Source of the DNA: a virus | IMG/VR virus record: IMGVR_UViG_3300034072_000578 | Location: 1-64,000 of that record | Direction: 5' to 3' (one strand) | Length of the DNA stretch: 64,000 bases | Part shown: in pieces, positions 1 to 64,000 of the stretch | Numbering within the stretch: position 1 is the stretch's first letter | Layout: the number at the start of each line of letters is the position of its first letter | Translations under genes and position numbers: made by a program | Notes under the pieces: generated by a model | The model's database searches: none | What the model saw: only the letters and a program-made list of their open reading frames with translations | Told to the model about the DNA's origin: nothing

Positions 1-182
1 CCATGGATGATACATTCTATTTCATACTTCTTAGCGGCAGCGTCTAGAACTTTCTTTAGAAAAGCTGCTTGCTTGGCCGCTAGTAGTTTTGCAGCCTCGT
101 ATCCGCTATACGGTGGATCGAAGGGGACTTGAGGGAGGGAGCCGAAATCTCGGCCCCCACACACTAGGATTCTCTCACCCAT
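1..182 (-). CDS. DUF2493/SLOG-family protein (partial, cut by left edge)
   Basis: The first 60 residues of a minus-strand gene that runs off the left edge. The N-terminus MGERILVCGGRDF carries the GGRD motif typical of DUF2493 (cpYpsA-related SLOG fold, a nucleotide-derivative-binding Rossmann fold), and the visible part ends in IIHG, which aligns with the conserved HGG region of that family. The ATG overlaps the stop of the recA-like gene by 8 nt, so the two are co-transcribed. Family members are thought to bind nucleotides or nucleotide-derived ligands; no specific ligand can be read here. Confidence 0.7.
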   Translation of the reverse strand, partial: MGERILVCGGRDFGSLPQVPFDPPYSGYEAAKLLAAKQAAFLKKVLDAAAKKYEIECIIH

Positions 183-1230
183 GCTTGGCATGAATTTCCA
201 ATAGTTCTTTCAGCCCGTCTTCCGACTTGCGGAAATAGTCAATGACATTTTCCCTGCCTTGGATACTCTTACCCATGAACTTAATCCAAGCTCCTGCTGT
301 CTCGATTGCTCCGATGTCTAGAAGATAATGCGTATAGCCTCCGATAACATCAAAGTTACCATTACCTTTATCATCGAATACGAAATCCCAATGCACGTTC
401 TGGAATGGAACAGTGTTTCTAGACTTCTCGGTTAGACAAGTGATATCCTTGTAAATTAACTTCTTAGCATCGCCTTTGCCTTCCCAAAAGTTTTTAGCCT
501 TTAGGACTAGAACGGTTGATGCGTAGAAGTATGCAGCATCGCCACCGGGGAACTTGTAGGTTTCGTTTCCATAGGTGTCGGTCTGGATACGAACTTGGTT
601 AATAAACACGGCAGTAACGCCGTATGTATCAAACTCTGTTGAAAGCATGGGCATCCAAGCCGATGTAGCGGCAGATAGAGCGTAGTTATCGTGCATTGAT
701 AGCCGACCGCCCTTCTTAATTGCCCCCTCTTTGCCATGCACATTGTCAAACTTGGACTGTGGAACCATGGCGTGTAGCGAGTCAAAAATAAACACGATTG
801 GAGCATCCGAAGGGATTACTTCGTTTTCTCTAATCAGCTTCGCTAATTTAATAGCGCGGGTAACGCCATCCTCGAAAGTCTTAGGCTTGTAATAGCGGAA
901 TGGTGCGTCTTCATCGTCATCATCGACAATTAGCCCTTGCTTGATAGCTAGTTCTTTCTGATACTGGCGCTCATAGTCAAAGAAAGCTGCGAAACCACCT
1001 TGCTTCTGTGCGCTAATCATTAGCTGGGTTGAAATCATTGTCTTGCCGCAAGCTGATTCACCAGCAATCATTGCGATCTGACCTGACGGCAATCCCTTCT
1101 TATAATCGCCAGAAAGGATTTTGTTTAGTGGCGGGTAGCCCGTGTCTAGATAGTGGCGGGTGACACCGCTTGTTTGGGTGCCTTCTAGCTTCGCTTCCTT
1201 TAGAAGCTTTGATAATTTACCTAATGACAT
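175..1230 (-). CDS. RecA/UvsX-like recombinase
   Basis: 351 aa, the usual length for RecA. Walker A GESACGKT is at residues 57-64, a Walker B-like IVFIFDSLH lies near 145-153, a FINQVR segment near 215 matches the RecA NQ(I/V)R motif, and FPGGDAAYFYAS follows. It should form ATP-dependent filaments on single-stranded DNA for strand exchange and recombination-dependent replication. It starts 14 nt inside the end of the exonuclease gene upstream and lies in one operon with exonuclease and ssDNA-binding protein, the standard phage recombination set. It lacks a clear C-terminal RecA domain, so it is phage-type rather than host-type. Confidence 0.9.
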   Translation of the reverse strand: MSLGKLSKLLKEAKLEGTQTSGVTRHYLDTGYPPLNKILSGDYKKGLPSGQIAMIAGESACGKTMISTQLMISAQKQGGFAAFFDYERQYQKELAIKQGLIVDDDDEDAPFRYYKPKTFEDGVTRAIKLAKLIRENEVIPSDAPIVFIFDSLHAMVPQSKFDNVHGKEGAIKKGGRLSMHDNYALSAATSAWMPMLSTEFDTYGVTAVFINQVRIQTDTYGNETYKFPGGDAAYFYASTVLVLKAKNFWEGKGDAKKLIYKDITCLTEKSRNTVPFQNVHWDFVFDDKGNGNFDVIGGYTHYLLDIGAIETAGAWIKFMGKSIQGRENVIDYFRKSEDGLKELLEIHAKHG

Positions 1231-2161
1231 TTTTATTACCTCTGAATGGTTCTAGGAAAAGGTCTAAAGAATTTCCTCTTAGCTGTAGTGAAACAGATGA
1301 AGCGAACTCCCTAAAGTCTTCCGCAATGAGGGGCTTCCGGGTGTTCCTAAGATCGACAATAGCCGGTCTGGCATCTGTTGCTAGGTTCGCCAGCCTATCA
1401 TTTTGATTTAGGATTTCAACGGTTGCTGGAATATCTAACTCTCTAAAGACCTTAGGCAGCTTCTTACCATCAATCTTCTGCCAAAACTCTGCTGTTCCTT
1501 GTGGATTGTTTTGTAGTTCATCTAGGAATTCGCGGAAGTTAGGCCACCAAGCATAAATGGTTTGTAGTTTAGCTGGTCCAATCCCTTTAGGGCCAATGAT
1601 ATTATCGCCGGTATCCCCAAGTATTGTCTTGGCTTCTACAAACTGGATCGGGTCATTGAAGCCAGTATCACGCTTGAAGGTCTGGTAGTCGCAAGTCTTG
1701 TCCCGAATAATGTCAATCCAATTGACACCGGGTTGGACTAGCTGCTGCCAATCTTCGTCTGCTGTTAGGAGAGTTACGGGAATGCCTTTAGAAACGGCAT
1801 TCTCTGTCAAGGTATATGCTAGGTCGTCCGCTTCCATGTTGGCCGCGATTGATTGGGTGACGCCTAGGAGCTTAAGACCCTTGATAATGTCGGGTTTCTG
1901 AGCCATGTATGCAGCTTTCATTTCACGCTGCTTTTCAGTGACTTCTCTCTTACCCTTATATTCTGCATAGATATCTTTACGCCATGATCTGCCATCCCAT
2001 AGGACCATTATCATTGCATTAGGATATTGTTCGTAAGTCTCGCGGACTCTATTGAGAACGTAATGGATTGCTTGCACTTTTCTAGTGCCGGAAAAAATGG
2101 GGACTCGACCGTTGCCAGCGAATCCCCAATTGTTTCCGTCAATTAAGACGAGTCTTTTCAT
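1217..2161 (-). CDS. 5'-3' exonuclease (FEN-1/PIN superfamily)
   Basis: 314 aa. The acidic active-site pattern of flap nucleases is present: D8 in LIDGNN, E110/D112/D113 in NMEADDL, D135 and D137 in TADED, D183 and D186 in LGDTGDN, followed by the helix-three-turn-helix GPKGIGPAKL at 190-199. Members (T5 D15, T4 RNase H, Pol I N-domain) remove RNA primers and flaps on the lagging strand. The stop overlaps the start of the recombinase gene by 14 nt and the start touches the end of the ssDNA-binding gene. The phage polymerase is DnaE-type and has no such domain, so this protein probably does its primer removal. Confidence 0.9.
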   Translation of the reverse strand: MKRLVLIDGNNWGFAGNGRVPIFSGTRKVQAIHYVLNRVRETYEQYPNAMIMVLWDGRSWRKDIYAEYKGKREVTEKQREMKAAYMAQKPDIIKGLKLLGVTQSIAANMEADDLAYTLTENAVSKGIPVTLLTADEDWQQLVQPGVNWIDIIRDKTCDYQTFKRDTGFNDPIQFVEAKTILGDTGDNIIGPKGIGPAKLQTIYAWWPNFREFLDELQNNPQGTAEFWQKIDGKKLPKVFRELDIPATVEILNQNDRLANLATDARPAIVDLRNTRKPLIAEDFREFASSVSLQLRGNSLDLFLEPFRGNKNVIR

Positions 2162-3018
2162 TAATCGAATAGAGCGTCGATATCCGCGTCTGATACCGCT
2201 ACGGTTTCGACTTCAACGTCAACGCCACCTGCGGCAGCATCATCGATCACATCAAACTGTGCGTCCGTAACGTCTTCATTACGGGTTGAACGGCGATCCT
2301 CAATTAGATCGGTCGAACGATCAATTAGAGCTACCGGCTCACCGATTAGGCTCTTAATTGCGTTGACAGCGCGTTCACCATCCGCGAACTTCGCACGAAT
2401 GAAAGCATCGATGTCGTTAATCTTGTCCATTACGGCAGGATCAACCTTGCTTGAACGACGGGCTAGGGTGAATTCATACTTCGTATCGAAGCCCTTACCT
2501 GACTTACCAACGGTTAGGTTGAAGCCCTTTTCTAGGCTTAGGATATCGTCACCTTCTTCTTCTGCCTTGATTAGCATGGCAGTGATAGGGCCGGTAAACT
2601 GAGCTTCTGAGAACTCTAGGATTTGCGGTTCATTCGGATCAACTTCCGGGTCGTTTAGGACTAGACCGTTGACTAGGACACGCGAGCTAGCTAGCATTTC
2701 CTTGTAATGCTTGCGCTGACCATCTGACTTAGCGGCAGTTAGGGCCTTATAGACTAGGTTACGAACTACGTCATCTTCGCCGAACGTGATTTTACGATCA
2801 CCGACAACAGCTAGAACGTTGCCATCGAAATCTTTAATCCAAGTCTGTCCGAAATCGTGGAAAATGGGGGCGTCTTCTTCACCTTCGATAGGTTCACGCC
2901 AAGCGCCTAGGAGGCGGATATCTGTTGATGCTTGCTTGAAACGGTAGGTATTCTGGCGACCTGCGTTGCGGTCAGCTACTTCTTGCTTCTTCTTCTTTAA
3001 CTGTGCTGCTAATGACAT
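2161..3018 (-). CDS. single-stranded DNA-binding protein, gp32-like
   Basis: 285 aa. A basic N-terminus (KKKKQ) leads into an OB-like core with YRF, VLVNGLVLND, GPI and a K-rich FNLTVGKSGKGFDTKYEFTLAR strand resembling gp32-type phage proteins. The tail is long and acidic, ending DADIDALFD, the type of tail SSBs use to dock partner proteins. No zinc-ligand cluster is seen, unlike T4 gp32. Position between exonuclease/recombinase and polymerase supports the role. The function rests on layout and architecture more than on an exact motif. Confidence 0.75.
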   Translation of the reverse strand: MSLAAQLKKKKQEVADRNAGRQNTYRFKQASTDIRLLGAWREPIEGEEDAPIFHDFGQTWIKDFDGNVLAVVGDRKITFGEDDVVRNLVYKALTAAKSDGQRKHYKEMLASSRVLVNGLVLNDPEVDPNEPQILEFSEAQFTGPITAMLIKAEEEGDDILSLEKGFNLTVGKSGKGFDTKYEFTLARRSSKVDPAVMDKINDIDAFIRAKFADGERAVNAIKSLIGEPVALIDRSTDLIEDRRSTRNEDVTDAQFDVIDDAAAGGVDVEVETVAVSDADIDALFD

Positions 3019-3071
3019 TCTTTTCTTCTACTTTCTTTAACTTTTTTAGTGCCTTTATAATGGCGGTAGCC

Positions 3072-3099
3072 ATTATAACAGAATTAATTACTTCTGCAA
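3072..3099 (-). promoter_or_regulatory. candidate sigma70-type promoter with palindrome, upstream of the ssDNA-binding gene
   Basis: On the minus strand TTGCAG (3099-3094) is 16 nt from a perfect TATAAT (3077-3072). The -10 lies in a perfect 9-bp inverted repeat, TATAATGGC-GGTA-GCCATTATA at 3056-3077, in the 86-nt gap before the ssDNA-binding gene. The repeat could be an operator or an mRNA hairpin. The -35 matches only 3 of 6 positions. Confidence 0.5.
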
Positions 3100-3104
3100 G
3101 GATA

Positions 3105-3518
3105 TTATTGGGTTGTGCTGTGGAAACTACGTTCGCGATCTGCGCGGGTTGATGTTTCGAGCGATCTGCAATTGTTGGCTGCTGCCTGTAGCGAACTGTA
3201 GGCGTTCTTATAGGCCGTCTTTTGAGCTGTTGCAACGGCTAGTGATTTCTTGAACTTAAGGTAAGTCTCATCCACCGCTACTAAGCAAGCTAGTGACTTT
3301 TCGGTGTGCTTATCCCCGCTAGCTCTAGCTTGGTTCATCACTTTCGCTTCTTGCTCTTCCATCTGAATTTTCATTAGAAGAAGATACTCTTCCCACTCAG
3401 ACTCCTGCGTTCCGTAATAACCCAAATATGATCCATTAATAGCAAGGTAGGGGCCGGGATTGAATTGGTCGAAAATAAGTGCTTTTGCTAATTCTTTGTC
3501 GTCTAACTTCTGTCTCAT
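3105..3518 (-). CDS. hypothetical protein, helical
   Basis: 137 aa, not recognised. The middle is charged and heptad-like (WEEYLLLMKIQMEEQEAKV, then KFKKSLAVATAQKTAYKNAYSSLQAA), suggesting a coiled coil; there is no membrane segment or Cys/His cluster. Its start overlaps the stop of the 63-aa gene upstream by one base and it ends just before the palindromic promoter region. Placement in the replication operon suggests an accessory replication role, but nothing in the sequence proves it. Confidence 0.75.
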   Translation of the reverse strand: MRQKLDDKELAKALIFDQFNPGPYLAINGSYLGYYGTQESEWEEYLLLMKIQMEEQEAKVMNQARASGDKHTEKSLACLVAVDETYLKFKKSLAVATAQKTAYKNAYSSLQAAANNCRSLETSTRADRERSFHSTTQ

Positions 3519-3709
3519 TAACCTGCTTTTGCCTCTGTAACTTTTCCGCCCTTAATGCGGACTAGGACTCTATCTTCGTCCCAGCTTGAAGTGACGAAAA
3601 AGAATTGACCATCTTCTTCGATCACTACAAACTTATGATTGTAATATTCGGTTAGGAGGCGAGCTTCCTCTTCCTCCATACCGATTAACCTACTTAGTGT
3701 GAAATTCAT
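3518..3709 (-). CDS. hypothetical small protein
   Basis: 63 aa, acidic N-half (MEEEEARLLTEYYN) and a beta-rich C-half (KFVVIEEDGQFFFVTSSW, DRVLVRIKGGKVTEA). No known family recognised. It overlaps the DnaE stop by 4 nt (ATGA) and the next gene by one base, so it is translationally coupled to both. It could be a small polymerase-associated factor; that is a guess from position. Confidence 0.7.
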   Translation of the reverse strand: MNFTLSRLIGMEEEEARLLTEYYNHKFVVIEEDGQFFFVTSSWDEDRVLVRIKGGKVTEAKAG

Positions 3710-6700
3710 ACCAAACTTGCCAATGTCTCGAATAACTCATTTAGAGGTTCTTCTAGTTCCTTGTTATGGAACAGCATACCCGGCGAGAAGCCTAGGATAA
3801 TGTTACAGTCCAATTCCGAACTGTAATGAACCTGACCGGCATTATCCGTTGCGCTACCTTTAAGGTCTGGAACGAACATGCGATTTATATTGGAGCCTAA
3901 ACAAATGATCGCTGGCGGCTTAAGGATTTCGATTTCCTGTTTAAGGATTTTGAAACCCCCTTCTAAGGTGGCATTGTCGAATAACTTTTCCTTAGCTCTC
4001 TTTGGACGTTTCACTAGGGAAGTCCAATAACCGTCTGCCTTGTTAAGGTCCGCCCTATATAAAGCCCGTGCGATGGAAGTAAAGGCTTTCGACTCCGTTA
4101 ACTTACCAGCCTTAGCTTCGGATGCACTTGGACAATCTAATACCACCATGAATTTAGGCGTCTTACCTAATAGCGGCATTACAAAGCTTGGGTCTTCCTC
4201 TTTCAGCTTTAGTAGCAGCGTTCCTAGGCTATTCTTACCCGCTCGCTCTAGATCGATTTTACGGTCAATCTGGACGAATCCTAGTGGTAAGCTAGGTAGG
4301 TAGTCATTAATAGCTTTTGAGCGCTCTACGGGGTCCATAGCGGCTGATTCAGGGTCGATTTCATCCATGGCCCCTACAGCCTTCAATGCACCTACCACAC
4401 GACTGTTACAAAGCCTCTTAGGGACTCTGTCCTGTAGATTCTCTACAGAAGTAAACGGTCCTCCAGCGTTTCGCTCATCCATAATAACGGTGGCCGCCGC
4501 TTGCACATATTTGATTTTAGATAGCGGTGCCACAATGCGCGATCCACTAGCAGGAACGAACTTGTCAGTGCTATGATTGATACTAGGAGGATCAACATTA
4601 ATACCTGCCTTATTAGCTTCCGTAATGATTGAACGGACTTTCTTATCATCTACGTAAGTTAATGATGCAGCGTAAAACTCTACAGGATAGTAGGTCTTAA
4701 GATACATGCAGATATAGCTTAGTAGTGAGTATTCTACCGAGTGAGACTTATTGAAAGCGTAGAACGCGAACTTACTAATCTGCTCATAAAGCGTATTAGC
4801 GGTGTAAGCATCGATACCGTTAGTTTTAAACGCACCTTCAATGAACTTGTCCTTTTCTTTCTTCATTGCTTCTGGGTCTTTTTTACCCATGATCTTACGT
4901 AGGTTGTCGGCTTCTGGTAGCGTGTAGCCTGCGAAGGCCACTGATACCGCCATAATTTGCTCCTGATAGCAAATTACGTTGAAGGTCGGCTCTACGATGG
5001 TCGCAATTGAGGGGTGGAAGGCTTCGTGAAGGTCGCCATTCTTGCCATCAATATACGCCTGCACTAGGCCAGCCTCGATAGGGCCGGGTCGGTTTAGAGC
5101 GTTAGCAGCTACTAGGTCATCGAATGTGATTTCGCCACCTTTAGCAAGCCCCTTTAGGAGCTTCTTAACCGATCCACCTTCGAACTGGAAAACACCACCA
5201 GTGTTACCTAGGGCGAACTGGTCTAGAGTCCTGCGATCATCCAGCGGAATCTTAGCAAAATCGATGTCGATAGAATGCCTATCGCGAACATACTTGACGC
5301 ATAGGTCCATAATGTCGAGAGTAGTAAGCCCAAGGATATCAAGTTTAATAAGCCCCTGTTTTTCGCAAATCTTCTTATCCCAATTGATAATGCGGGATTG
5401 ATCCGCACCACGTATCTCTACCACCGCATCCTGATTAAGTGGACGCGATGAAACGATCACACCAGCAGCGTGAGTAGAGAAGTTACGTAGCTTCTTCTCT
5501 AGCTTGGTAGCCTTGTCCCAATGATCGGGGTAAGCCTTAGCGAAAGCCCCAATATCAATAACTTCTTTAGCAGCCTCTTCTAGAGTGACTGAAAAGCCGA
5601 AGTTCTTCGGAACAAGCTTGGAACAGGTATATTCCTCAGCAGGCAAACCAAGGATACGGCACGTTGAGCGAAGCGCTGACGCCGCCTGTAGGGAAGCGTA
5701 GTTAATGATACCTGCAACGTTGTCTTTCCCGTATCGGTCGTATAGGTGTTCAATAATCTCGCCTCTACGCGAGGTTTGAAAGTCCAGATCAATATCCGGC
5801 AAATCCAAGCGGGTCGGATTGATAAATCTTTCAAAAAGAAGTCCGAATCTAACGGGATCAACATCGGTAATTCCTAAACAAAATGCGATTAAAGAACCGC
5901 CCACCGAACCACGGCCCGGTCCTACTTTGATGGCTTGGCCCTTACACCAGTCGATTAGCTCATGCACTAGCAGGAAGTAATCGCTAAAGCCTAGGTCGCC
6001 TAGAACCTTAAACTCATGCTTAAGCCGATCAGCGTAGATGCTGGTTAGCTCTTCTCTGGTTGGCTTGTAGCCATATAGCTCTTCCTGTAGCCGCTTCTTG
6101 AAGCCTTCAATGGTTAGCTTCTTTAGCGTCGCTAGTGGATCGGCACTTAGCTGCGGTAGTAGAGGGTCTTGCTTCTTCCACTGGTAGAACTCAGCGGGAT
6201 TCAGGGATAGCTTATGGAACGATAATTCTTTTCCATATCGATCATTAAGGCGATCCAGCATAGCAATAGTATCGTTACTAACGTCATGATAGTAATATTC
6301 CTCCGTAAACGGATTAAGGAAGTTGAACTCCACATTCTTATGGATCGAGAAGTGAATTGGGAAAATGCTAGCCTCTTCCTTCGTGTAGATCGAAGGGGTA
6401 TATACTAGGCATTCTAGACCATTCTTTTCCGCGAACTCTAGACCATCCTTATTAAGACGATCCCAACGGGCAGTCTTAACCGGGCAAATGTCTACGAACC
6501 ACTTAGTTCCGAAGTGGTCATGTGTTCTCTCGTAGAGCCATTGATGCTTCTTATAAGTGAAGATGCTATTGAAGTCGCCAGTAGAAACGATAATATCGTC
6601 TCCAGCTTCTTCGCATAAGCTAATGAACGAACTCATGTCTAGACGCGGTTCCATATAAAAATATGGACGCTCAAATGACTTCGAAAGGTAACGGTAAATG

Positions 6701-6963
6701 ATCCGCATACCTCTTTCGTTACGCGGGTAAATCTTTGGCTGGAAGACCGGCAAGCGGGCCTGCTCAGCTTCTTCTACTAGAGTAAGTCTGACACCTGTAA
6801 TCAGTTTCCCGCCAAGCTTTTCGCTCAGCGGGATCATGGATGATACGTTCATGGTATCAGCAACAATGACACTAGATAGGTCATTATCTTCTACCGTTTT
6901 AATAATATCCTTAACTGATAGCAGTGAGTGACCCAATGAGAATTCACTACTTGCTACTAACAT
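3706..6963 (-). CDS. DNA polymerase III alpha-type (C-family) polymerase with C-terminal UDG-like domain
   Basis: 1085 aa, about the length of bacterial DnaE. The palm signature GPGRGSVGGS (348-357) and PDIDLDF (389-395) are intact, as are HAAGVIVS, the FQFEG and FDDL/NRPGP regions and LRKIMGKKD of C-family polymerases. The N-terminal PHP domain has lost its metal ligands: the usual HxHS is ASSEFS and TDHGN is ADTMN, so no PHP exonuclease is expected. From about residue 935 the chain (VVLDCPSASEAKAGK, TSLVKRPKR, EILKPPAIICLGS, ILGFSPGMLFHN) resembles the uracil-DNA glycosylase superfamily rather than the DnaE OB/tau-binding tail. This is the phage's replicative polymerase. Confidence 0.93.
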   Translation of the reverse strand: MLVASSEFSLGHSLLSVKDIIKTVEDNDLSSVIVADTMNVSSMIPLSEKLGGKLITGVRLTLVEEAEQARLPVFQPKIYPRNERGMRIIYRYLSKSFERPYFYMEPRLDMSSFISLCEEAGDDIIVSTGDFNSIFTYKKHQWLYERTHDHFGTKWFVDICPVKTARWDRLNKDGLEFAEKNGLECLVYTPSIYTKEEASIFPIHFSIHKNVEFNFLNPFTEEYYYHDVSNDTIAMLDRLNDRYGKELSFHKLSLNPAEFYQWKKQDPLLPQLSADPLATLKKLTIEGFKKRLQEELYGYKPTREELTSIYADRLKHEFKVLGDLGFSDYFLLVHELIDWCKGQAIKVGPGRGSVGGSLIAFCLGITDVDPVRFGLLFERFINPTRLDLPDIDLDFQTSRRGEIIEHLYDRYGKDNVAGIINYASLQAASALRSTCRILGLPAEEYTCSKLVPKNFGFSVTLEEAAKEVIDIGAFAKAYPDHWDKATKLEKKLRNFSTHAAGVIVSSRPLNQDAVVEIRGADQSRIINWDKKICEKQGLIKLDILGLTTLDIMDLCVKYVRDRHSIDIDFAKIPLDDRRTLDQFALGNTGGVFQFEGGSVKKLLKGLAKGGEITFDDLVAANALNRPGPIEAGLVQAYIDGKNGDLHEAFHPSIATIVEPTFNVICYQEQIMAVSVAFAGYTLPEADNLRKIMGKKDPEAMKKEKDKFIEGAFKTNGIDAYTANTLYEQISKFAFYAFNKSHSVEYSLLSYICMYLKTYYPVEFYAASLTYVDDKKVRSIITEANKAGINVDPPSINHSTDKFVPASGSRIVAPLSKIKYVQAAATVIMDERNAGGPFTSVENLQDRVPKRLCNSRVVGALKAVGAMDEIDPESAAMDPVERSKAINDYLPSLPLGFVQIDRKIDLERAGKNSLGTLLLKLKEEDPSFVMPLLGKTPKFMVVLDCPSASEAKAGKLTESKAFTSIARALYRADLNKADGYWTSLVKRPKRAKEKLFDNATLEGGFKILKQEIEILKPPAIICLGSNINRMFVPDLKGSATDNAGQVHYSSELDCNIILGFSPGMLFHNKELEEPLNELFETLASLV

Positions 6964-7904
6964 TATTCAAAAATCCTATCTGCAATGGAGTTGATGGCGG
7001 CTGCGTCGATTGACGACATGCGAGCGGTAAACGCTTTCTGAACGCCATACTTGAAGTTCAATTTATCCCGTCCCCGCAGGATTGCAAGGTCTACTATTTC
7101 GAGTAGTTCGCGGGTGCTAAGGGTGTTAGTGATGGTTCTTTCATCATAAGCCTTGCGAACGGCAGTCACGAAACTCATAACCGACTTTAGATCGACTTCC
7201 GGTATCTTACCGAAAGTTTCCGTTAGAATCTTAGCTTCGTTCTTAGGATAGGGCTTATGAATCGTAATGGCGAAACGGGAATAGTTAGCTGCGTTCTGTA
7301 GCTGCGTTCCCTGATACAACCCGGTTTCGTCCCCTGACCCGTTGGTGTTGCCTGTAGCAACAAACCTGAAATCTGGATGAGGCTCGATAACCGCGATATC
7401 TTCGGGTGCATTCTTGATTAGAAGCGGCTCACCTTCTAGAACAGCCTGATAGATCGCTAGCACGTTTGGCAGGGCGAAATCATATTCGTCCGCCACATAG
7501 ATTAGCCCATATTTCATAGCTCTTGCTAGCGGGCCTAGGTGGAATGTCGTCTTGTCACCCTCTAGAACCCAAGTCCCTAGAACGTCAGCCTCTTCCGTTG
7601 ATACCGAGTGCTGGACTCGCATCGCAGGGCGGTTAACGCGGTTAGCGAACTGCATAATAACAGTAGACTTGCCCGAACCGTGTAGGCCCCAGATTAAAAG
7701 AGGCTTATTACGGTCGAGAGCGATACCAATATCAATAAGCTCGCTAGTGTCGAACACATAGTTTGACTTGCGTTTAGGTATATATTTTTCGGTGCCATCG
7801 GTTCTATCTGGCAGTTTGGCGAACTCAATAACTTCGCCACTACCATTCTTAACAGCATCGGATTCCCTAATGCCGAATAAGTCTGTGATTTTTACTAATT
7901 CCAC
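6963..7904 (-). CDS. MoxR/CobS-like AAA+ ATPase
   Basis: 313 aa. Walker A GLHGSGKST at 73-81, Walker B-like LIYVADEYDFA near 134-144, sensor region FRFVATGNTNG. This is the CobS-like branch often found in phages next to a CobT-like VWA protein; in cobaltochelatase the pair drives metal insertion, but in phages without corrin genes the substrate is unknown. The stop touches the DnaE start and only one base separates it from the CobT-like gene upstream. It probably acts as a chaperone-type motor with the VWA partner. Confidence 0.9.
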   Translation of the reverse strand: MELVKITDLFGIRESDAVKNGSGEVIEFAKLPDRTDGTEKYIPKRKSNYVFDTSELIDIGIALDRNKPLLIWGLHGSGKSTVIMQFANRVNRPAMRVQHSVSTEEADVLGTWVLEGDKTTFHLGPLARAMKYGLIYVADEYDFALPNVLAIYQAVLEGEPLLIKNAPEDIAVIEPHPDFRFVATGNTNGSGDETGLYQGTQLQNAANYSRFAITIHKPYPKNEAKILTETFGKIPEVDLKSVMSFVTAVRKAYDERTITNTLSTRELLEIVDLAILRGRDKLNFKYGVQKAFTARMSSIDAAAINSIADRIFE

Positions 7905-7905
7905 T

Positions 7906-9654
7906 TTAAATCCTTGTTTTCAGGAACCCGAACAATGCTGCTGGTAGGTCGCCTAATTGCTTAATTACTTTGTAATTCTTATAGTAATTACTAACAGAAT
8001 TACTCTTAATGCCTATGCCGAATATATCAACCCCATATTTAGACTGGCTTACGCTGTCTAAATACTTAAGCATTTCTTGGCTTTTCTTAGTATCGCCTAG
8101 GAAGGCTGGTGAACCGTCGCTGAAAACAAATAGCGTCTTCTGCTCTTCCGGTCTTACCGCTAACCTCTCTAGTGCCCGCTTGACGTGATAGGAGTCTTCG
8201 TTTTCCTGTAAGTTACCGCTTCCCTTGGCAATGTTAATCATCGCTTTCTTACTATCAAGATCGAAGTTATCGCCAAACTTCTTAAACGGGTATATCACTT
8301 CCGGGTAGGTTGGATTGATGACTTTCGCGGCTAGAGTAGGACTAATAGTTTCTTTAACCCTAGCCCATGCTTCCTTCTTACCTAGAATGTCGGACCGCTC
8401 AGTAGTAAAGCCGTAAATCTCATAAGGTATCTTTAGCGATTCAAGCGTAAGAGCAAAAGCATATGCCGATTTCATAGCTATGCTGATCGGCTCGCCTCTC
8501 ATGGAGCCTGACATATCGATCAGAAGCCCTACGGCGGCTTTTACGTCCCTCACTTCACTCTTGCGGGAGAAGATGCGATCATTGCCCGTTTTGACGCTGT
8601 GGAGGCTTTTCTGGTTCAATCTGCCTGACCGCCATCCGCCAGTATACCAGCGACGGTTTCGGCTCTCCAGCAGCCTCTTAAGGTCTTTAGAGAGGTAATT
8701 GGAAATCCTCTTAACCTCATCTTCGAATGCGGCGATAGAACGGGTAGCTAATGCAGCTACTTGTTTCTTATCCTTCACGATATCAAAACGATCCGAGAAG
8801 TGATAATTTTTAGCCGCTCGTTTCGCTAAATGCTCGACTTCCGCCCCGATTGCTTCTGCTAATTCATCCTCTACCTTTTTAAGGTCTTCTAGGCGTGGGG
8901 GTTTAGGAGACGATGGTTTACGCTCTTTCTTCTTCTCGCTATCGTCTGCCCCACCTTCACCTTTATCTTCGCTTTCGCTAAACTCTTTATAAAAGAAATC
9001 TACGAAATAGTCGGTAAGGTTTCTTACGTCTTCCGCACTGGTGACGCTAGCTAAAGCTTCTACCTTGGCGGGATTCATTTTAGCTTCAAGAGGATCGAAA
9101 AGCTTATTAGCTTTAATCTCATCATATTTATCGCTACTAAATCTACAGTTGGATTTCTTAGCGAACCATAATGACGAATAGCGAACTTGATAGTCCTTTA
9201 GCTGCTCTTCATCTTTCCTGTCGCATTCCATGATGGCGCTATAAGAATAAGGCTTGCTTCCGAACTCATCTTCGCGGTTGAAGATATAATTGTAGCCAGC
9301 CCTAATGTTAGCTTCGCAACCCGGATAGATACTGGACATGCCAGCATTTACGCGAGGGTCTTCAATGCAGTTGTGGATATAATGCCATAGCTTGCTTTTA
9401 GAGCTATCGCAGATATCATCGCCGCTACTTAAAAGGATATGGCCGCATTCATGATCGATATAGCCGTGCATTGCTGCCAGTAAGGCACTAGTTGCGCCCT
9501 CTGGAAGCTCTGGGATAAAAATGGTTTTCGGCTTTTTTGTTTTAGGATCATATACGACTCTTGGGGCAAAACCTTCCATGTATACTTTGATGTTTTGCCC
9601 CGCTAAAATCTTAGCAGTCTTCTTTAGGATTTGAGCCTGTTCTAATACGTTCAC
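7906..9654 (-). CDS. CobT-like VWA-domain protein with HExxH motif
   Basis: 582 aa. N-terminal part contains HECGH at 68-72, a HExxH zincin-type motif. A charged linker (EDKGEGGADDSEKKKERK) follows near 230-250, and a C-terminal VWA domain carries an intact MIDAS DMSGSM near 380 and FVFSDGS further on. CobT proteins pair with CobS AAA+ rings; here the CobS-like partner is the next gene. The start overlaps the primase 3' end by 44 nt. Whether the HECGH site is catalytic cannot be told from sequence. Confidence 0.85.
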   Translation of the reverse strand: MNVLEQAQILKKTAKILAGQNIKVYMEGFAPRVVYDPKTKKPKTIFIPELPEGATSALLAAMHGYIDHECGHILLSSGDDICDSSKSKLWHYIHNCIEDPRVNAGMSSIYPGCEANIRAGYNYIFNREDEFGSKPYSYSAIMECDRKDEEQLKDYQVRYSSLWFAKKSNCRFSSDKYDEIKANKLFDPLEAKMNPAKVEALASVTSAEDVRNLTDYFVDFFYKEFSESEDKGEGGADDSEKKKERKPSSPKPPRLEDLKKVEDELAEAIGAEVEHLAKRAAKNYHFSDRFDIVKDKKQVAALATRSIAAFEDEVKRISNYLSKDLKRLLESRNRRWYTGGWRSGRLNQKSLHSVKTGNDRIFSRKSEVRDVKAAVGLLIDMSGSMRGEPISIAMKSAYAFALTLESLKIPYEIYGFTTERSDILGKKEAWARVKETISPTLAAKVINPTYPEVIYPFKKFGDNFDLDSKKAMINIAKGSGNLQENEDSYHVKRALERLAVRPEEQKTLFVFSDGSPAFLGDTKKSQEMLKYLDSVSQSKYGVDIFGIGIKSNSVSNYYKNYKVIKQLGDLPAALFGFLKTRI

Positions 9655-10720
9655 TACTTAACCTACTTCTGACTAGCATCATGTTCGTTGGAACTCTTCG
9701 CTGGTTAAGAGCCTTTAGAACCATCTGCGGGGTTGTTTCTGCGGGGTCGCAACCGTCCGGTAGGTCAAGGGCCACTGTGACCGGGAAACCATACGCACGG
9801 AGCTTTAGAGCAGCCTTGATAGCTGCCGTTCGCGCCTTAGGCTCTCCATCCCACATGATAACGAATTCCTCAACCCCTGCTGCCTTCATTGCTGCTAGGT
9901 CTGCTAGCTGGTCTTCCGCCGTATAAACGTCCTTCTGTATGCTAAAATGCTTACCGAACGTTCCACATGCTGCCCAATCTTTATAACCTACTTCGCTTTC
10001 TAGCGCTTTGGTGGTGGCGAACACATCGAATACGCCTTCATTGAGTATGACTCTTTTGATACGGTTTTTGATGACGTAATGAGCGTTGTAGATATATCGT
10101 GCTGTTCCCGGTAGCATATTGGGAAAGAGATACTTCTTTGGGGAGGTTCCTGTAATGTCGCGGCCTTGAAAGGTTGCGGGCTTTCCATCGACATCGTAGA
10201 TAGGAATGATAATGCGATTACTAAAATCGACCATCCTACGATTACCTTGATAATCTTCATATCGGTAGAATCCAGCTTGACAGTTTCGTAAATCGAACCT
10301 CTTAGCGATCTTAGCATCAATGCCTCTATCGACCAGATAACCGGGTAGGTCATCGTCGTTCTCTATCTTAAGGTTTAATGGGAGCTTCCAATCTTTATTA
10401 GCTTTGATACTAACATGGTGGAGCTTTTTCGGCTTATAAGTGAAGATAGATTCGTTGTTTTCCAAGAATCTAAAAACATTCGAAGATGGGCCGCCGATAG
10501 ACTTATTTAGGAATTTAAACAAATTCCATTTTTCATCGCATCTAAAGCAATTACCCAAAAATGATTCTGCGTTAAAATATACTTTATAGTCATTGGAGTG
10601 GCAATTGGGACACGTCTTTACATTTATCTGTAATCCACGGTTCCCGCTGGAAAGCCTATATTCGTATCCTAAATAGGATAATACACTTTCGTAATCGTAG
10701 TTAGTGATGTCTGTTTTCAT
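9611..10720 (-). CDS. DnaG-like DNA primase
   Basis: 369 aa. A CHC2-like zinc ribbon (C37, C40, C58, C61) is followed by a catalytic core with VILNEGVFDVF and VIMWDGEP, the E and D segments of a TOPRIM fold. It makes RNA primers for the lagging strand together with the helicase encoded at 11.5-12.9 kb. It is shorter than bacterial DnaG because it lacks a clear helicase-binding C-terminal domain. It overlaps the endonuclease gene by 20 nt. Confidence 0.87.
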   Translation of the reverse strand: MKTDITNYDYESVLSYLGYEYRLSSGNRGLQINVKTCPNCHSNDYKVYFNAESFLGNCFRCDEKWNLFKFLNKSIGGPSSNVFRFLENNESIFTYKPKKLHHVSIKANKDWKLPLNLKIENDDDLPGYLVDRGIDAKIAKRFDLRNCQAGFYRYEDYQGNRRMVDFSNRIIIPIYDVDGKPATFQGRDITGTSPKKYLFPNMLPGTARYIYNAHYVIKNRIKRVILNEGVFDVFATTKALESEVGYKDWAACGTFGKHFSIQKDVYTAEDQLADLAAMKAAGVEEFVIMWDGEPKARTAAIKAALKLRAYGFPVTVALDLPDGCDPAETTPQMVLKALNQRRVPTNMMLVRSRLSSERIRTGSNPKEDC

Positions 10721-11159
10721 AATTCAACAAATAGCTAATCGCGTTTTGCAAAAATAAATAATTATCCTTGAACATACCTAAGCCCCTATTGCAATTGGAA
10801 CAAAGTAAACCTCGAACCCCATTGGTGGAATGGCAATGGTCCACAACTAAAGGCATCTTATTGCCCGTTTTAGGGTGAATACCAAACTGTTCTTCTTTAC
10901 AAATAGCGCACTTGCCAGATTGTTGGTCGGCTAGTTTATCATAATCTTCTGCGGTCAAGCCGTATTTGGATTTCAGGAGATATCCCCTGTGTCGATCTGG
11001 ATTATGATCTGCTTCTTTAGATTTCACTTTGTCGTATTCTTTTCTAGAGTTTATAAAACATGTCTTACAATCTTTCTTGTAGAAATCACGCCACTTATAG
11101 TAATCGCTTAATGGCTTGCTAGCACCACACACTCTACAAACTCTATACTCTTCACTCAT
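10701..11159 (-). CDS. endonuclease VII-like HNH nuclease
   Basis: 152 aa. An N-terminal C-x2-C pair with a second Cys pair (CRVCG, CKTC) precedes the core: YGLTAEDYDKL, CAICKE, VVDHCHSTNGVRGLLCSNCNRGLG. This is the recombination endonuclease VII pattern (H in DHCH, N in CNRGLG). Such enzymes resolve branched DNA before packaging; related copies also act as homing nucleases. Tight overlap with primase and the small zinc protein argues for a resident gene rather than a recent insertion. Confidence 0.85.
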   Translation of the reverse strand: MSEEYRVCRVCGASKPLSDYYKWRDFYKKDCKTCFINSRKEYDKVKSKEADHNPDRHRGYLLKSKYGLTAEDYDKLADQQSGKCAICKEEQFGIHPKTGNKMPLVVDHCHSTNGVRGLLCSNCNRGLGMFKDNYLFLQNAISYLLNYENRHH

Positions 11160-11313
11160 CCTCTTCTACTTCTTCTTCTGGTGCTGGCCCTTCGATGACG
11201 CCTTTGCATCGGGAGCATTGATAGTGGTATCGGTATGGGCCGAAGCCCATAACCGACCATCCAAAAAGCTGCCAGTCATGACCTTTGCTCTTGCAAGGGT
11301 CGCGCCTAAACAT
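11152..11313 (-). CDS. small zinc-ribbon-like protein (53 aa)
   Basis: A short ORF with CKSKGHDWQ near the N-terminus and YQCSRCKGV near residue 33, giving two Cys/His pairs about 25 residues apart, then an acidic tail (EEEVEEDE). The ATG overlaps the stop of the upstream gene (TAATG) and its own stop overlaps the endonuclease start by 8 nt. The overlaps and coherent Cys pattern support a real gene. Function unknown; possibly a small nucleic-acid- or protein-binding factor. Confidence 0.75.
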   Translation of the reverse strand: MFRRDPCKSKGHDWQLFGWSVMGFGPYRYHYQCSRCKGVIEGPAPEEEVEEDE

Positions 11314-11531
11314 TACTGACCTAGGGCCTTCTTAGCAATATTTAGAATGCGAGTTACCGTAGCGTTTGGTGCTGCGGTTTCCTGTGCTACGATGTCAGAA
11401 AGACTACGGCGATAGGCTTCTACATTGGAGAACGACTGTGCTAGGCTTTCGCGTTCCCGTTCTAAGAGAGCCTTATAAAACTCTGCTAGTTCCTGACTTT
11501 CTTCATACTTCTTTTTAGATACGAATAGCAT
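11313..11531 (-). CDS. hypothetical coiled-coil protein
   Basis: 72 aa, strongly helical and charged (KKKYEESQELAEFYKALLERERESLAQ). No known family recognised. Two bases separate it from the helicase stop upstream, so it may be a small helicase-associated protein; this is inference from position. Confidence 0.7.
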   Translation of the reverse strand: MLFVSKKKYEESQELAEFYKALLERERESLAQSFSNVEAYRRSLSDIVAQETAAPNATVTRILNIAKKALGQ

Positions 11532-11533
11532 AA

Positions 11534-12850
11534 TTATCCTTTAATATCTGTAATTTCTTTAATGTGCTTCATTACTGATAGATCACGCTTAACGAAAATT
11601 GTGACCGGCTTTTGGTTACGGGATGCCGCGTAGTAAAGCCTTGCTTCGCCCGTTTCCTGTTCGATTTCGTTGACGTTGATAGTGATAACAAGGTCTGCCG
11701 TTCTGATCTTATTAAAGTCATCAGCAACATGCGTCATAGTAACCGTGTCAACATCAGCGCCCGAACGGTTGGTCTGGGTTGCCGTAAGGATAGCAAAATT
11801 TTCCGTCTGCGCCAGCGCTCTTAGATCAATTGCTACCTGCTTGCTCTTCTCGATGCCATCACCATTGTTCTCGGATAGCATAATATCCATGTAATCGACC
11901 ACTACTAGATCGAACTGGATACCTAAAGCTTGATACTTCTTAACAAGGCGTCTTAGCTGGCTTACGCTAAATGTTCCTGACGGATATTCATGTAGCTTCA
12001 AAGTAGCTGCTCTACCAGTCCACTTAGCTACCCGCTCTTCCACCTTGTCAATTTCGATATTAAGATTATCCATCTTAACACCGGAGATATTGGCGTCCAT
12101 TCGGTCAACCTGAATTTCGGTGGAAACTTCAAGCGAAACGAATAGAACCTTGTTACCCTTTTCGGCGGCTCTTAGAGCGTGGTCCAGAAGGCCGATTGAC
12201 TTACCGCGCTTTGAGGGAGCCATGAGGATGGACAGTTCGCCCTTGCCCCAGCCCTTGCGATAAAGGGTTTCGTCAAATTCTTTGAAACCGGTTGTTACTG
12301 AGTTATATGAAATCTCACCAGCTAAGCGAGCTTTTCGGATTGCGCTACGCTGTCTAATGCTGTCACCATCGTTATAATCGTATGCGCTGCTAAGATCGCT
12401 AGTGCCTACGTCGATAGCTTTCTGGAAGATTGGTAGAATGTTGTCGAGGTTGCCCCCGTTGTCTACGATGTCAGCGGCTTCCATGACCGCCATTTCGGTA
12501 GCTTGTCGTCTTACGAACTCTGCTACTCGCTCGATAATGAATTCGCGGTCTGAGATATCCGCTTTATATAGGTCTTTAATCTTAGTGGTTACGGGGCCTT
12601 CTAGTTCCTTCCGTAACAGCCCCTTGGCCTTATCTTCTTTGAAGGTCTGGGATAAGGCAACAGGCGACGGGTTGATACGATACTTCTTATAGTGATTGTG
12701 GATAAGACTTAGAATATACTTATCCACTTCACTTTCGAAGAATTCAGGCTTAATAAGCCCATCAACCCGTTCGCAAAAGTTCCTGTCCCGTAAGTTTAAT
12801 GCTAGTGCTTTGTCTTTAAAATCGTCGCCAAACGTTACGGTAGTAGTCAT
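11534..12850 (-). CDS. DnaB-like replicative helicase
   Basis: 438 aa. The N-terminal helical part (FCERVDGLIKPEFFESEVDKYILSLI) matches DnaB N-domains; the RecA-like C-terminal half has Walker A APSKRGKS near 208-215, FVSLEV, LVVVDYMDIM (Walker B) and TATQTNRS (motif H3-like). It unwinds DNA at the fork ahead of the DnaE polymerase and recruits primase. The ring-helicase fold is clear; a dedicated loader is not visible. Confidence 0.9.
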   Translation of the reverse strand: MTTTVTFGDDFKDKALALNLRDRNFCERVDGLIKPEFFESEVDKYILSLIHNHYKKYRINPSPVALSQTFKEDKAKGLLRKELEGPVTTKIKDLYKADISDREFIIERVAEFVRRQATEMAVMEAADIVDNGGNLDNILPIFQKAIDVGTSDLSSAYDYNDGDSIRQRSAIRKARLAGEISYNSVTTGFKEFDETLYRKGWGKGELSILMAPSKRGKSIGLLDHALRAAEKGNKVLFVSLEVSTEIQVDRMDANISGVKMDNLNIEIDKVEERVAKWTGRAATLKLHEYPSGTFSVSQLRRLVKKYQALGIQFDLVVVDYMDIMLSENNGDGIEKSKQVAIDLRALAQTENFAILTATQTNRSGADVDTVTMTHVADDFNKIRTADLVITINVNEIEQETGEARLYYAASRNQKPVTIFVKRDLSVMKHIKEITDIKG

Positions 12851-12859
12851 AATGTCCTT

Positions 12860-13627
12860 TTATGGTTTTTGTGCTAAGAAGTTGTTCAGTCCTTCTTGCG
12901 TGTCGAAATAGCCTTCTGTTCCCTCATATCGATCAATGATATGGCGAACGATGCCGTGACGAACGATATCATCGCGTCCGAAATTGCAGATAGCTACATC
13001 GTCCAAACCTTTCAGCTTGTAAAGGGCATCTACCAAGCCGCTTGGGCCGGGAATGTCCTTCTGTTTAATGTCGCCATTGATGATGAACTTACCACCTTCA
13101 CCGAACCGGGTTAGTAGCATCTTCATTTCGGTTGGGGTGCTATTCTGCATTTCATCTGCTAGAACCCAAGTCTTAAGGGTCGAGCCTCTTAGGAATTGTA
13201 GGGGGCGCGGTTCGATCTTACCGGCCTTGATATAATATTCCGTCTGACCGGCTCCTAAAGCGTCAATGAAGGCATCCTTCACCGGTCGTAGATATGGTTC
13301 GTATTTTTCTTCTAGCTCGCCCGGTAGGAACCCTAGGCTTTCCCCTACCTCCACGGCAGGACGGGTCACGATAACTTTATCAATGATCCCGTTCTTAAGA
13401 GCTTGAGCCGCCATGACTGTCGAAAGCCATGTCTTACCTGTTCCTGCGGGGCCAACCCCGAAAATAATCGAACTACCATTAATCTTACGCATGTAATGTG
13501 TTTGAGCATCATTCTTAGGCGTAATCTTTTTGATCTTTAGTTCGTGGTGGGCAAACTGGTCATCAAACTCGGTTGAAATGGGCTTGTGACGTGGTTCTTG
13601 GTATTTAGGTCGTTTACTCTTACTCAT
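12860..13627 (-). CDS. phoH: PhoH-like P-loop ATPase
   Basis: 255 aa. Walker A GPAGTGKT at 59-66, RPAVEVGESLGFLPG and VLADEMQN are diagnostic of PhoH. PhoH proteins are predicted RNA-associated ATPases/helicases and are very common in phages, although their role during infection is unsettled. A Shine-Dalgarno AAGGAA precedes the ATG. A TATAAT lies 28 nt before the ATG, so this may be the first gene of the helicase-primase operon. Confidence 0.9.
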   Translation of the reverse strand: MSKSKRPKYQEPRHKPISTEFDDQFAHHELKIKKITPKNDAQTHYMRKINGSSIIFGVGPAGTGKTWLSTVMAAQALKNGIIDKVIVTRPAVEVGESLGFLPGELEEKYEPYLRPVKDAFIDALGAGQTEYYIKAGKIEPRPLQFLRGSTLKTWVLADEMQNSTPTEMKMLLTRFGEGGKFIINGDIKQKDIPGPSGLVDALYKLKGLDDVAICNFGRDDIVRHGIVRHIIDRYEGTEGYFDTQEGLNNFLAQKP

Positions 13628-13654
13628 TCATTAATATTCCTTACTAGGAACTAC

Positions 13655-13660
13655 ATTATA
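13655..13660 (-). promoter_or_regulatory. candidate -10 element upstream of phoH
   Basis: Perfect TATAAT on the minus strand, inside an AT-rich gap. A 6-bp inverted repeat TAAGAT...ATCTTA lies just upstream at 13661-13680. No good -35 hexamer is seen at 16-18 nt, so this may be weak or activator-dependent. Confidence 0.35.
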
Positions 13661-13690
13661 TAAGATTAAAAATTATCTTAAAGACTTGAT

Positions 13691-14410
13691 TTAAGAAATT
13701 TTCTCTCTTGTGGATTCAGCCCAGCTTCCGCAGTCTTGGCACTGTGTCCGCTTGATACGATAATGTTTGGTCCGACGCCAGCCCCTACTCTGGACATTAT
13801 TGGAACCACATGCTCCGCACTCTACCTTGGTATGGGTTAGGTGGGGGTGATTCTTAATGAAGGGCTTAAGCTTGTGATATAGAGGTTCCATCATCACAAC
13901 GTCTTGAATGTTGTAGCTGCGCATTCTATCTCTAGCCGCTACATCACCGGCCATAACCGCAACCCAAAGTCCGAAGCCTTCATGCTTCATCTTCTCGCCG
14001 ATGCCTAGGTGGGGTCCGACGAAAGCTAACCGGTTCATCATGAAACCTAGCTTACGAACAACCTTTAATAGGTCAATGGAAGTGATAGGTGCTGGCGGAT
14101 CAAGACCTTCTAGGAGGAATTCACCGTGGATTTTAGGTAGATCGAAATCATCACCGTTATAAGTGACAACCGCTACAGATTCATTAATAAGCTTTTGAAG
14201 AGCGAAAAGCATTTCAAACCGGGTATGAGTCCATTCTGAATAAAAATGGGTTTCTTCTTCGCCTAAATATTTAGCAGCGAAGCATAGCATTCCGGTAGGT
14301 TGAACGATCTGTTCCGGTGAAATATTTACTTTCCAGCAATTCCATACGTAAGCTAATGCTGGTTTAGTTTCTATATCTAGAAATAAAATTTTAGGTTGAT
14401 ATTTAATCAT
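13691..14410 (-). CDS. RNase H-fold (DEDD) nuclease with C-terminal zinc ribbon
   Basis: 239 aa. N-terminal ILFLDIETKP gives the DxE motif, TYNGDDFDLPKI the second acidic motif, and SYNIQDVVMMEPLY the third; this is the predicted 3'-5' exonuclease (RNase_H_2/YprB-like) group. The C-terminal 40 residues hold CGACGS and CQDCG, a zinc ribbon. It may proofread for DnaE, which lacks an exonuclease of its own here. A good Shine-Dalgarno (AAGGAA) sits 7 nt from the ATG. Confidence 0.8.
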   Translation of the reverse strand: MIKYQPKILFLDIETKPALAYVWNCWKVNISPEQIVQPTGMLCFAAKYLGEEETHFYSEWTHTRFEMLFALQKLINESVAVVTYNGDDFDLPKIHGEFLLEGLDPPAPITSIDLLKVVRKLGFMMNRLAFVGPHLGIGEKMKHEGFGLWVAVMAGDVAARDRMRSYNIQDVVMMEPLYHKLKPFIKNHPHLTHTKVECGACGSNNVQSRGWRRTKHYRIKRTQCQDCGSWAESTREKIS

Positions 14411-14418
14411 ATAGTTCC

Positions 14419-14473
14419 TTATTAACTTTTAAATAGATTAAAATATTATAAATTATAATTTAAAAGTTAATAA
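14419..14473. repeat. 16-bp perfect inverted repeat in an AT-rich gap
   Basis: TTATTAACTTTTAAAT (14419-14434) and its exact complement (14458-14473) flank a 23-nt AT-only-like spacer. The surrounding 14411-14515 is almost entirely A/T. It lies between the lysis genes and the replication operon, directly upstream of the nuclease gene. It may be a regulatory hairpin, or a DNA unwinding element of an origin. Confidence 0.75.
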
Positions 14474-14560
14474 TTATTTTTAACTATATAAATTTTATCA
14501 ATTAATTTTTAACCTATTCAACGACTGCTCGTCAGCGATTGTAGGGGCCTTCTAAACCCA

Positions 14561-14878
14561 TCAATCTGGCTTTGCAACAGCTAGTCCCTTCATTAATGAT
14601 GGTGGATCACACTCCCTATCGTTGAAGCATGTTATGATCGCTTGAAGCTCTTTTAGTCTTAGCTTGCAATCTGGGATCGTAGCTTCAAGGCTTGCTACAT
14701 ACTTAGCTACCTGAGACTCCATTATGATATCTCCGGTTGGTCTGGTAGTGGGGTTTTCACATTGATATTGAGCCGCAGGTATATTGATAGGTTGCGGTTT
14801 AAAAATCTGAACATGTGAACAGCCGGTTAATAGCACCGACATAATTATCATATAGAAGATTGACTGGATTTTACTCAT
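14561..14878 (-). CDS. outer-membrane spanin lipoprotein (Rz1-like)
   Basis: 105 aa. A signal peptide with lipobox LLTGC (Cys about residue 20) is followed by a short Pro-containing segment and a helical domain with two Cys. It overlaps the 3' end of the inner-membrane spanin gene by 8 nt, matching the Rz/Rz1 arrangement. It would be anchored in the outer membrane and bridge to the Rz partner at the end of lysis. The protein is longer than lambda Rz1, so assignment rests on lipobox plus context. Confidence 0.7.
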   Translation of the reverse strand: MSKIQSIFYMIIMSVLLTGCSHVQIFKPQPINIPAAQYQCENPTTRPTGDIIMESQVAKYVASLEATIPDCKLRLKELQAIITCFNDRECDPPSLMKGLAVAKPD

Positions 14879-15218
14879 TAAAGAACTCTTTTAAAAGCGG
14901 TCCTACTGGTTGGTCTTTATTTTCTTTTACCAGCGTATCTACCTTATCTATTTTAGATTGATATTCTTTTTTAATTATAACTCGTTCTTCATTACCGAGT
15001 TTAGTAACTTGGTCTACTACCTCTGCTCTTCTATCATTTTCTTTAATGGTATCATTAGCAGCGTTAAGGGTAGTCGTTAGTTCTATCTTATCCGCTTGTA
15101 AGCTATCAACTTGCTTATTTAAATTCCAGACATAAAAAGAAAAAGCTCCTAAGGCTACCGCGATGATAGCCCATAGAGCAATTTTTCCTTTAATGGTTGC
15201 AAAGCTAAGCAAACCCAT
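14871..15218 (-). CDS. inner-membrane spanin (Rz-like)
   Basis: 115 aa. An N-terminal membrane anchor (residues 12-31, ALWAIIAVALGAFSFYVW) leads to a periplasmic coiled coil (NKQVDSLQADKIELTTTLNAA and onwards). This is the topology of Rz i-spanins, and the overlapping lipoprotein gene supports it. It sits one base after the holin stop. Confidence 0.8.
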   Translation of the reverse strand: MGLLSFATIKGKIALWAIIAVALGAFSFYVWNLNKQVDSLQADKIELTTTLNAANDTIKENDRRAEVVDQVTKLGNEERVIIKKEYQSKIDKVDTLVKENKDQPVGPLLKEFFNE

Positions 15219-15431
15219 TTAAGCCTTCTTCTCGCCGTTTCGGGTGCCTGAGGTTGACCCGAATTCGTAGCTTACAACAGCGCCACCCCAACCAAAGAAG
15301 ACACCAGCTAGCGGGAGCAAGGTATCTTTATTGGCGTCGGGGATAGCGACGAAAAATAACAGCATCATAATAAGAAGGCTGGATAGAAGCGGAATAAGAC
15401 CCACTACCCATTTGAAGCCGCTCCTACTCAT
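15219..15431 (-). CDS. holin (two transmembrane segments)
   Basis: 70 aa with two hydrophobic helices (about 9-30 and 36-56) separated by a short DANKD turn, and a charged C-terminus RNGEKKA. Size, topology and position next to the spanins indicate a class II-type holin that makes the inner-membrane hole at lysis. The endolysin is not here but at 45.6 kb. Confidence 0.75.
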   Translation of the reverse strand: MSRSGFKWVVGLIPLLSSLLIMMLLFFVAIPDANKDTLLPLAGVFFGWGGAVVSYEFGSTSGTRNGEKKA

Positions 15432-15433
15432 GG

Positions 15434-15712
15434 TTATGCCGCGACTGGTGAAGGAGTTGGTGAAATTGTTGCAGGCGTATATTGCGCTAGGATATTTGTT
15501 AAATCCTGACCTAGCGTATAGCTAATAGTAGATTTTATTCTTGCGAAATACTGAGCAGCAGCGGTGTTTCCGCCTGTAGAGTCACTTAGAAGATCATTTA
15601 GTTCTGCATTAAAAGCATCAACTAGAAGTTTAAGTTCTTGTAGAATGACGTATTCTTTCTCTTTAATCTGAGAATAAAGATCATTTAGCGTAGGGGAAGT
15701 TGTATCAGTCAT
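15434..15712 (-). CDS. hypothetical protein in lysis cassette
   Basis: 92 aa, mostly helical (YVILQELKLLVDAFNAELNDLL) with a Pro/Thr/Ser-rich C-terminus (ATISPTPSPVAA). No known family recognised. Located between holin and a small basic protein, two bases from each, so it is in the lysis operon. It could be a holin modulator; no sequence proof. Confidence 0.7.
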   Translation of the reverse strand: MTDTTSPTLNDLYSQIKEKEYVILQELKLLVDAFNAELNDLLSDSTGGNTAAAQYFARIKSTISYTLGQDLTNILAQYTPATISPTPSPVAA

Positions 15713-15714
15713 TA

Positions 15715-15912
15715 TTAATTGCCTTTCTTAGTTTTCTTGTTTCGATTATTAATTGCATATTTTATTAATTTATTAAATTCAGCGTTCGTTAGCAATTTCC
15801 AACGATAAACTAACGTGCCCCGTTTTTTTAAATATGCTACGTTGTCGTTTAGCGAAGTAACGGTGGCCTGTAGCTCTTTTACGTTTGGACTTTCCGTTAC
15901 TTCTTCTGACAT
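15715..15912 (-). CDS. hypothetical small protein, basic C-terminus
   Basis: 65 aa from the ATG at 15912, chosen because an AAAGGA lies just before it and the upstream gene ends at 15920; a longer in-frame start at 15960 would overlap that gene by 41 nt. Contains a helical stretch (VKELQATVTSLNDNVAYLKK) and ends NNRNKKTKKGN. Function unknown. Confidence 0.65.
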   Translation of the reverse strand: MSEEVTESPNVKELQATVTSLNDNVAYLKKRGTLVYRWKLLTNAEFNKLIKYAINNRNKKTKKGN

Positions 15913-15919
15913 ATTTCCT

Positions 15920-16270
15920 TTATTTATGGAAGCGCCCATATCTGCAATGGGCCAACTCATGACCCAACCATTCCGGCATATATTTTACTCTCTGGTCGAT
16001 AGTGTGTATCTCACACTTATTCTCTTTAGGCTTTAATACCGCAAATGACATAACTTTTCTAGAGGGATTCTCCTGAACGTCATATTTTTTTAAAGCCTGA
16101 TCGAATTCTTTCTGATTAGGATAGTCTACAAATGACACGGCCACTTCCTGTTTAACATATTCTTGGCGCTCTAGCTGGTAGAAGTCTGTCCTACCGCCCA
16201 TCGTCATGCAGCTTCCTAATAAGACCGCCAATAAGACGGTCATTATTAGTGCTAGTTTTTTCATTACCAC
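15920..16270 (-). CDS. small lipoprotein with HExxH zincin motif
   Basis: 116 aa. Signal peptide and lipobox LLGSC (Cys about 21) predict a periplasmic lipoprotein. The last 15 residues are GHELAHCRYGRFHK: HELAH is a HExxH zinc site and a further His follows 7 residues after it. That is a minimal gluzincin/metzincin-like arrangement at the extreme C-terminus. It starts inside the end of the tail fibre gene and precedes the lysis genes. A lysis-related or host-surface protease is plausible; a structural zinc site is the alternative. Confidence 0.7.
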   Translation of the reverse strand: MVMKKLALIMTVLLAVLLGSCMTMGGRTDFYQLERQEYVKQEVAVSFVDYPNQKEFDQALKKYDVQENPSRKVMSFAVLKPKENKCEIHTIDQRVKYMPEWLGHELAHCRYGRFHK

Positions 16271-19200
16271 TCCGTTGTTGTTATACTTACTCTTTGTGAC
16301 GCTATTGTGTCTGGCGGATTGAAACGTGACATGTTAACGGTGAAGGTTCTGTTAGCTGTTGATTTTTCGGTATCGTTCCAAGTGAATGATGCCCAATAGT
16401 TATATGTCCTTTTGATCCAACCGGCCTGACTATCGCCCGGAACAGGCGCTTGGCCTTCTAGTGTGATGGACCCGTTGCAGGTGTTTAGGGTACTTACGGT
16501 AGTCGAACCTTTCACTAGTGACAGGGTAAAGTCGGTTGTTCTATTGTCACTCTTGCCACCGTAGTGACCGTCTTGGTTGCTTCCTGAAATATTGTAACCG
16601 TTGCTCTGCAAGTTTGAGATTGCCGAGTTATAGTTATTCAATCCTGTTGAGGTAGCAGGGAATGATAGTAGGCCGTTGCAACTCATTGAATATGAAGCAT
16701 TGACCGCGATATCATTACCGTTAGAACCGAACGGACCTGCCGTTGTAGACCCGGTTGCTGCTAGGCCGCTCCAAGCGTTTGAGTTCTTTAGAGTTCCAGC
16801 AATGATACCACCAGCGTAGTAAGCTTGGCCGTTAGTCTTCACAAACTTGATGGCGTTAGCTTCTGTGCAGTTAGCAAGGTTAGTCTGGGCTGGTCCTGTC
16901 CATTCAAGGAACTGGTTTGAAGAACCGAAGCCTTTACCGACAACGTACATCGTGTCACCAGCATAGATGCGTAGCGTACCATCAGACCATGCCATACGAT
17001 TTCCACTGCTACTAGAAGGCTCCACAGAGAAGTTATCTGCAAACACTTTGAAGTTACCAGTTTGCCCGTTGTTATTGGTTTCCCATCCAGTAATTAAACC
17101 ATTGACATCAACCTTCACAGCAGCACGGGCAAGTGCAGTTGTAGCTTTACCATCTGTTGTAACGATAGCCTCGTTGATTGTGTTGACGGTCGCTTCTGAC
17201 GAGTAAGGTGTTGCAACACTGCCTCTCTCAAACTTCTGTTGACGAACCGCCATTTGGTCTACAGTAGCCCCATTAGGTGCGTATAGGATGACACGTACCA
17301 ATGCTTTTACAGCATTAGAAGGACTTGTTACTGTAGCAACTTCACGTCTGTTTTGCTCAAACCAAAAGCTTGCGTTACGGCTGGTGGCGCCATTGCGACT
17401 CACCTCTTGACCACTACTATTGAGCCAGAGAATTTCGGTGTAACCGCGAATGTTGCCATTATTACCACTAACACCATAGGTACAGCTATAAGTATACTGC
17501 GTATTTGGATCAACTTCCATATGCGCAGAGTCCATGTAATAGTAACGGTCTTGCGTCATGGTAGCGCCCACCCAGATGTAAGCGTAAGGCCCCCAAGTAT
17601 TGGAAATGGCCGTCCAACTGCCATAGCCGTTGACCCAACCGGTAATGCCCCGCTCAAACCCGCCATTCTTTAGCAGGTTAGGATTACCAGCTTGAACGGT
17701 AGTACGAAGGCTACCAAGTTGCGTGTTCGCATCAGCAATTGCAATGGCATTCTGAGCTACGTTGGCTGTTAAAGTCTTTGTGGTATCAAGACCATTACCG
17801 GCAGCGTAAGTAGAAGGGGATTGTCCTGCTTCATAATATTTACGGAACATAGGCTCACAGAACCAAAGCCAGCTATCACCTTGACCAGAGAAAGTGCCCA
17901 TCTTAAGCACTACAACAAGCGCTTTGGCGGCATTAGCAGGTGCGTAGCCTCTTGCAACCATATGGCTGTAATTACCGATTTGACGACCACCACTAGACGT
18001 AGCCATTTGTCCCGAATAGGTAGAGCTTATACCGTTACCATCGACATCGTACCAATCAATACGTACTTCGGCGTTAGCACGATGCGCAGCCACTTTAGCC
18101 GTGAATTCATAGAATTGCCCACCGACAACAGGCATGAACCCATAGAACCACTGCCCATATAGACCAGTATCTCCATTATTCTGATGGATAGTTAATACAT
18201 TCTTGCCTTCGGGATGCCATGCGTCACCTAATGGGTAGTTGATTTCCCACTGGTCAAAGCCCGCGCCGTTAGCATAAGCTGACCAGCCATCTTTAGACAA
18301 GAATTCGCTGTTACCAATCATATTACCACCACCTGCGGAATAGGTAGCAGCTAGATTAGAAGCAGACTGTGCAGCACTACGATAACCATCCGCCTGTGAA
18401 GCGTAGGTTGAAGCATTTTGCGAATGAGTATAAGCATCGTTACGATAAGACTCGGCGCTATTGGCATAACCATTAGCGGCATCAGCGCGACCACTTGCAC
18501 GATTGGCCTCACTACTGGCTGAATTAGACCAACCTGATGCGGCATTTGCAAAACTCTCTGCATTCTTTTCAGAGGTGATATCCTCAATTCGGAACCAACG
18601 CCAATTAATGCCGTGAGTTGTTTCACCATTATCGTTAGCCGATTGCAGGAAAGGCCGCGCTTGTACAACATCGTTGCCTAGAACAAATTCACCGGAGAAG
18701 TCGCCATAACCTGTGCCAGCCGGTCGAGCAAGAATCGTAGGGTAGTTGATATTACCATTGACGTCTTTAGTTTGGAAACCGATACGTGCAGGAACACCAT
18801 TCCACGCAGCGGCATTACCTGTCATGCGGAAGCGACGGCTAGCCCAATTTCCATCCTTAAGCTCGCCTTCAAGAACATCACGCGCTGTTTGTTGAAGGAC
18901 GTATGCATTAATTCCACCGTCCCATTGTACAGTAACTGCACCGGACCAGTTACCCTTCTGACCATCAGTAAAATTAGCTTTACCGATTAGATTGCCAGAT
19001 GCGTAACTAGATGCTTCGATCTTAGACACATTAACGGCAGATGCACTATTGCTTGCTTCGTTGGCTTTAGTTGTGGCTGTATTTGCGCTATTGCTTGCAG
19101 CATTTGCATACTGGCTTGCATTATAAGCAGAGCCACTAGCAAGACCTGCTTGTTGACTTGCTGTATTTGCACTACCTGATGCATTACTAGCGGAAACACT

Positions 19201-22200
19201 TGCTTCATTGCGGAAGGTTTCGGCTTGACCGCGATAAGTATTAGCATTATTGGCGGCTGTTTCGGCGTTAGTACGACTTGTGTTAGCAGCAGAAGCCGAA
19301 TTTCCAGCTTCGTCGGCTTTTATACTTGCAGTGCTTGCACTTTGGGCCGCTGCATCAGCATAATTCTTAGCTGTATTAGCGCTAGTGATATCTTCAAGTT
19401 GTAGTGAAGTAACCCAATAGTAACCCTGACTATCAATGCGTAGAAGAGGACGAATCCAACGAACACCATTATCCCATAGTGTGTTTGAATTAACTTCAAT
19501 GTAAGAAGTATTAAGACCATTGCCCCAGCCTTCTTGGCCTTCCCCAACAGTGAAGCTCTGTGAAGCATTATTCCAATAATCGCCTGACTGAAAACTACCG
19601 TCTTTTATACCGATAAAGAAAAGTGCAAAGCTGACAGATGAGCCAGTTTGTCCACCACGAAGACGCAGCTTAGACGTGATCTTATATCTGCGATCACGAA
19701 CAATTGGGTAATACCCTTTAGAAACAATGTGGGGTGTGAAATGAGGAACATTGCTAACCCCCAATTTTCTACCAAGACCATCACTAGACTCGTCTAGAAT
19801 AAAACGTGAATCACTGCTAAGGGAACCGGACGCTGTACCCCAATCCCATGACCAATCATTCAGATCATTAAAAACAGAAGGGTAATTAGCACGAACGATA
19901 TTAGAAGCTGAAACTTTAGAAGTTTCAGCAGCGTTAGCAGAAACACTCGCTTCATTTGCTTTTGTAGAAGCTGTTTGTGCGCTACCAGCAGCAGCGTTAG
20001 CAGAATTGTTAGCATTATTTGCGGATTGGCTAGCATTCTGTGAATAAGTGTAGGCATTACCTTCATGACCCGCTGCATTATTTGCAGAAGTGCTTGCGTT
20101 ACCGGCAAAAGTCTGAGCTTGGCCCATTGCAGTTTGCGCATCGGTTTTACTTTGACTTGCAGCATTAGCAGACTGGCTTGCTTCATCGGCTTTTGTACTC
20201 GCAGTTTGAGCGCTACTTGCCGATGCATTAGCATTGTTCCAGCTATTGTATACGTCAGTAATATCCTCTACAAACATAGAGTCAAGTTTGTAGTAACCAC
20301 CAACATCAATTCGAGCTAATGTACGTGCAGCGTAAACACCTTGTGCGATGAAATCATCTGCGGAGCATTCAAAACTATGATGCGCATAGACACTTCCTTC
20401 ACCCCAGCCATTTTGCCCAGATTGAATAGTAAAGGCTGTACTAATACCCCAATCAGTGCCATTAGAGCGACGACCGATAAGATACAAGGAGACTTGCGGA
20501 TTCCCAGAACTCGCATCTACAATCAACCACTTAAGGTTGACACGAAGCCTGCGACCGGGTGATAGAGTGAATAAGGATTTGCTTGCAATATGTGGGCTAA
20601 AGTGTGGACGGTTATCGACACCAAGACCTGTTACGCCATTAGTAGTTCTAACACTAAAACGTGCGTCACCAGAAAGATCACCTGCGCCGCCGCTAAAATC
20701 TTGTGTCCAAGAATACAAGTCTCTAAAAGAGGTTGGTCCTGAATTTACAAGAATGCCCTTGGCGGAAGCAAAGGCGCTCTCCGCTGCTACTTTGCTGCTA
20801 TTAGCTGCGTTGGCTGAATTCCCAGCTTCATCAGCTTTAGTAGAAGCGGTTTGAGCGCTGTTAGATGCGGCATTCGCAGATTGCCCAGCATTATAAGCCG
20901 ATGTTGCAGCGGCACCAGCCTGATTGCCCGCCGTTTGAGCGCTACCGGAAGCATCCTGTGCGGACTGGCTTGCTTGCTGCTGGTAAGCGTTCGCGTTACC
21001 TGCCGCAGTTTCAGCATTAACTCTACTTGTATTAGCTGATGAAGCTGAGTTTCCAGACTCGGTAGCTTTAATACTTGCAGTACTAGCGGATTCGGCAGAC
21101 GCATCGGCAAAGCCTTTAGCCGCACGTTCGGCAGTGACATCACGAATTGACAGAGTGCGTAAAGAGAACACACCCTGATTATCAATACGGATTAGAGGTC
21201 TAATCTTAGTATAACCGTCTGCTAATAAAGCATTAGAAGGGACATCGAATTTATCTAACTTGAAGCCATAGCCTGTGCCCCAACCAACACCACCTACTGT
21301 GATATTAATTGGAATATTATACGTGCCGTTTGCGTTACCATCAGGTTTAATACCTACAGCCCATAGAATGCCGTTGACAGGGTTATCGCCATTCTGACCA
21401 GAGCGAAGCATCCATTGGACAGAGATTTCAAAAATACGATCAGGAACAAGCTCAATGTCGCCCTTAGGCACAATATGAGGTGCAAACGCAGGAACGTTAT
21501 TAACATTAAGTACATTGCCAAAGGTAGTATCATTGACTAGTGTGAACCTAGCGTCGTCTGTGATTTTACCAGTTGCGCCGACCCAATTACTGGACCAGCT
21601 ATCCGCATTGGTAAATGTAGATGGTAGTAGCGCACGGGCGGCCGTAGAGGCTACAACCGCACTTGCTTGGGCAGCGGTTGCACTAATTCCAGCTTCATCA
21701 GCTTTAGTAGAAGCGATTTGCGCTGAACCATTAGCTGCGTTAGCCGATCCACTAGCATTATCTCTAGCTTGTTCAGAAGCAGTTTTTGCAGCTTCGGCAG
21801 CTTGCTTAAGTAAATTAGCATCTGTTTCGGCTTGTTCGCTAGCTTGTCTACTTACTTCGGCAGCAGCAGCGGCGATTTCAGCATCAGATTTTAAACCTTC
21901 CGTAGCTGTTTTAGCGTTTTCAGCAGCAACTTTAAAACCTTCCGCTTCGGCAGCACTTTGAGCGGCTGATGCGGTCGTTCCATAAGTCTCAATTAATTCT
22001 TCGATGCTATCTTTAGCAGCTTCCGCGTCTCTTTCTAATTGTTCAAGTAGAGCTTGTTCGCTTGGGCTTGAGCCATTAGTAGCACCGGGTTGAATAGTTT
22101 CCGTAGTAGTGAAAGTTGTAAAGTTTACAGTTCTCCAATCTGAGAATGAATTACCAATCTCAGAGCGAACGCGGAATTCATGCGTTCCAACTCTTAAGTC

Positions 22201-25200
22201 GCCCACTCTTAGATAATATTGATCTGTTACGCCATATTCGTCCCATTCGGTGTTGCCTTCTGGTTTCACTTGAACACGATAGCGGATACGTGTCTGTTCG
22301 TCGGTTGTAAGCCCATCAGGGCCGTTCCAAATCACTTCCACTAGTGCGGTAGCCAAATAGCTGATCTGGGCCACTGACAGGGCTGTAGGGGCGTCTAGAA
22401 CGGATGCTTTACTGTCAACCTCTAGAGATAGAGTAGGAGCCGCACCTGAGCTTGCTCTTGTTAGATCGGTGTTAAATGAGATTACCTTAACCGCTACTTC
22501 TTGGTCAGTGCTTACCTTGATCTGGCATTCGTTTGTGTTGAAGATAGTCTGATAGAATGTGAATTCGGCGTCACCGATTGACATGTAAATGTCGGCACCG
22601 CCATAGTTCTTAATGTGACCTGTCTGCCATGATAGAACGCCGTCTACGGACGTATTGTCGTATGAACCATACTGGTCGTGCGCAAACGCTAAGCTACGAA
22701 CATGTAGAACCGTCTTTGGCTCTGTTGTAGCTGGATAAGGCACGATTGTTTCTGGCGGATTGTAAATGGCTTCGTTATATTCTACGAACGTTAGCTTACG
22801 CTGGTCGAAACCAGTTCCCGTTAGAGCTTTTAGACGGTAAGGCTTCTTTACGATTTCCTTGTCGCCGAACATGAAGTTAGAATATTGAGCAGGGGCAGCG
22901 CCGAAAGCTGTAGCAACCGTAATGGTATCGGTTGTGCCTTCAACGTAAACAACGTCTCTTTCTTCAATAACATCAGTGTCCCAAACGGTAGCGTTAGTTC
23001 CTGTTACGAAATCGTTATCACCACCTACAGTTACGTAAGCGCTGTTACCAACTACGTTGATAGCTTCGATTGAACGATCTACTTCGCCTTGAACTAGACG
23101 CTTGCAGTTTTCTAGGGTTAGGACTTTACCGTTAGTTCCAGCTAGGGTTACAACATTACCGCTGCTGCCTACAACCTGATAAGTGCCTCTTGAGGCAGCG
23201 TTACCGATTACTAGGATCGAGTAGTCTTTGTTATCTTCCATTGTTACTGGACGATCTAGCTTGATGACTAGTTCGTTTGAACCAGCGCCTAGACGGCCTG
23301 ATACACCCCAATTAACAACATCGTGTTGAATTAGGGCAACGTCACCAATGCCTAGACCGATTGATTCAACCGGGGCTTCAAAGCTTACAGTGCGTCTTAG
23401 ATAGCGGTTATTATATAGCTGATACCAAACTTCCTGTAGAGCCTGATCGAAGTTGTCGATACCCGGAACTGAGTATGAAACAGCGCGAGGGACATCGCCT
23501 CTCTGGTCTGCCTCTGGATCGACTACGCGGATGGTCTTCTGAGTGTTTAGGTCTTCCTTATCGTAATAAGAAATTTCGAACTCATTAGCTCTGTCTGCCA
23601 TAGCAATGTAGCTGATCGAGAATGTATCTTTGAAGATATTACCCGGACCAAATAGCATTACTGGCTGTTGTGGCTTATCGATAGCTAGTGATAGCTTTGT
23701 TCCTACGCGAGAGAATGCAGCGTGACCGATCTTTAGAACGTCAACGCAAGCATCCCATAGGGTAGTTGTGGTGTCGAATACACCGTTAAACTTTAGGCTG
23801 TTGTCTTCGCACCATTGCGCCCATTCTACGAACGCTGGGAAGTCGATAGAATAGATTCCGGGTGTTCCGCGCTCTTCGCCAATTAGCATGTCTAGAACAA
23901 TCCACGCTGGGTTGTCTGTCCATGCCTTTTGGGTTACGTTACCGTTAATGTCATAGTGATTGACCTTAACACCCTTTACTAGCCAAGTAATGTTAGGAAC
24001 ATTGCTTAGCTGTTCGTTCATCTTGATCTTGTAGTAGGCGTTAGCTACGTGACGTAGAGTCGTTCCACCAGTAACGATTTCACCGATATCGGTTACAATC
24101 GTCTGGTCCATATCATGATCTTCGTCTAGGTTCTGCGTAATCTTTCTTACGCGGATATTATAGATACCCGGAGTTAGAGTCTGTGATTCGATGGTTTTAC
24201 GGATTACTTTAGCGCGCTTATCGGTGAAGTTGAACGCCCATGAAGGCCAACGAGGGTCTGTATTGCCGCCGTTTAGCTGCGTCCAAGTTGAAGCGCTTGC
24301 TAGCTTGTATTCTACGGTTACAACCGACTCATGCCAATCCTTATTGCCCTTCTTCGTAGTGAAGTGGACAATACCCTTAGGGAAAGCTAGATTAACTTGG
24401 AAGCGGTCAATCTCTTCCGTAGTAGTGTGTGTCATGTAGCCGTTGGCGTATGTTAGTTCGGCATTCTTTGTTACCTGACTAATTGAACGGCTGAATAGAG
24501 GGTTTACAGTTTCTGTTGCGCTACCAGCAGTGAATCCCCAAGTTACGGCATCGTAGCTTGTGATTGGCTGATCGTTTAGGTAAGGCGCTGAAACGCCATC
24601 GATTAGACCGTCTGATAGAACAGTTCTACCATATAGATACTGGTCGTCGCCTACGTTCTCGGTGTAAAGGTCAACATAGTTACCAGCTACACGGTATTCC
24701 CCGTATACTACCGGGATTGCTACGCCTTCTTTAGCCGTGTTTTTAGCCCCATCATAACCGTATGATGAGGATTCTTCGTTGTCGATTTTAGGAGTTTTAG
24801 GAGCTAATAGGGCGTTAATTAGTAGACCACCAGCTAGGGTGAATACCGACATACCGATACCAACCGCTAGGGCTGAACCACCTAGAAGAGCTAGACCACC
24901 AATTGCGGCTGGGGCAAATAGGAAGAAAGCACCTACGACAAGGGCGACCATGGCCACCATACGTAGAATGTTCTTGGCACCGCCACCACGGGGAACTACA
25001 ACTAGCTGAATTGTATCAGTAGGCTTTAGGCGTGTCTTACCATGTTCTTCAAGAGTTACCGGAGTCCCATTAAGGCCGATCTTCCATTCACAATCCTTTG
25101 GTAGGTCGTGTAGATAGCGTGCTAGTGTCGTATTCTTTCTATATAGAATCTCACTGTGTTCAACCTTTGATGGGTCGAACGCATTATACAGAATACCAAC

Positions 25201-25224
25201 CTTAATAAACTTCTCAGTCTTCAT
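16264..25224 (-). CDS. giant gpJ-like tail tip/central fibre protein (2986 aa)
   Basis: The N-terminus (ubiquitin-like segment, then hydrophobic stretch about 85-140 and VPVVYGEYRVAGN) matches lambda gpJ-type hub proteins; FN3-like beta domains lie near 960-1060. From about residue 1060 Ala/Ser/Thr-rich heptad segments (TASTKADEAGNSANAANSS and variants) alternate with about 165-residue beta modules that share a W-rich start, FAPHIVPKG/FSPHIASK/FTPHIVSK and a closing xDIT motif near residues 1210, 1500 and 1790; later modules diverge. It carries receptor recognition at the tail tip. It overlaps NlpC/P60 upstream by 11 nt. Roughly twice the length of lambda gpJ. Confidence 0.9.
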   Translation of the reverse strand: MKTEKFIKVGILYNAFDPSKVEHSEILYRKNTTLARYLHDLPKDCEWKIGLNGTPVTLEEHGKTRLKPTDTIQLVVVPRGGGAKNILRMVAMVALVVGAFFLFAPAAIGGLALLGGSALAVGIGMSVFTLAGGLLINALLAPKTPKIDNEESSSYGYDGAKNTAKEGVAIPVVYGEYRVAGNYVDLYTENVGDDQYLYGRTVLSDGLIDGVSAPYLNDQPITSYDAVTWGFTAGSATETVNPLFSRSISQVTKNAELTYANGYMTHTTTEEIDRFQVNLAFPKGIVHFTTKKGNKDWHESVVTVEYKLASASTWTQLNGGNTDPRWPSWAFNFTDKRAKVIRKTIESQTLTPGIYNIRVRKITQNLDEDHDMDQTIVTDIGEIVTGGTTLRHVANAYYKIKMNEQLSNVPNITWLVKGVKVNHYDINGNVTQKAWTDNPAWIVLDMLIGEERGTPGIYSIDFPAFVEWAQWCEDNSLKFNGVFDTTTTLWDACVDVLKIGHAAFSRVGTKLSLAIDKPQQPVMLFGPGNIFKDTFSISYIAMADRANEFEISYYDKEDLNTQKTIRVVDPEADQRGDVPRAVSYSVPGIDNFDQALQEVWYQLYNNRYLRRTVSFEAPVESIGLGIGDVALIQHDVVNWGVSGRLGAGSNELVIKLDRPVTMEDNKDYSILVIGNAASRGTYQVVGSSGNVVTLAGTNGKVLTLENCKRLVQGEVDRSIEAINVVGNSAYVTVGGDNDFVTGTNATVWDTDVIEERDVVYVEGTTDTITVATAFGAAPAQYSNFMFGDKEIVKKPYRLKALTGTGFDQRKLTFVEYNEAIYNPPETIVPYPATTEPKTVLHVRSLAFAHDQYGSYDNTSVDGVLSWQTGHIKNYGGADIYMSIGDAEFTFYQTIFNTNECQIKVSTDQEVAVKVISFNTDLTRASSGAAPTLSLEVDSKASVLDAPTALSVAQISYLATALVEVIWNGPDGLTTDEQTRIRYRVQVKPEGNTEWDEYGVTDQYYLRVGDLRVGTHEFRVRSEIGNSFSDWRTVNFTTFTTTETIQPGATNGSSPSEQALLEQLERDAEAAKDSIEELIETYGTTASAAQSAAEAEGFKVAAENAKTATEGLKSDAEIAAAAAEVSRQASEQAETDANLLKQAAEAAKTASEQARDNASGSANAANGSAQIASTKADEAGISATAAQASAVVASTAARALLPSTFTNADSWSSNWVGATGKITDDARFTLVNDTTFGNVLNVNNVPAFAPHIVPKGDIELVPDRIFEISVQWMLRSGQNGDNPVNGILWAVGIKPDGNANGTYNIPINITVGGVGWGTGYGFKLDKFDVPSNALLADGYTKIRPLIRIDNQGVFSLRTLSIRDVTAERAAKGFADASAESASTASIKATESGNSASSANTSRVNAETAAGNANAYQQQASQSAQDASGSAQTAGNQAGAAATSAYNAGQSANAASNSAQTASTKADEAGNSANAANSSKVAAESAFASAKGILVNSGPTSFRDLYSWTQDFSGGAGDLSGDARFSVRTTNGVTGLGVDNRPHFSPHIASKSLFTLSPGRRLRVNLKWLIVDASSGNPQVSLYLIGRRSNGTDWGISTAFTIQSGQNGWGEGSVYAHHSFECSADDFIAQGVYAARTLARIDVGGYYKLDSMFVEDITDVYNSWNNANASASSAQTASTKADEASQSANAASQSKTDAQTAMGQAQTFAGNASTSANNAAGHEGNAYTYSQNASQSANNANNSANAAAGSAQTASTKANEASVSANAAETSKVSASNIVRANYPSVFNDLNDWSWDWGTASGSLSSDSRFILDESSDGLGRKLGVSNVPHFTPHIVSKGYYPIVRDRRYKITSKLRLRGGQTGSSVSFALFFIGIKDGSFQSGDYWNNASQSFTVGEGQEGWGNGLNTSYIEVNSNTLWDNGVRWIRPLLRIDSQGYYWVTSLQLEDITSANTAKNYADAAAQSASTASIKADEAGNSASAANTSRTNAETAANNANTYRGQAETFRNEASVSASNASGSANTASQQAGLASGSAYNASQYANAASNSANTATTKANEASNSASAVNVSKIEASSYASGNLIGKANFTDGQKGNWSGAVTVQWDGGINAYVLQQTARDVLEGELKDGNWASRRFRMTGNAAAWNGVPARIGFQTKDVNGNINYPTILARPAGTGYGDFSGEFVLGNDVVQARPFLQSANDNGETTHGINWRWFRIEDITSEKNAESFANAASGWSNSASSEANRASGRADAANGYANSAESYRNDAYTHSQNASTYASQADGYRSAAQSASNLAATYSAGGGNMIGNSEFLSKDGWSAYANGAGFDQWEINYPLGDAWHPEGKNVLTIHQNNGDTGLYGQWFYGFMPVVGGQFYEFTAKVAAHRANAEVRIDWYDVDGNGISSTYSGQMATSSGGRQIGNYSHMVARGYAPANAAKALVVVLKMGTFSGQGDSWLWFCEPMFRKYYEAGQSPSTYAAGNGLDTTKTLTANVAQNAIAIADANTQLGSLRTTVQAGNPNLLKNGGFERGITGWVNGYGSWTAISNTWGPYAYIWVGATMTQDRYYYMDSAHMEVDPNTQYTYSCTYGVSGNNGNIRGYTEILWLNSSGQEVSRNGATSRNASFWFEQNRREVATVTSPSNAVKALVRVILYAPNGATVDQMAVRQQKFERGSVATPYSSEATVNTINEAIVTTDGKATTALARAAVKVDVNGLITGWETNNNGQTGNFKVFADNFSVEPSSSSGNRMAWSDGTLRIYAGDTMYVVGKGFGSSNQFLEWTGPAQTNLANCTEANAIKFVKTNGQAYYAGGIIAGTLKNSNAWSGLAATGSTTAGPFGSNGNDIAVNASYSMSCNGLLSFPATSTGLNNYNSAISNLQSNGYNISGSNQDGHYGGKSDNRTTDFTLSLVKGSTTVSTLNTCNGSITLEGQAPVPGDSQAGWIKRTYNYWASFTWNDTEKSTANRTFTVNMSRFNPPDTIASQRVSITTTEW

Positions 25225-25591
25225 ATTTATAACAACCTAAAATCCTGTGTGTCCATCCTCTTGAAAGGCGTTCGATGGTTACGCCGTTAGTCTTTTCCCA
25301 TGTGTGGATCATTGTATCTGGGCCGGTTACATAACCTACGTGGGCACCATAACCTTTGATAGAGAAGAGAACTAATGCGCCTTCTTCTAGGCCGCATTCT
25401 CTCCACTTAAGTTTCTCGACCGATACTACGTCGGCAATAACTTCTAATGTGTCGGGGGAAGTAACGTCAGGAACTTGGACGCCATCTAATTCTTTAGATA
25501 ATAGCATATAAAGTCCGTAACAGTCTAGTGCTTTTCTGTCTCTTCCCCCATATTTAAATGGGATACCGATATAGTTAGTATAGTTTCTCAT
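25214..25591 (-). CDS. NlpC/P60-type tail tip peptidase
   Basis: 125 aa. Catalytic Cys in ALDCYGL (about residue 23), His in GAHVGYV and a further polar residue in HTWEK fit the NlpC/P60 papain-like fold, equivalent to the C-terminal part of lambda gpK. It probably cleaves peptidoglycan cross-links or acts in tip assembly. It sits between gpL-like and gpJ-like genes, the conserved order. There is no JAB domain, unlike lambda gpK. Confidence 0.87.
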   Translation of the reverse strand: MRNYTNYIGIPFKYGGRDRKALDCYGLYMLLSKELDGVQVPDVTSPDTLEVIADVVSVEKLKWRECGLEEGALVLFSIKGYGAHVGYVTGPDTMIHTWEKTNGVTIERLSRGWTHRILGCYKYED

Positions 25592-26205
25592 TACGCTGCG
25601 TTTAGACCCGGATATCCGCCGAAGTTAGCAATGTTGCCGTGGGCGATGCAGCCGTTGGTTCCTAGAAGGGTTAGGTCGCATTTTGCTAGAGGGCCAGCAT
25701 ACTTACAGCGTGGGCCTTTGTATTTCCATGCGCAACGGTCTTTAAACTGACGGTAATTAGGGAAGCGCTTGTTTACTGCGCTGTCGGTTCCTAGATCGAA
25801 TTCTACAACATACTCAGTGTTGGTAGCCGCTAGAACCTTGAAAGTTTCTTGGATTTCTGCTGGTGCATCCATAGCGCCGCTATTAACTACGGTCATGGTT
25901 ACGTTAGAACCAACTAGACCGCCGTAAGCTTCCACATACTGCATAAGAACGCGGGTCTGGTCTTGAGCGGTTAGCTTGATTGTTGGCTCAGTATTATTCT
26001 CTACAGTGATGTCTAGATCAAAGTTAGAAGCCTGATAGGTAAGACCGTCGAACACAACGTTCTCGCTGTTCTTTACGAAAGTTAGGGTATTAACCTCTTC
26101 GCCTTCTTCGTTCTTTACGTCAACTTTAATTAGAACAAGGAATAGCTCTTCCGATGCGATCTTGTTCTTTTCAATGATACTACCTACGCTTAAATGTCTT
26201 GCCAT
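25591..26205 (-). CDS. tail tip protein, gpL-like with four-Cys cluster
   Basis: 204 aa. The C-terminal 45 residues contain four Cys (RCAWKYKGPRC, AKC, TNGC) spaced like the iron-sulfur ligands of lambda gpL. The N-terminal beta part (FVKNSENVVFDGLTYQASNFD) matches the same family. It joins the tail tube end to the tip hub. Ends overlap both neighbours by one base (TAATG). Confidence 0.8.
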   Translation of the reverse strand: MARHLSVGSIIEKNKIASEELFLVLIKVDVKNEEGEEVNTLTFVKNSENVVFDGLTYQASNFDLDITVENNTEPTIKLTAQDQTRVLMQYVEAYGGLVGSNVTMTVVNSGAMDAPAEIQETFKVLAATNTEYVVEFDLGTDSAVNKRFPNYRQFKDRCAWKYKGPRCKYAGPLAKCDLTLLGTNGCIAHGNIANFGGYPGLNAA

Positions 26206-26561
26206 TATACTTCTTCTAACTTAATTCCTGTAATGTCCCATCTATAGTTCGAACCATAACCTTTATAGTCAAATGTCGGAACTCCTGCGAAGCGAACTTG
26301 CACAGTTTCATTACTAGTTTTTACTAAATAAGTAAACACCTTGTAAGTCCCATTGTTATTAAAAAATGTTTCGAACGTTTCTTTTTCCGCATTTGATAGA
26401 TCGGTGAAACCCGTTGTCCATGTTCTGCGCGGTCTACGTGTATGTCTTGGTCTGGTTAATACGTATCCGCCCTCCATTTCAGAGCGGATACCTACGTCTT
26501 CCAAACTTAGTCCAAATTTATCGGTGGCCTCGCGATCACCGAAAGTTGGAAAGTCTGCCAT
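26205..26561 (-). CDS. minor tail protein, gpM-like
   Basis: 118 aa, beta-rich, with RPRHTRRPRRTWTTGFTDLSNAEKETFETFF, a pattern typical of the phage minor tail protein family that includes gpM. Position between tape measure and gpL-like gene is as in lambda. It likely caps the tape-measure end of the initiator complex. Confidence 0.75.
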   Translation of the reverse strand: MADFPTFGDREATDKFGLSLEDVGIRSEMEGGYVLTRPRHTRRPRRTWTTGFTDLSNAEKETFETFFNNNGTYKVFTYLVKTSNETVQVRFAGVPTFDYKGYGSNYRWDITGIKLEEV

Positions 26562-29500
26562 TATTTCATTCCTTTCATGCTGTCTCTTAATGGACCCGGC
26601 TTAGACATGTTCTTTAGGATCACATCGATAATCATCTTTTCACCATCGAAGCGCGGTTGTGATGACGTTGCGTCCATCTGAGTGCCTGACTGGTTAATGA
26701 TGTTTACGGTTGTTTCTGGAGCTTGCTTGCTGCCAGACGATCCCATTGCTTTCATCTGTTCGGGAGTTAGGACGGTTTCACCCTTCTCCGCGATGATTGG
26801 GACTTCGTTAGGCTTTAGACCTACCATGCCCCCTGTGTGGTATCTTTCGGCGAAAGCGAAGATAGCAGGGTCTACCGTCGTTCTTCCCGGTGAACCCGAA
26901 CCAACCGTCCCTCCCCTATGGAACGTTGGGGTGCTGTTGAAAGCGGCGATTGGAGCTAGCCCATCGGCGGCGAAGTTATTCGAACCGCTGTAACCTAGGC
27001 CAATTGCGCTCAAAATTGCTTTCGCGATCAATGCGCGGATAATGATCTTTGTGATATCGATTAGAAGCGACTTTACGAAATCACCGAACGCTAACTTACC
27101 GCGAGCTAAACCGTCAATGAAGCTATCCATTGAGCTAGTTAGAGTGCTTCCTAACTGCCCCTTTAGATCAGCGGCGGATTGTGCCCAGCTTCCGAACATG
27201 CTTTGAGCGATGTTATTCTTTTTCGCTAGAGCTTTTAGGTAGTTGTAATACTGGTCGGCAATCTTCCTACCCTCCGGACCATAAAGGTTCTGCGTTTCGT
27301 CAATTAGACCCTGTATACGGGCCACTTCACGTTGGTAGTTAGCTTCTCTTTGCTGGTCTTCCGTTAGAAGAGCATCATTGATTTCAATAGTGCTTTCTTG
27401 CGCCTTCTTAGCCTCTAGAGCCATTAGTTCTAGTCGGCGATCATGGGCAGCTTTATTGATTTCTTCCTGTGTCTTGGTGACGATGCCTTGGTTGGTAGAC
27501 TTTAGGTTTTCGCTATATTGCTGGCGCAACTTAGCAATGTATCTATCAACCTGATTAGATACGTTAGAATAGCCAACCTCTAGGGAACCTAGAGCATCTT
27601 GTGCCTGTAGATTCTGATCGTTAACCGCAGTTTGTAGACGCTCTAGATTCTGCTGTGCCTTAGCTAGAGCAGTGATTTCGTCCTTATGCTTCTTAACGTC
27701 TTCCTTTAGCGAAGGAATCATGTTCTTATATTTTAGGGTTTCGGCGTTTAGAGTCGATTGAACCTTGATAGCCGCGACATAGGCACGAACTTCCGCTTCG
27801 ATTTCCTCGCGGTTATCGTTGAAGTTGCCGATGGCGTCGTTTTCAGGCGTAGTCGCTAACTCTGCGTTAAGCTCCTTGACCTTCATCATGAAGTTTACTA
27901 GCTGGTTTCTAGAAGAGTCTAAGCTGCCTAGCTTGTCCTTGGTATTTGTATTAACCGCAGCAACTTGCTTTTCTACTCCCTTGGTTAAGTCTACCGAATT
28001 AACCATGATGGTAGCTTGCTCTACTAGGTTAGCACTATCCTGTAGCTCCTTCGCATACTTTTGGGTTTCGCCAGAATAAAAGTTTAGATTATCTGTAGCT
28101 TTCTCATACTCTGTCTTTTGGCCTAGGACGTAGCGCTTAAATAGATTGATACCTCCCCAACCCGGATCAAGCATCCCGCCATTTTCTTTTCTTTCGGCAT
28201 CTTCTTTCTTTTTAGCGTCGTTTAGGTCCATTTGAGCGCCAACCATTCTGGCTCTAGCGTTAGCTAGAGCAGCCTTGGCGTTCTTCATTAGCTCTACGGT
28301 ATGGTTTTTAATTGTGTTAAGATCGCGAACACGCTCCGCACGGTTTTCGGCGGTTGCGGTTCTAACCTTATCAAATGCGTCCTCTAGAGCGTTCTGAGCG
28401 TTCTTTAGGTTCTTGCTAGCCATTTCATGCTGGATGCTGGCGTCAATGTCACGCTGAGTAGCTTCTTTCTTTCTGGTTAGGAAATAAATTAGACCACCGA
28501 TTGCCGCACCGACTAGAACAACTTCCGCAGCTACGGCAGCTAGAGCCGCAAGGCTTATAGCTCCAGCACGGTTAAAGATGCCCATCGCTGTAGCGGCGGC
28601 AGTGAAAGCTTCGCCAAGGATTATAGTTGCTCTAGCGGCTACTGTAGCGGGTGCGGATAGAGTCGCAATAATCATTTTGACTTGAGTTAGTGGGGTTAGG
28701 AACTTGATAATAGTTCCTGCGCCACCTAGGAACACGCTTCCTAAGTTTCTGATAATGCTAGTCGCTGCGTTGAAGGCGAAGAAGCCAGCAGCTACCTTTA
28801 GAAGAAGCGCAATCTCTTCTCTGTATTCGTATACGAACTTAATGGCGTTAGAGAAAGCAATAGCGACGGTTCCTAGACCTTCGGTTACTTCTCTCATAAA
28901 CTGATCGCCCGAAGCGCTGTTTAGGAATTCAGTTAGCTCCGAAACCTCTTTCTTAATCACATTGAAGAAGCTGTTTGAGCCGCCGTCACTTGTGACGCGA
29001 AGGATCATCTTTTGCCATGCGTTCTGCATACGAACCATTAGACCGTCCCACGTAGCCATCATGTTCTCTGCCCCGCCCTTATACTTGATGGACCATAGCT
29101 CCATTAGCTTGGGAACAGCATCGGCAGAAAGGACTAGACCTTTTCTCATTTTAGCGTCTAGCTCTGGGATAGTCATATCTAAAGCTTCCGCCATGTCCTT
29201 CATGGCGTTAGGGATAGCGTCACCCAACTGCTGTCTTAGTTCTTCGGCTGTAACCTTACCCTTTGAAAGCATCTGCGATAGAGCAATGCCAGCGCGGTTC
29301 ATTTCGTCGGTAGAACCACCGAAGAACGCAACTGTGTCTACTAGAGCTTGCATCGTCCCTTGGGTAGGATCGATACCGGAAGCTTTTAGTTTTACGAATG
29401 ATTTTGTTAGGGCTTCGATCTTGAATGGAGCGTTGTCAGCTAGATTCCAAATGTATCTGCTGTCCGACTTACCAATTACTGCGTTCTCCATTTCGCTAGC

Positions 29501-29956
29501 GCCGCCAGCTACGTTCTTTAGAAGAACTTGCATCTTCTCAAACTGAGAGTTAGTCTCGATAACGTCACCTAGAACGCCGCCGAATAGGGATTGACCCGTA
29601 AATAGGATCGCTCTAACCGAGTAAACGGCTAGGATTAGATCACGAATGCCAGTGTTCAATCCACCCACACTATGACGGGCAGAAGTCGAACTTCTTGACA
29701 TGTTGTTCATTGATTGGGTGAAAGAGTTAATACGGCTAGTGGCGTTGCCTAGAGCCTGCGTAATCTGGTTAAGACCAGTAGTAACACCCCTAACGGAACT
29801 GTTCATTCCGTTAAGAGTCTTCATCATGTTTGTTAGGGCACGACTAGAATTACTAATGCGTGTGTTAAAGGAGTTAAGACGACGTTCTGTTGACTCTAGC
29901 GTCTTAATAAGACCCGAAGCATCACCGTCAATCGTAATTACTAATCTATCTGCCAT
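26561..29956 (-). CDS. tail tape measure protein
   Basis: 1131 aa. N-terminal heptads (LKTLESTERRLNSFNTRISN), a tape-measure N-domain (NSQFEKMQVLL, GIDPTQGTMQALVDTVAFFGGS, ALSQMLSKGKVTAEELRQQLGDAIPNAMKDMAEAL), hydrophobic segments around 385-500 and a Gly/Ser-rich end. It sets tail length and is ejected during DNA entry. It overlaps the tail chaperone extension by 11 nt. Confidence 0.93.
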   Translation of the reverse strand: MADRLVITIDGDASGLIKTLESTERRLNSFNTRISNSSRALTNMMKTLNGMNSSVRGVTTGLNQITQALGNATSRINSFTQSMNNMSRSSTSARHSVGGLNTGIRDLILAVYSVRAILFTGQSLFGGVLGDVIETNSQFEKMQVLLKNVAGGASEMENAVIGKSDSRYIWNLADNAPFKIEALTKSFVKLKASGIDPTQGTMQALVDTVAFFGGSTDEMNRAGIALSQMLSKGKVTAEELRQQLGDAIPNAMKDMAEALDMTIPELDAKMRKGLVLSADAVPKLMELWSIKYKGGAENMMATWDGLMVRMQNAWQKMILRVTSDGGSNSFFNVIKKEVSELTEFLNSASGDQFMREVTEGLGTVAIAFSNAIKFVYEYREEIALLLKVAAGFFAFNAATSIIRNLGSVFLGGAGTIIKFLTPLTQVKMIIATLSAPATVAARATIILGEAFTAAATAMGIFNRAGAISLAALAAVAAEVVLVGAAIGGLIYFLTRKKEATQRDIDASIQHEMASKNLKNAQNALEDAFDKVRTATAENRAERVRDLNTIKNHTVELMKNAKAALANARARMVGAQMDLNDAKKKEDAERKENGGMLDPGWGGINLFKRYVLGQKTEYEKATDNLNFYSGETQKYAKELQDSANLVEQATIMVNSVDLTKGVEKQVAAVNTNTKDKLGSLDSSRNQLVNFMMKVKELNAELATTPENDAIGNFNDNREEIEAEVRAYVAAIKVQSTLNAETLKYKNMIPSLKEDVKKHKDEITALAKAQQNLERLQTAVNDQNLQAQDALGSLEVGYSNVSNQVDRYIAKLRQQYSENLKSTNQGIVTKTQEEINKAAHDRRLELMALEAKKAQESTIEINDALLTEDQQREANYQREVARIQGLIDETQNLYGPEGRKIADQYYNYLKALAKKNNIAQSMFGSWAQSAADLKGQLGSTLTSSMDSFIDGLARGKLAFGDFVKSLLIDITKIIIRALIAKAILSAIGLGYSGSNNFAADGLAPIAAFNSTPTFHRGGTVGSGSPGRTTVDPAIFAFAERYHTGGMVGLKPNEVPIIAEKGETVLTPEQMKAMGSSGSKQAPETTVNIINQSGTQMDATSSQPRFDGEKMIIDVILKNMSKPGPLRDSMKGMK

Positions 29957-30266
29957 TCATCTTCCCACTTAATGCTTGTAGTCTTTCCATCGCATCCGGG
30001 TCCATGCCGCGTTCAATTACGATGGGATTGCCCGTCTCTTCTTCTAGCTTCTTGATGAGGCTATTAGCTGCTTCACCGGATTGTGAGCTAGCCATGACGG
30101 TAAGTAGCCGAATATCTTGTTCGGCTCTTAATCGACTTATGTTGCTATTATATAGCGTAAATACTTTAAGGGGAAGTGATAATACGTCTTGGTATTTGAA
30201 GCCATAGAAATGGCTTACGCGGGTAATATAAAAGGGAAGATCAAGGCGTGTTACCCTGTCTCCCCC
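29946..30266 (-). CDS. tail assembly chaperone, frameshift extension (gpT-like)
   Basis: An open frame of about 100 codons with no start of its own, in the -1 frame relative to the upstream chaperone ORF. It reads TRLDLPFYITRVSHFYGF and ends LSGKMNGR, stop TAG at 29948-29946. The -1 frame is closed by a TAG upstream of the G-runs, so the shift must occur after that, at one of two GGGGGA runs (30278-30273 or 30266-30261) before the 0-frame stop at 30253-30251. This reproduces the lambda G/GT arrangement just upstream of the tape measure. Confidence 0.8.
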   Translation of the reverse strand, partial: GGDRVTRLDLPFYITRVSHFYGFKYQDVLSLPLKVFTLYNSNISRLRAEQDIRLLTVMASSQSGEAANSLIKKLEEETGNPIVIERGMDPDAMERLQALSGKMNGR

Positions 30267-30589
30267 TGTGCTTCCCCCTCGCCTGCGTCCTCCGAACTAG
30301 CGTCTTCTGCTAGCATACGGATAGCTGATAGCTGCGCCATTGTCAGCTTGCGGAATTGTTCTTCTGTTACTGTAGGGAAACTCTTTAAAAGCGTTTCAAT
30401 CGTTAGTTCCAGCATCTTTGATGCGGTATCTAATTCGCTTTCGCCACCGAGCTTTTCGATCTTCTCGGCTCGCTTCATCTGTTCGATATAGTCTTCGACG
30501 GTGGGAGTGTGCATGACATGCTCCACACCGCCAAGGATGATTGCTCTTTCTTTATTAGTGACAATCTGATCTAAGTTTACAACTTTCAT
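30251..30589 (-). CDS. tail assembly chaperone (gpG-like)
   Basis: 112 aa. Helical protein (VEDYIEQMKRAEKIEKL, LTIETLLKSFPTVTEEQF) with an acidic Gly/Glu C-terminus EGEAQGETG encoded by the G-rich slippery region. A minority of ribosomes should shift -1 there to make a longer GT product. Position between major tail protein and tape measure supports the role. Confidence 0.8.
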   Translation of the reverse strand: MKVVNLDQIVTNKERAIILGGVEHVMHTPTVEDYIEQMKRAEKIEKLGGESELDTASKMLELTIETLLKSFPTVTEEQFRKLTMAQLSAIRMLAEDASSEDAGEGEAQGETG

Positions 30590-30608
30590 TTAAAATCCTT
30601 ATTAATGA

Positions 30609-31145
30609 TTAGGTCGCGGCTGCGCTCTTATCACCAATAATGAATAGTAGTCCAGTTGTCAAGTCTGGGTAGCCAGTGAACTCGATAGAATACACTCTTT
30701 CTTCGTCATGCTTGTATGAGAAGGTTAGATCGCCCTTAGGTGAAGCGATAGGTAGAGTGAAGTCCTGTGACTTGTCGCTTGTAGCTAGAGGCTTAGGGTG
30801 TAGGTTTAGTTCGCCAGCTAGAGAACGTAGCGAAATACCAACGCCAGTAGCGCCGTTTAGCTTCTTCTTTGTTTGAACCGTAGCGTCGGTAACAAGAGTT
30901 GAACCGGGGAAAGCTACCTGTAGACGATCAAGCGATGTTTCAGCTAGAGGCGTCTTTACGGTCGCTGTGCGTCCAGTGATATACTCATTGACTTCCGTTC
31001 CACCAAACTGGTCAACAGTGATCTTATAAGTAGTAGTAGATAGCGTAACTTCTACACCACCCTTTGTTAAACCTAGGTCATCACCGTCGAAAGTAACGAT
31101 GCAGGCACCTAGTTGAATGTTGTTTACGTCCGAGGTCATAACCAT
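30609..31145 (-). CDS. major tail tube protein
   Basis: 178 aa, beta-rich, with LTKGGVEVTLSTTTYKITVDQFG and ATVKTPLAETSLDRLQVAFPG, typical of phage tail tube subunits. The first ATG is chosen because GGAG lies 7 nt upstream; a second ATG two codons later is possible. A good promoter lies about 30 nt before it, fitting a highly expressed gene. Confidence 0.85.
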   Translation of the reverse strand: MVMTSDVNNIQLGACIVTFDGDDLGLTKGGVEVTLSTTTYKITVDQFGGTEVNEYITGRTATVKTPLAETSLDRLQVAFPGSTLVTDATVQTKKKLNGATGVGISLRSLAGELNLHPKPLATSDKSQDFTLPIASPKGDLTFSYKHDEERVYSIEFTGYPDLTTGLLFIIGDKSAAAT

Positions 31146-31175
31146 TTATTAACTCCAATATTTAAATCGGAATAG

Positions 31176-31203
31176 ATTATAACACAAGGATATTAGAAAT
31201 CAA
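31176..31203 (-). promoter_or_regulatory. candidate promoter of the major tail protein gene
   Basis: Minus strand TTGATT (31203-31198), 16-nt spacer, perfect TATAAT (31181-31176) in the 63-nt gap between two tail genes. The spacer length matches other candidate promoters in the window. Confidence 0.55.
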
Positions 31204-31208
31204 ATTAG

Positions 31209-31592
31209 TTATTTAGCAACAAACCTAATTTCATAGGTAACACTAAACTCAATAATCCCGCTATCACTTCTGCGATAAACCCTAGCTTGATATAGGGGCC
31301 TTACATATTTAATAAACATGGCAGGCGTATCTTTATTAAACAAGGTAAGGGCGTTAGATAGATTTTCGCATAAAGCGATCCCTTGTTCGTATCTCATGTT
31401 ACGGACAATGATCTGAAACTTCCCTTTAAAGTAGCGGGGCGTATCAGGATCGATAATCGGCGGATCGTTTGAGGGATACAGGATGATACCATTGTTCATT
31501 TCCGCATTAGCAGAATATAAGAACATGTCTTTATTAAGAGTAGCTAGATTAGCTTCTTCGATTAGGTTTGCGATGGTTTCAATCTGATACAT
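31209..31592 (-). CDS. tail terminator/completion protein
   Basis: 127 aa. Starts MYQIETIANLIEEANLATLNKDMFLYS and contains GKFQIIVRNMRYEQGIALCENL, resembling the phage minor capsid/tail completion group (PF12691-like). Order head-closure, gp10-like, this protein, tail tube is the classical one for tail terminators. Exact family is tentative. Confidence 0.65.
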   Translation of the reverse strand: MYQIETIANLIEEANLATLNKDMFLYSANAEMNNGIILYPSNDPPIIDPDTPRYFKGKFQIIVRNMRYEQGIALCENLSNALTLFNKDTPAMFIKYVRPLYQARVYRRSDSGIIEFSVTYEIRFVAK

Positions 31593-32038
31593 TATCTCAT
31601 TGCCTGTCTTACTGCTTTACGAACGAGGTCTACGGCTTCCTCTTTCTTCTCGTCTACCGCACGTTCCATATATTTTTCGCCCACGTAGTGCGTTGGGTCC
31701 GCTGCTCTTTTAGCTTGGGTCTTCTCACCGGGATTGTAGCTCTGGTAGTTCTCATGGATTTCCATGGCATATGAAGCTACGTCTCTGCCGTCTTCGCCAG
31801 TTCCGCTAACCTCGATATCTACAGCGTGGTTCCCTCTGCGTGTCTTGCGATTGCTGATATGGATGGCAGACTCAAGGTTACCCGTGTCTACGGGGACGTT
31901 AGCTCTCGCTTCATCCCTGATTAGTTCGGCGGCTTGTTCTACCGCTTCTACCACTGCTTTTTCTGTTCTGTCGGCTTTCCTGAAAAGAGATTGTTTTAGC
32001 TTTTCGGGATTGAAGCCGCCTGAGTATGCCATTGCCAT
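31592..32038 (-). CDS. HK97 gp10-like head-tail joining protein
   Basis: 148 aa. ELIRDEARANVPVDTGNLESAI is the hallmark of the HK97 gp10 family, followed by SYAMEIHENY and a C-terminal helix with KKEEAVDLVRKAVRQAM. It takes part in tail completion/head-tail joining. One-base overlaps with both neighbours. Confidence 0.83.
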   Translation of the reverse strand: MAMAYSGGFNPEKLKQSLFRKADRTEKAVVEAVEQAAELIRDEARANVPVDTGNLESAIHISNRKTRRGNHAVDIEVSGTGEDGRDVASYAMEIHENYQSYNPGEKTQAKRAADPTHYVGEKYMERAVDEKKEEAVDLVRKAVRQAMR

Positions 32039-32403
32039 TAGGTTTCGTCTCCAAATAAGTCTGCGGCTTTTTCGTAGTCGATCTGGTAATGGTCTAGCTG
32101 CCCTAGCACGTTGTAACGTGGTTCTAGCTGCTTAACTCTGAAAACCTTACCATGAACGATAAACAAATCGCCCCAATCGGGTTTAACGCTAACGGGGACT
32201 AGGAGTCTTCCGCTAGCATGGTATTCTTTAATGTTTCCTCTTGTAGCGCTTGAGTCCGCTCTTACAGTGCTATCTTCTTTTTTAGTATCGTAGCGGACTT
32301 GCGCGAAAGGAATTTTCTCTTTATCGCCGTAGTTCTCTTCACCGTATTTGTTATAGCCGGGAAGCTTTCTACGGACGTAGCAGAAGTTGTTAGGTCTAAA
32401 CAT
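32038..32403 (-). CDS. head closure (stopper)-like protein
   Basis: 121 aa from the ATG at 32403, which overlaps the previous stop as TAATG; the longer frame to 32457 would overlap more and lacks support. Beta-rich (GRLLVPVSVKPDWGDLFIVHGKVFRVKQLEPRYN), as in head-completion proteins. Function from position. Confidence 0.65.
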   Translation of the reverse strand: MFRPNNFCYVRRKLPGYNKYGEENYGDKEKIPFAQVRYDTKKEDSTVRADSSATRGNIKEYHASGRLLVPVSVKPDWGDLFIVHGKVFRVKQLEPRYNVLGQLDHYQIDYEKAADLFGDET

Positions 32404-33197
32404 TATGCCCTCGCTAGTCTCCAAATCTGTGCGTTGGTAGCGCTCCACCAAATCCAATCCTTAATGTGGGAATAAGCCTCATCGGACATGTTAGTTAGCT
32501 TAGAGCCTCCAACGGCAGATTGACGGAAGAACATTGAGCTTTCGCCAATGGTTTCCGACACGATACCTGTTCTAATTTTCTCTCTAATCGGGCTGTTTTC
32601 AACAAGCATATTAGCTTCTACAAGCTGTGCCTTCTTTACAGCCTCTTGAAAGGCTACAGGGAGCGTTTTGAACTGGTCTAGGGTGTAAGTGCTAATATCC
32701 GTCCCTCGCTCCTGACAGCGGCCTACAGGGGCGAAATCGAACTTGCTTTTGATGATGCGTTCATAAGCATTCTCTAAAGCGACGGCTTTGATTTCGTCCG
32801 TAAGCATATCGAAGAATTTAAGGTCTTCACTTAGCTTGGCTCTGATGATTACGCTTTCCGGGTAGGTCATAAAGCTATCTACCATCGGGGTTAGCTTAGT
32901 AACGTCTCCGACAAGCTTATACAGAATGGTTTGCTTGTATGTTCCTTGGGCGGTTACTAGCTTTACGTTTAGCTGCCTTACGTCGATCTTCTGTGCGCTG
33001 CTGTTATACGTAGCTAATACAGTAATCATGGTAGAGCTTGCAGCAGGGTCAAAGCTAGGAGCCGTGGTAAAAGCAATTAGCTCTTCCCCGTATGCGTCTA
33101 ACACCTGATACTGTAGATCAGTAACGTCTAGATTGTTGCCATTGCTGACATGTGGGATCGTAATAAATACGTCCGTTCCTGCTGCGAACTCTTCCAT
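32403..33197 (-). CDS. head-tail connector/adaptor-like protein
   Basis: 264 aa. An N-terminal beta region (VTDLQYQVLDAYGEELIAF) is followed by a helical part with MLTDEIKAVALENAYERIIK. Two bases separate it from the gene upstream. It occupies the adaptor slot between capsid-associated protein and head closure. No specific motif recognised. Confidence 0.6.
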   Translation of the reverse strand: MEEFAAGTDVFITIPHVSNGNNLDVTDLQYQVLDAYGEELIAFTTAPSFDPAASSTMITVLATYNSSAQKIDVRQLNVKLVTAQGTYKQTILYKLVGDVTKLTPMVDSFMTYPESVIIRAKLSEDLKFFDMLTDEIKAVALENAYERIIKSKFDFAPVGRCQERGTDISTYTLDQFKTLPVAFQEAVKKAQLVEANMLVENSPIREKIRTGIVSETIGESSMFFRQSAVGGSKLTNMSDEAYSHIKDWIWWSATNAQIWRLARA

Positions 33198-33198
33198 A

Positions 33199-33612
33199 TT
33201 ATGCCGCCTTCTTTTGGGCTTCCATGATATCCGCGATCATTGCATCAATGCTTACGCCTTTAACGCCAAATTCCGCTGCGATTTCACGAATGCCTTTAAT
33301 TCCCTTTTCTGATCCAATTTCGATCAGTTGTTCTTCTGTATACTTTAGTTCAGTAGCGTCTGTCGCTGGTTCGTCTGACTCTTTTTGTAGAGCAGTTTCA
33401 ACGACTGCTGATACATTACGAGCGTCAACCATAACAGTCGCAGGTCCAACTTGTTCATCATTGCCCACCTTAACGATCTTGATATTAGCCCCGATACGTC
33501 TAATTTCCATGTCGGTCGCCTCTCTTACAGAGACACCGCCCTCAAACTGTAGTGTGCCTAGGAAGCCATCAAATGCTTCATACCCAGCAACGTCGATTTT
33601 AATCTTGCTCAT
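33199..33612 (-). CDS. capsid-region protein with C-terminal HeH/SAP-like motif
   Basis: 137 aa from the ATG at 33612, which has AGAGG 7 nt upstream; the longer open frame reads back through the capsid terminator and is rejected. C-terminal segment YTEEQLIEIGSEKGIKGIREIAAEFGVKG resembles the helix-extended-helix fold seen at the ends of many phage head proteins. A TATAAT at 33645-33640 (minus) may start transcription after the terminator. Possible head decoration or connector role. Confidence 0.65.
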   Translation of the reverse strand: MSKIKIDVAGYEAFDGFLGTLQFEGGVSVREATDMEIRRIGANIKIVKVGNDEQVGPATVMVDARNVSAVVETALQKESDEPATDATELKYTEEQLIEIGSEKGIKGIREIAAEFGVKGVSIDAMIADIMEAQKKAA

Positions 33613-33661
33613 TAGTAACCTCTTAAAATTTAATAAGCCATTATAGCGTATATTACAGACA

Positions 33662-33696
33662 AACGAAAGGCCGCATAAAGCGGCCTGTTTCGTTTT
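33662..33696 (-). terminator. rho-independent terminator after the capsid gene
   Basis: GGCCGC-ATAAA-GCGGCC core, extended by AACGAAA/TTTCGTT with a small bulge, lies just past the stop of the major capsid gene. The structure is nearly symmetrical and could stop transcription either way. Confidence 0.8.
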
Positions 33697-33716
33697 ATTC
33701 AGTTTCGAACTATCTA

Positions 33717-34622
33717 TTAGATATTTGTGATACCCTTTAGACGAGCGATGCTCTTCGTTGACTTTAGAGCCATAGCGGTATACCACTTTAGTCTGTAACG
33801 AACGCTGTCGCGTAGCTCTAGGGTTCCTAGGCTTTCAACGCGAATACCCGCTGCATCACCACCGTATAGGCCGTGTAGACCGTCAACCGTGTTCATACGA
33901 GCCGCATAGATTGAGCAAGTGTTACCTGTGCTTGTTCCCTGATCTTCGTTACCCGGTAGGTATTCTGATAGGATGATTGGTAGACCGTCATAAGCTGGAA
34001 CTGTGCCATCGAAGTCACGTAGCTTTAGCTGTTCAGGAACCATACCACCTGATGTTCTCATTAGCGTCTTAAGAGCGCGATATGTGCCGTGGCGCATAAA
34101 GATAGCATCTGGACGGTTAGGAACTTGGTCGATTAGCTGGTCTAGCATTTCGAAGGTTAGAGCCGCACCGTTAGCGCCTGCTGTGATCGTCTGACCGGCA
34201 GTTACTAGCTTACGGAAGCCATCGAATTCTAGTGCGTTTGTTGCGCTATCACCTGTAACCATTGTCTGACGGAACTTCTGGTCAACTGCCTTAGCAGCAC
34301 CTTGAAGCTGTAGAGCGATCTGGCTGTTAGTGTCACCCATCGTTTCTGATAGGAACTTGTCGATATCGACGTTCTTAGCCATGATCTTTAGGGTCACGGT
34401 TACGTCTGTGAAAGTGCTTCCACCTTCTGAGATATCGCTGTTAACATCGATGAAATCGATAGTTGGGATGGTGTTCTCACGGTTGTATACGTAAGCCTTA
34501 TGGTTCACCTGCACGAAAGGTAGAAGCGCATAAATGGCGTCACGCTTAATAATTTCTTCTACAACGCCTTGGACTAGAAGGTTATTCGATAGTCTCTGGG
34601 CATCAACTTTTAAAAGTGGCAT
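33717..34622 (-). CDS. major capsid protein (HK97-fold)
   Basis: 301 aa. N-terminal helix, then YNRENTIPTIDFIDVNSDISEGGSTFTD (E-loop region), a spine helix with ALQLQGAAKAVDQKFRQTMVTGD, P-domain and a C-terminal LGTLELRDSVRYRLKWYTAMALKS. Size and position between scaffold/portal and connector genes fit. The mRNA leader can form CTCCG...CGGAG (34651-34629) that covers the GGAG ribosome site. A promoter-like TTGTTA-16-TAATAT lies upstream. Confidence 0.9.
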   Translation of the reverse strand: MPLLKVDAQRLSNNLLVQGVVEEIIKRDAIYALLPFVQVNHKAYVYNRENTIPTIDFIDVNSDISEGGSTFTDVTVTLKIMAKNVDIDKFLSETMGDTNSQIALQLQGAAKAVDQKFRQTMVTGDSATNALEFDGFRKLVTAGQTITAGANGAALTFEMLDQLIDQVPNRPDAIFMRHGTYRALKTLMRTSGGMVPEQLKLRDFDGTVPAYDGLPIILSEYLPGNEDQGTSTGNTCSIYAARMNTVDGLHGLYGGDAAGIRVESLGTLELRDSVRYRLKWYTAMALKSTKSIARLKGITNI

Positions 34623-34700
34623 GTTTAACTCCGTTTTCTTTAATTACGGAGATAATATTAACACTAGTATATGTATTAACAAAGCATTATTTAATTCTAC

Positions 34701-34740
34701 TTGTAATTTCTGTGCATCAATAGTAATATAGGCACAGAAA
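34701..34740 (+). promoter_or_regulatory. candidate promoter and hairpin before the HNH gene
   Basis: TTGTAA (34701-34706), 17 nt, TAATAT (34724-34729). A perfect 9-bp inverted repeat TTTCTGTGC...GCACAGAAA (34707-34715/34732-34740) overlaps it. Gives the HNH gene its own plus-strand expression against the surrounding leftward operon. Confidence 0.4.
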
Positions 34741-34751
34741 AGGACACAAGA

Positions 34752-35153
34752 ATGTATTCAACCGACGAAGAAAGAAAACAAGCCAGAAAAGATTCTTCTA
34801 AAAGATATAGAGAGAAGCAAAGATTACTAACTGGCAGAGCCAGCAATTGCAGATATGAAGTTCGCTTCTTATCCGCGATCAAAGGAAGAGCTATTAGAAA
34901 TGGGCTAGATTTTGACTTAACGTATGAAGACGTAATTTTCCCAGATTATTGCCCCGTCCTCGGAATAGCCATAGACTTTTCTAAACCCGGTCGTTCCGAT
35001 AACAGCCCTTCAATGGATCGCATTGATAATACTAAAGGGTATGTGAAAGGGAATGTTGAAATTATATCATGGCGAGCCAATAGAATTAAGAATGATGGCA
35101 CGGCGGAAGAGCATGTGAAAATAGCAGAATATATAAAAGGGCGCTTAATTTAA
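34752..35153 (+). CDS. HNH homing endonuclease-like protein
   Basis: 133 aa. CPVLGIAIDF, SMDRIDNTKGYVKGNVEIISWRANRIKND is the signature of a widespread phage HNH subgroup (DRID with downstream N/H-like residues). It is the only plus-strand gene in the left 42 kb, sitting between capsid and scaffold with its own promoter-like sequence and terminator. This looks like a free-standing homing endonuclease inserted in the structural operon. Confidence 0.85.
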   Translation: MYSTDEERKQARKDSSKRYREKQRLLTGRASNCRYEVRFLSAIKGRAIRNGLDFDLTYEDVIFPDYCPVLGIAIDFSKPGRSDNSPSMDRIDNTKGYVKGNVEIISWRANRIKNDGTAEEHVKIAEYIKGRLI

Positions 35154-35162
35154 GCGCCCTTT
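35136..35162. terminator. bidirectional terminator
   Basis: AAAGGGCGCTTAA and its exact complement around a single central T (35136-35148/35150-35162), with flanking A/T tracts. It lies over the end of the HNH gene and before the end of the convergent scaffold gene, so it separates opposing transcripts. Confidence 0.85.
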
Positions 35163-35185
35163 AAGTTTGCCACTTTCGGAGTTAA

Positions 35186-36019
35186 TTACTTTTTATTGAT
35201 GCCTTTAATCAGCGCATCAAGACCAGCAGCGATCTTGTCGGTAGTATCTACGTAATCCTGCTGTTTTGCGGGCTTCTCTACACTGCTAGGCTTTGAACCT
35301 GCACCGCTCTTTGCTGGAGCTTTTAGTAGATAATCTTTATCCGGGTCAGCATTAATGATAGCTTCGATAGCGGCTTCGAACGAAACTGCTTCGCCTGTAG
35401 CGTCAACAATCATGGTTCTATCTGCTTCGCCCTTAGGCTTGTCATAAGCTACTTGCTTGCCATCTACGAATTCGAAGTGAGACTGATATAGAGCCTTGGC
35501 CTTGTTCGGAGTTAAAGTTAGCTTGTCAGTCACGAACTTCGAATTGGCAAATGAATTACCTACTGTTAAATCTTCGATCTGCTTTAGGAGCTTAGCCTTT
35601 TCAGCTTCTGCGTTGTCCGCACGTTCCTTTTCGGCATTTACCTTAGCGTCGGCAGCTTCACGTTGCTTAGTTAGAAGACGCTCATACTCGCCCTTCTTTT
35701 CAAGGGCCGCGTTTTCAGCAGTCTCCTTATCGGCAAGCATCTGGCGAACAGCTTCGATATCTAGGCCATCTACGGTAGTCTTTAGAGCAGCTAGGTCAGC
35801 AGCAGCTTTCTTAGCCGCTTCCTTATGCTTCATAACTTCCTTTAGGAGCTTAGCTTCGTTATCGCTAATTTTGGGTTTGGAATCTTTTTCTTTGTCGTCT
35901 GCACCGGAATTGTCATCAACGGTATCAGTCGTCGTATCCGTGGTATCATTGCCTTTTAAGCCTTCACGAATCTTCTCAGCGGTATCTTCCACTGTATCGG
36001 TTGTAGTTTCAGTAGTCAT
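35186..36019 (-). CDS. capsid scaffold-like protein
   Basis: 277 aa. Thr/Asp-rich N-terminus, then a long coiled coil (EAKLLKEVMKHKEAAKKAAADLAALKT, EYERLLTKQREAADAKVNAEKERADNAEAEKAKLLKQIEDL) and a basic Lys/Ser-rich end. This composition and its place between portal and capsid are those of siphovirus scaffolds. No protease gene is visible nearby. Confidence 0.8.
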   Translation of the reverse strand: MTTETTTDTVEDTAEKIREGLKGNDTTDTTTDTVDDNSGADDKEKDSKPKISDNEAKLLKEVMKHKEAAKKAAADLAALKTTVDGLDIEAVRQMLADKETAENAALEKKGEYERLLTKQREAADAKVNAEKERADNAEAEKAKLLKQIEDLTVGNSFANSKFVTDKLTLTPNKAKALYQSHFEFVDGKQVAYDKPKGEADRTMIVDATGEAVSFEAAIEAIINADPDKDYLLKAPAKSGAGSKPSSVEKPAKQQDYVDTTDKIAAGLDALIKGINKK

Positions 36020-36053
36020 TCATTTACCTTTCTCTTGGTATCACTTGGTCCTA

Positions 36054-37628
36054 TCACTTGGACTTGTCTGCGGGTTTATTATTCTGGCCCTGCGATCCAG
36101 TTTTCGATCCGGTTGCGCTAGCAGTAGGCTTAGGAGCTAGTTTCGCTTTAGCTTCCTCTTCCTGCTTTTGTAGCCATTCCTTTTCGATGTCCTTATACAT
36201 AGCGTCGCGAGCTTTCTTAGAGATTTGTGGCCATAGTTTGTCCACTAATCCTTTCATCTGTTCTTGACGGACTGTATTAGGAGCCTTTATTGTAGTCAAA
36301 ACTGTAGCAATGTCAAATTCATTTCCTAGATTTCTTACGTCAAAGTCTTTTGAGTAAGTAACATAAGCTTCTAGTTCGTCTGATGAAATGGCTACTCCAT
36401 TCCATGCTTTAACAATAGCTACGATTCTATTTTCGCAATACTGTAGGGCTTTAGCCTTGTTAGCTAGCATGGCGTTCATACGCTCAAAGTCGTAAGCTTT
36501 CGCTACGCCTGATGAGTTGTCGATACCTACAGCGTTATCTTGCTTGGTGCGTTCTCCAGCCATACCAACCGAGTGGTAGATTTCGCCGATGATCTTGTTA
36601 ACGACGTTAAGGATCATTTCAGGCTGGCTTGGGTCAGGGCTGATGTAGTCTGGCTTATTACCACCTTCACCGCCATGATATAGGAAGATACGCTTTGTGC
36701 CGAATTCAAGCATCTTCTGGCCAATGCCTTTACCGTCATCATCTGCGAAGGCGACGGCTTCCGCTGGGATAACTAGCTGGCTGAAAGACTGATCTTGGAT
36801 AATCGCGTCTAGGTTCGATAGATAGTTGGCCGCTTTACGGTCTAGGTAAGCGATATCCGCGATTAGAGCCGTTGAAGTGTATGGGTTTTCGGTTTCGTTG
36901 TGGTCTAGATAGGTTACAGGAACGATACCTAAGCCGTGTGTCCCTTCATCTTCTAGGCCCCATTTAGCTTGGGCGTATTCGCTAGGAGTATCGCCATTGC
37001 TTTCAGAAGTGAATAGATACCACTTGTCGCGGGTCCATAGACGAATCTTCTCTACGATCTTGCCGGTATATTCGAACGGATCGCTATCATCACGAACGAT
37101 TTCCCTGATCTTAATCCAGTTAAGTTCGCCGTCATCGTTTAGAGATAAGTCCAGAACGTCTAGCGGGCTTACCGTGTAGGCGTAGACACGCTTCTTGTTC
37201 TTTTTAGCTTCCGCAACAGAAAGGTTGTCGGTTGCGTTGCTGTCTACGACAATCCAGACGCGACCAAAGATTGAAGCTTGGGCCGACGCCATTGTCATGA
37301 AGTGGTCGATATCACGCTTCTGTAGCGTGGTAGCGTTCCAAAAGTCCCTCACATACTGTTCGGCGTCTTCCTTACGTGCGACATCGGCCTTGAAAATATA
37401 CTTATTAACAAGGTCCACGACTTCGCGGGTATGATTGAAGCGGTAGGCACGGTCTAGACGTTCGTTGAACTCTTCGTGGCCTTCCTTAAAATACTTATCG
37501 ATGTTGTCAGCAAACCAGTGTTTACCGCCTTCATAGGTGTCCTTAAAGAACTTCCATTCGGCGGCATACTTATCGTAATCTGGGTGCTTCTTCTCAATAA
37601 AGGGGTTGATACTAGTTAAATCTACCAT
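36054..37628 (-). CDS. portal protein
   Basis: 524 aa. Contains FNHTREVVDLVNKYIFKADV and SIFGRVWIVVDSNATD, the DLLDLSLNDDGEL-type wing and a stem with YLSNLDAIIQDQSFSQLVIP, as in SPP1/HK97-type portals, plus a charged low-complexity C-terminus (TGSQGQNNKPADKSK). It forms the dodecameric DNA channel and the terminase dock. Stands directly downstream of terminase. Confidence 0.87.
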   Translation of the reverse strand: MVDLTSINPFIEKKHPDYDKYAAEWKFFKDTYEGGKHWFADNIDKYFKEGHEEFNERLDRAYRFNHTREVVDLVNKYIFKADVARKEDAEQYVRDFWNATTLQKRDIDHFMTMASAQASIFGRVWIVVDSNATDNLSVAEAKKNKKRVYAYTVSPLDVLDLSLNDDGELNWIKIREIVRDDSDPFEYTGKIVEKIRLWTRDKWYLFTSESNGDTPSEYAQAKWGLEDEGTHGLGIVPVTYLDHNETENPYTSTALIADIAYLDRKAANYLSNLDAIIQDQSFSQLVIPAEAVAFADDDGKGIGQKMLEFGTKRIFLYHGGEGGNKPDYISPDPSQPEMILNVVNKIIGEIYHSVGMAGERTKQDNAVGIDNSSGVAKAYDFERMNAMLANKAKALQYCENRIVAIVKAWNGVAISSDELEAYVTYSKDFDVRNLGNEFDIATVLTTIKAPNTVRQEQMKGLVDKLWPQISKKARDAMYKDIEKEWLQKQEEEAKAKLAPKPTASATGSKTGSQGQNNKPADKSK

Positions 37629-37644
37629 GTTTCTCTCTTAAATA

Positions 37645-38904
37645 TTATCTGCTAATACCATAATATTGTTTCTTTTGCACGGGGAATCTGAAATCAATTA
37701 CGTATCCTAGGGCGTCGGTCATGTGTTCCGTGCCTAGTTTCTTGTTAACTTCTCTAGTTCCCTCTTTATAGATTGTCTGCTCAAGCGAACGAATTAGCTG
37801 GCTGCAATTATTACTTACGAAAAGTCTAGACTCTCCGCTGGCTGTTAGGAACATTCTGTTAACAGCGTTAATACGATCTGCTACTAGAGGATGCTTGCGC
37901 TTGTAGAAAAGCTTTCTAAAGCCCATCTGTCTTAGGATATCTAAGTCTGACTCGCCTCTAGTATGGCCTCTGGCAGCACCGGCAGGGTCAGGATAGATTT
38001 CCACCGCTCGTTTGTGTCTAAAGAACTTCTGTTCGATGACTTCTGAAAGTTCATGGGTGGAAGCGTTACGTAAGTGGATTTCGTCTACGATCCATATTTC
38101 CCCATTAGGTTGCGGTTGTAGGACCACCGATGACATAGGATCGATGTTGAAGTCCTGCCCGATCCAGATAGGAAGGCTGGGGTTAAACGGAAGGAACCTG
38201 CTAGCGTGTAGCTTACGGTCGAAAGCGTAGTAGACTTTACCCTGCATGGTTTCGAAGGAAGCCATGAATTCCTGATTAAACGACTTAGGGTCAAGGTTAC
38301 GTCTAGCAGCCTCGATTTCGTCTTCCGGGATAAAGGGATTGTCGGCGGTTACGAACTGCCATGATTTCCAGCCATGCTTCTTCCAAGCCGGATCAAAGCC
38401 GCGCATATAAAGGTCATAGAGTAGGTTGTAGCTCTTAGGGGTTCCAGCTACCACAACTCGGCCTCTACGGTCGGTTAGGGTAGGATATAGAACCTTGCTA
38501 AAGATTTCATCGCTGTTGAAGTCCTGATACTCATCCATGCAAAGAAGGTCTAGCGATGAACCGCGTAGACCGTCTGGCTTATCGACACCGAAAAGCGAAA
38601 TCTTAGAGCCGTTCTTAAGCTCCATGATTAGTTCTACTTCTGATGTTTTCTTAATGAATGATTTGGGGACAGCTTCTTTAAGCTCCGACCACATTAGACG
38701 CTTAGCCTGCTTGTATGTAGGAGCTACATACCAGATTACAGACTTGGGCTTAGCGAAAGCCTCTTTGATGATTTCCGCTTTAAGAGCCTGTGTCTTACCG
38801 AAACGTCTACCACAAACCATGACCTTAAAACGAGCTTTGTCGTTAAAGACCTTGGCTTGGGCGGAATGTAACCTTAGATTGAATAAGGGGGTAGGGACTA
38901 CCAT
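37645..38904 (-). CDS. terminase large subunit
   Basis: 419 aa. Walker A CGRRFGKT at 31-38, Walker B LLCMDEYQDF near 128-137, coupling motif VVAGTPKS, and nuclease-domain acidic residues in GQDFNIDPMSSVV and near DALGYVIDFRF. It drives packaging and cuts concatemers. The start overlaps the small subunit stop by one base. Confidence 0.93.
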   Translation of the reverse strand: MVVPTPLFNLRLHSAQAKVFNDKARFKVMVCGRRFGKTQALKAEIIKEAFAKPKSVIWYVAPTYKQAKRLMWSELKEAVPKSFIKKTSEVELIMELKNGSKISLFGVDKPDGLRGSSLDLLCMDEYQDFNSDEIFSKVLYPTLTDRRGRVVVAGTPKSYNLLYDLYMRGFDPAWKKHGWKSWQFVTADNPFIPEDEIEAARRNLDPKSFNQEFMASFETMQGKVYYAFDRKLHASRFLPFNPSLPIWIGQDFNIDPMSSVVLQPQPNGEIWIVDEIHLRNASTHELSEVIEQKFFRHKRAVEIYPDPAGAARGHTRGESDLDILRQMGFRKLFYKRKHPLVADRINAVNRMFLTASGESRLFVSNNCSQLIRSLEQTIYKEGTREVNKKLGTEHMTDALGYVIDFRFPVQKKQYYGISR

Positions 38905-39527
38905 TATTCCCCCTCTTCGTCTTCTAAACCTTCCATAATGAGGTTGTCGGTTTCGTCTTCCTCATCATCAACACCACCGGAAGTTTCCGCTGAAATTCTC
39001 TGTGCTTCTCTTAAAGCCAAAATATCTGCCTCAGAATATACACCGATGTTGAAGTTTAGGTTTTCATCTGGCTTATTATCCGGGTTATATAGATCGTAAA
39101 GGTGATACATATCATTACGAATAGTCTTGTAGACCTTCGTAGCCGCGATAATAGTTTCTACTTCTTGCCTTACTGTAGCGAGTTTCTTGCCTTCCTTTTT
39201 CGCCTCCATGATCTGATTCATGGTGGAAGTCATTAGGAAGTCGCCGTAGCGTAGGAATCTTTTCTTGAAGTTGTAGATTTCTTCGACCATCTTGGCGGCT
39301 TCTTCATCTGCTTTAGCCGCAACTTCTTTGGCGATGTGATGAGCTTTAGCGCCGCGTTTAATACCGCGACGCTTTAACCCTTGTGAAAGGGCAGCTTCTG
39401 AAATCTTAAACTTTTCGGACAGTTCTTTAAGGGTGGTTTCGCCACGCTCCCATAGGGCGCTAATGACGATCCACTCCGATTCCTTAAGTCTCTTAGTAGG
39501 TTCTGTTGTTAATTTTTCTTCACTCAT
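38904..39527 (-). CDS. terminase small subunit
   Basis: 207 aa. N-terminal helix-turn-helix (EWIVISALWERGETTLKELSEKFKISEAALSQGLKRRGI), central helical oligomerisation segment and acidic C-terminus (DDEEDETDNLIMEGLEDEEGE) that would contact the large subunit. It recognises the packaging site. Confidence 0.85.
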   Translation of the reverse strand: MSEEKLTTEPTKRLKESEWIVISALWERGETTLKELSEKFKISEAALSQGLKRRGIKRGAKAHHIAKEVAAKADEEAAKMVEEIYNFKKRFLRYGDFLMTSTMNQIMEAKKEGKKLATVRQEVETIIAATKVYKTIRNDMYHLYDLYNPDNKPDENLNFNIGVYSEADILALREAQRISAETSGGVDDEEDETDNLIMEGLEDEEGE

Positions 39528-39566
39528 AATAAACGATTATATATCATTAATTAACGATAGTAAAGT

Positions 39567-41345
39567 TTATACTGACTGTCTGGTATACCACTCTGTAGCA
39601 CTGTCTGCATAAAGCATATTAGCATCACGATAAGCAGCGATATAAGCTACCAATTGCTTAAAGTCATTTTCATACCAGTAAAGGGTATCGGCAGGAGGGG
39701 TTGTCCCTGTCCCGCCTGCGGCTATACCGTGACAGAATAAGAAAATGGTTACGCCATTATAAACAGCAGCATCGACCAAAGCCTTGGCTTGTGCGAGCGT
39801 CTTACCACCGATGTTTACAGCGCCATGACCTAATAGCTTTGGACCAGCGTTGTATTCGTTATTGTGTATCCACCAGCCCCAACCCGATCTAGCCATCTTA
39901 ACGCCCTTAGAAGCTAGCATAGCGTCTGTAGAAGCGTCATTAGACGATAGAGGGTATGAGAATAGGTCAATGCCTCTGGTGAAGCCCTGTGCGGTGAAAA
40001 TGGCTTTGGCGGTGTCATAGTCCGTTCCTAGTTGGGTAGCTCCTACCGCAACATAGTCTGGATGGTTCATGCCTTGGCTGATGGCGTCCCAACCTGCGTT
40101 ATATACTTTTCTCAGAAGGGCGTTAGCATTCGTCGCACCATCGATAAGATTGCCATCACCAGCCCAATAAGCTTTGATACCGGCGTCTCTAAGGATTGGG
40201 TATGCAAGGTTTGGAATCGACTCTTCGCCAAACTTGTCGAAACCAATAACTACAGAACCTCTTGTAGGGATTTCCTTATGGTAGAAGACCGTATCTAGGT
40301 AAACCTCATTAGCAACGTTGTTACCAGTGCTTAAGCTGATTTGAACGCTGTTAATCGTTTCGTCTAGAGTTTGACCACCTGTAACCACCCAAGCCGAACC
40401 ATTAGGCTCTGTAGCTCCGGTCCCGTTAGGGCGAACAGTTAGTAGGTTCCATCCCTGATGAAGTTGACCGGGATAGGCCCATGAGAATTCCGTTCTTTTG
40501 GCTGCGAAATTATCGCTTGAGAAGCGAATTGAGATTGAACCGGCTGTAGCGGTCCAATAGACCCAAAATCCGACCACTGAGACTTCTGAAAGCTTGAAAG
40601 CACTGGTAGCATAGCGAGAGCCAGCAAAAGTGCCTGTAGCAGGCTTAGAGAGGCTTAAACCAGATGTTTTACCGCTAGGGGCTGCAACCGGATAAGCTTT
40701 GATCGTATTTGTCATGTTTGAGGCTACAGTCCAGCCTGTTAGAGCCGCTGTATTTGCAATGACAGTAGGGGTTTTAGCTTGTGGGAATTTACCAGTGTAA
40801 GGAGTTCCATGGCTGGCAACCGTAACTGATCCGCTAGAGTTAGTAGCTGTTACATTGCAGCGGATAATCTTACCAGCATCAATTCTCTTAAAAGTATAAG
40901 AGGCACTGGTAGCTCCGGTAATATTAATACCTTCGGAAGTCCATTGGTAAGAGTAAGTTGGAGCAGGAAAACCAGTCCAAGTTCCATTAGAAACAGTGAT
41001 TGTTCCACCGATCTTAAAGCTACCAGAAAGAGTTGGCCTAGCTGTATTAACCGGAAGCTTATTTGCTTCTGCTACTGTAATGGAAAAGGTAGTTTCTTTT
41101 CTGTATCCGTAAGCTGATTCAAATTCATACTCTACTAAAACAACCTTAACTACTCCGGGAACCAGATTAGTTCCTGTTAAAGTGTTTCCATTAAGAGTAA
41201 ATGAACCAGAACTAAAACTAACTAAAGCTAATTCAGTATTAGTAGTTCTATTCTGAACTGTTACGGTTAAGTTACTATTCTCTGTTCCACTTAGAGAAGA
41301 AAGAGTGATAGTGTTAAAATTAGGTTTTGAATATAGGAACGACAT
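39567..41345 (-). CDS. fibre/spike-like protein with Ig-like domains and NodB-type C-terminal domain
   Basis: 592 aa. Residues 1-190 hold beta-sandwich repeats (SSLSGTENSNLTVTVQNRT, PTLSGSFKIGGTITVSNGTWTG); 190-380 look like a carbohydrate-binding sandwich. From about 385 RGSVVIGFDKFGEES, AYWAGDGN, GMNHPDY and TIFLFCHGI follow the polysaccharide deacetylase (NodB) order, though the usual DD pair is D-K, so catalysis is uncertain. It is the first gene of the leftward structural operon. It may act on capsule or exopolysaccharide. Confidence 0.75.
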   Translation of the reverse strand: MSFLYSKPNFNTITLSSLSGTENSNLTVTVQNRTTNTELALVSFSSGSFTLNGNTLTGTNLVPGVVKVVLVEYEFESAYGYRKETTFSITVAEANKLPVNTARPTLSGSFKIGGTITVSNGTWTGFPAPTYSYQWTSEGINITGATSASYTFKRIDAGKIIRCNVTATNSSGSVTVASHGTPYTGKFPQAKTPTVIANTAALTGWTVASNMTNTIKAYPVAAPSGKTSGLSLSKPATGTFAGSRYATSAFKLSEVSVVGFWVYWTATAGSISIRFSSDNFAAKRTEFSWAYPGQLHQGWNLLTVRPNGTGATEPNGSAWVVTGGQTLDETINSVQISLSTGNNVANEVYLDTVFYHKEIPTRGSVVIGFDKFGEESIPNLAYPILRDAGIKAYWAGDGNLIDGATNANALLRKVYNAGWDAISQGMNHPDYVAVGATQLGTDYDTAKAIFTAQGFTRGIDLFSYPLSSNDASTDAMLASKGVKMARSGWGWWIHNNEYNAGPKLLGHGAVNIGGKTLAQAKALVDAAVYNGVTIFLFCHGIAAGGTGTTPPADTLYWYENDFKQLVAYIAAYRDANMLYADSATEWYTRQSV

Positions 41346-41445
41346 TTATATCCCCTCTAGTAGATAATCAGAGGGAATATAACACGATAGAGAAAAAATA
41401 TAAAATTTAAATATATTTATTTTTAATAAGGGGGAGTGAGACTCC

Positions 41446-41473
41446 CTTATAACCGAAAAGTCACACCTGTCAA
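41446..41473 (-). promoter_or_regulatory. strong candidate promoter of the leftward structural operon
   Basis: Minus strand TTGACA (41473-41468) perfect, 16-nt spacer, TATAAG (41451-41446). The hairpin ATAAGGG..AGT/ACTCCCTTAT at 41427-41450 begins at the expected transcript start. It is about 100 nt upstream of the first structural gene. Confidence 0.7.
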
Positions 41474-41533
41474 GCTAAATGTGAAAAGTGGCGGAAATCC
41501 TAGGTTTTTTCGTTCACTTTTTTCTTGACAGGT
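41465..41533. repeat. inverted repeat pair containing -35-like hexamers
   Basis: ACCTGTCAAG (41465-41474) and its exact complement CTTGACAGGT (41524-41533), 49 nt apart, next to the winged-helix regulator gene. Each half contains a TTGACA -35 hexamer on opposite strands. It could be an operator bound by that regulator. Confidence 0.65.
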
Positions 41534-41548
41534 TTATAACCTATTTGG

Positions 41549-41803
41549 TTAGACGTAATCTAAAGCCTTTGTAGTGACCATAAATACCCTTACTTTCTTC
41601 CCCTCTCTCTCAACCATATCACGGCGTTCTACAAACCCATTTTCTACTAGAATTTTAATAGAGTGTAACATAGCGTCTCTCTTACATTCATAGCTTATAT
41701 GATTTAGGATATCATAAACTGATACCGGAGACTTATCAGGGTTTCCTTTTTTGATAACAGATAGAATTTCAATCTGCTTAGCTGTAAATCTAATTTCTTT
41801 CAT
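41549..41803 (-). CDS. winged-helix transcriptional regulator
   Basis: 84 aa. FTAKQIEILSVIKKGNPDKSPVSVYDILNHISYECKRDAMLHSIKILVENGFVERR is a MarR/ArsR-style winged helix with the beta wing VRVFMVTTKALDYV. It lies next to the inverted repeat and promoter at 41.45 kb, between leftward and rightward operons, so it likely regulates the late promoter. No effector domain. Confidence 0.75.
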   Translation of the reverse strand: MKEIRFTAKQIEILSVIKKGNPDKSPVSVYDILNHISYECKRDAMLHSIKILVENGFVERRDMVEREGKKVRVFMVTTKALDYV

Positions 41804-41958
41804 TAATATCGCCCTCCAAAATGAGCATCAACCTCTTCCATATCTTCCGGTTCAAATTCTTCTCCTAAACCGCAATCGAAACAGGTTATTTCACAGAATC
41901 TATGTTTACATTCTGCACAGTCTTCAAATTTATCTGATTCAAAAAACTCTTCGTCCAT
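41803..41958 (-). CDS. small acidic Cys-rich protein (51 aa)
   Basis: Reads MDEEFFESDKFEDCAECKHRF then CEITCFDCGLGEEFEPEDMEEV. Five Cys and a His in CxxC-type pairs suggest one zinc site. The stop overlaps the regulator ATG (TAATG) and the start is 2 nt past the ParB-like stop, which supports it as a gene. Function unknown; it may act with the regulator. Confidence 0.75.
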   Translation of the reverse strand: MDEEFFESDKFEDCAECKHRFCEITCFDCGLGEEFEPEDMEEVDAHFGGRY

Positions 41959-41960
41959 GA

Positions 41961-42572
41961 TTATCTCTTTTCTAAAAATAGAATGTGGTAGAGGGCTTTA
42001 CCGAAATCGGAATAGCCATCTGAAAACTTATAATCATGATCGGCGGCTACCTTAAGCAGAAGGTCTTCCACTTCGTCGGCTTCATCTAGTTCAAGTCTAA
42101 TCTTGATCGTTCTATGGGTGTCTTCTTTTTCTTCGACTTCTCTAACGCCTTCCTCTAGCATTTCCTCTAGTTCGGTATCCTCTGGCGTTAATTCGAATAG
42201 TTCCCCGTCTGGTAGGGTAGCGTCTAGGCTGTCTAGGTCCATTTCCGCTAGGAGCTTGTCTAGTAGCTCTTTGTCGTCTTCACCGTATCTGGTGTTATCA
42301 ATTAGGCCAATCTCTTTTGCGCGGTCTTCTGAGACTTTCCCTAGATTTAGAACGGGAACTTCTTCCCAACCCAATTCCTTTACCGCTTCGTTGCGGTGAT
42401 AGCCGCCTAGGATTTCTAATGTTCCATCGGCTAGTTCTCTAACTACAATGGGTTTAAACGCCCCGTGTTTCGTAAGTGATTGCTTTAGTTTCTCAAATGC
42501 TGCCCTGCCTACCTTATTCGAGTTCCAAGGATTAGGGGCTAGCTTGAAGGGATTAATATGTAATAGTTCCAT
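41961..42572 (-). CDS. ParB/Srx-like domain protein
   Basis: 203 aa from the ATG at 42572; a start at 42608 (12 residues longer) is possible but would lie inside the divergent promoter. HINPFKLAPNPWN, GAFKPIVVRELADGTLEILGGYHRNEAVKELGWEEVPVLNL is the ParB N-domain with the GGYHR box (canonical GxxR). The rest is acidic and helical. No ParA partner is present, so a nuclease, CTPase-type switch or regulatory role is more likely than partition. Confidence 0.8.
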   Translation of the reverse strand: MELLHINPFKLAPNPWNSNKVGRAAFEKLKQSLTKHGAFKPIVVRELADGTLEILGGYHRNEAVKELGWEEVPVLNLGKVSEDRAKEIGLIDNTRYGEDDKELLDKLLAEMDLDSLDATLPDGELFELTPEDTELEEMLEEGVREVEEKEDTHRTIKIRLELDEADEVEDLLLKVAADHDYKFSDGYSDFGKALYHILFLEKR

Positions 42573-42599
42573 TGACTTTTTGTTCTTTCTTGCTATAAA
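42572..42599 (+). promoter_or_regulatory. strong candidate promoter of the rightward operon
   Basis: TTGACT (42572-42577), 16-nt spacer, extended -10 TGC-TATAAA (42594-42599), 31 nt before the helicase ATG. Points into the rightward helicase-kinase-tRNA operon and overlaps the 5' end of the divergent ParB-like gene. Confidence 0.7.
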
Positions 42600-42630
42600 A
42601 ATCGTCATTATTTAACAGAAACATGGAATT

Positions 42631-44079
42631 ATGTCAAAACTTATCACTATTGCTAGCAATGCTTTTACCTCCAAGCTATTAGATGCTGACGTTAACGCTA
42701 TGGAAGTTGTTAGCGACATTGTTAGCTACTACGTGAAGGGCTACGAAAACACCTACTCTTACAAGAACCAAACTTGGAACGGTAAATCGACAATGTTCGA
42801 TTGGCATACCGCTTCCTTCCCTAGGGGCTTTTTAAGCGCCGTGAACGCTAGGTTGACGCAAGAGGGGTATCAGGTCCGTAACCTAGCTAAATCGCTTCCA
42901 GAACCGCTAGGAAAGCTCCCTAGGACGCTTGGCGGGTTCGAATACACAGACAAGTATGATTACCAGTGGAAACTAGTCCGTAAGCTAGAAGAAACTGGTA
43001 TGATGATCGCCCGTTTAGCTACTGGCGCTGGTAAGACTTTCGCAGCAGCTTTATGCTACACCAAGATCAAACGGCCCACCCTGATCCTGACTAAGCGGAC
43101 TCCGCTGCTACACCAGTTCGTAGAGCGCCTTGAGACTTTCGGCTACAAAGCTGGAACAATCGGTGATAGTCAGATGGACATTAACCCCGAAATCACCGTA
43201 GCTATGGCTCAGACGCTGGAGAACAGACTTCATGAACCGGCTATTCAGGAATATTTAAAGTCGGTCGAATTCATCATCGGCGAAGAAGCTCATGAGATTA
43301 GCGACGACTCTTACTGGAATGTAGTAAAATCATGTCCTAATGCCTATTACAAGCTGGCTCTTACCGCTACTCCTTTCATGAAGGACGTAGGCGAAGCTAA
43401 TATGAAGCTGCTAGGGGCTTTTGGTCCTGTCGGCATTAACGTTTCTGAGAAGCTTCTAATTGACCGTGGCGTAAATGCCACACCTAAGATCAAATTTACT
43501 ACCTATTCTCCACCAGCTAAGTGCAAATATAATAGCAACTATCAGAAGGCAGTGGAGTTTGGAATAACTCATTGCGAAAGTCGTAATAAAGCTATCCTAG
43601 AAAACGCACTAGAAGCTCATAAGAGAGGGTTGCCTGTCTTAACGCTAATTGCTAGACAGGATCACGGCAAGGTTCTAGAAGCAATGTTCCTAGCCGCTGG
43701 CATCAGGACTAAGTTCATCTTTGGGGAAAGCACTCGCAAGAAGCGTCGTGAAGCTCTAAAGGAACTAGCCGAGGGTAAGATTGACGCACTAATAGGATCA
43801 ACAATCCTAGACGTAGGCGTTGACGTTCCCATGATCGGCGTTCTAATTATCGCTGGTGGCGGAAAAGCCGAGGTAGGATACAGGCAGCGAATTGGCCGTG
43901 GCCTTCGCAGCAAACCTACCGGACCAAACATATGCTTCGTAGTGGACTTTCTGGACGATCATAACGTCCATCTTCATGACCACTATAGAGAGCGTTATAA
44001 GATCGTCCGTGACACACCCGGCTTTAGTGAGAATTTGCTAGGGATGCACGAACAGCTAGATTGGAGTATATTTGATTAA
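42631..44079 (+). CDS. SF2 DNA/RNA helicase (UvsW-like)
   Basis: 482 aa. Walker A TGAGKT at 131-136, motif II GEEAHE near 218, motif III LTATP, and C-terminal DVGVDVPMIGVLIIAGGGKAEVGYRQRIGRGLRS (motif VI). The N-terminal part resembles UvsW-type DNA-binding domains. It may rescue stalled forks or process branched DNA. First gene after the divergent promoter. Confidence 0.9.
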   Translation: MSKLITIASNAFTSKLLDADVNAMEVVSDIVSYYVKGYENTYSYKNQTWNGKSTMFDWHTASFPRGFLSAVNARLTQEGYQVRNLAKSLPEPLGKLPRTLGGFEYTDKYDYQWKLVRKLEETGMMIARLATGAGKTFAAALCYTKIKRPTLILTKRTPLLHQFVERLETFGYKAGTIGDSQMDINPEITVAMAQTLENRLHEPAIQEYLKSVEFIIGEEAHEISDDSYWNVVKSCPNAYYKLALTATPFMKDVGEANMKLLGAFGPVGINVSEKLLIDRGVNATPKIKFTTYSPPAKCKYNSNYQKAVEFGITHCESRNKAILENALEAHKRGLPVLTLIARQDHGKVLEAMFLAAGIRTKFIFGESTRKKRREALKELAEGKIDALIGSTILDVGVDVPMIGVLIIAGGGKAEVGYRQRIGRGLRSKPTGPNICFVVDFLDDHNVHLHDHYRERYKIVRDTPGFSENLLGMHEQLDWSIFD

Positions 44080-44580
44080 ATGTTAATAGGCTTATGTGGT
44101 ATGCCTAGGTCCGGTAAGACCGAGGTTAAGAAAATTTTAGAAGAGGTATATGGGTTCTATACCCTAGATACCAAACAAGTGTTACGCGAAATGGCCGCTA
44201 AACTAACCGGCCTAAGTCCAGATGACTTTATCACCCAAGAGCAAAAACAGACTCTGTTCGAAGGCGTCGAACGTAGGAAGATCATGGGTGAGATTGGCAA
44301 TGTAGCGGAAAAGCTATGGGGCGACTCCTACATGATCGAACGGGAACTTAAAAACCCCGCCTTTTATGAAGGTAAACGCATCGTAGTGGACGCCCTACGC
44401 AAGGAACAGCCTAGAGACTTCCCCGGCTACGTCTTTCAGGTAATTAGCAATAGAGCCATTGATACAGGTAATTCCTTCGATGACTTCTATAAAGGCCGGA
44501 ACGATGGTATCATCATCAACGATGGTAGCTTAGATGACCTAAGAGACACCGTTGAAAGAGCGATTAGAAGATATCTTTAA
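44080..44580 (+). CDS. deoxynucleoside monophosphate kinase-like P-loop kinase
   Basis: 166 aa. Walker A GMPRSGKT at 7-14, a LID-like region and IVVDALRKEQPRDF. This pattern fits phage dNMP kinases (T4 gene 1, T5 dnk type) that feed dNTP pools. It starts immediately after the helicase stop. Confidence 0.8.
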   Translation: MLIGLCGMPRSGKTEVKKILEEVYGFYTLDTKQVLREMAAKLTGLSPDDFITQEQKQTLFEGVERRKIMGEIGNVAEKLWGDSYMIERELKNPAFYEGKRIVVDALRKEQPRDFPGYVFQVISNRAIDTGNSFDDFYKGRNDGIIINDGSLDDLRDTVERAIRRYL

Positions 44581-44591
44581 GAAGGGTTTAC

Positions 44592-44873
44592 ATGGGCGAC
44601 GAAACTGATAAAAAGCAACCACCAGAACGCAGCGCGGTCTTTTCCACGACTGACGGGAAGAAAGTAAGAATTGAGTTTGACAAGGTTTTCTCTTACGTAG
44701 GTAAGACCAAAAATCATAGCACAACTATTGAATATGGTTATAGTTACGAAAAAGAAAGTCGCGAGACATTCATTTTAGATATTGACTTTGATGAATTCGA
44801 TGATAAACTCACAACTTATCAAAAAGAATTAAGAGATTATTACAGAGAGTTTGAAACAAGCTCTTCGTATTGA
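44592..44873 (+). CDS. hypothetical protein
   Basis: 93 aa, acidic, with a beta-rich core (SAVFSTTDGKKVRIEFDKVFSYVG) and charged helical end (DDKLTTYQKELRDYYREFE). It ends exactly one base before the first tRNA. A Shine-Dalgarno GAAGGG lies 8 nt upstream of the ATG. Function unknown. Confidence 0.7.
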   Translation: MGDETDKKQPPERSAVFSTTDGKKVRIEFDKVFSYVGKTKNHSTTIEYGYSYEKESRETFILDIDFDEFDDKLTTYQKELRDYYREFETSSSY

Positions 44874-44951
44874 TGCGGGATAGTAGCAGTCTGGTAGCTC
44901 GCCACTCTCATAAGGTGGAGGTCGAGGGTTCAAATCCCTCTCCCGCATCCA
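44874..44951 (+). tRNA. tRNA-Met(CAT), initiator-like body
   Basis: Acceptor TGCGGGA/TCCCGCA, anticodon loop CTCATAA, encoded CCA. The D-arm AGCAGTCTGGTAGCT is like bacterial initiator tRNA, but the anticodon stem CCACT/GGTGG lacks the three G-C pairs of initiators and pair 1-72 is T-A. It may be elongator, or an altered initiator. First tRNA of the cluster. Confidence 0.9.
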
Positions 44952-44958
44952 GATTTTC

Positions 44959-45034
44959 GGGGAAGTAGCTCAGTTGGATAGAGCAAAGCCACTTTAGGGC
45001 TTGTGCGTTGGTTCGAGTCCAACCTTCCCCACCA
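44959..45034 (+). tRNA. tRNA-Lys(TTT) with C33
   Basis: Acceptor GGGGAAG/CTTCCCC, anticodon stem AAGCC/GGCTT perfect, loop ACTTTAG, CCA encoded. Position 33 is C instead of the near-universal T, which is odd. A second tRNA-Lys(TTT) with a normal loop is at 58983. Confidence 0.85.
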
Positions 45035-45269
45035 CAGTTAAACAACTTAGTAACGACTAAAGTATATGCCCGTCTTGCTAAGGTATCTATGGACAACTGC
45101 TGATGCACGTTAAATCCCTGAGGCAAGGGTTTGCAGAGGTCATAGGTTTATTTGTTTGTGACGGGAGATTACCACTCAGAAGCTACGGCTTGCTGCGGTA
45201 ATGATACCACCGGGTTTACGGTCATCCTGCTTATAGCAAAAACCGGCAAGTTTTAGCCTTAAAGGCTTT
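45035..45269 (+). ncRNA. non-coding spacer with candidate structured RNA
   Basis: No ORF. It contains CCCGTC...GACGGG, ATTACC...GGTAAT, CCCT-GAGGCA-AGGG and a UACG tetraloop hairpin AAGC-TACG-GCTT at 45180-45191. Probably transcribed with the tRNAs; identity unknown. Confidence 0.4.
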
Positions 45270-45347
45270 CGGGAATTAGCGCAGTCTGGTCAGCGTGTGC
45301 CCTTTGGAGGGGTGAGGTCGTAGGTTCGAATCCTACATTCCCGACCA
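45270..45347 (+). tRNA. tRNA-Pro(TGG)
   Basis: Acceptor CGGGAAT/ATTCCCG, loop TTTGGAG, T-loop TTCGAAT, CCA encoded. Followed by a UACG hairpin at 45352-45363. Confidence 0.93.
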
Positions 45348-45418
45348 TTTACAGCTACGGCTGCTTGGGTGAGCAAAACAAATACCTTGGAACTTTGGCT
45401 AGTTCCTAAAAGCTCAAT

Positions 45419-45504
45419 GCGGGATTGGTGGAACTGGATATACACATATGCCTTAGAAGCATACGCCGAAAGGATTGAGAGTTCGAGTCTCTCATCCCGC
45501 ACCA
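45419..45504 (+). tRNA. tRNA-Leu(TAG)
   Basis: Acceptor GCGGGAT/ATCCCGC, loop CTTAGAA, long variable arm, CCA encoded. Reads CTA, the leucine codon this phage uses heavily. Confidence 0.94.
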
Positions 45505-45526
45505 GTTTATTTTAATAAGAAACTAT

Positions 45527-45555
45527 GTTATTATCCTCACAAACGAGGTAATAAC
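45527..45555 (+). promoter_or_regulatory. hairpin covering the endolysin ribosome binding site
   Basis: GTTATTA-t-CCTC (45527-45538) is complementary to GAGG-TAATAAC (45545-45555), and the ATG is the next base. The Shine-Dalgarno GAGG is inside the stem, so translation is probably held down until the hairpin opens. Confidence 0.7.
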
Positions 45556-46110
45556 ATGGACAGATCAAAATTCTATTCTACGGTAAGAGCTAAACTAGGC
45601 TCTCTTACACAATCACAAATCAATGGCTTTGAGACAGTGCTAGATGCGCTAGAGGGTCAACCTCTTTCGCACAGAGCGTATTCGCTCGCAACTGCTTGGC
45701 ATGAAACCAATAAAACTATGCTCCCTGTTGTCGAAGCCTATTGGCTTTCGGAAGCATGGCGTAAGAAGAACTTAAGATACTATCCTTGGCATGGTCGCGG
45801 TTATGTTCAATTAACATGGGAATATAACTACAAGAGAGCAGATAAAGAACTTGGTCTAAAAGGGACTTTACTTGCTAATCCTGATCGTGCTATGGAACCT
45901 AAGATTGCTGCTAAGGTTATGCGCCTAGGTATGGATGAGGGATGGTTTACTAACGTAAAGCTATCTGACTGCCTACCAATGAGAGGCGTAGCTACTAGAG
46001 CGCAATACATGAAAGCAAGAACAATCATCAATGGATCGGATAAAGCCGACCTAATTGAAGATTATGCGCAGGTGTTCGAAAGAGCGCTTCGTGATGGAGG
46101 TTTAGTATAA
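45556..46110 (+). CDS. GH19-type endolysin
   Basis: 184 aa from the ATG at 45556; a longer frame begins inside tRNA-Leu and is rejected. LATAWHETNKTM (E50) and YYPWHGRGYVQLTWEYNYKRADKELGL are the glycoside hydrolase 19 catalytic and substrate regions used by phage endolysins. No signal peptide, so it needs the holin at 15.2 kb, 30 kb away. The start is held in an RBS hairpin. Confidence 0.9.
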   Translation: MDRSKFYSTVRAKLGSLTQSQINGFETVLDALEGQPLSHRAYSLATAWHETNKTMLPVVEAYWLSEAWRKKNLRYYPWHGRGYVQLTWEYNYKRADKELGLKGTLLANPDRAMEPKIAAKVMRLGMDEGWFTNVKLSDCLPMRGVATRAQYMKARTIINGSDKADLIEDYAQVFERALRDGGLV

Positions 46111-46167
46111 TGAGTAGTTGTAGAACAAGAGATATTCCAGACCAGCAATGGGGTGGATAATCTATAT

Positions 46168-46249
46168 CCCCTAGTAACAACGGCGGCTACGAACCGCTAG
46201 TAACGTAACTGGATTGAAAATGCAGGTTCGAATCCTGTCTAGGGGTCCA
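46168..46249 (+). tRNA. tRNA-Arg(ACG), apparently lacking a normal D-arm
   Basis: Perfect acceptor CCCCTAG/CTAGGGG, T-arm GCAGG-TTCGAAT-CCTGT, CCA encoded, and anticodon arm GGCGG-CTACGAA-CCGCT. Only TAACAAC separates acceptor and anticodon arm, so there is no room for a D-arm, and a 22-nt region replaces the variable loop. Confidence 0.65.
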
Positions 46250-46258
46250 TTTTAATAA

Positions 46259-46333
46259 CGGCGTGTAGCATAACGGTTAGTGCATCCCACTGATAATGGG
46301 CAGATGGAAGTTCGATTCTTCCCTCGCCGACCA
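46259..46333 (+). tRNA. tRNA-Ile(GAT)
   Basis: Acceptor CGGCGTG/CTCGCCG with a T-T mismatch at pair 6-67, D-arm GCAT/GTGC, loop CTGATAA, T-loop TTCGATT, CCA encoded. Confidence 0.88.
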
Positions 46334-46352
46334 ATTTAAACTGTCCTCATTT

Positions 46353-46467
46353 GGCCAGTTATGACGAATTACGGGACTTAATTGTCCATATATGGCCGGT
46401 TACGTTAATAGTAAACTACCCTCCTTACAAGTGGGGATCAGCGGGGCAGAACCGCTACTGGCTACCA
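46353..46467 (+). tRNA. tRNA-like element, long and non-canonical
   Basis: GGCCAGT pairs with ACTGGCT, followed by A and CCA; TA sits at 8-9. An arm AGCGG/CCGCT is in the T position but its loop is GGCAGAA, not TTCGAAT. The middle is too long, with GGAC...GTCC and a CCC...GGG arm; a possible anticodon TAA lies in GTTAATA. May be a decayed or variant type II tRNA. Confidence 0.35.
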
Positions 46468-46473
46468 TTTATT

Positions 46474-46881
46474 ATGACATACAAAATAACAAACTGTAAT
46501 TATTGCAATGTAGAATTCAGATATTGTGATTCGAAAAGAACTGGTAAGTTTTGTTCTAACCAGTGTTTTCAAGATCATAGATATGAATTCGTTACTAGGC
46601 CGAATATTCTTTTAGGTTTGACGGACGCCAAACAATTAAGAGATAGACTTCTAAAAGATACTCCTTATTGCTCAGAGTGTGGAGTAGGAGAGTTTTGGGA
46701 AGGTAAGAAGTTATCATTACAGATCGATCATTTTGATGGCGATAGTGATAACAACGCCCCTTATAACTTAAGAGTTTTGTGTCCTAATTGTCATTCTCAG
46801 ACTGATAATTATGGGATTAAAAATAAAGGATCGTCATCTAGACGTTCTAAATATCTAAAAGAATATAAATCTAATTACTAA
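46474..46881 (+). CDS. HNH endonuclease
   Basis: 135 aa from the ATG at 46474; the longer frame covers a tRNA-like element. N-terminal zinc finger (CNYCNVEFRYC, CSNQC) and core LSLQIDHFDGDSDNNAPYNLRVLCPNCHSQT, a homing-type HNH. It lies between tRNA genes, a common site for free-standing homing nucleases. No clear Shine-Dalgarno. Confidence 0.8.
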   Translation: MTYKITNCNYCNVEFRYCDSKRTGKFCSNQCFQDHRYEFVTRPNILLGLTDAKQLRDRLLKDTPYCSECGVGEFWEGKKLSLQIDHFDGDSDNNAPYNLRVLCPNCHSQTDNYGIKNKGSSSRRSKYLKEYKSNY

Positions 46882-46885
46882 TTTC

Positions 46886-46942
46886 AGGGTGACTAGCTTA
46901 GGTTGGTTATAAAGAAGGCTAGTTTTAAAGTTCGCCTCCACC
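46886..46942 (+). pseudogene. possible tRNA remnant
   Basis: CTAGCTTAGGTTGGTTA resembles a tRNA D-arm and the segment ends TTCGCCTCCACC, but acceptor pairing is poor and the anticodon arm is missing. ACTAGC/GCTAGT can pair. Confidence 0.25.
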
Positions 46943-46954
46943 GATTAATTCATT

Positions 46955-47044
46955 GGATCATTGGGCGAGTGGTTTATGCCGTGTCCCTGCTAAGGACATG
47001 CACCTTAACCGGTGCCGTTGGTTCGAATCCAACATGATCCGCCA
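46955..47044 (+). tRNA. tRNA-Ser(GCT)
   Basis: Acceptor GGATCAT/ATGATCC, stem TGTCC/GGACA, loop CTGCTAA, long variable arm GCACC...GGTGC, CCA encoded. Confidence 0.94.
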
Positions 47045-47071
47045 GTTTAACACTAATAAGAGTATCTAATA

Positions 47072-47323
47072 ATGCGTATCTATTTTGCCGCTAGCAACAA
47101 TGGTGATGGTTCTTCAAGCGTCCATTTCTTCGAAAGTAAGAAGTGTATCGACCTTTTAGAAGAGCATGACCTAGAAGGATATGGCGGTTGCGAAGGTGGC
47201 GACTGGATGGATATTGACGGTTCTGTTACTGGAATTAATATCGAAACTTTAGAAGAAGTAGTTGACTACCTAGTTGACTACGGCTATATAGATGAAGAAG
47301 ACGCAGAGCGTCTAAAAGCTTAA
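47072..47323 (+). CDS. hypothetical acidic protein
   Basis: 83 aa (MRIYFAASNNGDGSSSVHFFES), with GYGGCEGGDWMDIDGSV and an acidic helical C-terminus. Not recognised. Sits alone between tRNA-Ser and tRNA-Thr; codon use matches the rest of the phage. Confidence 0.65.
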   Translation: MRIYFAASNNGDGSSSVHFFESKKCIDLLEEHDLEGYGGCEGGDWMDIDGSVTGINIETLEEVVDYLVDYGYIDEEDAERLKA

Positions 47324-47330
47324 AAGACAT

Positions 47331-47413
47331 GCTAGTGTCGCATAGTGGTCCATTGCACCGATCTTGTAAGTCGGAATTCCAGATCGTGGGTTCGAATCCC
47401 ACCACTAGCTCCA
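47331..47413 (+). tRNA. tRNA-Thr(TGT)
   Basis: Acceptor GCTAGTG/CACTAGC, stem CCGAT/GTCGG, loop CTTGTAA, CCA encoded. The variable region is longer than usual for Thr (AATTCCAGATC). Confidence 0.9.
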
Positions 47414-47418
47414 TTAAT

Positions 47419-47468
47419 AATTAAGGCCGGAACACTACGGTAAAGAGCTTCGATAGAAGCTTGCCTTA
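47419..47468 (+). ncRNA. small hairpin RNA between tRNA-Thr and tRNA-Ala
   Basis: ATTAAGGC...GCCTTAAT closes a structure that contains AGCTTC-GATA-GAAGCT. No ORF. May be a processing signal or small RNA. Confidence 0.4.
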
Positions 47469-47470
47469 AT

Positions 47471-47547
47471 GGGGAATTAGCTCATTTGGGTAGAGCGTCG
47501 CACTTGCACTGCGAAGGCAAAGAGTTCGAACCTCTTATTCTCCACCA
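47471..47547 (+). tRNA. tRNA-Ala(TGC)
   Basis: Acceptor GGGGAAT/ATTCTCC, stem TCGCA/TGCGA, loop CTTGCAC, CCA encoded. Confidence 0.94.
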
Positions 47548-47558
47548 GATTAAATAAC

Positions 47559-47655
47559 GGAAGTATGGCAGAGTCTGGTTTATCGCGCTCGCCTTGAAAG
47601 CGAGAGTGGGCCTTAAACAAGTCCACCGTGGGTTCGAATCCTACTGCTTCCTCCA
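47559..47655 (+). tRNA. tRNA-Ser(TGA)
   Basis: Acceptor GGAAGTA/TGCTTCC, stem CTCGC/GCGAG, loop CTTGAAA, long variable arm, CCA encoded. Confidence 0.94.
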
Positions 47656-47661
47656 GAATAC

Positions 47662-47737
47662 GGGTCGGTAGCTCAGTTGGTAGAGCATGGGGCTGAAAAT
47701 CTCAGTGTCGAGAGTTCAATTCTCTCCCCTCCCACCA
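47662..47737 (+). tRNA. tRNA-Phe(GAA) with acceptor mismatches
   Basis: D- and T-arms normal, loop CTGAAAA, CCA encoded. The acceptor GGGTCGG/CCCTCCC has two adjacent mismatches (T-T and C-C) at pairs 4-69 and 5-68. Followed by a UUCG hairpin at 47742-47753. Confidence 0.88.
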
Positions 47738-47788
47738 TTTACAACTTCGGTTGCTCGGACTTGCCACAGTCCTTTCAAAATTCCTAAC

Positions 47789-47862
47789 GCGGGCTTGGCG
47801 TAGTGTTAGCGTGTCTGGCTTCCAACCAGAAGGCAAGAGTTAGATTCTCTTAGTCCGCACCA
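47789..47862 (+). tRNA. tRNA-Gly(TCC), variant T-loop
   Basis: Acceptor GCGGGCT/AGTCCGC, stem TCTGG/CCAGA, loop CTTCCAA, CCA encoded. T-loop is TTAGATT; the usual C56 is A, which would break the normal G19-C56 tertiary pair. Confidence 0.88.
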
Positions 47863-47880
47863 TAATTAAATACGGCACTT

Positions 47881-48372
47881 ATGACAGAATTAGATAGGTT
47901 TTTATCTTATATTTTAGTTTCTGAAACAAACTGTTGGGAATGGCAAGGCGCTTTAAGTGAAAAGGGCTATGGCGTTTTCAACATGGGTTCTAGAAAAGAA
48001 GGTAATAAAAGAACTATAAGAGCGCACCGATATTCTTATATGAAATATAAAGGCGAATTGGGCGAACTTCTAGTCTGTCATAAGTGCGACAACAGAAAGT
48101 GTTGCAATCCAGATCATCTTTTTTTAGGAACTGATGAGGATAACATTAGGGATATGTGGGCTAAGGGTAGGCAACCTCCACCTTTAGTCCAACTAGGGTC
48201 AGCAAATAATAATGCCATCTTGGATGATGTTAAAGTCGCTAAAATCAAATCTCTACTAGATACTTTTAACAATAAAGAATTAGGCGCTATGTTTGGCGTC
48301 AAGCATTCAACTATATCCAAAATAAGAACGGGTAGAACTTGGGTGCATGTTCAGGGATCGTCTAATGGGTAG
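47881..48372 (+). CDS. HNH homing endonuclease with C-terminal HTH
   Basis: 163 aa. CWEWQGALSEKGYGVF, AHRYSYMKYKGEL, VCHKCDNRKCCNPDHLFLGTDEDNIRDM is the HNH_3 signature; the tail LGAMFGVKHSTISKIRTGRTW is a DNA-binding helix-turn-helix. The last 22 nt overlap tRNA-Gln, so gene end and tRNA 5' end share sequence. This suggests insertion next to, and recognition of, the tRNA locus. Confidence 0.88.
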   Translation: MTELDRFLSYILVSETNCWEWQGALSEKGYGVFNMGSRKEGNKRTIRAHRYSYMKYKGELGELLVCHKCDNRKCCNPDHLFLGTDEDNIRDMWAKGRQPPPLVQLGSANNNAILDDVKVAKIKSLLDTFNNKELGAMFGVKHSTISKIRTGRTWVHVQGSSNG

Positions 48373-48425
48373 GACAACTGGTTTTGATCCAGTTAATAGG
48401 GGTTCGAGTCCCTTTCCCTGATCCA
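48351..48425 (+). tRNA. tRNA-Gln(TTG)
   Basis: Acceptor TCAGGGA/TCCCTGA, stem ACTGG/CCAGT, loop TTTTGAT, CCA encoded. Its 5' end lies within the HNH coding frame. Confidence 0.93.
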
Positions 48426-48435
48426 ATTCAAATAC

Positions 48436-48509
48436 GGGCTATTCGTTTAATGGTAGGACGCTGGATTGTCTATCCGGCAGCAGGGGTTCGATTCCCCTAT
48501 AGCTCGCCA
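48436..48509 (+). tRNA. tRNA-Asp(GTC)
   Basis: Acceptor GGGCTAT/ATAGCTC, stem CTGGA/TCCGG, loop TTGTCTA, CCA encoded. Confidence 0.93.
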
Positions 48510-48515
48510 TTTGTC

Positions 48516-48616
48516 AGAAGGGGCGCTAATCCCTTCGCCGCTCCCTAACCGGTTATTAGGTGTTAGGGTGAGCTAGTGGAGTGAGTGGCGCTAGCAATAA
48601 CTAAAGGAAGACGTTC
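48516..48616 (+). ncRNA. structured non-coding spacer
   Basis: GAAGGG...CCCTTC and CCCTAAC...GTTAGGG are perfect helices in tandem, followed by GGAA-GACG-TTCC. No ORF. Candidate small RNA of unknown type. Confidence 0.4.
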
Positions 48617-48630
48617 CTACCACAAACTAT

Positions 48631-48707
48631 CGATGGCGTAGTGTAAACGGTGAACATGGCGGATTGTGATTCCGCAGTTGAGGGTTCGAATCCCTCCGTC
48701 ACGACCA
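48631..48707 (+). tRNA. tRNA-His(GTG), bulged acceptor
   Basis: Stem GCGGA/TCCGC, loop TTGTGAT, T-loop TTCGAAT, CCA encoded. The acceptor pairs perfectly only if the A at 48633 is bulged. Confidence 0.85.
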
Positions 48708-48722
48708 AATACAGGATTAATT

Positions 48723-49130
48723 ATGAAGAGTTTTGACGAACTAAAGCAAGAACGTAACGAGCAACGATTAACAGGCTTACTAAACCAGCTTGTTTATTTC
48801 GATGAACGATTAGATGGTGCCATTAAAGCCCACGAAAAGAAGATGGATGAGCTTTATTTTCTCGAAGAAGAACTAAAGCAACTAACAGCTAACCCTTCTC
48901 TCCTAACGCAGGAGCAGGTCTCAGCTATTATTGAGAAGCTTAATAAGTTAATCTATGCCACAGGCGGGATCGTTTCTGGTAATCATATTATAGGTGGCTC
49001 TATTACCGCAGACAAGATTGTAGCCCATTCTATTTGTGCAACGAATTTGTCGGATTGGCGTAACGCATCAAGCTCAGTAACAATTGCTGGCGGACAGGTA
49101 GCAAGTAACACTATTTCAACTACTAGATAA
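48723..49130 (+). CDS. hypothetical coiled-coil protein with fibre-like C-terminus
   Basis: 135 aa from the ATG at 48723. N-terminal 80 residues are charged coiled coil (DELKQERNEQRLTGLLNQL). The C-terminal part IVSGNHIIGGSITADKIVAHSICATNL resembles the G-x-I-x-A-x-x-I repeats at the ends of gpJ-type tail fibres. It might attach to the fibre or be a degraded tail gene. Function unknown. Confidence 0.6.
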   Translation: MKSFDELKQERNEQRLTGLLNQLVYFDERLDGAIKAHEKKMDELYFLEEELKQLTANPSLLTQEQVSAIIEKLNKLIYATGGIVSGNHIIGGSITADKIVAHSICATNLSDWRNASSSVTIAGGQVASNTISTTR

Positions 49131-49137
49131 TCAACTT

Positions 49138-49212
49138 AGGGGTGTAGTATAATGGCTATTACAGTCGACTCCAAATCCTCAGATCAGGGTTCGATTCCCT
49201 GCTCCCCTGCCA
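49138..49212 (+). tRNA. tRNA-Trp(CCA) with stem mismatches
   Basis: Acceptor AGGGGTG/CTCCCCT has a T-T mismatch at 6-67. Anticodon stem GTCGA/TCCTC has T-T and C-C mismatches at pairs 28-42 and 29-41. Loop CTCCAAA, T-arm normal, CCA encoded. Confidence 0.85.
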
Positions 49213-49229
49213 TTTATAAGAGAATTTAA

Positions 49230-49535
49230 ATGAGCTTAGAAAAAGTATTAGAAATTTACAATGAAGACAGTTGGGGTCTAGAAGACTATATTGTCGATAA
49301 GACTGACTCCGATTGGGTTCAGGATCATAAATACCAGTATCGTTCCTACATTATCAAGTATGAGGACGGCAAGTTTTACCAGATCAACGAAAGCCGTTCC
49401 GGCTCTTATCATTCGGATTGGTATTACAACCCAGCAGAGATTTTCGAAGTCGAAAGACAAGAAAAAGTAGTTACTAAGACAGAAATCACTTGGCATATGG
49501 TCGGTGATCGTGTAGAGAGTAAAGATCGCTGGTAA
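49230..49535 (+). CDS. hypothetical protein
   Basis: 101 aa, acidic and aromatic-rich (DHKYQYRSYIIKYEDGKFYQINESRSGSYHSDWYY), beta-type. No known family recognised. Flanked by tRNA-Trp and tRNA-Asn. Shine-Dalgarno AAGAGAA before the ATG. Confidence 0.65.
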   Translation: MSLEKVLEIYNEDSWGLEDYIVDKTDSDWVQDHKYQYRSYIIKYEDGKFYQINESRSGSYHSDWYYNPAEIFEVERQEKVVTKTEITWHMVGDRVESKDRW

Positions 49536-49545
49536 TAAGAATTTT

Positions 49546-49621
49546 TGGCTAGTAGCTTAACCGGTAAAGCCACTCACTGTTAATGAGTCAGATGCAGGTT
49601 CGACCCCTGCCTAGTCAGCCA
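49546..49621 (+). tRNA. tRNA-Asn(GTT)
   Basis: Acceptor TGGCTAG/CTAGTCA, stem ACTCA/TGAGT, loop CTGTTAA, CCA encoded. Confidence 0.93.
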
Positions 49622-49623
49622 GA

Positions 49624-49848
49624 ATTAGTAAGCGAAGAAGTAAACGCTAGTAGAAAGCATGTGACCTACAGCATGTTAGTAGATAGCGCGGGGCAACAGC
49701 CTTAGAGTTTAATTAGTCAGTTCCTGAACCAAGAGCGTCGGAACTAAGTGGAAAGAAGCCTGTAGGAGGCGCATCGCCGCAATGCTAATTAAGACCCGTT
49801 GAACAGCCGACTATATCGATTAGGCTTCGGCATTCTTCGCTTACTAAT
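49624..49848 (+). ncRNA. 225-nt structured RNA closed by a 16-bp helix
   Basis: ATTAGTAAGCGAAGAA (49624-49639) pairs perfectly with 49833-49848. Inside are CGCTA/TAGCG, TTAATTAG/CTAATTAA, AGTTCC/GGAACT and the hairpin GGCG-CAT-CGCC. There is no ORF. It starts 3 nt after tRNA-Asn CCA. It does not show RNase P, tmRNA or group I intron core motifs. Likely a novel or unassigned phage ncRNA. Confidence 0.7.
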
Positions 49849-49877
49849 AACAATCCCTAATAAGGGTTTATTTAATC

Positions 49878-49954
49878 GGGGCCATCGTCTATGTGGCTAG
49901 GATAGTTGGTTTTCACCCAGCAGAACCGGGGTTCGATGCCCGGTGGCCCCACCA
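49878..49954 (+). tRNA. tRNA-Glu(TTC)
   Basis: Perfect acceptor GGGGCCA/TGGCCCC, stem GTTGG/CCAGC, loop TTTTCAC, CCA encoded. Confidence 0.94.
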
Positions 49955-49983
49955 TTCCCCACTAACAACATTGAGTAGCAAAC

Positions 49984-50157
49984 ATGGATACGAAGGCTTG
50001 CGATTACTGCGGACGCCCTGTAGAGGATGGCGCGTTGCGTTACGGTCCCGCGATTCCCGGCCCCCGGCATTGGGAATGTAACAATGTCAAAAACGGTAAA
50101 CCGTCAACCATCGAAGATATCATAGCTACTTTAATGAAGGATATGAAAAATGCGTAA
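49984..50157 (+). CDS. small zinc-finger-like protein (57 aa)
   Basis: Reads MDTKACDYCGRPVEDGALRY then HWECNNVKNGK. CDYCG plus H/C further on give a plausible zinc site. Stop overlaps the lipoprotein start by 8 nt. The first part is GC-rich unlike neighbours, suggesting transfer. Function unknown. Confidence 0.65.
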   Translation: MDTKACDYCGRPVEDGALRYGPAIPGPRHWECNNVKNGKPSTIEDIIATLMKDMKNA

Positions 50158-50527
50158 ATCATTTGTTCTTTTTAGCGCAGCGCTCGCAACCCTAGTTGCT
50201 GGCTGCTCTTGCGCCCCATCCAATCAACCCCAACAGCAGGCGTATTACGATCAGCCTGTCCAGCAGCAGCAATACGCCCCTGCCCCTGTCCAGCAGGCAC
50301 AGCCCGGTTTCCTTGATCGTCATGGCGATGCGATCCTAGCTGGCGGCGTCGGCTATCTCGCCGGTAAGGCCGCTTCCAAGCGGGAATACCGCAATGACCG
50401 GAACTATTCGCGTCCCCGCTATTACAGCCGTCCTTCCCGCCCAGCGGCGACCCGCTATTACTCTTCCTCGCCCTCGCGGTCAACCTTCCGTAGTTCAAGC
50501 CGTGGTTCCTTCCGAAGCCGCCGCTGA
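50150..50527 (+). CDS. lipoprotein with Gln-rich and Arg/Ser-rich regions
   Basis: 125 aa. Lipobox LVAGC (Cys about 19), Gln/Pro-rich stretch, Gly-rich segment AILAGGVGYLAGKAA like glycine-zipper envelope proteins, then Arg/Tyr/Ser tail ending SRGSFRSRR. GC-rich with different codon use from most phage genes. Envelope protein of possible host origin; might alter the cell surface during infection. Confidence 0.75.
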   Translation: MRKSFVLFSAALATLVAGCSCAPSNQPQQQAYYDQPVQQQQYAPAPVQQAQPGFLDRHGDAILAGGVGYLAGKAASKREYRNDRNYSRPRYYSRPSRPAATRYYSSSPSRSTFRSSSRGSFRSRR

Positions 50528-50543
50528 TTACAGCCATTTGAAA

Positions 50544-50696
50544 ATGGAGGGTTCCTTTACTAACGCTAAAGGTCAAGTGACCAAGTGGAAAAGGAATCCC
50601 GAAAAGCCATGGCTAGTTGAAGTCCTAGTAGATGATGAGCCTATCGACTGGCTCAAACTAGGTCAAGAAGCTCTAGAAGGTGGTAACAAGAAATGA
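50544..50696 (+). CDS. hypothetical small protein
   Basis: 50 aa from ATG 50544 (MEGSFTNAKGQVTKWKRNPEK), a conservative choice since the upstream in-frame part overlaps the lipoprotein gene in another frame. Its stop overlaps the next start (ATGA). Function unknown. Confidence 0.5.
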   Translation: MEGSFTNAKGQVTKWKRNPEKPWLVEVLVDDEPIDWLKLGQEALEGGNKK

Positions 50697-51022
50697 ATAT
50701 TTTCGCCAGCGAACGCATTAAGCCCGCTAACATTAAGTTCCCTAAGGGAATGGATAAGTTGGAATGGGAGCATGTTGAAACTACTTCTAGTTTCGATGCT
50801 AATTTCGCTGCTACCAAGGTTGGTCACGTAGTTATTGACTGCTTTCATGGCGAAAATATCAACGGTCTTAGAGTAGCTAAAGCCATTGTGGAACTTAGCA
50901 TCGATAAGCACCAACCTCTTCCGACTCTTCTACTGGTAGGCCCAGATCAGAACATGCGGAAAGAGATAGAAACCTATATCTCCAACTCCAAAAGATGGAT
51001 AGATATCGCAACAGGTAAGTGA
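50693..51022 (+). CDS. hypothetical protein
   Basis: 109 aa, alpha/beta (ATKVGHVVIDCFHGENINGLRVAKAIVEL, LPTLLLVGPDQNM). No known family recognised. Four-base overlap with the gene upstream and 4-nt gap to the methylase gene indicate an operon with the methylase. Confidence 0.65.
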   Translation: MNIFASERIKPANIKFPKGMDKLEWEHVETTSSFDANFAATKVGHVVIDCFHGENINGLRVAKAIVELSIDKHQPLPTLLLVGPDQNMRKEIETYISNSKRWIDIATGK

Positions 51023-51026
51023 TTGT

Positions 51027-51587
51027 TTGTTAGATAAGTTAATTGAGGAAGGCCGAAAGTTCCCGGTCATCTACGCCGATCCGGCTTGGACATTCAAAAC
51101 ATACAGTGCCAAGGGTGAAGATAAATCCCCTTCGAAGCATTATAAAACAATGTCTATCGCAGACATTTGTGCGCTACCTGTTAAAGAGGTAGCTGCTAAA
51201 GACTCTATTCTTTTAATGTGGGTTTATCAGCCCCTTCTTCCAGAAGCGTTCGAAGTAATGGACGCTTGGGGCTTTGATTATAAGTCAATTGCTTTCGTTT
51301 GGGATAAGCTAACCAAGCATGGCAAGAAACACATGTCCACCGGCTACTACACTAGGGCCGGTATGGAAATGGTTCTACTAGGGCGTCGAGGTAATCCGCC
51401 TAGAGTTAAAGACCGTGGCGTTAGGCAGGTCTTCCAATCAACAGTAAGAGAGCATAGTCGTAAGCCTGATGAAGTCTATGACTTTATCGAGCGGCTTTAT
51501 GACGGCCCTTACCTAGAAATGTTCGCCCGCAATACCTACCGCAAGGATTGGACTAAGGTTGGCGACGAGGTAGGGAAGCTTGGCTAG
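51027..51587 (+). CDS. MT-A70-family adenine methyltransferase
   Basis: 186 aa, TTG start (MLDKLIEEGRKFPVIYADPAW). The catalytic motif is DPAW at 18-21, in place of the commoner DPPW. The C-terminal TYRKDWTKVGDEV is typical. It methylates adenine in DNA (or RNA); for phages this usually protects against restriction. No cognate endonuclease is seen. The non-ATG start implies modest expression. Confidence 0.85.
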   Translation: MLDKLIEEGRKFPVIYADPAWTFKTYSAKGEDKSPSKHYKTMSIADICALPVKEVAAKDSILLMWVYQPLLPEAFEVMDAWGFDYKSIAFVWDKLTKHGKKHMSTGYYTRAGMEMVLLGRRGNPPRVKDRGVRQVFQSTVREHSRKPDEVYDFIERLYDGPYLEMFARNTYRKDWTKVGDEVGKLG

Positions 51588-52014
51588 CGCTCCAGTTCTG
51601 GAAGACCTTTGTAGGGAGCTTGCTAGAGAACTGCACCTTAAAGTCGACTCTTATGAAGATAAGCTAAACCAAGAAATCAACATAAGAGTTGTCGAGCAAT
51701 ACGCCTCTAGCAACACCTACGGGTATCGCATCGATATGATGCGTGTAATGTTAAATGGTAGGGAGGAATATGAGCATTTCTTCCACCATATGCGTTCGGT
51801 AATTCTGGAAGCTCGAAAGAAAAGTGATCGATGCCTAGAGACAGGCAGAGTCGTATATCGATTTGAGCCAGAAAAGATTATCCCGGTATCATCCAGACCG
51901 GTCGATTGGGGTCAACGCCCACCGCCTAAGGCAGATAAGCTACCCGAACCACCACCCGACCCCAAATTAATTATGATGGAAAGAAAGCAACTCCATGAAT
52001 ACGGACGTTACTAA
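51580..52014 (+). CDS. hypothetical protein
   Basis: 144 aa, TTG start overlapping the methylase stop by 8 nt. Helical N-half (LCRELARELHLKVDSYEDKLNQEINIRV) and a Pro-rich C-terminus (RPPPKADKLPEPPPDPK). Not recognised; co-translated with the methylase. Confidence 0.6.
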   Translation: MASAPVLEDLCRELARELHLKVDSYEDKLNQEINIRVVEQYASSNTYGYRIDMMRVMLNGREEYEHFFHHMRSVILEARKKSDRCLETGRVVYRFEPEKIIPVSSRPVDWGQRPPPKADKLPEPPPDPKLIMMERKQLHEYGRY

Positions 52015-52393
52015 ACCGATCTTTGTTTTCGGTAGCAATTTAGCAGGAAGGCATGGCAAAGGTGCCGCTTCTATAGCTAGGCTTCAATATGGGGCGATTT
52101 ACGGGCAGGGAGAGGGTCTACAGGGCCAATCCTACGCTGTCCCTACCAAGGATGCAGCTTTAAAGGTTTTGCCCCTCAGGACCATTAAAATGCACGTAGA
52201 TAAGTTTCTCAAATTCGCAGAGCGGAATTCTGATATAACTTTTAAAGTTACTGCGCTAGGAACTGGCCTAGCTGGTTACTCGCATGATGACATAGGGCCA
52301 ATGTTCGCCTTGGCTAGCATGAACTGTGTTCTACCTATGGCTTGGAAGCCCTATGCCATGGATTGCGGTTATAGACAATGGTGGTGGAGTTAA
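51995..52393 (+). CDS. macro-domain-like protein
   Basis: 132 aa. IFVFGSNLAGRHGKGAASIA, GQSYAVPTKD and VTALGTGLAGY match the phage macro-like family that binds or processes ADP-ribose derivatives. It may reverse ADP-ribosylation-based defence or handle NAD metabolites; that is inference. Overlaps the upstream gene by 20 nt. Confidence 0.78.
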   Translation: MNTDVTKPIFVFGSNLAGRHGKGAASIARLQYGAIYGQGEGLQGQSYAVPTKDAALKVLPLRTIKMHVDKFLKFAERNSDITFKVTALGTGLAGYSHDDIGPMFALASMNCVLPMAWKPYAMDCGYRQWWWS

Positions 52394-52840
52394 TTACTCC
52401 GCTACCTTCACTTTAGTAGGCGTAACGGCCTCAAGTGCCCTAAGGCGATCAGAATACTTAGATAGTCTTCCATCAACTTCATTAAACTTGGAGGTTGTCT
52501 GCGTTTTGAAGTCATCTTGGCGATCCTTAACAGTCTGTAACGTAATACGCTGTTCGGTAGAAGCGACGGCAAGAGCTTGTGTAGCTTCCGTCATTGCTTT
52601 GAGGTTGGAGTCGGTTGCATTCATTCGCGTGGTGTAGATAGTCCCAAAAGAACCTACTACAGTCATGAAAATAGTAATGCCGATACCAATGGGTGTCCAG
52701 TTAATCTTCGACTCGGTATCTAACTTGTTTTGAATCTTATCTAGAGTAGATGAAATGCTATCAATGATAGTCTCTAATCTAGAAAGCCTTGTGTCAACGT
52801 TCGTTCCGTGGTCATATCTAGGCTGTCTTTGGCTGCTCAT
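52394..52840 (-). CDS. membrane-anchored coiled-coil protein
   Basis: 148 aa on the minus strand, convergent with the macro-like gene at zero distance. Coiled coil (RLSRLETIIDSISSTLDKIQNKL), one membrane segment about 50-69 (GIGITIFMTVVGSFGTIYT), second coiled coil. No known family recognised. Orientation against the operon suggests separate regulation; lysis timing or exclusion is possible but unproven. Confidence 0.65.
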   Translation of the reverse strand: MSSQRQPRYDHGTNVDTRLSRLETIIDSISSTLDKIQNKLDTESKINWTPIGIGITIFMTVVGSFGTIYTTRMNATDSNLKAMTEATQALAVASTEQRITLQTVKDRQDDFKTQTTSKFNEVDGRLSKYSDRLRALEAVTPTKVKVAE

Positions 52841-52894
52841 AGTTATTCCTTACTTTGTTGCGCCGAAGTATAACACAATTACAAAGGATTGCTA

Positions 52895-53464
52895 ATGATA
52901 ACTCTATTAACAACACCTGCAACACCTAGATTAGAAGGTTATATAGAAGACTTCCGCTCTTTTGCTATTAGACTTCATGGCGATCAGCGTTATGGTGACT
53001 TCCCTTATCCTTTCCACCTAGCCCATGTAGAAGAAACTCTAGTAGCAAATGGCTACGATGACTTTAAATATCGAGCTAGCGGATGGCTTCACGATGTCCT
53101 AGAAGACTGCGATATGTCTATTAACAGGCTGGCCGAATGCTTCGGCTCTGAGATTGCTGCTATGGTGTTCGCTTGCACTGGCGAAGGGGCCAATCGTAAG
53201 GAACGCAATGCTAGCGTCTACAAAAAACTAGCAGCACTTCCCGCAGCAGCGCCGGTTAAAGTAGCTGATCGTATTGTTAATATGAAGTTCAGTGTAATCA
53301 ATAAGAGCAAGCAACTAGGAATGTATATTAGAGAGTTCGGGGATTTTTCTAATAATGTCCGCCCTCTTATGACAAACACAACGAAAGACGCTCTTCTGTG
53401 GAATCGACTAGAAGACGTAGTAGGACTAGCGGTTAAAAGAATGTCAGAAACAAAGGTTGCGTGA
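52895..53464 (+). CDS. HD-domain hydrolase, small alarmone hydrolase-like
   Basis: 189 aa from the ATG at 52895, 6 nt after AAAGGA. LHGDQRYGDFPYPFHLAHVEETL, SGWLHDVLED (HD at 66-67), ACTGEGANRKERN and VKVADRIVNMKF follow the RelA/SpoT-type HD hydrolase order seen in MESH1/SAH enzymes. It might degrade (p)ppGpp-type alarmones during infection. No synthetase domain. Confidence 0.8.
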   Translation: MITLLTTPATPRLEGYIEDFRSFAIRLHGDQRYGDFPYPFHLAHVEETLVANGYDDFKYRASGWLHDVLEDCDMSINRLAECFGSEIAAMVFACTGEGANRKERNASVYKKLAALPAAAPVKVADRIVNMKFSVINKSKQLGMYIREFGDFSNNVRPLMTNTTKDALLWNRLEDVVGLAVKRMSETKVA

Positions 53465-53497
53465 CGTTCCCGAATCGGCTATAGCCCTGAAAATCAA

Positions 53498-53574
53498 GCG
53501 CGTTTAGCTCAGTTGGTAGAGCAGTCGGCCCCTAATCCGACAGGCCACGGGTTCGATCCCTGTAACGCGCACCA
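53498..53574 (+). tRNA. tRNA with 8-nt anticodon loop (CCCCTAAT)
   Basis: Acceptor GCGCGTT/AACGCGC, D-arm GCTC/GAGC, T-arm ACGGG-TTCGATC-CCTGT and CCA are normal. The anticodon stem GTCGG/CCGAC is perfect only with an 8-nt loop. If read as CC-CCT-AAT it is tRNA-Arg(CCT) with C33; with the other register it is CTA. Total length is one nucleotide more than standard. Confidence 0.8.
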
Positions 53575-53708
53575 GTTTCTAAGGTGAGTATCCCTCTTAA
53601 AGCGAAGTTACGCCTACTCGGTCATAGTAGCCTTCCGCCTTATTAAGTAAGGAATTAAATATGAACTATATGGAGCATGATATTTCCCGAATATGAAGGG
53701 AGATATTC

Positions 53709-54047
53709 ATGAAGAAACAACACTACGAAATTAACAAAGTTCAAAACCGCCTTTGGGGACTTTCGGGCGTCCTCGCCTCTTATGGCCCTAGAGATATTGG
53801 CTGGTGGCGACGTAATTTTTACGCCCTCGAAAACTTCGGTGATCGTCACCGGGTTATGAACGAGAAGCGTCAAAATCGTAACGCTCGCAAAGACGAAGAA
53901 ATCCAGCACTACAAGGTCAAGCTTCGCAGCAGACGTATGAACGTCCCCACTAAATGGGACGATGAACATATCTCTAAGTGGGGCGGCAAGTCTTGGAAGC
54001 TTGGGACTAAGGCCCGCAAACAGTGGGCTAAGAACGTTCGCCACTAA
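53709..54047 (+). CDS. hypothetical basic protein
   Basis: 112 aa, rich in Arg, Lys, Trp (NRLWGLSGVLASYG, RHRVMNEKRQNRNARKDEEI, WGGKSWKLGTKARKQWAKNV). Likely nucleic-acid-binding from charge. Shine-Dalgarno GGGAGAT upstream. No known family recognised. Confidence 0.65.
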   Translation: MKKQHYEINKVQNRLWGLSGVLASYGPRDIGWWRRNFYALENFGDRHRVMNEKRQNRNARKDEEIQHYKVKLRSRRMNVPTKWDDEHISKWGGKSWKLGTKARKQWAKNVRH

Positions 54048-54124
54048 CTATAACTAGTGGCAAGGGTAATGTAGCATTGAAGGTCGCTTGTTTCGTGCCA
54101 TTTCCGGGGTAGCAACCGGCCCGC

Positions 54125-54152
54125 TTGACAACTTAGAATTACGTGTTATATT
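54125..54152 (+). promoter_or_regulatory. candidate sigma70-type promoter
   Basis: TTGACA (54125-54130) perfect, 16-nt spacer, TATATT (54147-54152). About 110 nt of untranslated leader precede the gene at 54272. Probably drives 54.27-54.92 kb up to the terminator at 54.94 kb. Confidence 0.65.
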
Positions 54153-54271
54153 GAAAGCTCACTACAGAAGGAAAGTAGAATGCACTAGCTGCCCCATCGT
54201 CCTCCTTAAAGTAGTCAGTATCTAACCCAAAGCGATTTACTGATTTATTTTAAGATTAAAGGACAATACAC

Positions 54272-54598
54272 ATGACTAAGAACTATTTCGACCATTACAA
54301 TACCCTAGCCAACAACAAAGACGTTTCAAGAGCAGACGTTTATACTCGCTGCATCATCAAGGCCATTCGTGCTAAGAGCGAGGACAAGGTTGGCGTTGCA
54401 ATCGCCCTACTAAAGAAGGCTTTCACTAAGCCCACAAACCCTACTAAGGTCGCCAACGGCGCTCTACAGTATTGGGGCATCAATCACGCTCGCTATGAAG
54501 CCAGCCTGAAATATCGTTATCTAACGAAAGAATATCTAACAGAAGCCGAACAAGGCGCTTGGGAAGTAATTTTCCAAGCCACCAAAGGCGTAGCATAA
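54272..54598 (+). CDS. hypothetical protein
   Basis: 108 aa, helical (CIIKAIRAKSEDKVGVAIALLKKAF, YEASLKYRYLTKEYLTEAEQ). AAAGGA precedes the ATG. Translationally coupled (TAATG) to the PTH2-like gene. Not recognised. Confidence 0.7.
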   Translation: MTKNYFDHYNTLANNKDVSRADVYTRCIIKAIRAKSEDKVGVAIALLKKAFTKPTNPTKVANGALQYWGINHARYEASLKYRYLTKEYLTEAEQGAWEVIFQATKGVA

Positions 54599-54921
54599 TG
54601 ACTCCATATTATTGCTATATCTTTGTGCGCCAAGATATAACACCGGAGCAGCAACTAATCCAATTTGGGCATGTTGCTGCTAAGGCAGGCGCTAAGAGTC
54701 CCGATAAGCTTTGGGAGTATGTTCATTTCGTTGGGATCGGAGTTAGAAACGAAAGGGAGCTTCACAAAGCTGCGCTCCTAATGGCTGACAATGACATTCC
54801 TTATTCTACCTTTAATGAAGGGGCCATGGACGATGAGCTAACAGCCGTCGCCTCAGTCCCGGTAAGAGGTCCGACTAGGGAAGTGTTCAAGAATTATAAG
54901 ACGTTACGCTTCGGAAATTGA
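54598..54921 (+). CDS. PTH2-like (peptidyl-tRNA hydrolase 2) protein
   Basis: 107 aa from the overlapping ATG. YCYIFVRQDITPEQQLIQFGHVAAKAG and a C-terminal DNDIPYSTFNEGAMDDELTAVASVPVRGP follow the PTH2 fold (QxxHA-like helix, then D-x-G-x-T-like strand). PTH2 recycles peptidyl-tRNA. Match is by pattern only, key residues vary. Located in the tRNA-rich arm, which fits. Confidence 0.6.
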   Translation: MTPYYCYIFVRQDITPEQQLIQFGHVAAKAGAKSPDKLWEYVHFVGIGVRNERELHKAALLMADNDIPYSTFNEGAMDDELTAVASVPVRGPTREVFKNYKTLRFGN

Positions 54922-54941
54922 AATTTTCCTCTTTCCTACAC

Positions 54942-54989
54942 GGGCGGGAATCGCTATCTGTTTCAATACAGGGCGATTCCCGCCCTTTT
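54942..54989 (+). terminator. rho-independent terminator
   Basis: GGGCGGGAATCGC (54942-54954) pairs perfectly with 54973-54985, then TTTT. 13-bp stem after the PTH2-like gene. Confidence 0.9.
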
Positions 54990-55011
54990 CGTTTCTGGGG
55001 AGTTATGAGCG

Positions 55012-55185
55012 GTGGAAGTTTACGTAATTTTGTATGGGTGTGCTGCTAAGCCCGAATTATCCGATGAAGTGAAGGGCTACCTTTACAACCGGATCGACGC
55101 CCAAGAATATTGCGACCAGCAGAATGAAGAAGCGGAAGAAGGCTATGCTTACTGGTTTGAGACAGCCCCGCAACTGATGGTATGA
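55012..55185 (+). CDS. small acidic protein (57 aa, GTG start)
   Basis: Starts GTG with GGGGAG upstream; reads MEVYVILYGCAAKPELSDEV and continues with an acidic EYCDQQNEEAEEGYAYWFE. Stop overlaps the DUF3307 start (ATGA). Not recognised. The ORF lies just 3' of a terminator. Confidence 0.65.
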   Translation: MEVYVILYGCAAKPELSDEVKGYLYNRIDAQEYCDQQNEEAEEGYAYWFETAPQLMV

Positions 55186-55553
55186 TAATAACCTTGCTAG
55201 TATGCTTGGTAATTAAGCATTTCATCTTCGATTTCGTTTATCAACCAGCCTATCAATGGCAGAACAAAGGAAGATACGGGCATTGGGGCGGACTAGTTCA
55301 TTCCGCTCAACATGGGATAGCTTCTGCCGTAATATTGCCATTCTTTATTGATGATAAGTCAGTAATAGCCTATCTGGTAGCGTTCGAATTCATCGTTCAC
55401 TACCATATGGACTACTTCAAGATGAAGTTGAATGCACATATGGGGTGGAAGTGTAACACCCATTATGAGTTTTGGGTTTGGACAGGTTTCGACCAACTAA
55501 TCCATTCACTAACTTACCTAGTAATGGCGGAAGTAGTTTACCGTTACAGCTAA
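55182..55553 (+). CDS. DUF3307 membrane protein
   Basis: 123 aa. KHFIFDFVYQPAYQWQNKGRYGHWGGLVHSAQHG and EFIVHYHMDYFK are DUF3307 signatures; about four membrane segments. Function of the family is unknown; it is common in phages. Coupled to the small gene upstream. Confidence 0.83.
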   Translation: MIITLLVCLVIKHFIFDFVYQPAYQWQNKGRYGHWGGLVHSAQHGIASAVILPFFIDDKSVIAYLVAFEFIVHYHMDYFKMKLNAHMGWKCNTHYEFWVWTGFDQLIHSLTYLVMAEVVYRYS

Positions 55554-55674
55554 GGTAAGAAAAAGTTTCTCTCGCCAAACTTTTCTGTTGACGGGCGAAT
55601 CTCAGGTCGCTAGACCGAAATCATCTACTGGCTATCGGGTGGTTTAGTTAGTAGGTTCCTTTTTTAACCGCTCT

Positions 55675-55690
55675 GGTAAGAGGTATTACC
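55675..55690 (+). promoter_or_regulatory. hairpin with ribosome site in loop, before VWA gene
   Basis: GGTAA-GAGGTA-TTACC directly abuts the ATG at 55691; the Shine-Dalgarno AGAGG is in the loop. May expose or restrict ribosome access. Confidence 0.5.
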
Positions 55691-56290
55691 ATGACTCAGT
55701 TGAACGCCGAAACGGCATCTGAATTCGATTTCGTTGCCCTGATCGACGCTTCGGGTTCGATGGGCAATCCGTCCGTCAAGATGCCGGGGAAGACCCGCTG
55801 GCAGGAAATGCAAGAGTCGCTGCTGGGCTTCATCCGCGCCATCGAACCGTTCGACGCTGACGGCATCGATGTCGGTGTGTTCGGCCCGAACTTCGAAGTC
55901 GAAGAAGGCGTTACGTCCGCCACCATCGACAAGCTGTTCGCTTCGCGTGGTCCGCGTGGTTCGACCCCGCTGCATGATGCCATCGCGTGGACCATCGACA
56001 AGCAGAAGAAGACCGGCAAGAAGACCTTCGCCGTCATCTTCACCGATGGCGAGCCGAACGATCAGGCGCTGGTCGCCAAGCTCATCACCGATGCTTCGAA
56101 CAACATCGCGAAGGATGAAGACCTGACGTTCCTCTTCATCCAGATCGGCGACGACAAGGCGGCGCGGAACTATCTCGATCATCTGGACGACCAGTTGACC
56201 GGCAAGTTCGACATCGTGGACGTTGTGAGCGTCACCGAAGCGGACTCGATGGAACCGCTGGCCCTCATCAACAAGGCCATTGCCGACTAA
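55691..56290 (+). CDS. VWA-domain protein (TerY/TerF-like)
   Basis: 199 aa. FVALIDASGSMGNP gives the MIDAS DxSxS at 19-23, then GSTPLHDAIAWTI (third MIDAS Thr region) and VIFTDGEPND. It resembles VWA proteins of tellurite/stress (ter) clusters. Strikingly GC-rich; leucines are CTG/CTC/TTG with no CTA, unlike phage genes, so recent acquisition from a GC-rich genome is likely. TerB and TerC genes follow. Confidence 0.85.
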   Translation: MTQLNAETASEFDFVALIDASGSMGNPSVKMPGKTRWQEMQESLLGFIRAIEPFDADGIDVGVFGPNFEVEEGVTSATIDKLFASRGPRGSTPLHDAIAWTIDKQKKTGKKTFAVIFTDGEPNDQALVAKLITDASNNIAKDEDLTFLFIQIGDDKAARNYLDHLDDQLTGKFDIVDVVSVTEADSMEPLALINKAIAD

Positions 56291-56343
56291 TCGCCGGCAA
56301 TACATCACCAACCTAGTTAGTTGGTATCGTTCTGAATAACCTT

Positions 56344-56385
56344 GGGGTAGTAGAAGTAGGAAGAAATGCTTCTACTACCCCTTTT
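56344..56385 (+). terminator. rho-independent terminator/attenuator between VWA and TerB genes
   Basis: GGGGTAGTAGAAG (56344-56356) pairs perfectly with 56369-56381, then TTTT. TerB starts 17 nt after the U-tract, so it may attenuate TerBC. Confidence 0.85.
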
Positions 56386-56401
56386 AGTAGCGGGGTTTAA
56401 T

Positions 56402-56848
56402 ATGGGTTTCCTCGATAGCCTCAAAGGCATCGCCTCCAACTTCATGGCTGATGCTGAAAAGGCTCTTAGCCGCATGTCCGACAAGGCGACTTTCATTCGC
56501 ACCGTCCAAGCTTCCTATCTGGTCGCTGCCGCTGATGGCAACGTATCGGATGAAGAGAAGGTGGTTCTTGGCCGCGTCATCGCCAAGAAACTTCCTTCCT
56601 TCAAGTCGTCGGAGGTTGCTAAGGCAATCGATGACTGCGCCGAAGAAATGTCCCTCTCTGCCGTAGCTGGTAAGGTTGCTCTTATGGAGAGCATCGAAAA
56701 GGCTGCTGGCACTGATGGTGCAAAGGTCATCATGCTTGGCATGTTGGCCGTGGCCAATGCCGACAATGAGTTCCAACCCTCCGAACAGCAGGTGGCGCGG
56801 GCCATTTGCGTCAAGCTCGGTCTTCGCCCGCAGGAGTATGCGCTATAA
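56402..56848 (+). CDS. terB: TerB-family protein
   Basis: 148 aa from the ATG at 56402. ASYLVAAADGNVSDEEKVVLGRVI and ANADNEFQPSEQQVARAI are the two acidic helical repeats of TerB (metal-binding, cytosolic/membrane-associated). Stop/start overlap with terC (TAATG). GC-rich relative to the phage. In bacteria TerB bridges TerC and cytosolic Ter proteins. Confidence 0.9.
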   Translation: MGFLDSLKGIASNFMADAEKALSRMSDKATFIRTVQASYLVAAADGNVSDEEKVVLGRVIAKKLPSFKSSEVAKAIDDCAEEMSLSAVAGKVALMESIEKAAGTDGAKVIMLGMLAVANADNEFQPSEQQVARAICVKLGLRPQEYAL

Positions 56849-57447
56849 TGGAATGGTTACTTGCTAACCTGATGACGTTCGGTAGTATCGTTCTGCTGGA
56901 CATCGTTCTCTCCGGTGATAACGCCGTTATTATCGGGGCAAAAGCCGCCAGCCTTCCCGCCGAACAGCGTAAGAAGGTCATCAAATACGGCATGTTCATG
57001 GCCGCAGGTTTCCGCATCGTTCTGCTGTTCCTCGCGACCTACCTGCTACAGATTCCCGGTATCCGACTCGCCGGTGGTCTTGCCCTGCTCTATGTGGCGT
57101 GGGGTATGTTCAAGGATATCAGGGACAATGGTATCGTTGATGGTAGCACGGAGAACGTAACGGCTGCTGCGAACTATCGTTCCGCACTCTTCGCCGTTGC
57201 TCTTGCCGATCTTTCGATGTCCATCGATAACATTCTTGCCGTTGCTGGTGCTGCCGGGGATCATTACTTCGCGCTCATCTTCGGTATCGTGTTGTCGATC
57301 TTCATCATGATCTTTGCTGCCAATGCGGTAGCGAGACTCATTGAGAAGTATCGTTGGCTGGCTTGGTTCGGCTTGCTGCTGGTCCTCTATATCGCGGGTC
57401 ATCTGATCTATCAGGACGTTCCAGTCATCGTGTCTTGGACTTCCTAA
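56848..57447 (+). CDS. terC: TerC-family integral membrane protein
   Basis: 199 aa, about seven membrane helices. IVLLDIVLSGDNAVIIG and ADLSMSIDNILAVAG carry the paired Asp/Asn metal-site motifs of TerC. Family members export or sense metals (Mn2+) and support protein secretion stress. Ends at a strong terminator. Likely alters membrane or metal state of the infected cell. Confidence 0.92.
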   Translation: MEWLLANLMTFGSIVLLDIVLSGDNAVIIGAKAASLPAEQRKKVIKYGMFMAAGFRIVLLFLATYLLQIPGIRLAGGLALLYVAWGMFKDIRDNGIVDGSTENVTAAANYRSALFAVALADLSMSIDNILAVAGAAGDHYFALIFGIVLSIFIMIFAANAVARLIEKYRWLAWFGLLLVLYIAGHLIYQDVPVIVSWTS

Positions 57448-57460
57448 TAAGCTAATAGAA

Positions 57461-57485
57461 ACGGGGCTTAACGGCCCCGTTTTTA
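57461..57485 (+). terminator. rho-independent terminator after terC
   Basis: ACGGGGC-TTAACG-GCCCCGT followed by five T. Ends the ter cluster transcript. Confidence 0.92.
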
Positions 57486-57540
57486 TTTGACCTTAATCAA
57501 ATAATACTAGATTAAATATAAGATCAGGGCCAAGAAAAAA

Positions 57541-58477
57541 AGTTTGGGCTTGGTGCATTTTTCTCTTGCACCGAATCGATTCGTCGCCTAGATAGAGATC
57601 ACCGGCAAGGAAACGAACCGGTCGCTGCTTGAAGCGGATAAGCTAGAGTAATCTGGTGAAAGGTTAGGAGCCAAACCAAGCCGCCTAGTAATAGGTCAAC
57701 TTAAGCAACATGGAACTGACCGAAAGGTTCCTCTATACAAGTAGGGGATAGATTGAAGGATAAGGGTTTTAGGTCCGAAAGGATAACTAGCAGAGCTAAT
57801 CGGTGAGCTAGTGAAGTCGCAAACACCTGCACCAAGCAAAACTTATTCGAAGTCGATAGTGAACCATAAGGGTAATAGTTCGACCATTAGCGTGGAAGAG
57901 CATTAGCCAGTTACCAAAGGTGGAGACACTTTACGTAACCGTTGAGTAGCCCGCAAGGCGAAAGACATGAGGCGTGTGGCATGTTGTTCCCCAAAAGGGA
58001 ATGATACCATTGGACAAGCACGTCTTAACTGGAAACAACTTAGCATAACGGTAATGCGATGGACTCTTAATCCATTGATTGTTGGTTCAAATCCAGCAGT
58101 TGATTCATCAACGCAAAGCCTTGTCCAGCTATAAGTGAAAGGCACCTAAGCCCTACCTAGAGTGGGGGCATGAAGTCTCGCAAGGATGGATTGTTTGTAG
58201 TGGAAGAACTCATTGCTCTTTAGCGGGAGCTTAATGGAGGTAAAACTTCAATGGGATTAAGATACTATGAGTAGCTTGTAGTGATATCGCAAATGCCAGC
58301 GATTAATAAAATGGCGGTGTTGGTAGTTACTATGATACCTTGACCGGGTTATAGTGGAAAAGGCCCTAAACAATAAGGGGTTTAAGACTGCCCTTAGTAA
58401 GTGTATTCTCAGCTTGCTAATTACATATGGGGATAATCGCGTAAAGTCATTGGTCTGACCGCTCGGTTTCCCCACCA
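57541..58477 (+). ncRNA. giant structured non-coding RNA (about 0.9 kb) with tRNA-like insert
   Basis: No credible ORF on either strand. Perfect long-range helix GCTTGGTGCA (57548-57557)/TGCACCAAGC (57828-57837), extended by AGTTT/AAACT; GNRA hairpins (CC-GAAA-GG at 57720-57727, TCC-GAAA-GGA at 57774-57783); CTAGC/GCTAG; TGGACAAG/CTTGTCCA (58011-58018/58120-58127) encloses a tRNA-like domain; later ATCGC/GCGAT and TTAGTAAG/CTTGCTAA. It ends near GGGGATA...TTTCCCC-ACCA. Size, tRNA insert and phage setting recall the GOLLD/ROOL classes of ornate RNAs. The 3' boundary is uncertain. Confidence 0.7.
58027..58104 (+). tRNA. tRNA-like domain inside the giant RNA (anticodon CTT)
   Basis: D-stem GCAT/ATGC, anticodon stem ATGGA/TCCAT with loop CTCTTAA (CTT, Lys), T-arm GTTGG-TTCAAAT-CCAGC. 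Acceptor AACAACT/AGTTGAT has one mismatch and no CCA is encoded, so it may not be a functional free tRNA. Confidence 0.6.
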
Positions 58478-58478
58478 T

Positions 58479-58556
58479 GGCCTATGTAGCTCAGTCCGGT
58501 TAGAGCGTCCGATAAATAAGGAAGGTCGTTGGTTCGAATCCAACCCTAAGGCCCCA
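58479..58556 (+). tRNA. non-canonical tRNA-like (Ile GAT-like)
   Basis: GGCCT/AGGCC acceptor core, D-arm GCTC...GAGC, T-arm GTTGG-TTCGAAT-CCAAC and CCA. The anticodon arm is shortened: TCC-GATAAATAA-GGA. Could be a decayed tRNA-Ile. Confidence 0.5.
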
Positions 58557-58557
58557 T

Positions 58558-58654
58558 AGCGCGGTAGTTTGAGTGTGCTTCTGGACAGAAGTATGCAGAC
58601 AAAACAGCTTTCGGAGGATTGAAGACGGGGGTTTGAATCCCTCTCGCGCTTCCA
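58558..58654 (+). tRNA. non-canonical tRNA-like (possible Ser GGA)
   Basis: Perfect acceptor AGCGCGG/TCGCGCT (one G-T), T-arm GGGGG-TTTGAAT-CCCTC, CCA encoded. A stem TGCTT/AAGTA holds GGA in an 8-nt loop; the D-arm is reduced and the variable region is long. Confidence 0.5.
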
Positions 58655-58656
58655 AC

Positions 58657-58766
58657 GGGACGGTAATTCAGCGGTAGAAGACGAAACCTTGTCTAAGCCC
58701 TTTGAGGGTGATGGACCCCAAGACAAGGCCAGATAGTCGGAGGTTCGATCCCTCCCCGTCCCGCCA
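58657..58766 (+). tRNA. tRNA-like with an extra helix in the anticodon region
   Basis: Perfect acceptor GGGACGG/CCGTCCC, T-arm GGAGG-TTCGATC-CCTCC, discriminator G and CCA. In place of an ordinary anticodon arm there is CCTTGTCT/AGACAAGG enclosing 26 nt with a CCC-TTTGA-GGG hairpin. The anticodon cannot be assigned; TTG is one option. Confidence 0.5.
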
Positions 58767-58767
58767 C

Positions 58768-58977
58768 TTAATAACATTGAAACATGATGGTCTGCACATT
58801 GTCATGTTTCAACCTTGTTAAGTTTCACATTATCGGTGGGCTGAAATCCAGCGATAGAGGCAAGCCCCTAAGCAAGGCTCCTACGTGAACCTAATCCATA
58901 GTGTTAGGAGCGATGATTTACGCTAGCTATGATTAGGGGAAGCTAGAAAGGTTATAGACCTGATAAACTTCCCCTTC
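58768..58977 (+). ncRNA. structured RNA with likely pseudoknot
   Basis: TTGAAACATGA/TCATGTTTCAA is an 11-bp hairpin at the 5' end. GCTCCTA/TAGGAGC encloses CCTAATC, which is complementary to the downstream GATTAGG, giving an H-type pseudoknot. GGGGAAG/CTTCCCC closes the 3' part. No ORF. Confidence 0.6.
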
Positions 58978-58982
58978 TTAGT

Positions 58983-59059
58983 GGACCCTTAGCTCATTTG
59001 GTTAGAGCGACGGACTTTTAATCTGTAGGTGCTGGGTTCGAATCCCAGAGGGTCCACCA
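58983..59059 (+). tRNA. tRNA-Lys(TTT), second copy
   Basis: Perfect acceptor GGACCCT/AGGGTCC, stem ACGGA/TCTGT, loop CTTTTAA with normal T33, CCA encoded. Confidence 0.94.
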
Positions 59060-59061
59060 CT

Positions 59062-59151
59062 TACTTAGTAGTGATAGAATACGGGTTGGTTCTTCAATTT
59101 GCTTTTGCCCAAAAGCTGTCGATCCGTATTCTTTCTTTATTAAGTGGGGTG
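59062..59151 (+). ncRNA. hairpin RNA between tRNA-Lys and tRNA-Leu
   Basis: AGAATACGG...CCGTATTCT encloses a perfect hairpin GCTTTT-GCCC-AAAAGC; outer ACTTA/TAAGT may extend it. No ORF. Confidence 0.45.
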
Positions 59152-59182
59152 TTATGTATTTTCTTACGTTATGACCTACCAA

Positions 59183-59266
59183 GCCCTCTTGGCGTAATTG
59201 GTAGGCGCAGCAGACTTAAAATCTGCCGGTTGATCCGTCTCGGTTCGAGTCCGAGAGAGGGCACCA
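59183..59266 (+). tRNA. tRNA-Leu(TAA)
   Basis: Perfect acceptor GCCCTCT/AGAGGGC, stem GCAGA/TCTGC, loop CTTAAAA, long variable arm, CCA encoded. Last tRNA of the cluster. Confidence 0.94.
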
Positions 59267-59425
59267 AGTTTCAGAGCCAACTTCGCGGGCGTCTCCATCC
59301 GCGAGAAAACACCTAGACATACCCTCTTGCATGTGGGTAGTTAATGGACGGTGGGGTAAAAGCCCTCAATATGCAGCGTTATATGACTGGCCTTCGGTGT
59401 CGCAACCTAGCCTTTCGACTAACCT

Positions 59426-59447
59426 AGGCCCTTCGGGGCCTTTTTTT
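59426..59447 (+). terminator. rho-independent terminator of the tRNA/ncRNA arm
   Basis: AGGCCC-TTCG-GGGCCT followed by seven T. Very strong, UUCG-capped. The next gene starts 13 nt later. Confidence 0.93.
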
Positions 59448-59460
59448 GGAGTCTTACTAA

Positions 59461-60000
59461 ATGGGTCTTTTGGGTAAGAAGAAGCAAGAGCTTCCCGTCA
59501 ATGCCGGTGTCGAACTTGGCGACTACGTTAAGGACGTAGTTACCGGTTTTGAGGGCATTGCTTATGCTCGCGACTATCACCTTCACGGTTGCGACCGTAT
59601 CGAGGTATCTCCGACCAGCTTGGATGATAACGGCAACCCCAAGGATGCTTTCGTTTTCGATATCCTGCGCCTGACGGTGATCGAAAAGGGGCGTATGGCT
59701 TGTATCGAGCCTAACGCCCACTTTAGCGCGTTCACCATGGGCGCGAAGGTCAAGGACACCATCACCGGCTTTGAAGGCATTATCGGCACCCGCACCGAAA
59801 TCGTCACCGGCCTTACCCTCATCGGGATCATGCCGACTGTCCTTTCCAAGGAAGGCGCTCTCAAGGACGCTAAGGTCTTCCCGGCTGGCCGGGTGGAACT
59901 GATCGCGGAACAGCCTGTCCCGGTCGCTCCTGAGGCTCCAAAGGGCAAACCGGGCGGTCCTACCGAACGTCGCAGCGCTGCCAAGGCTCCGCCCCGCTAA
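59461..60000 (+). CDS. protein with two tandem copies of a 55-aa beta domain
   Basis: 179 aa. The unit LGDYVKDVVTGFEGIAYAR...DAFVFDILRLTVIE recurs as MGAKVKDTITGFEGIIGTR...DAKVFPAGRVELI; then a Pro/Lys-rich tail (PKGKPGGPTERRSAAKAPPR). The VKDxxTGFxG unit occurs in many phage hypotheticals, usually single. GC-rich codon use like the ter genes. Possibly a small binding domain; function unknown. Confidence 0.8.
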   Translation: MGLLGKKKQELPVNAGVELGDYVKDVVTGFEGIAYARDYHLHGCDRIEVSPTSLDDNGNPKDAFVFDILRLTVIEKGRMACIEPNAHFSAFTMGAKVKDTITGFEGIIGTRTEIVTGLTLIGIMPTVLSKEGALKDAKVFPAGRVELIAEQPVPVAPEAPKGKPGGPTERRSAAKAPPR

Positions 60001-60026
60001 CAGCTATATTACTAGCCGTTTTAATT

Positions 60027-60066
60027 ACTCCCGTTCTTGCTATAAAGGCTCGAACGGGAGTTTTTT
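60027..60066 (+). promoter_or_regulatory. terminator-like hairpin abutting a start codon
   Basis: ACTCCCGTTC (60027-60036) pairs with GAACGGGAGT (60052-60061), then six T, and ATG is the next base. The GGGAG ribosome site is in the stem. Works as terminator for the upstream gene and likely represses or conditions the next. Confidence 0.75.
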
Positions 60067-60597
60067 ATGCGATTAAGAGAACATTTAATACTACGTGGAA
60101 TGAATCCTAGCCTATACCGACACGCTAAATGTTATTCCACTAACAAAATCACCTTCTATTTATACAATTTAAGTGGTCAGATGGTAGGTTATCAACACTA
60201 CCGACCATTAATAGAAGAAAAAGGGGTTAAAAATAACCCTAAATTAGGTCGATACTTCACTAAATTACCTAAGAACACTATTGGAGTGTTCGGATTAGAC
60301 GTTTTAGATGAAACTAGACCAGAATTATTCGTAGTTGAAGGCATTTTTAAAGCCGCCAAGCTCCATCGGCTAGGCTACAACGCCATCGCGGTCCTAGGGC
60401 CGACCCCCAAGCCCATGGCAGCATGGTTTCGCGCTCTACGAGGCTCCTACAAGCTCCTAGCGATCGGTGACAATGACCGGGCCGGTCAATATCTGGTCGA
60501 TATTGTTGGCGCTGGCACCCTTTCCCCTGTAGATTTGGACGAAATGGACGACTCAGCGGTGGTGGAATTGGCAAATGAGCAAATACAGCGGTATTAA
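60067..60597 (+). CDS. TOPRIM-domain, primase-like protein
   Basis: 176 aa. PELFVVEGIFKAAKLHRLGYNAIAVLGPTPKP and LLAIGDNDRAGQYLV match the E and DxD motifs of a TOPRIM fold; no zinc ribbon. Second TOPRIM protein in the window besides the primase. The first two-thirds has AT-rich phage codons, the last part GC-richer, so it could be mosaic. Confidence 0.75.
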   Translation: MRLREHLILRGMNPSLYRHAKCYSTNKITFYLYNLSGQMVGYQHYRPLIEEKGVKNNPKLGRYFTKLPKNTIGVFGLDVLDETRPELFVVEGIFKAAKLHRLGYNAIAVLGPTPKPMAAWFRALRGSYKLLAIGDNDRAGQYLVDIVGAGTLSPVDLDEMDDSAVVELANEQIQRY

Positions 60598-60706
60598 ATG
60601 GAAGATTAAAGCTTACTTGATAGCTAAGTTTTGGAATCCCAAAAGAAATAGCAAAGAATATTGGGGTTTTATTAAGAACGCCAGCAAAAGGAAGATTAAG
60701 AAATGA
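60575..60706 (+). CDS. small basic protein (43 aa)
   Basis: MSKYSGIKWKIKAYLIAKFWN..., ending KRKIKK; very basic with Trp residues. Overlaps both neighbours (23 nt and ATGA). Possible nucleic-acid binder; unrecognised. Confidence 0.55.
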   Translation: MSKYSGIKWKIKAYLIAKFWNPKRNSKEYWGFIKNASKRKIKK

Positions 60707-61020
60707 CTAATATTATAGTGTCAAACCAAGTAGAGTGCCTGTCATGTGGTGATAGGCCCTATTCCGCTCATAGACATGACTTTAAATACTGCAAATGCGG
60801 TAATGTAGCTGTCGATGGTGGCCAAGCTTACCTTCGCAGGGTGTATAATAACACTAACTGGAAGGAAATTTCGATAAAAATACCGGAAGAAGCCGTTAAT
60901 AAGGCCATCGAAGAGGTCGAAGAAGCGATCAAGACAGGTCGCAACGCAAGAGGGCTGGTATATGCCGCCCTGCGTGGCCTAAGAGACGGTGGTTTCACCT
61001 TCCCCGACAACAATATCTAA
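60703..61020 (+). CDS. zinc-binding hypothetical protein
   Basis: 105 aa. CLSCGDRPYSAHRHDFKYCKCGNVAVDGGQAYLRR holds CxxC, H-x-H and CxC, a zinc site shared by a common phage hypothetical family. Helical C-terminus. Coupled to the small gene upstream. Confidence 0.75.
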   Translation: MTNIIVSNQVECLSCGDRPYSAHRHDFKYCKCGNVAVDGGQAYLRRVYNNTNWKEISIKIPEEAVNKAIEEVEEAIKTGRNARGLVYAALRGLRDGGFTFPDNNI

Positions 61021-61038
61021 GAAGGGTTGTTTTCTATC

Positions 61039-61119
61039 ATGGGCTGTCTTAAAGCATTGCTCAACGGGATCGGTCTTCTGATCGCTCTTTCCTTCCTCAT
61101 TATCTTTTGGAACGTATGA
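61039..61119 (+). CDS. tiny membrane protein (26 aa)
   Basis: MGCLKALLNGIGLLIALSFL followed by IIFWNV: one hydrophobic helix. GAAGGG lies upstream at some distance. Stop overlaps the next ATG (ATGA). Small single-span protein, unknown role. Confidence 0.45.
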   Translation: MGCLKALLNGIGLLIALSFLIIFWNV

Positions 61120-61322
61120 AACAGTTTATCATTCACAAAGTTACCAACGCACCCGACCATGTTAATGGGACTCCTAAGGGTCCGATTTGGAAGCGGGCTA
61201 AGAGCCTCCATAAATATAAGAAGTTCTATACGAACAAGATGGAGGCTCTTCTTATCGCCTTTTATCTCAACCAGTTTAGCAAGTTCGGCTTCGAAGTAAG
61301 CGAACGGATTGTGGAGGAATAA
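61116..61322 (+). CDS. hypothetical protein
   Basis: 68 aa from ATG 61116 (coupled to the tiny gene), basic: MKQFIIHKVTNAPDHVNGTPKG, KRAKSLHKYKKFYTNKMEALL. Not recognised. Confidence 0.6.
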   Translation: MKQFIIHKVTNAPDHVNGTPKGPIWKRAKSLHKYKKFYTNKMEALLIAFYLNQFSKFGFEVSERIVEE

Positions 61323-61326
61323 TCCC

Positions 61327-61680
61327 ATGGCTAATAAAGAGAACATGTTGAAGCTCGCGGAAGCCCTAGAGTCGGGCACCTATCCCCAAGCAAGAGGTAG
61401 CTGGGGCGCTGGAAGCTTCGAAGGCCACCAGACGCCAGCCCTTTATGGCCAAGAGGAAAAGGGCTTTTGCTGTATGCACGTTGCTCTAGCTCTCGCTACC
61501 AACACGGCTAGCTTGTCAGGTAATATGTTCACCCGCAGTCGCAACGCACGGGCTGATGCGACATCATGGCTGGGAATCGACGAAGGAGGCTTTGCTGATT
61601 TCGTCACGTTGAACGACAAGGAAGGCAAGACCTTCCCCGAAATCGCCCAATATATCCGCGATACATATTTAGCCGACTAA
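61327..61680 (+). CDS. hypothetical protein
   Basis: 117 aa from the ATG at 61327. YPQARGSWGAGSF, GFCCMHVALALAT and WLGIDEGGFADFVTLND form a conserved-looking core. Two adjacent Cys and a His could be a site. Appears in phages as a hypothetical; function unknown. Confidence 0.65.
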   Translation: MANKENMLKLAEALESGTYPQARGSWGAGSFEGHQTPALYGQEEKGFCCMHVALALATNTASLSGNMFTRSRNARADATSWLGIDEGGFADFVTLNDKEGKTFPEIAQYIRDTYLAD

Positions 61681-61694
61681 TCTCCGGGGGAATA

Positions 61695-62102
61695 ATGGAA
61701 CTGCTATTAATTAACAAGCTAAGCCCATTAATCACTAAAAGAGATAAAAATAGAAAACCGGGTAGATACCGTTCCCTAGAATATAAATATATGATCGGGG
61801 AGAAGTCCAATCACCGCTGCGTTCATTGCGGCGTTGATATGGTCTATGAAGGCCCACAAGTCCCTACCAGCTTCACCTATGAGCATGTCATTCCCATCTG
61901 CTACGGCTCTACGTGGGAACTAGACAACCTTTATGGGGCCTGTCTGGAATGTAACCATCGCGGCGGCACACAAAGCGGTCAAGAGGCAACCCGACGCCTT
62001 TTGCTGGAACACGGCATCTGCCTGTGCTACAACGAGGAATCGGATATCGCAAGAGCAGACGCGATGTATCGGCTTCATTTCGAGGACAGAATCGCGGCGT
62101 AG
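61695..62102 (+). CDS. HNH endonuclease
   Basis: 135 aa. CVHCGVDM, TYEHVIPICYGSTWELDNLYGACLECNHRGG is an HNH core with zinc Cys pairs (CxxC...CLEC). Free-standing homing-type nuclease. Shine-Dalgarno GGGGGAA close to the ATG. Confidence 0.83.
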   Translation: MELLLINKLSPLITKRDKNRKPGRYRSLEYKYMIGEKSNHRCVHCGVDMVYEGPQVPTSFTYEHVIPICYGSTWELDNLYGACLECNHRGGTQSGQEATRRLLLEHGICLCYNEESDIARADAMYRLHFEDRIAA

Positions 62103-62111
62103 TGAGGTTTT

Positions 62112-62312
62112 ATGGTTGTTATCGAGATTATTGTAGTATTCTTTTGGATACTTAGTGCCTTCACTTTCGTATGGAGCTTGCTGGACCTGTTTCTTGGCAG
62201 CTACTACGACAAAGAGAAAGCCCTTCCTAGGGTGATAGTATCTAGCATCCTGCTAGTTATCCTCTACAACCTCCCCTATGAATATTGGGGTCTAGCGGAG
62301 ACGATGAACTAA
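62112..62312 (+). CDS. small membrane protein
   Basis: 66 aa, two hydrophobic helices (residues 2-27 and 40-54). Coupled by TAATG to another membrane protein. Unknown; may act as a pair. Confidence 0.6.
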   Translation: MVVIEIIVVFFWILSAFTFVWSLLDLFLGSYYDKEKALPRVIVSSILLVILYNLPYEYWGLAETMN

Positions 62313-62512
62313 TGTGGTCTTTCATAGGCTTCTTTCTAGTCCTCGCTCTTGGGACGTATCTCACGGTAGCGGGTGGACTGTTGGTATGGGTAAACCATGC
62401 TTTTGGAGGAAGGTTTGAGAAAGCCGTCCTGATACCCCCAGCAATAGGATTTGTGATGCTAGCTTTTTGCTGGTATTTTAATCCTGTGAGCCTTGATGTA
62501 AATATAAGGTAA
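62312..62512 (+). CDS. small membrane protein
   Basis: 66 aa from ATG 62312. Two hydrophobic helices (3-27 and 38-56). Overlaps the previous stop by one base. Unknown function. Confidence 0.6.
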   Translation: MWSFIGFFLVLALGTYLTVAGGLLVWVNHAFGGRFEKAVLIPPAIGFVMLAFCWYFNPVSLDVNIR

Positions 62513-62518
62513 TAATAT

Positions 62519-62701
62519 ATGCAAGTAGGTGATTTAGTAACCCGCGTTAACCCATCCGTAACCTGTGCGGTAGGCAAGGTAACTGCCATCCTAGAAGATG
62601 GTAAGTTCCTAATTAATTTCGGGCGTAAAAATAGTCTTCGGATGGTGGAAGACTATGTGCCTTTCGTTCCATGGCATAAGCGGAAGAGGGGGCTGGGATG
62701 A
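62519..62701 (+). CDS. hypothetical small beta protein
   Basis: 60 aa, MQVGDLVTRVNPSVTCAVGKVTAI, KFLINFGRKNSLRMVEDYV: SH3-like/KOW-like beta barrel composition. Not recognised. ATGA overlap with the next gene. Confidence 0.6.
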   Translation: MQVGDLVTRVNPSVTCAVGKVTAILEDGKFLINFGRKNSLRMVEDYVPFVPWHKRKRGLG

Positions 62702-62907
62702 CAAGACGTATTGAAAACCTAGATTGGCTTCCTATAGAGCTTGCTAGCAGGGATTTGAAGGTTGGTAGCGGGCAAGTGGTGGTTCTTTACCGACCACATG
62801 TTCATGGTAGCTGTTTGCTGGAATATACTACCAGCAACCCCGACTATGCTATGACCAATGCGGCTAAGCATGGCTACACTGAGTTTGCTTTGTTGGTGGA
62901 TGGGTGA
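62698..62907 (+). CDS. hypothetical small protein
   Basis: 69 aa. WLPIELASRDLKVGSGQVVVLYRPH, no known family recognised. ATGA overlap upstream and TGATG downstream. Confidence 0.6.
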   Translation: MTRRIENLDWLPIELASRDLKVGSGQVVVLYRPHVHGSCLLEYTTSNPDYAMTNAAKHGYTEFALLVDG

Positions 62908-63269
62908 TGTCTTATTCTAGGAAAGTTTTCTACAGGGCTAGTGTTAAGGGTATTAACCGCCTTGGGAAAGAGCAAACCTTCTGGCTTAATAGCCTGCCGG
63001 TGTCTGGTTGCGATCCTGTCACTTGGGCGGATTGGTCGGGTCAATGGGCCGACCTAGAAGAGTTCAAGGCTGACGTTAAGCGTCTGTCGGTGGAAGGTTT
63101 TAGCAACTGGTCTATCCGGTCAATTGACCTTAGCACCTTGCAGTGTTTGGAAGTTGTGGTAGTAACCACGACTGATACGAGCTACAGGGTTATTGGACTT
63201 GAGCCTACTATTACCGACGAGGATCATCCTTGCGGTTGTGGGCAAAGATTGTGTTCTAGCTGTAACTAG
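62907..63269 (+). CDS. hypothetical protein with C-terminal Cys cluster
   Basis: 120 aa, starting MSYSRKVFYRASVKGINRLG; ends HPCGCGQRLCSSCN, four Cys and a His in the last 14 residues, a likely metal site. Function unknown. Last gene of the rightward operon. Confidence 0.6.
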   Translation: MSYSRKVFYRASVKGINRLGKEQTFWLNSLPVSGCDPVTWADWSGQWADLEEFKADVKRLSVEGFSNWSIRSIDLSTLQCLEVVVVTTTDTSYRVIGLEPTITDEDHPCGCGQRLCSSCN

Positions 63270-63624
63270 TTTGGGGCTTAAGGGGGTTGTGAGGTTTAGG
63301 TAATTTTGGGGTTAAATTTGTGAATGGTATGGAGCGGCCAAAGCCGTAACTTTCTAGGACATCCTACCCCCTCGACTCGCAACAGGTCAATAGGGCGAAT
63401 CACTCTTTTTCACATTCTTTTTTAATGCGCTTCCAAAAAACAAAACAAACAATGTCAACACATATAATCACATCACATAGTAATGTGATATAGTAGGGCC
63501 TACTCATATAGCCCCATATAAGCCCCATACAGTAGGGCCAGCCCTGCTAGGCTACCCTAGTAGCGCAAGCCCCTAGAAAGGCGCTCTAAGGGGCTTCCTA
63601 GGGGCTTGTATGGGGTAATGCATA
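63270..63624. repeat. non-coding region with nested GC-rich inverted repeats
   Basis: No gene. ATCACAT-AGTA-ATGTGAT at 63471-63488; then CAAGCCCCTAG (63568-63578) with its complement CTAGGGGCTTG (63599-63609), flanked by CCCCATAC...GTATGGGG; GCCCCATA also repeats directly nearby. Lies where plus- and minus-strand transcripts converge. May be a double terminator or a replication/packaging site. Confidence 0.7.
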
Positions 63625-63834
63625 TCAGCAAGGGCCTACCCTGTAACGCGGTTCATTATCCGGCCCCTTATAGAGGTTCATGCATTCATCACTAGTAGCA
63701 GGGTCCGCTACAGTAATGGGCTTAGCCTCCATAGTAGGGGCGGGTTGTATGTAAGTATTAACCGCCACCATAGCAGACAGTGCAATACAGGCCATGCTAA
63801 TGGCGATGACAAACAGAAGACAATTCTTAAACAT
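63625..63834 (-). CDS. small membrane/secreted protein
   Basis: 69 aa. Hydrophobic N-terminus (CLLFVIAISMACIALSAMVAV) then a polar tail with two Cys (DECMN, VGPC) that could form a disulfide. Starts within the end of the next minus-strand gene (8-nt overlap). Confidence 0.6.
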   Translation of the reverse strand: MFKNCLLFVIAISMACIALSAMVAVNTYIQPAPTMEAKPITVADPATSDECMNLYKGPDNEPRYRVGPC

Positions 63835-64000
63835 TGCTCAAACCCCATGTTTCATTGAGAAAGATAATAAGCGGATTAGTAAGGTCAATATGAACCCCTA
63901 GGGAGTAATCATCTTCCCCTACCTCTTCCCTGCTATAGGTATAAAGCCCCATATTGGCATAGGTAGTGCGCCATTCACAGGAATGCGGCCTTGATCCCCC
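63827..64000 (-). CDS. hypothetical protein (partial, cut by right edge)
   Basis: The last 57 residues of a minus-strand gene entering from the right (SCEWRTTYANMGLYTYSREEVGEDDYSLGVHIDL). Open throughout, stop TAA at 63829-63827. Unrecognised. Confidence 0.6.
   Translation of the reverse strand, partial: GGSRPHSCEWRTTYANMGLYTYSREEVGEDDYSLGVHIDLTNPLIIFLNETWGLSNV

Follow-up and report, generated by a model that had tools for sequence, protein, structure and literature searches.

The phage genome considered here almost certainly encodes a GOLLD RNA of about 0.9 kb, in whose linker lies a tRNA-like domain with a damaged acceptor stem. The reading put forward, to which a probability of roughly 0.45 is assigned as a whole, is that this RNA assembles into a cage and holds the domain as a tethered, uncharged tRNA mimic; both the assembly and the tethering are inferred. 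Both GOLLD and tRNAs in its linker have already been published (PMC12286853; PMC6582537), and what is new here is a member in another phage. In the literature covered (Weinberg 2009 and Morgado 2020 lie outside it), acceptor damage is unreported as a general property of such tRNAs, and no priority is claimed for it.

The DNA analysed is a stretch of 64,000 nucleotides (the window) from a parent virus record of 108,412 bases (IMGVR_UViG_3300034072_000578). The elements discussed below are the following.

57541-57966, + strand: variable 5' domain of GOLLD, about 426 nt, from homology and a covarying alignment of 15 sequences; start uncertain
57548-57837, + strand: 10-bp helix, GCTTGGTGCA (57548-57557) with TGCACCAAGC (57828-57837); present here, a helix at this place weakly supported in relatives
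57709-57868, + strand: main helix closing part of the 5' domain (helix 5), 57709-57716 with 57859-57868
57967-58415, + strand: conserved 3' domain of GOLLD (RF02032), from a cmscan match to the full model
58011-58128, + strand: 8-bp helix enclosing the linker, TGGACAAG (58011-58018) with CTTGTCCA (58121-58128), from covariation
58034-58106, + strand: tRNA-like domain with a CTT anticodon, lying in the GOLLD linker, from ARAGORN and the Rfam tRNA model
58480-59266, + strand: tRNAs and tRNA-like sequences that follow GOLLD and share its direction, from Rfam and ARAGORN
59426-59447, + strand: hairpin AGGCCCTTCGGGGCCT with a T-run after it, resembling a terminator and the first plausible site of this kind 3' of GOLLD

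The identity of the RNA is given by cmscan, in which RF02032 matches the conserved domain with 183.6 bits (E 4.7e-50; gathering score 150) over the entire model, positions 1-416 of 416; the model represents the 3' domain only. Besides GOLLD, tRNA is the sole Rfam RNA in the window that reaches its gathering score, and ROOL gives nothing at gathering score in the window, nor up to E 1 in 57450-59470. A preliminary description of this DNA had proposed a member of GOLLD or ROOL, or else a new class: GOLLD is borne out by the Rfam scan, the new class is wrong, as the RNA belongs to a known family, and ROOL and the other Rfam families were rejected as identities for lack of a match. Of the features of GOLLD membership, the model score, a structured 5' region, a phage genome and a neighbourhood of tRNAs are found. 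The same description saw no plausible gene after terC, and this holds: between 57447 (end of the terC-like gene) and 59461 (start of the next gene) there is no convincing protein-coding gene, and the longest open reading frame on either strand inside 57541-58477 is an antisense one of 80 aa. It placed the RNA at 57541-58477; the region stands, but the 3' boundary at 58477 is unconfirmed, the conserved model ending at 58415.

The window carries terminase, portal, and major head genes of tailed-phage type, and the best terminase matches are to Rhizobium phages (54% identity). GOLLD is absent from the phages closest by terminase (Rhizobium phages, SSU5, and hairong), so the RNA does not track the terminase lineage. 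Among annotated phages, DNA relatives of the region amount to short matches in Caulobacter phages, and no close DNA relatives were found in plasmids. Where neighbours of the terC-like gene were sought in viral contigs, one contig (L002) is identical over the GOLLD stretch, while two records have no GOLLD. Of the four leucine codons counted in 35 likely genes of the window, CTA greatly outnumbers the others, at 37 per 1000 versus 6 for CTG, a preference that is unusual at 45% G+C; the phage has a tRNA-Leu(TAG). A tRNA at 53498-53574 has an 8-nt anticodon loop (CCCCTAAT, read by ARAGORN as 'ccta', Arg or Pyl) together with a perfect acceptor stem and CCA, and is possibly a frameshift or AGG-reading tRNA.

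A consensus scan found no sigma-70 promoter upstream of GOLLD. Before 59426 there is no terminator-like site except one inside the tRNA domain, although such sites are no more numerous in the stretch than chance would give; with the first plausible terminator at 59426, GOLLD and the tRNAs that follow it may share one transcript. Directly 3' of GOLLD, 58480-58654 contains two degenerate tRNA-like sequences, the first scoring 33.4 bits as a tRNA in Rfam and the second recognised by eye only. Another tRNA-like sequence, at 58657-58763, has good acceptor and T arms, CCA and an anticodon arm enlarged by a long insert (CCTTGTCT...AGACAAGG); it scores 36.9 bits as an Rfam tRNA and was missed by ARAGORN. 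In other records, phage tmRNAs occur in the same tRNA arrays as GOLLD, one permuted (L143 2709-2949, 108.9 bits) and one standard (L011 6386-6734, 101.7 bits). In the Caulobacter phages phiCbK (L006 1702-2020) and BL57 (L005 1636-1954) an unannotated permuted tmRNA (RF04321, about 71 bits) lies near GOLLD, and an annotated tRNA-Gly gene lies inside the GOLLD linker.

The 5' domain has homologues in the corresponding part of other phage GOLLDs (E 1.7e-11 for L162, 3.6e-7 for L008, and others), its conserved part beginning at about 57617. Counted from the start given in the preliminary description, it measures 426 nt and fits the length of about 420 nt expected for GOLLD; the solved GOLLD env-38 has a 5' region of 420 nt (PMC12286853). 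RNAalifold, applied to an alignment of the window with 14 phage relatives, returns 70 pairs, and two-sided compensatory changes occur in 56 of the 68 pairs counted. Paired cells make up 90.6% as against 36-40% in slid versions; taking the structure from this very alignment makes that control somewhat favourable, but does not account for so wide a gap. On every measure, all 500 shuffles fall short. For helix 5 the corresponding figures are 94.9% of cells paired and two-sided changes in seven of the eight pairs. Covariation in homologues, whose absence the preliminary description took as a refutation, is therefore strong, both here and in the helix that encloses the linker. The GNRA-capped hairpins that it noted are real and several are conserved in relatives (e.g., CCGAAAGG and CCGCAAGG). 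Folding energy is somewhat below that of shuffles, with z -2.8 for the whole region (20 shuffles) and z -2.1 for the 5' half.

The perfect 10-bp long-range helix first described in the 5' domain exists but is not significant alone: when the 937-nt region is dinucleotide-shuffled, a perfect helix of this length turns up in 25% of the shuffles (0.40 per shuffle on average), and a constrained helix search in 27 loci gives a mean score of 16.6, little more than the 15.3 for mismatched partners. GGTGCA (57552-57557) is indeed able to pair with TGCACC (57567-57572), but the competition between two structures that was read from it finds no independent support. Because such a helix is frequent in shuffles and weakly supported in relatives, it was rejected as independent evidence, and neither it nor the idea of competing structures is established.

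The 8-bp helix that encloses the tRNA-like domain is genuine and is a general element of GOLLD. It is missing from the structure line of RF02032 in Rfam and may correspond to a GOLLD stem already published. It is present in all 61 GOLLDs that a motif search located and in 12 further tRNA-bearing loci, whether or not the linker holds a tRNA. In 39 distinct GOLLD sequences, 93.6% of cells are paired and seven of the eight pairs change on both sides; 108 cells carry a two-sided change, as against 29 +/- 4 when shuffled, and sliding the partner yields no more than 26. Choosing the two segments as the best complements close to a conserved AAAG motif tilts the count somewhat towards pairing, but does not explain the constant place and the covariation of the helix.

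The domain inside this helix, described from the start as tRNA-like with a CTT anticodon, is recognised by ARAGORN and by the Rfam tRNA model (61.3 bits), and the alignment places it in the variable linker of the GOLLD model. It forms a cloverleaf with D, anticodon, and T arms, while the seven-pair acceptor stem and the encoded 3' CCA are lacking: A faces A at acceptor pair 2:71, and T73 is followed by CAT. ARAGORN finds 21 tRNAs in the window, this one included; CCA is encoded in all 20 free ones, and the embedded Lys(CTT) alone is without it. The closest free tRNA of the same phage is Lys(TTT), with 55% identity, which is uninformative as to origin. It is unlikely that the domain is an ordinary working tRNA, cut from the GOLLD transcript while the 8-bp helix joins the remaining pieces. 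The good score of its fold would suit such a tRNA, as would the frequency of AAG lysine codons in this phage (44.5 per 1000) when no second CTT tRNA was found in the window, and the flanking helix would permit excision with the cage kept; the A-A mismatch, T73 and the missing CCA speak against it, and in mycobacteria the pseudo-tRNA held by a GOLLD was not detected as a separate RNA (PMC6582537).

The acceptor defect extends well beyond this phage, as seen when 29 linker tRNAs, one from each of 29 records (L005 and L006 being nearly identical to each other), are set beside 216 free tRNAs in the same loci. Rfam and ARAGORN, together with pattern searches of viral and genome contigs, supplied the linker tRNAs; a search with the DNA pattern GAGTCGTG... 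gave no matches. In all of them the position within the 3' domain is almost the same. By Fisher tests, which assume independent records although related phages violate this, an acceptor stem with 7/7 pairs is found in 3 of 29 embedded versus 186 of 216 free tRNAs (p 2e-16), an encoded CCA in 2 of 29 versus 161 of 216 (p 1e-12), and an ATG anticodon in 4 of 29 versus 0 of 216 (p 1.6e-4). To our knowledge, decoding by an ATG anticodon is not expected in bacteria. The damage in 26 of the 29 and the ATG anticodons argue further against working tRNAs, whereas the perfect acceptor stems of L015, L166, and L171, two of which encode CCA, argue for them, so that some embedded tRNAs may be working ones. 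With register shifts allowed for, the loss of acceptor pairing is concentrated at pairs 1-3; the D, anticodon, and T arms are 97-100% paired, about as in free tRNAs.

This pattern also bears on the view that the embedded tRNAs are insertions from neighbouring arrays, passively decaying in a permissive linker, a less likely reading than the tethered mimic. In its favour, no part of GOLLD is less constrained than the linker, GOLLD is located within tRNA arrays, and some long linkers (L010 and L013) hold no recognisable tRNA. Identity turns over among relatives, the anticodons being very mixed and different even among close ones: L007 and L011, whose cores are 85% and linkers 45% identical, carry His(ATG) and Met(CAT), respectively. 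Passive decay should, however, affect all arms, and the three that stay paired, the differences between L173 and L175 in the D and T stems that preserve pairing, and the concentration of damage at the first three acceptor pairs are at odds with it. Detection bias weakens the point about the arms, in that ARAGORN needs intact arms and the later tRNA pattern a T-loop, so that both tend to pass over linkers whose arms have decayed. Part of the contrast between arms thus reflects selection, which does not apply to the difference in acceptor stems between embedded and free tRNAs.

ARAGORN finds a tRNA in the linker of 13 of 143 GOLLD stretches gathered without a tRNA pattern, a set that includes near-duplicates and gives no prevalence; as only these carry a recognisable tRNA, it cannot be needed for the core function of the family. 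A covariance model confirmed a subset of the stretches: among 50 records tested, including two neighbours of terC-like genes not chosen by any GOLLD pattern, 45 are over the cut-off and one more matched below it. Among loci taken later by the tRNA pattern, 14 of 23 are over the cut-off, L156, L163, L169, and L170 match below it, and five were excluded. In a tree of the 3' core, with the linker removed, tRNA-bearing members are clustered, yet about six gains or losses are needed, a figure that is not a count of origins, given poorly supported deep forks and sampling partly by tRNA pattern.

We know of no established function for GOLLD. By analogy with GOLLD env-38, which cryo-EM shows as a homo-14-mer cage with the linker inside (PMC12286853), the RNA would self-assemble into a hollow cage of 14 chains with its linker turned inward. 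Damage to the acceptor would block excision (RNase P, CCA addition) and charging of the tRNA domain, and the uncut domain would stay tethered inside the cage as a mimic or bait during infection; ribosomes, elongation factors, and host enzymes that attack or modify tRNAs are candidate targets. Expression of another GOLLD rises at lysis (PMC12286853), and a ribosome pull-down of GOLLD is cited in that paper. The wider proposal, which is more tentative, is that a widespread sub-group of phage GOLLDs holds a caged, acceptor-disabled tRNA mimic that is neither cut nor charged and whose identity is often replaced. If true, GOLLD cages would be devices presenting or hiding tRNA-shaped bait during infection. 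A special case of the mimic would be a decoy for host anticodon nucleases, whose caged tRNA fold would be cleaved or bound instead of real tRNAs. Phage tRNAs are reported to counter tRNA-targeting defences (PMC10264068; PMC11555353), and diverse, quickly replaced anticodons would suit such a role; but no one target anticodon is favoured, the cage interior is perhaps out of the reach of nucleases, and nothing in these data ties the embedded tRNA to a defence, which makes the decoy quite improbable. Acceptor-broken tRNA folds, seen across the family at one fixed place, provide a concrete handle on the role of the cage interior, and they suggest that tRNA genes annotated inside GOLLD (e.g., the tRNA-Gly of phiCbK) should not be counted as decoding without evidence.

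Among known systems, the RNA resembles GOLLD RF02032 in its full 3' match, variable 5' domain, phage genome, adjoining tRNAs, and linker tRNA, but differs from the best metagenomic GOLLDs in scoring 183.6 rather than 300-340 bits, and its core shares 60% identity with the nearest one in the tree set. With ROOL, which is cage-forming (PMC12286853), it shares the character of a giant phage RNA in a tRNA neighbourhood; ROOL has no sequence or structure match here in Rfam and its fold is unrelated. The mycobacterial GOLLD (PMC6582537) likewise has a pseudo-tRNA inside and many tRNAs around it, but belongs to a bacterial chromosome, unlike the phage setting here. In phiCbK and BL57 the linker tRNA is Gly(TCC) rather than Lys(CTT), and a terminator-like hairpin follows GOLLD directly, whereas none was found here between GOLLD and 59426; the unannotated GOLLD of these Caulobacter phages nonetheless has its tRNA in the same place in the linker, and its enclosing helix shows a compensatory change.
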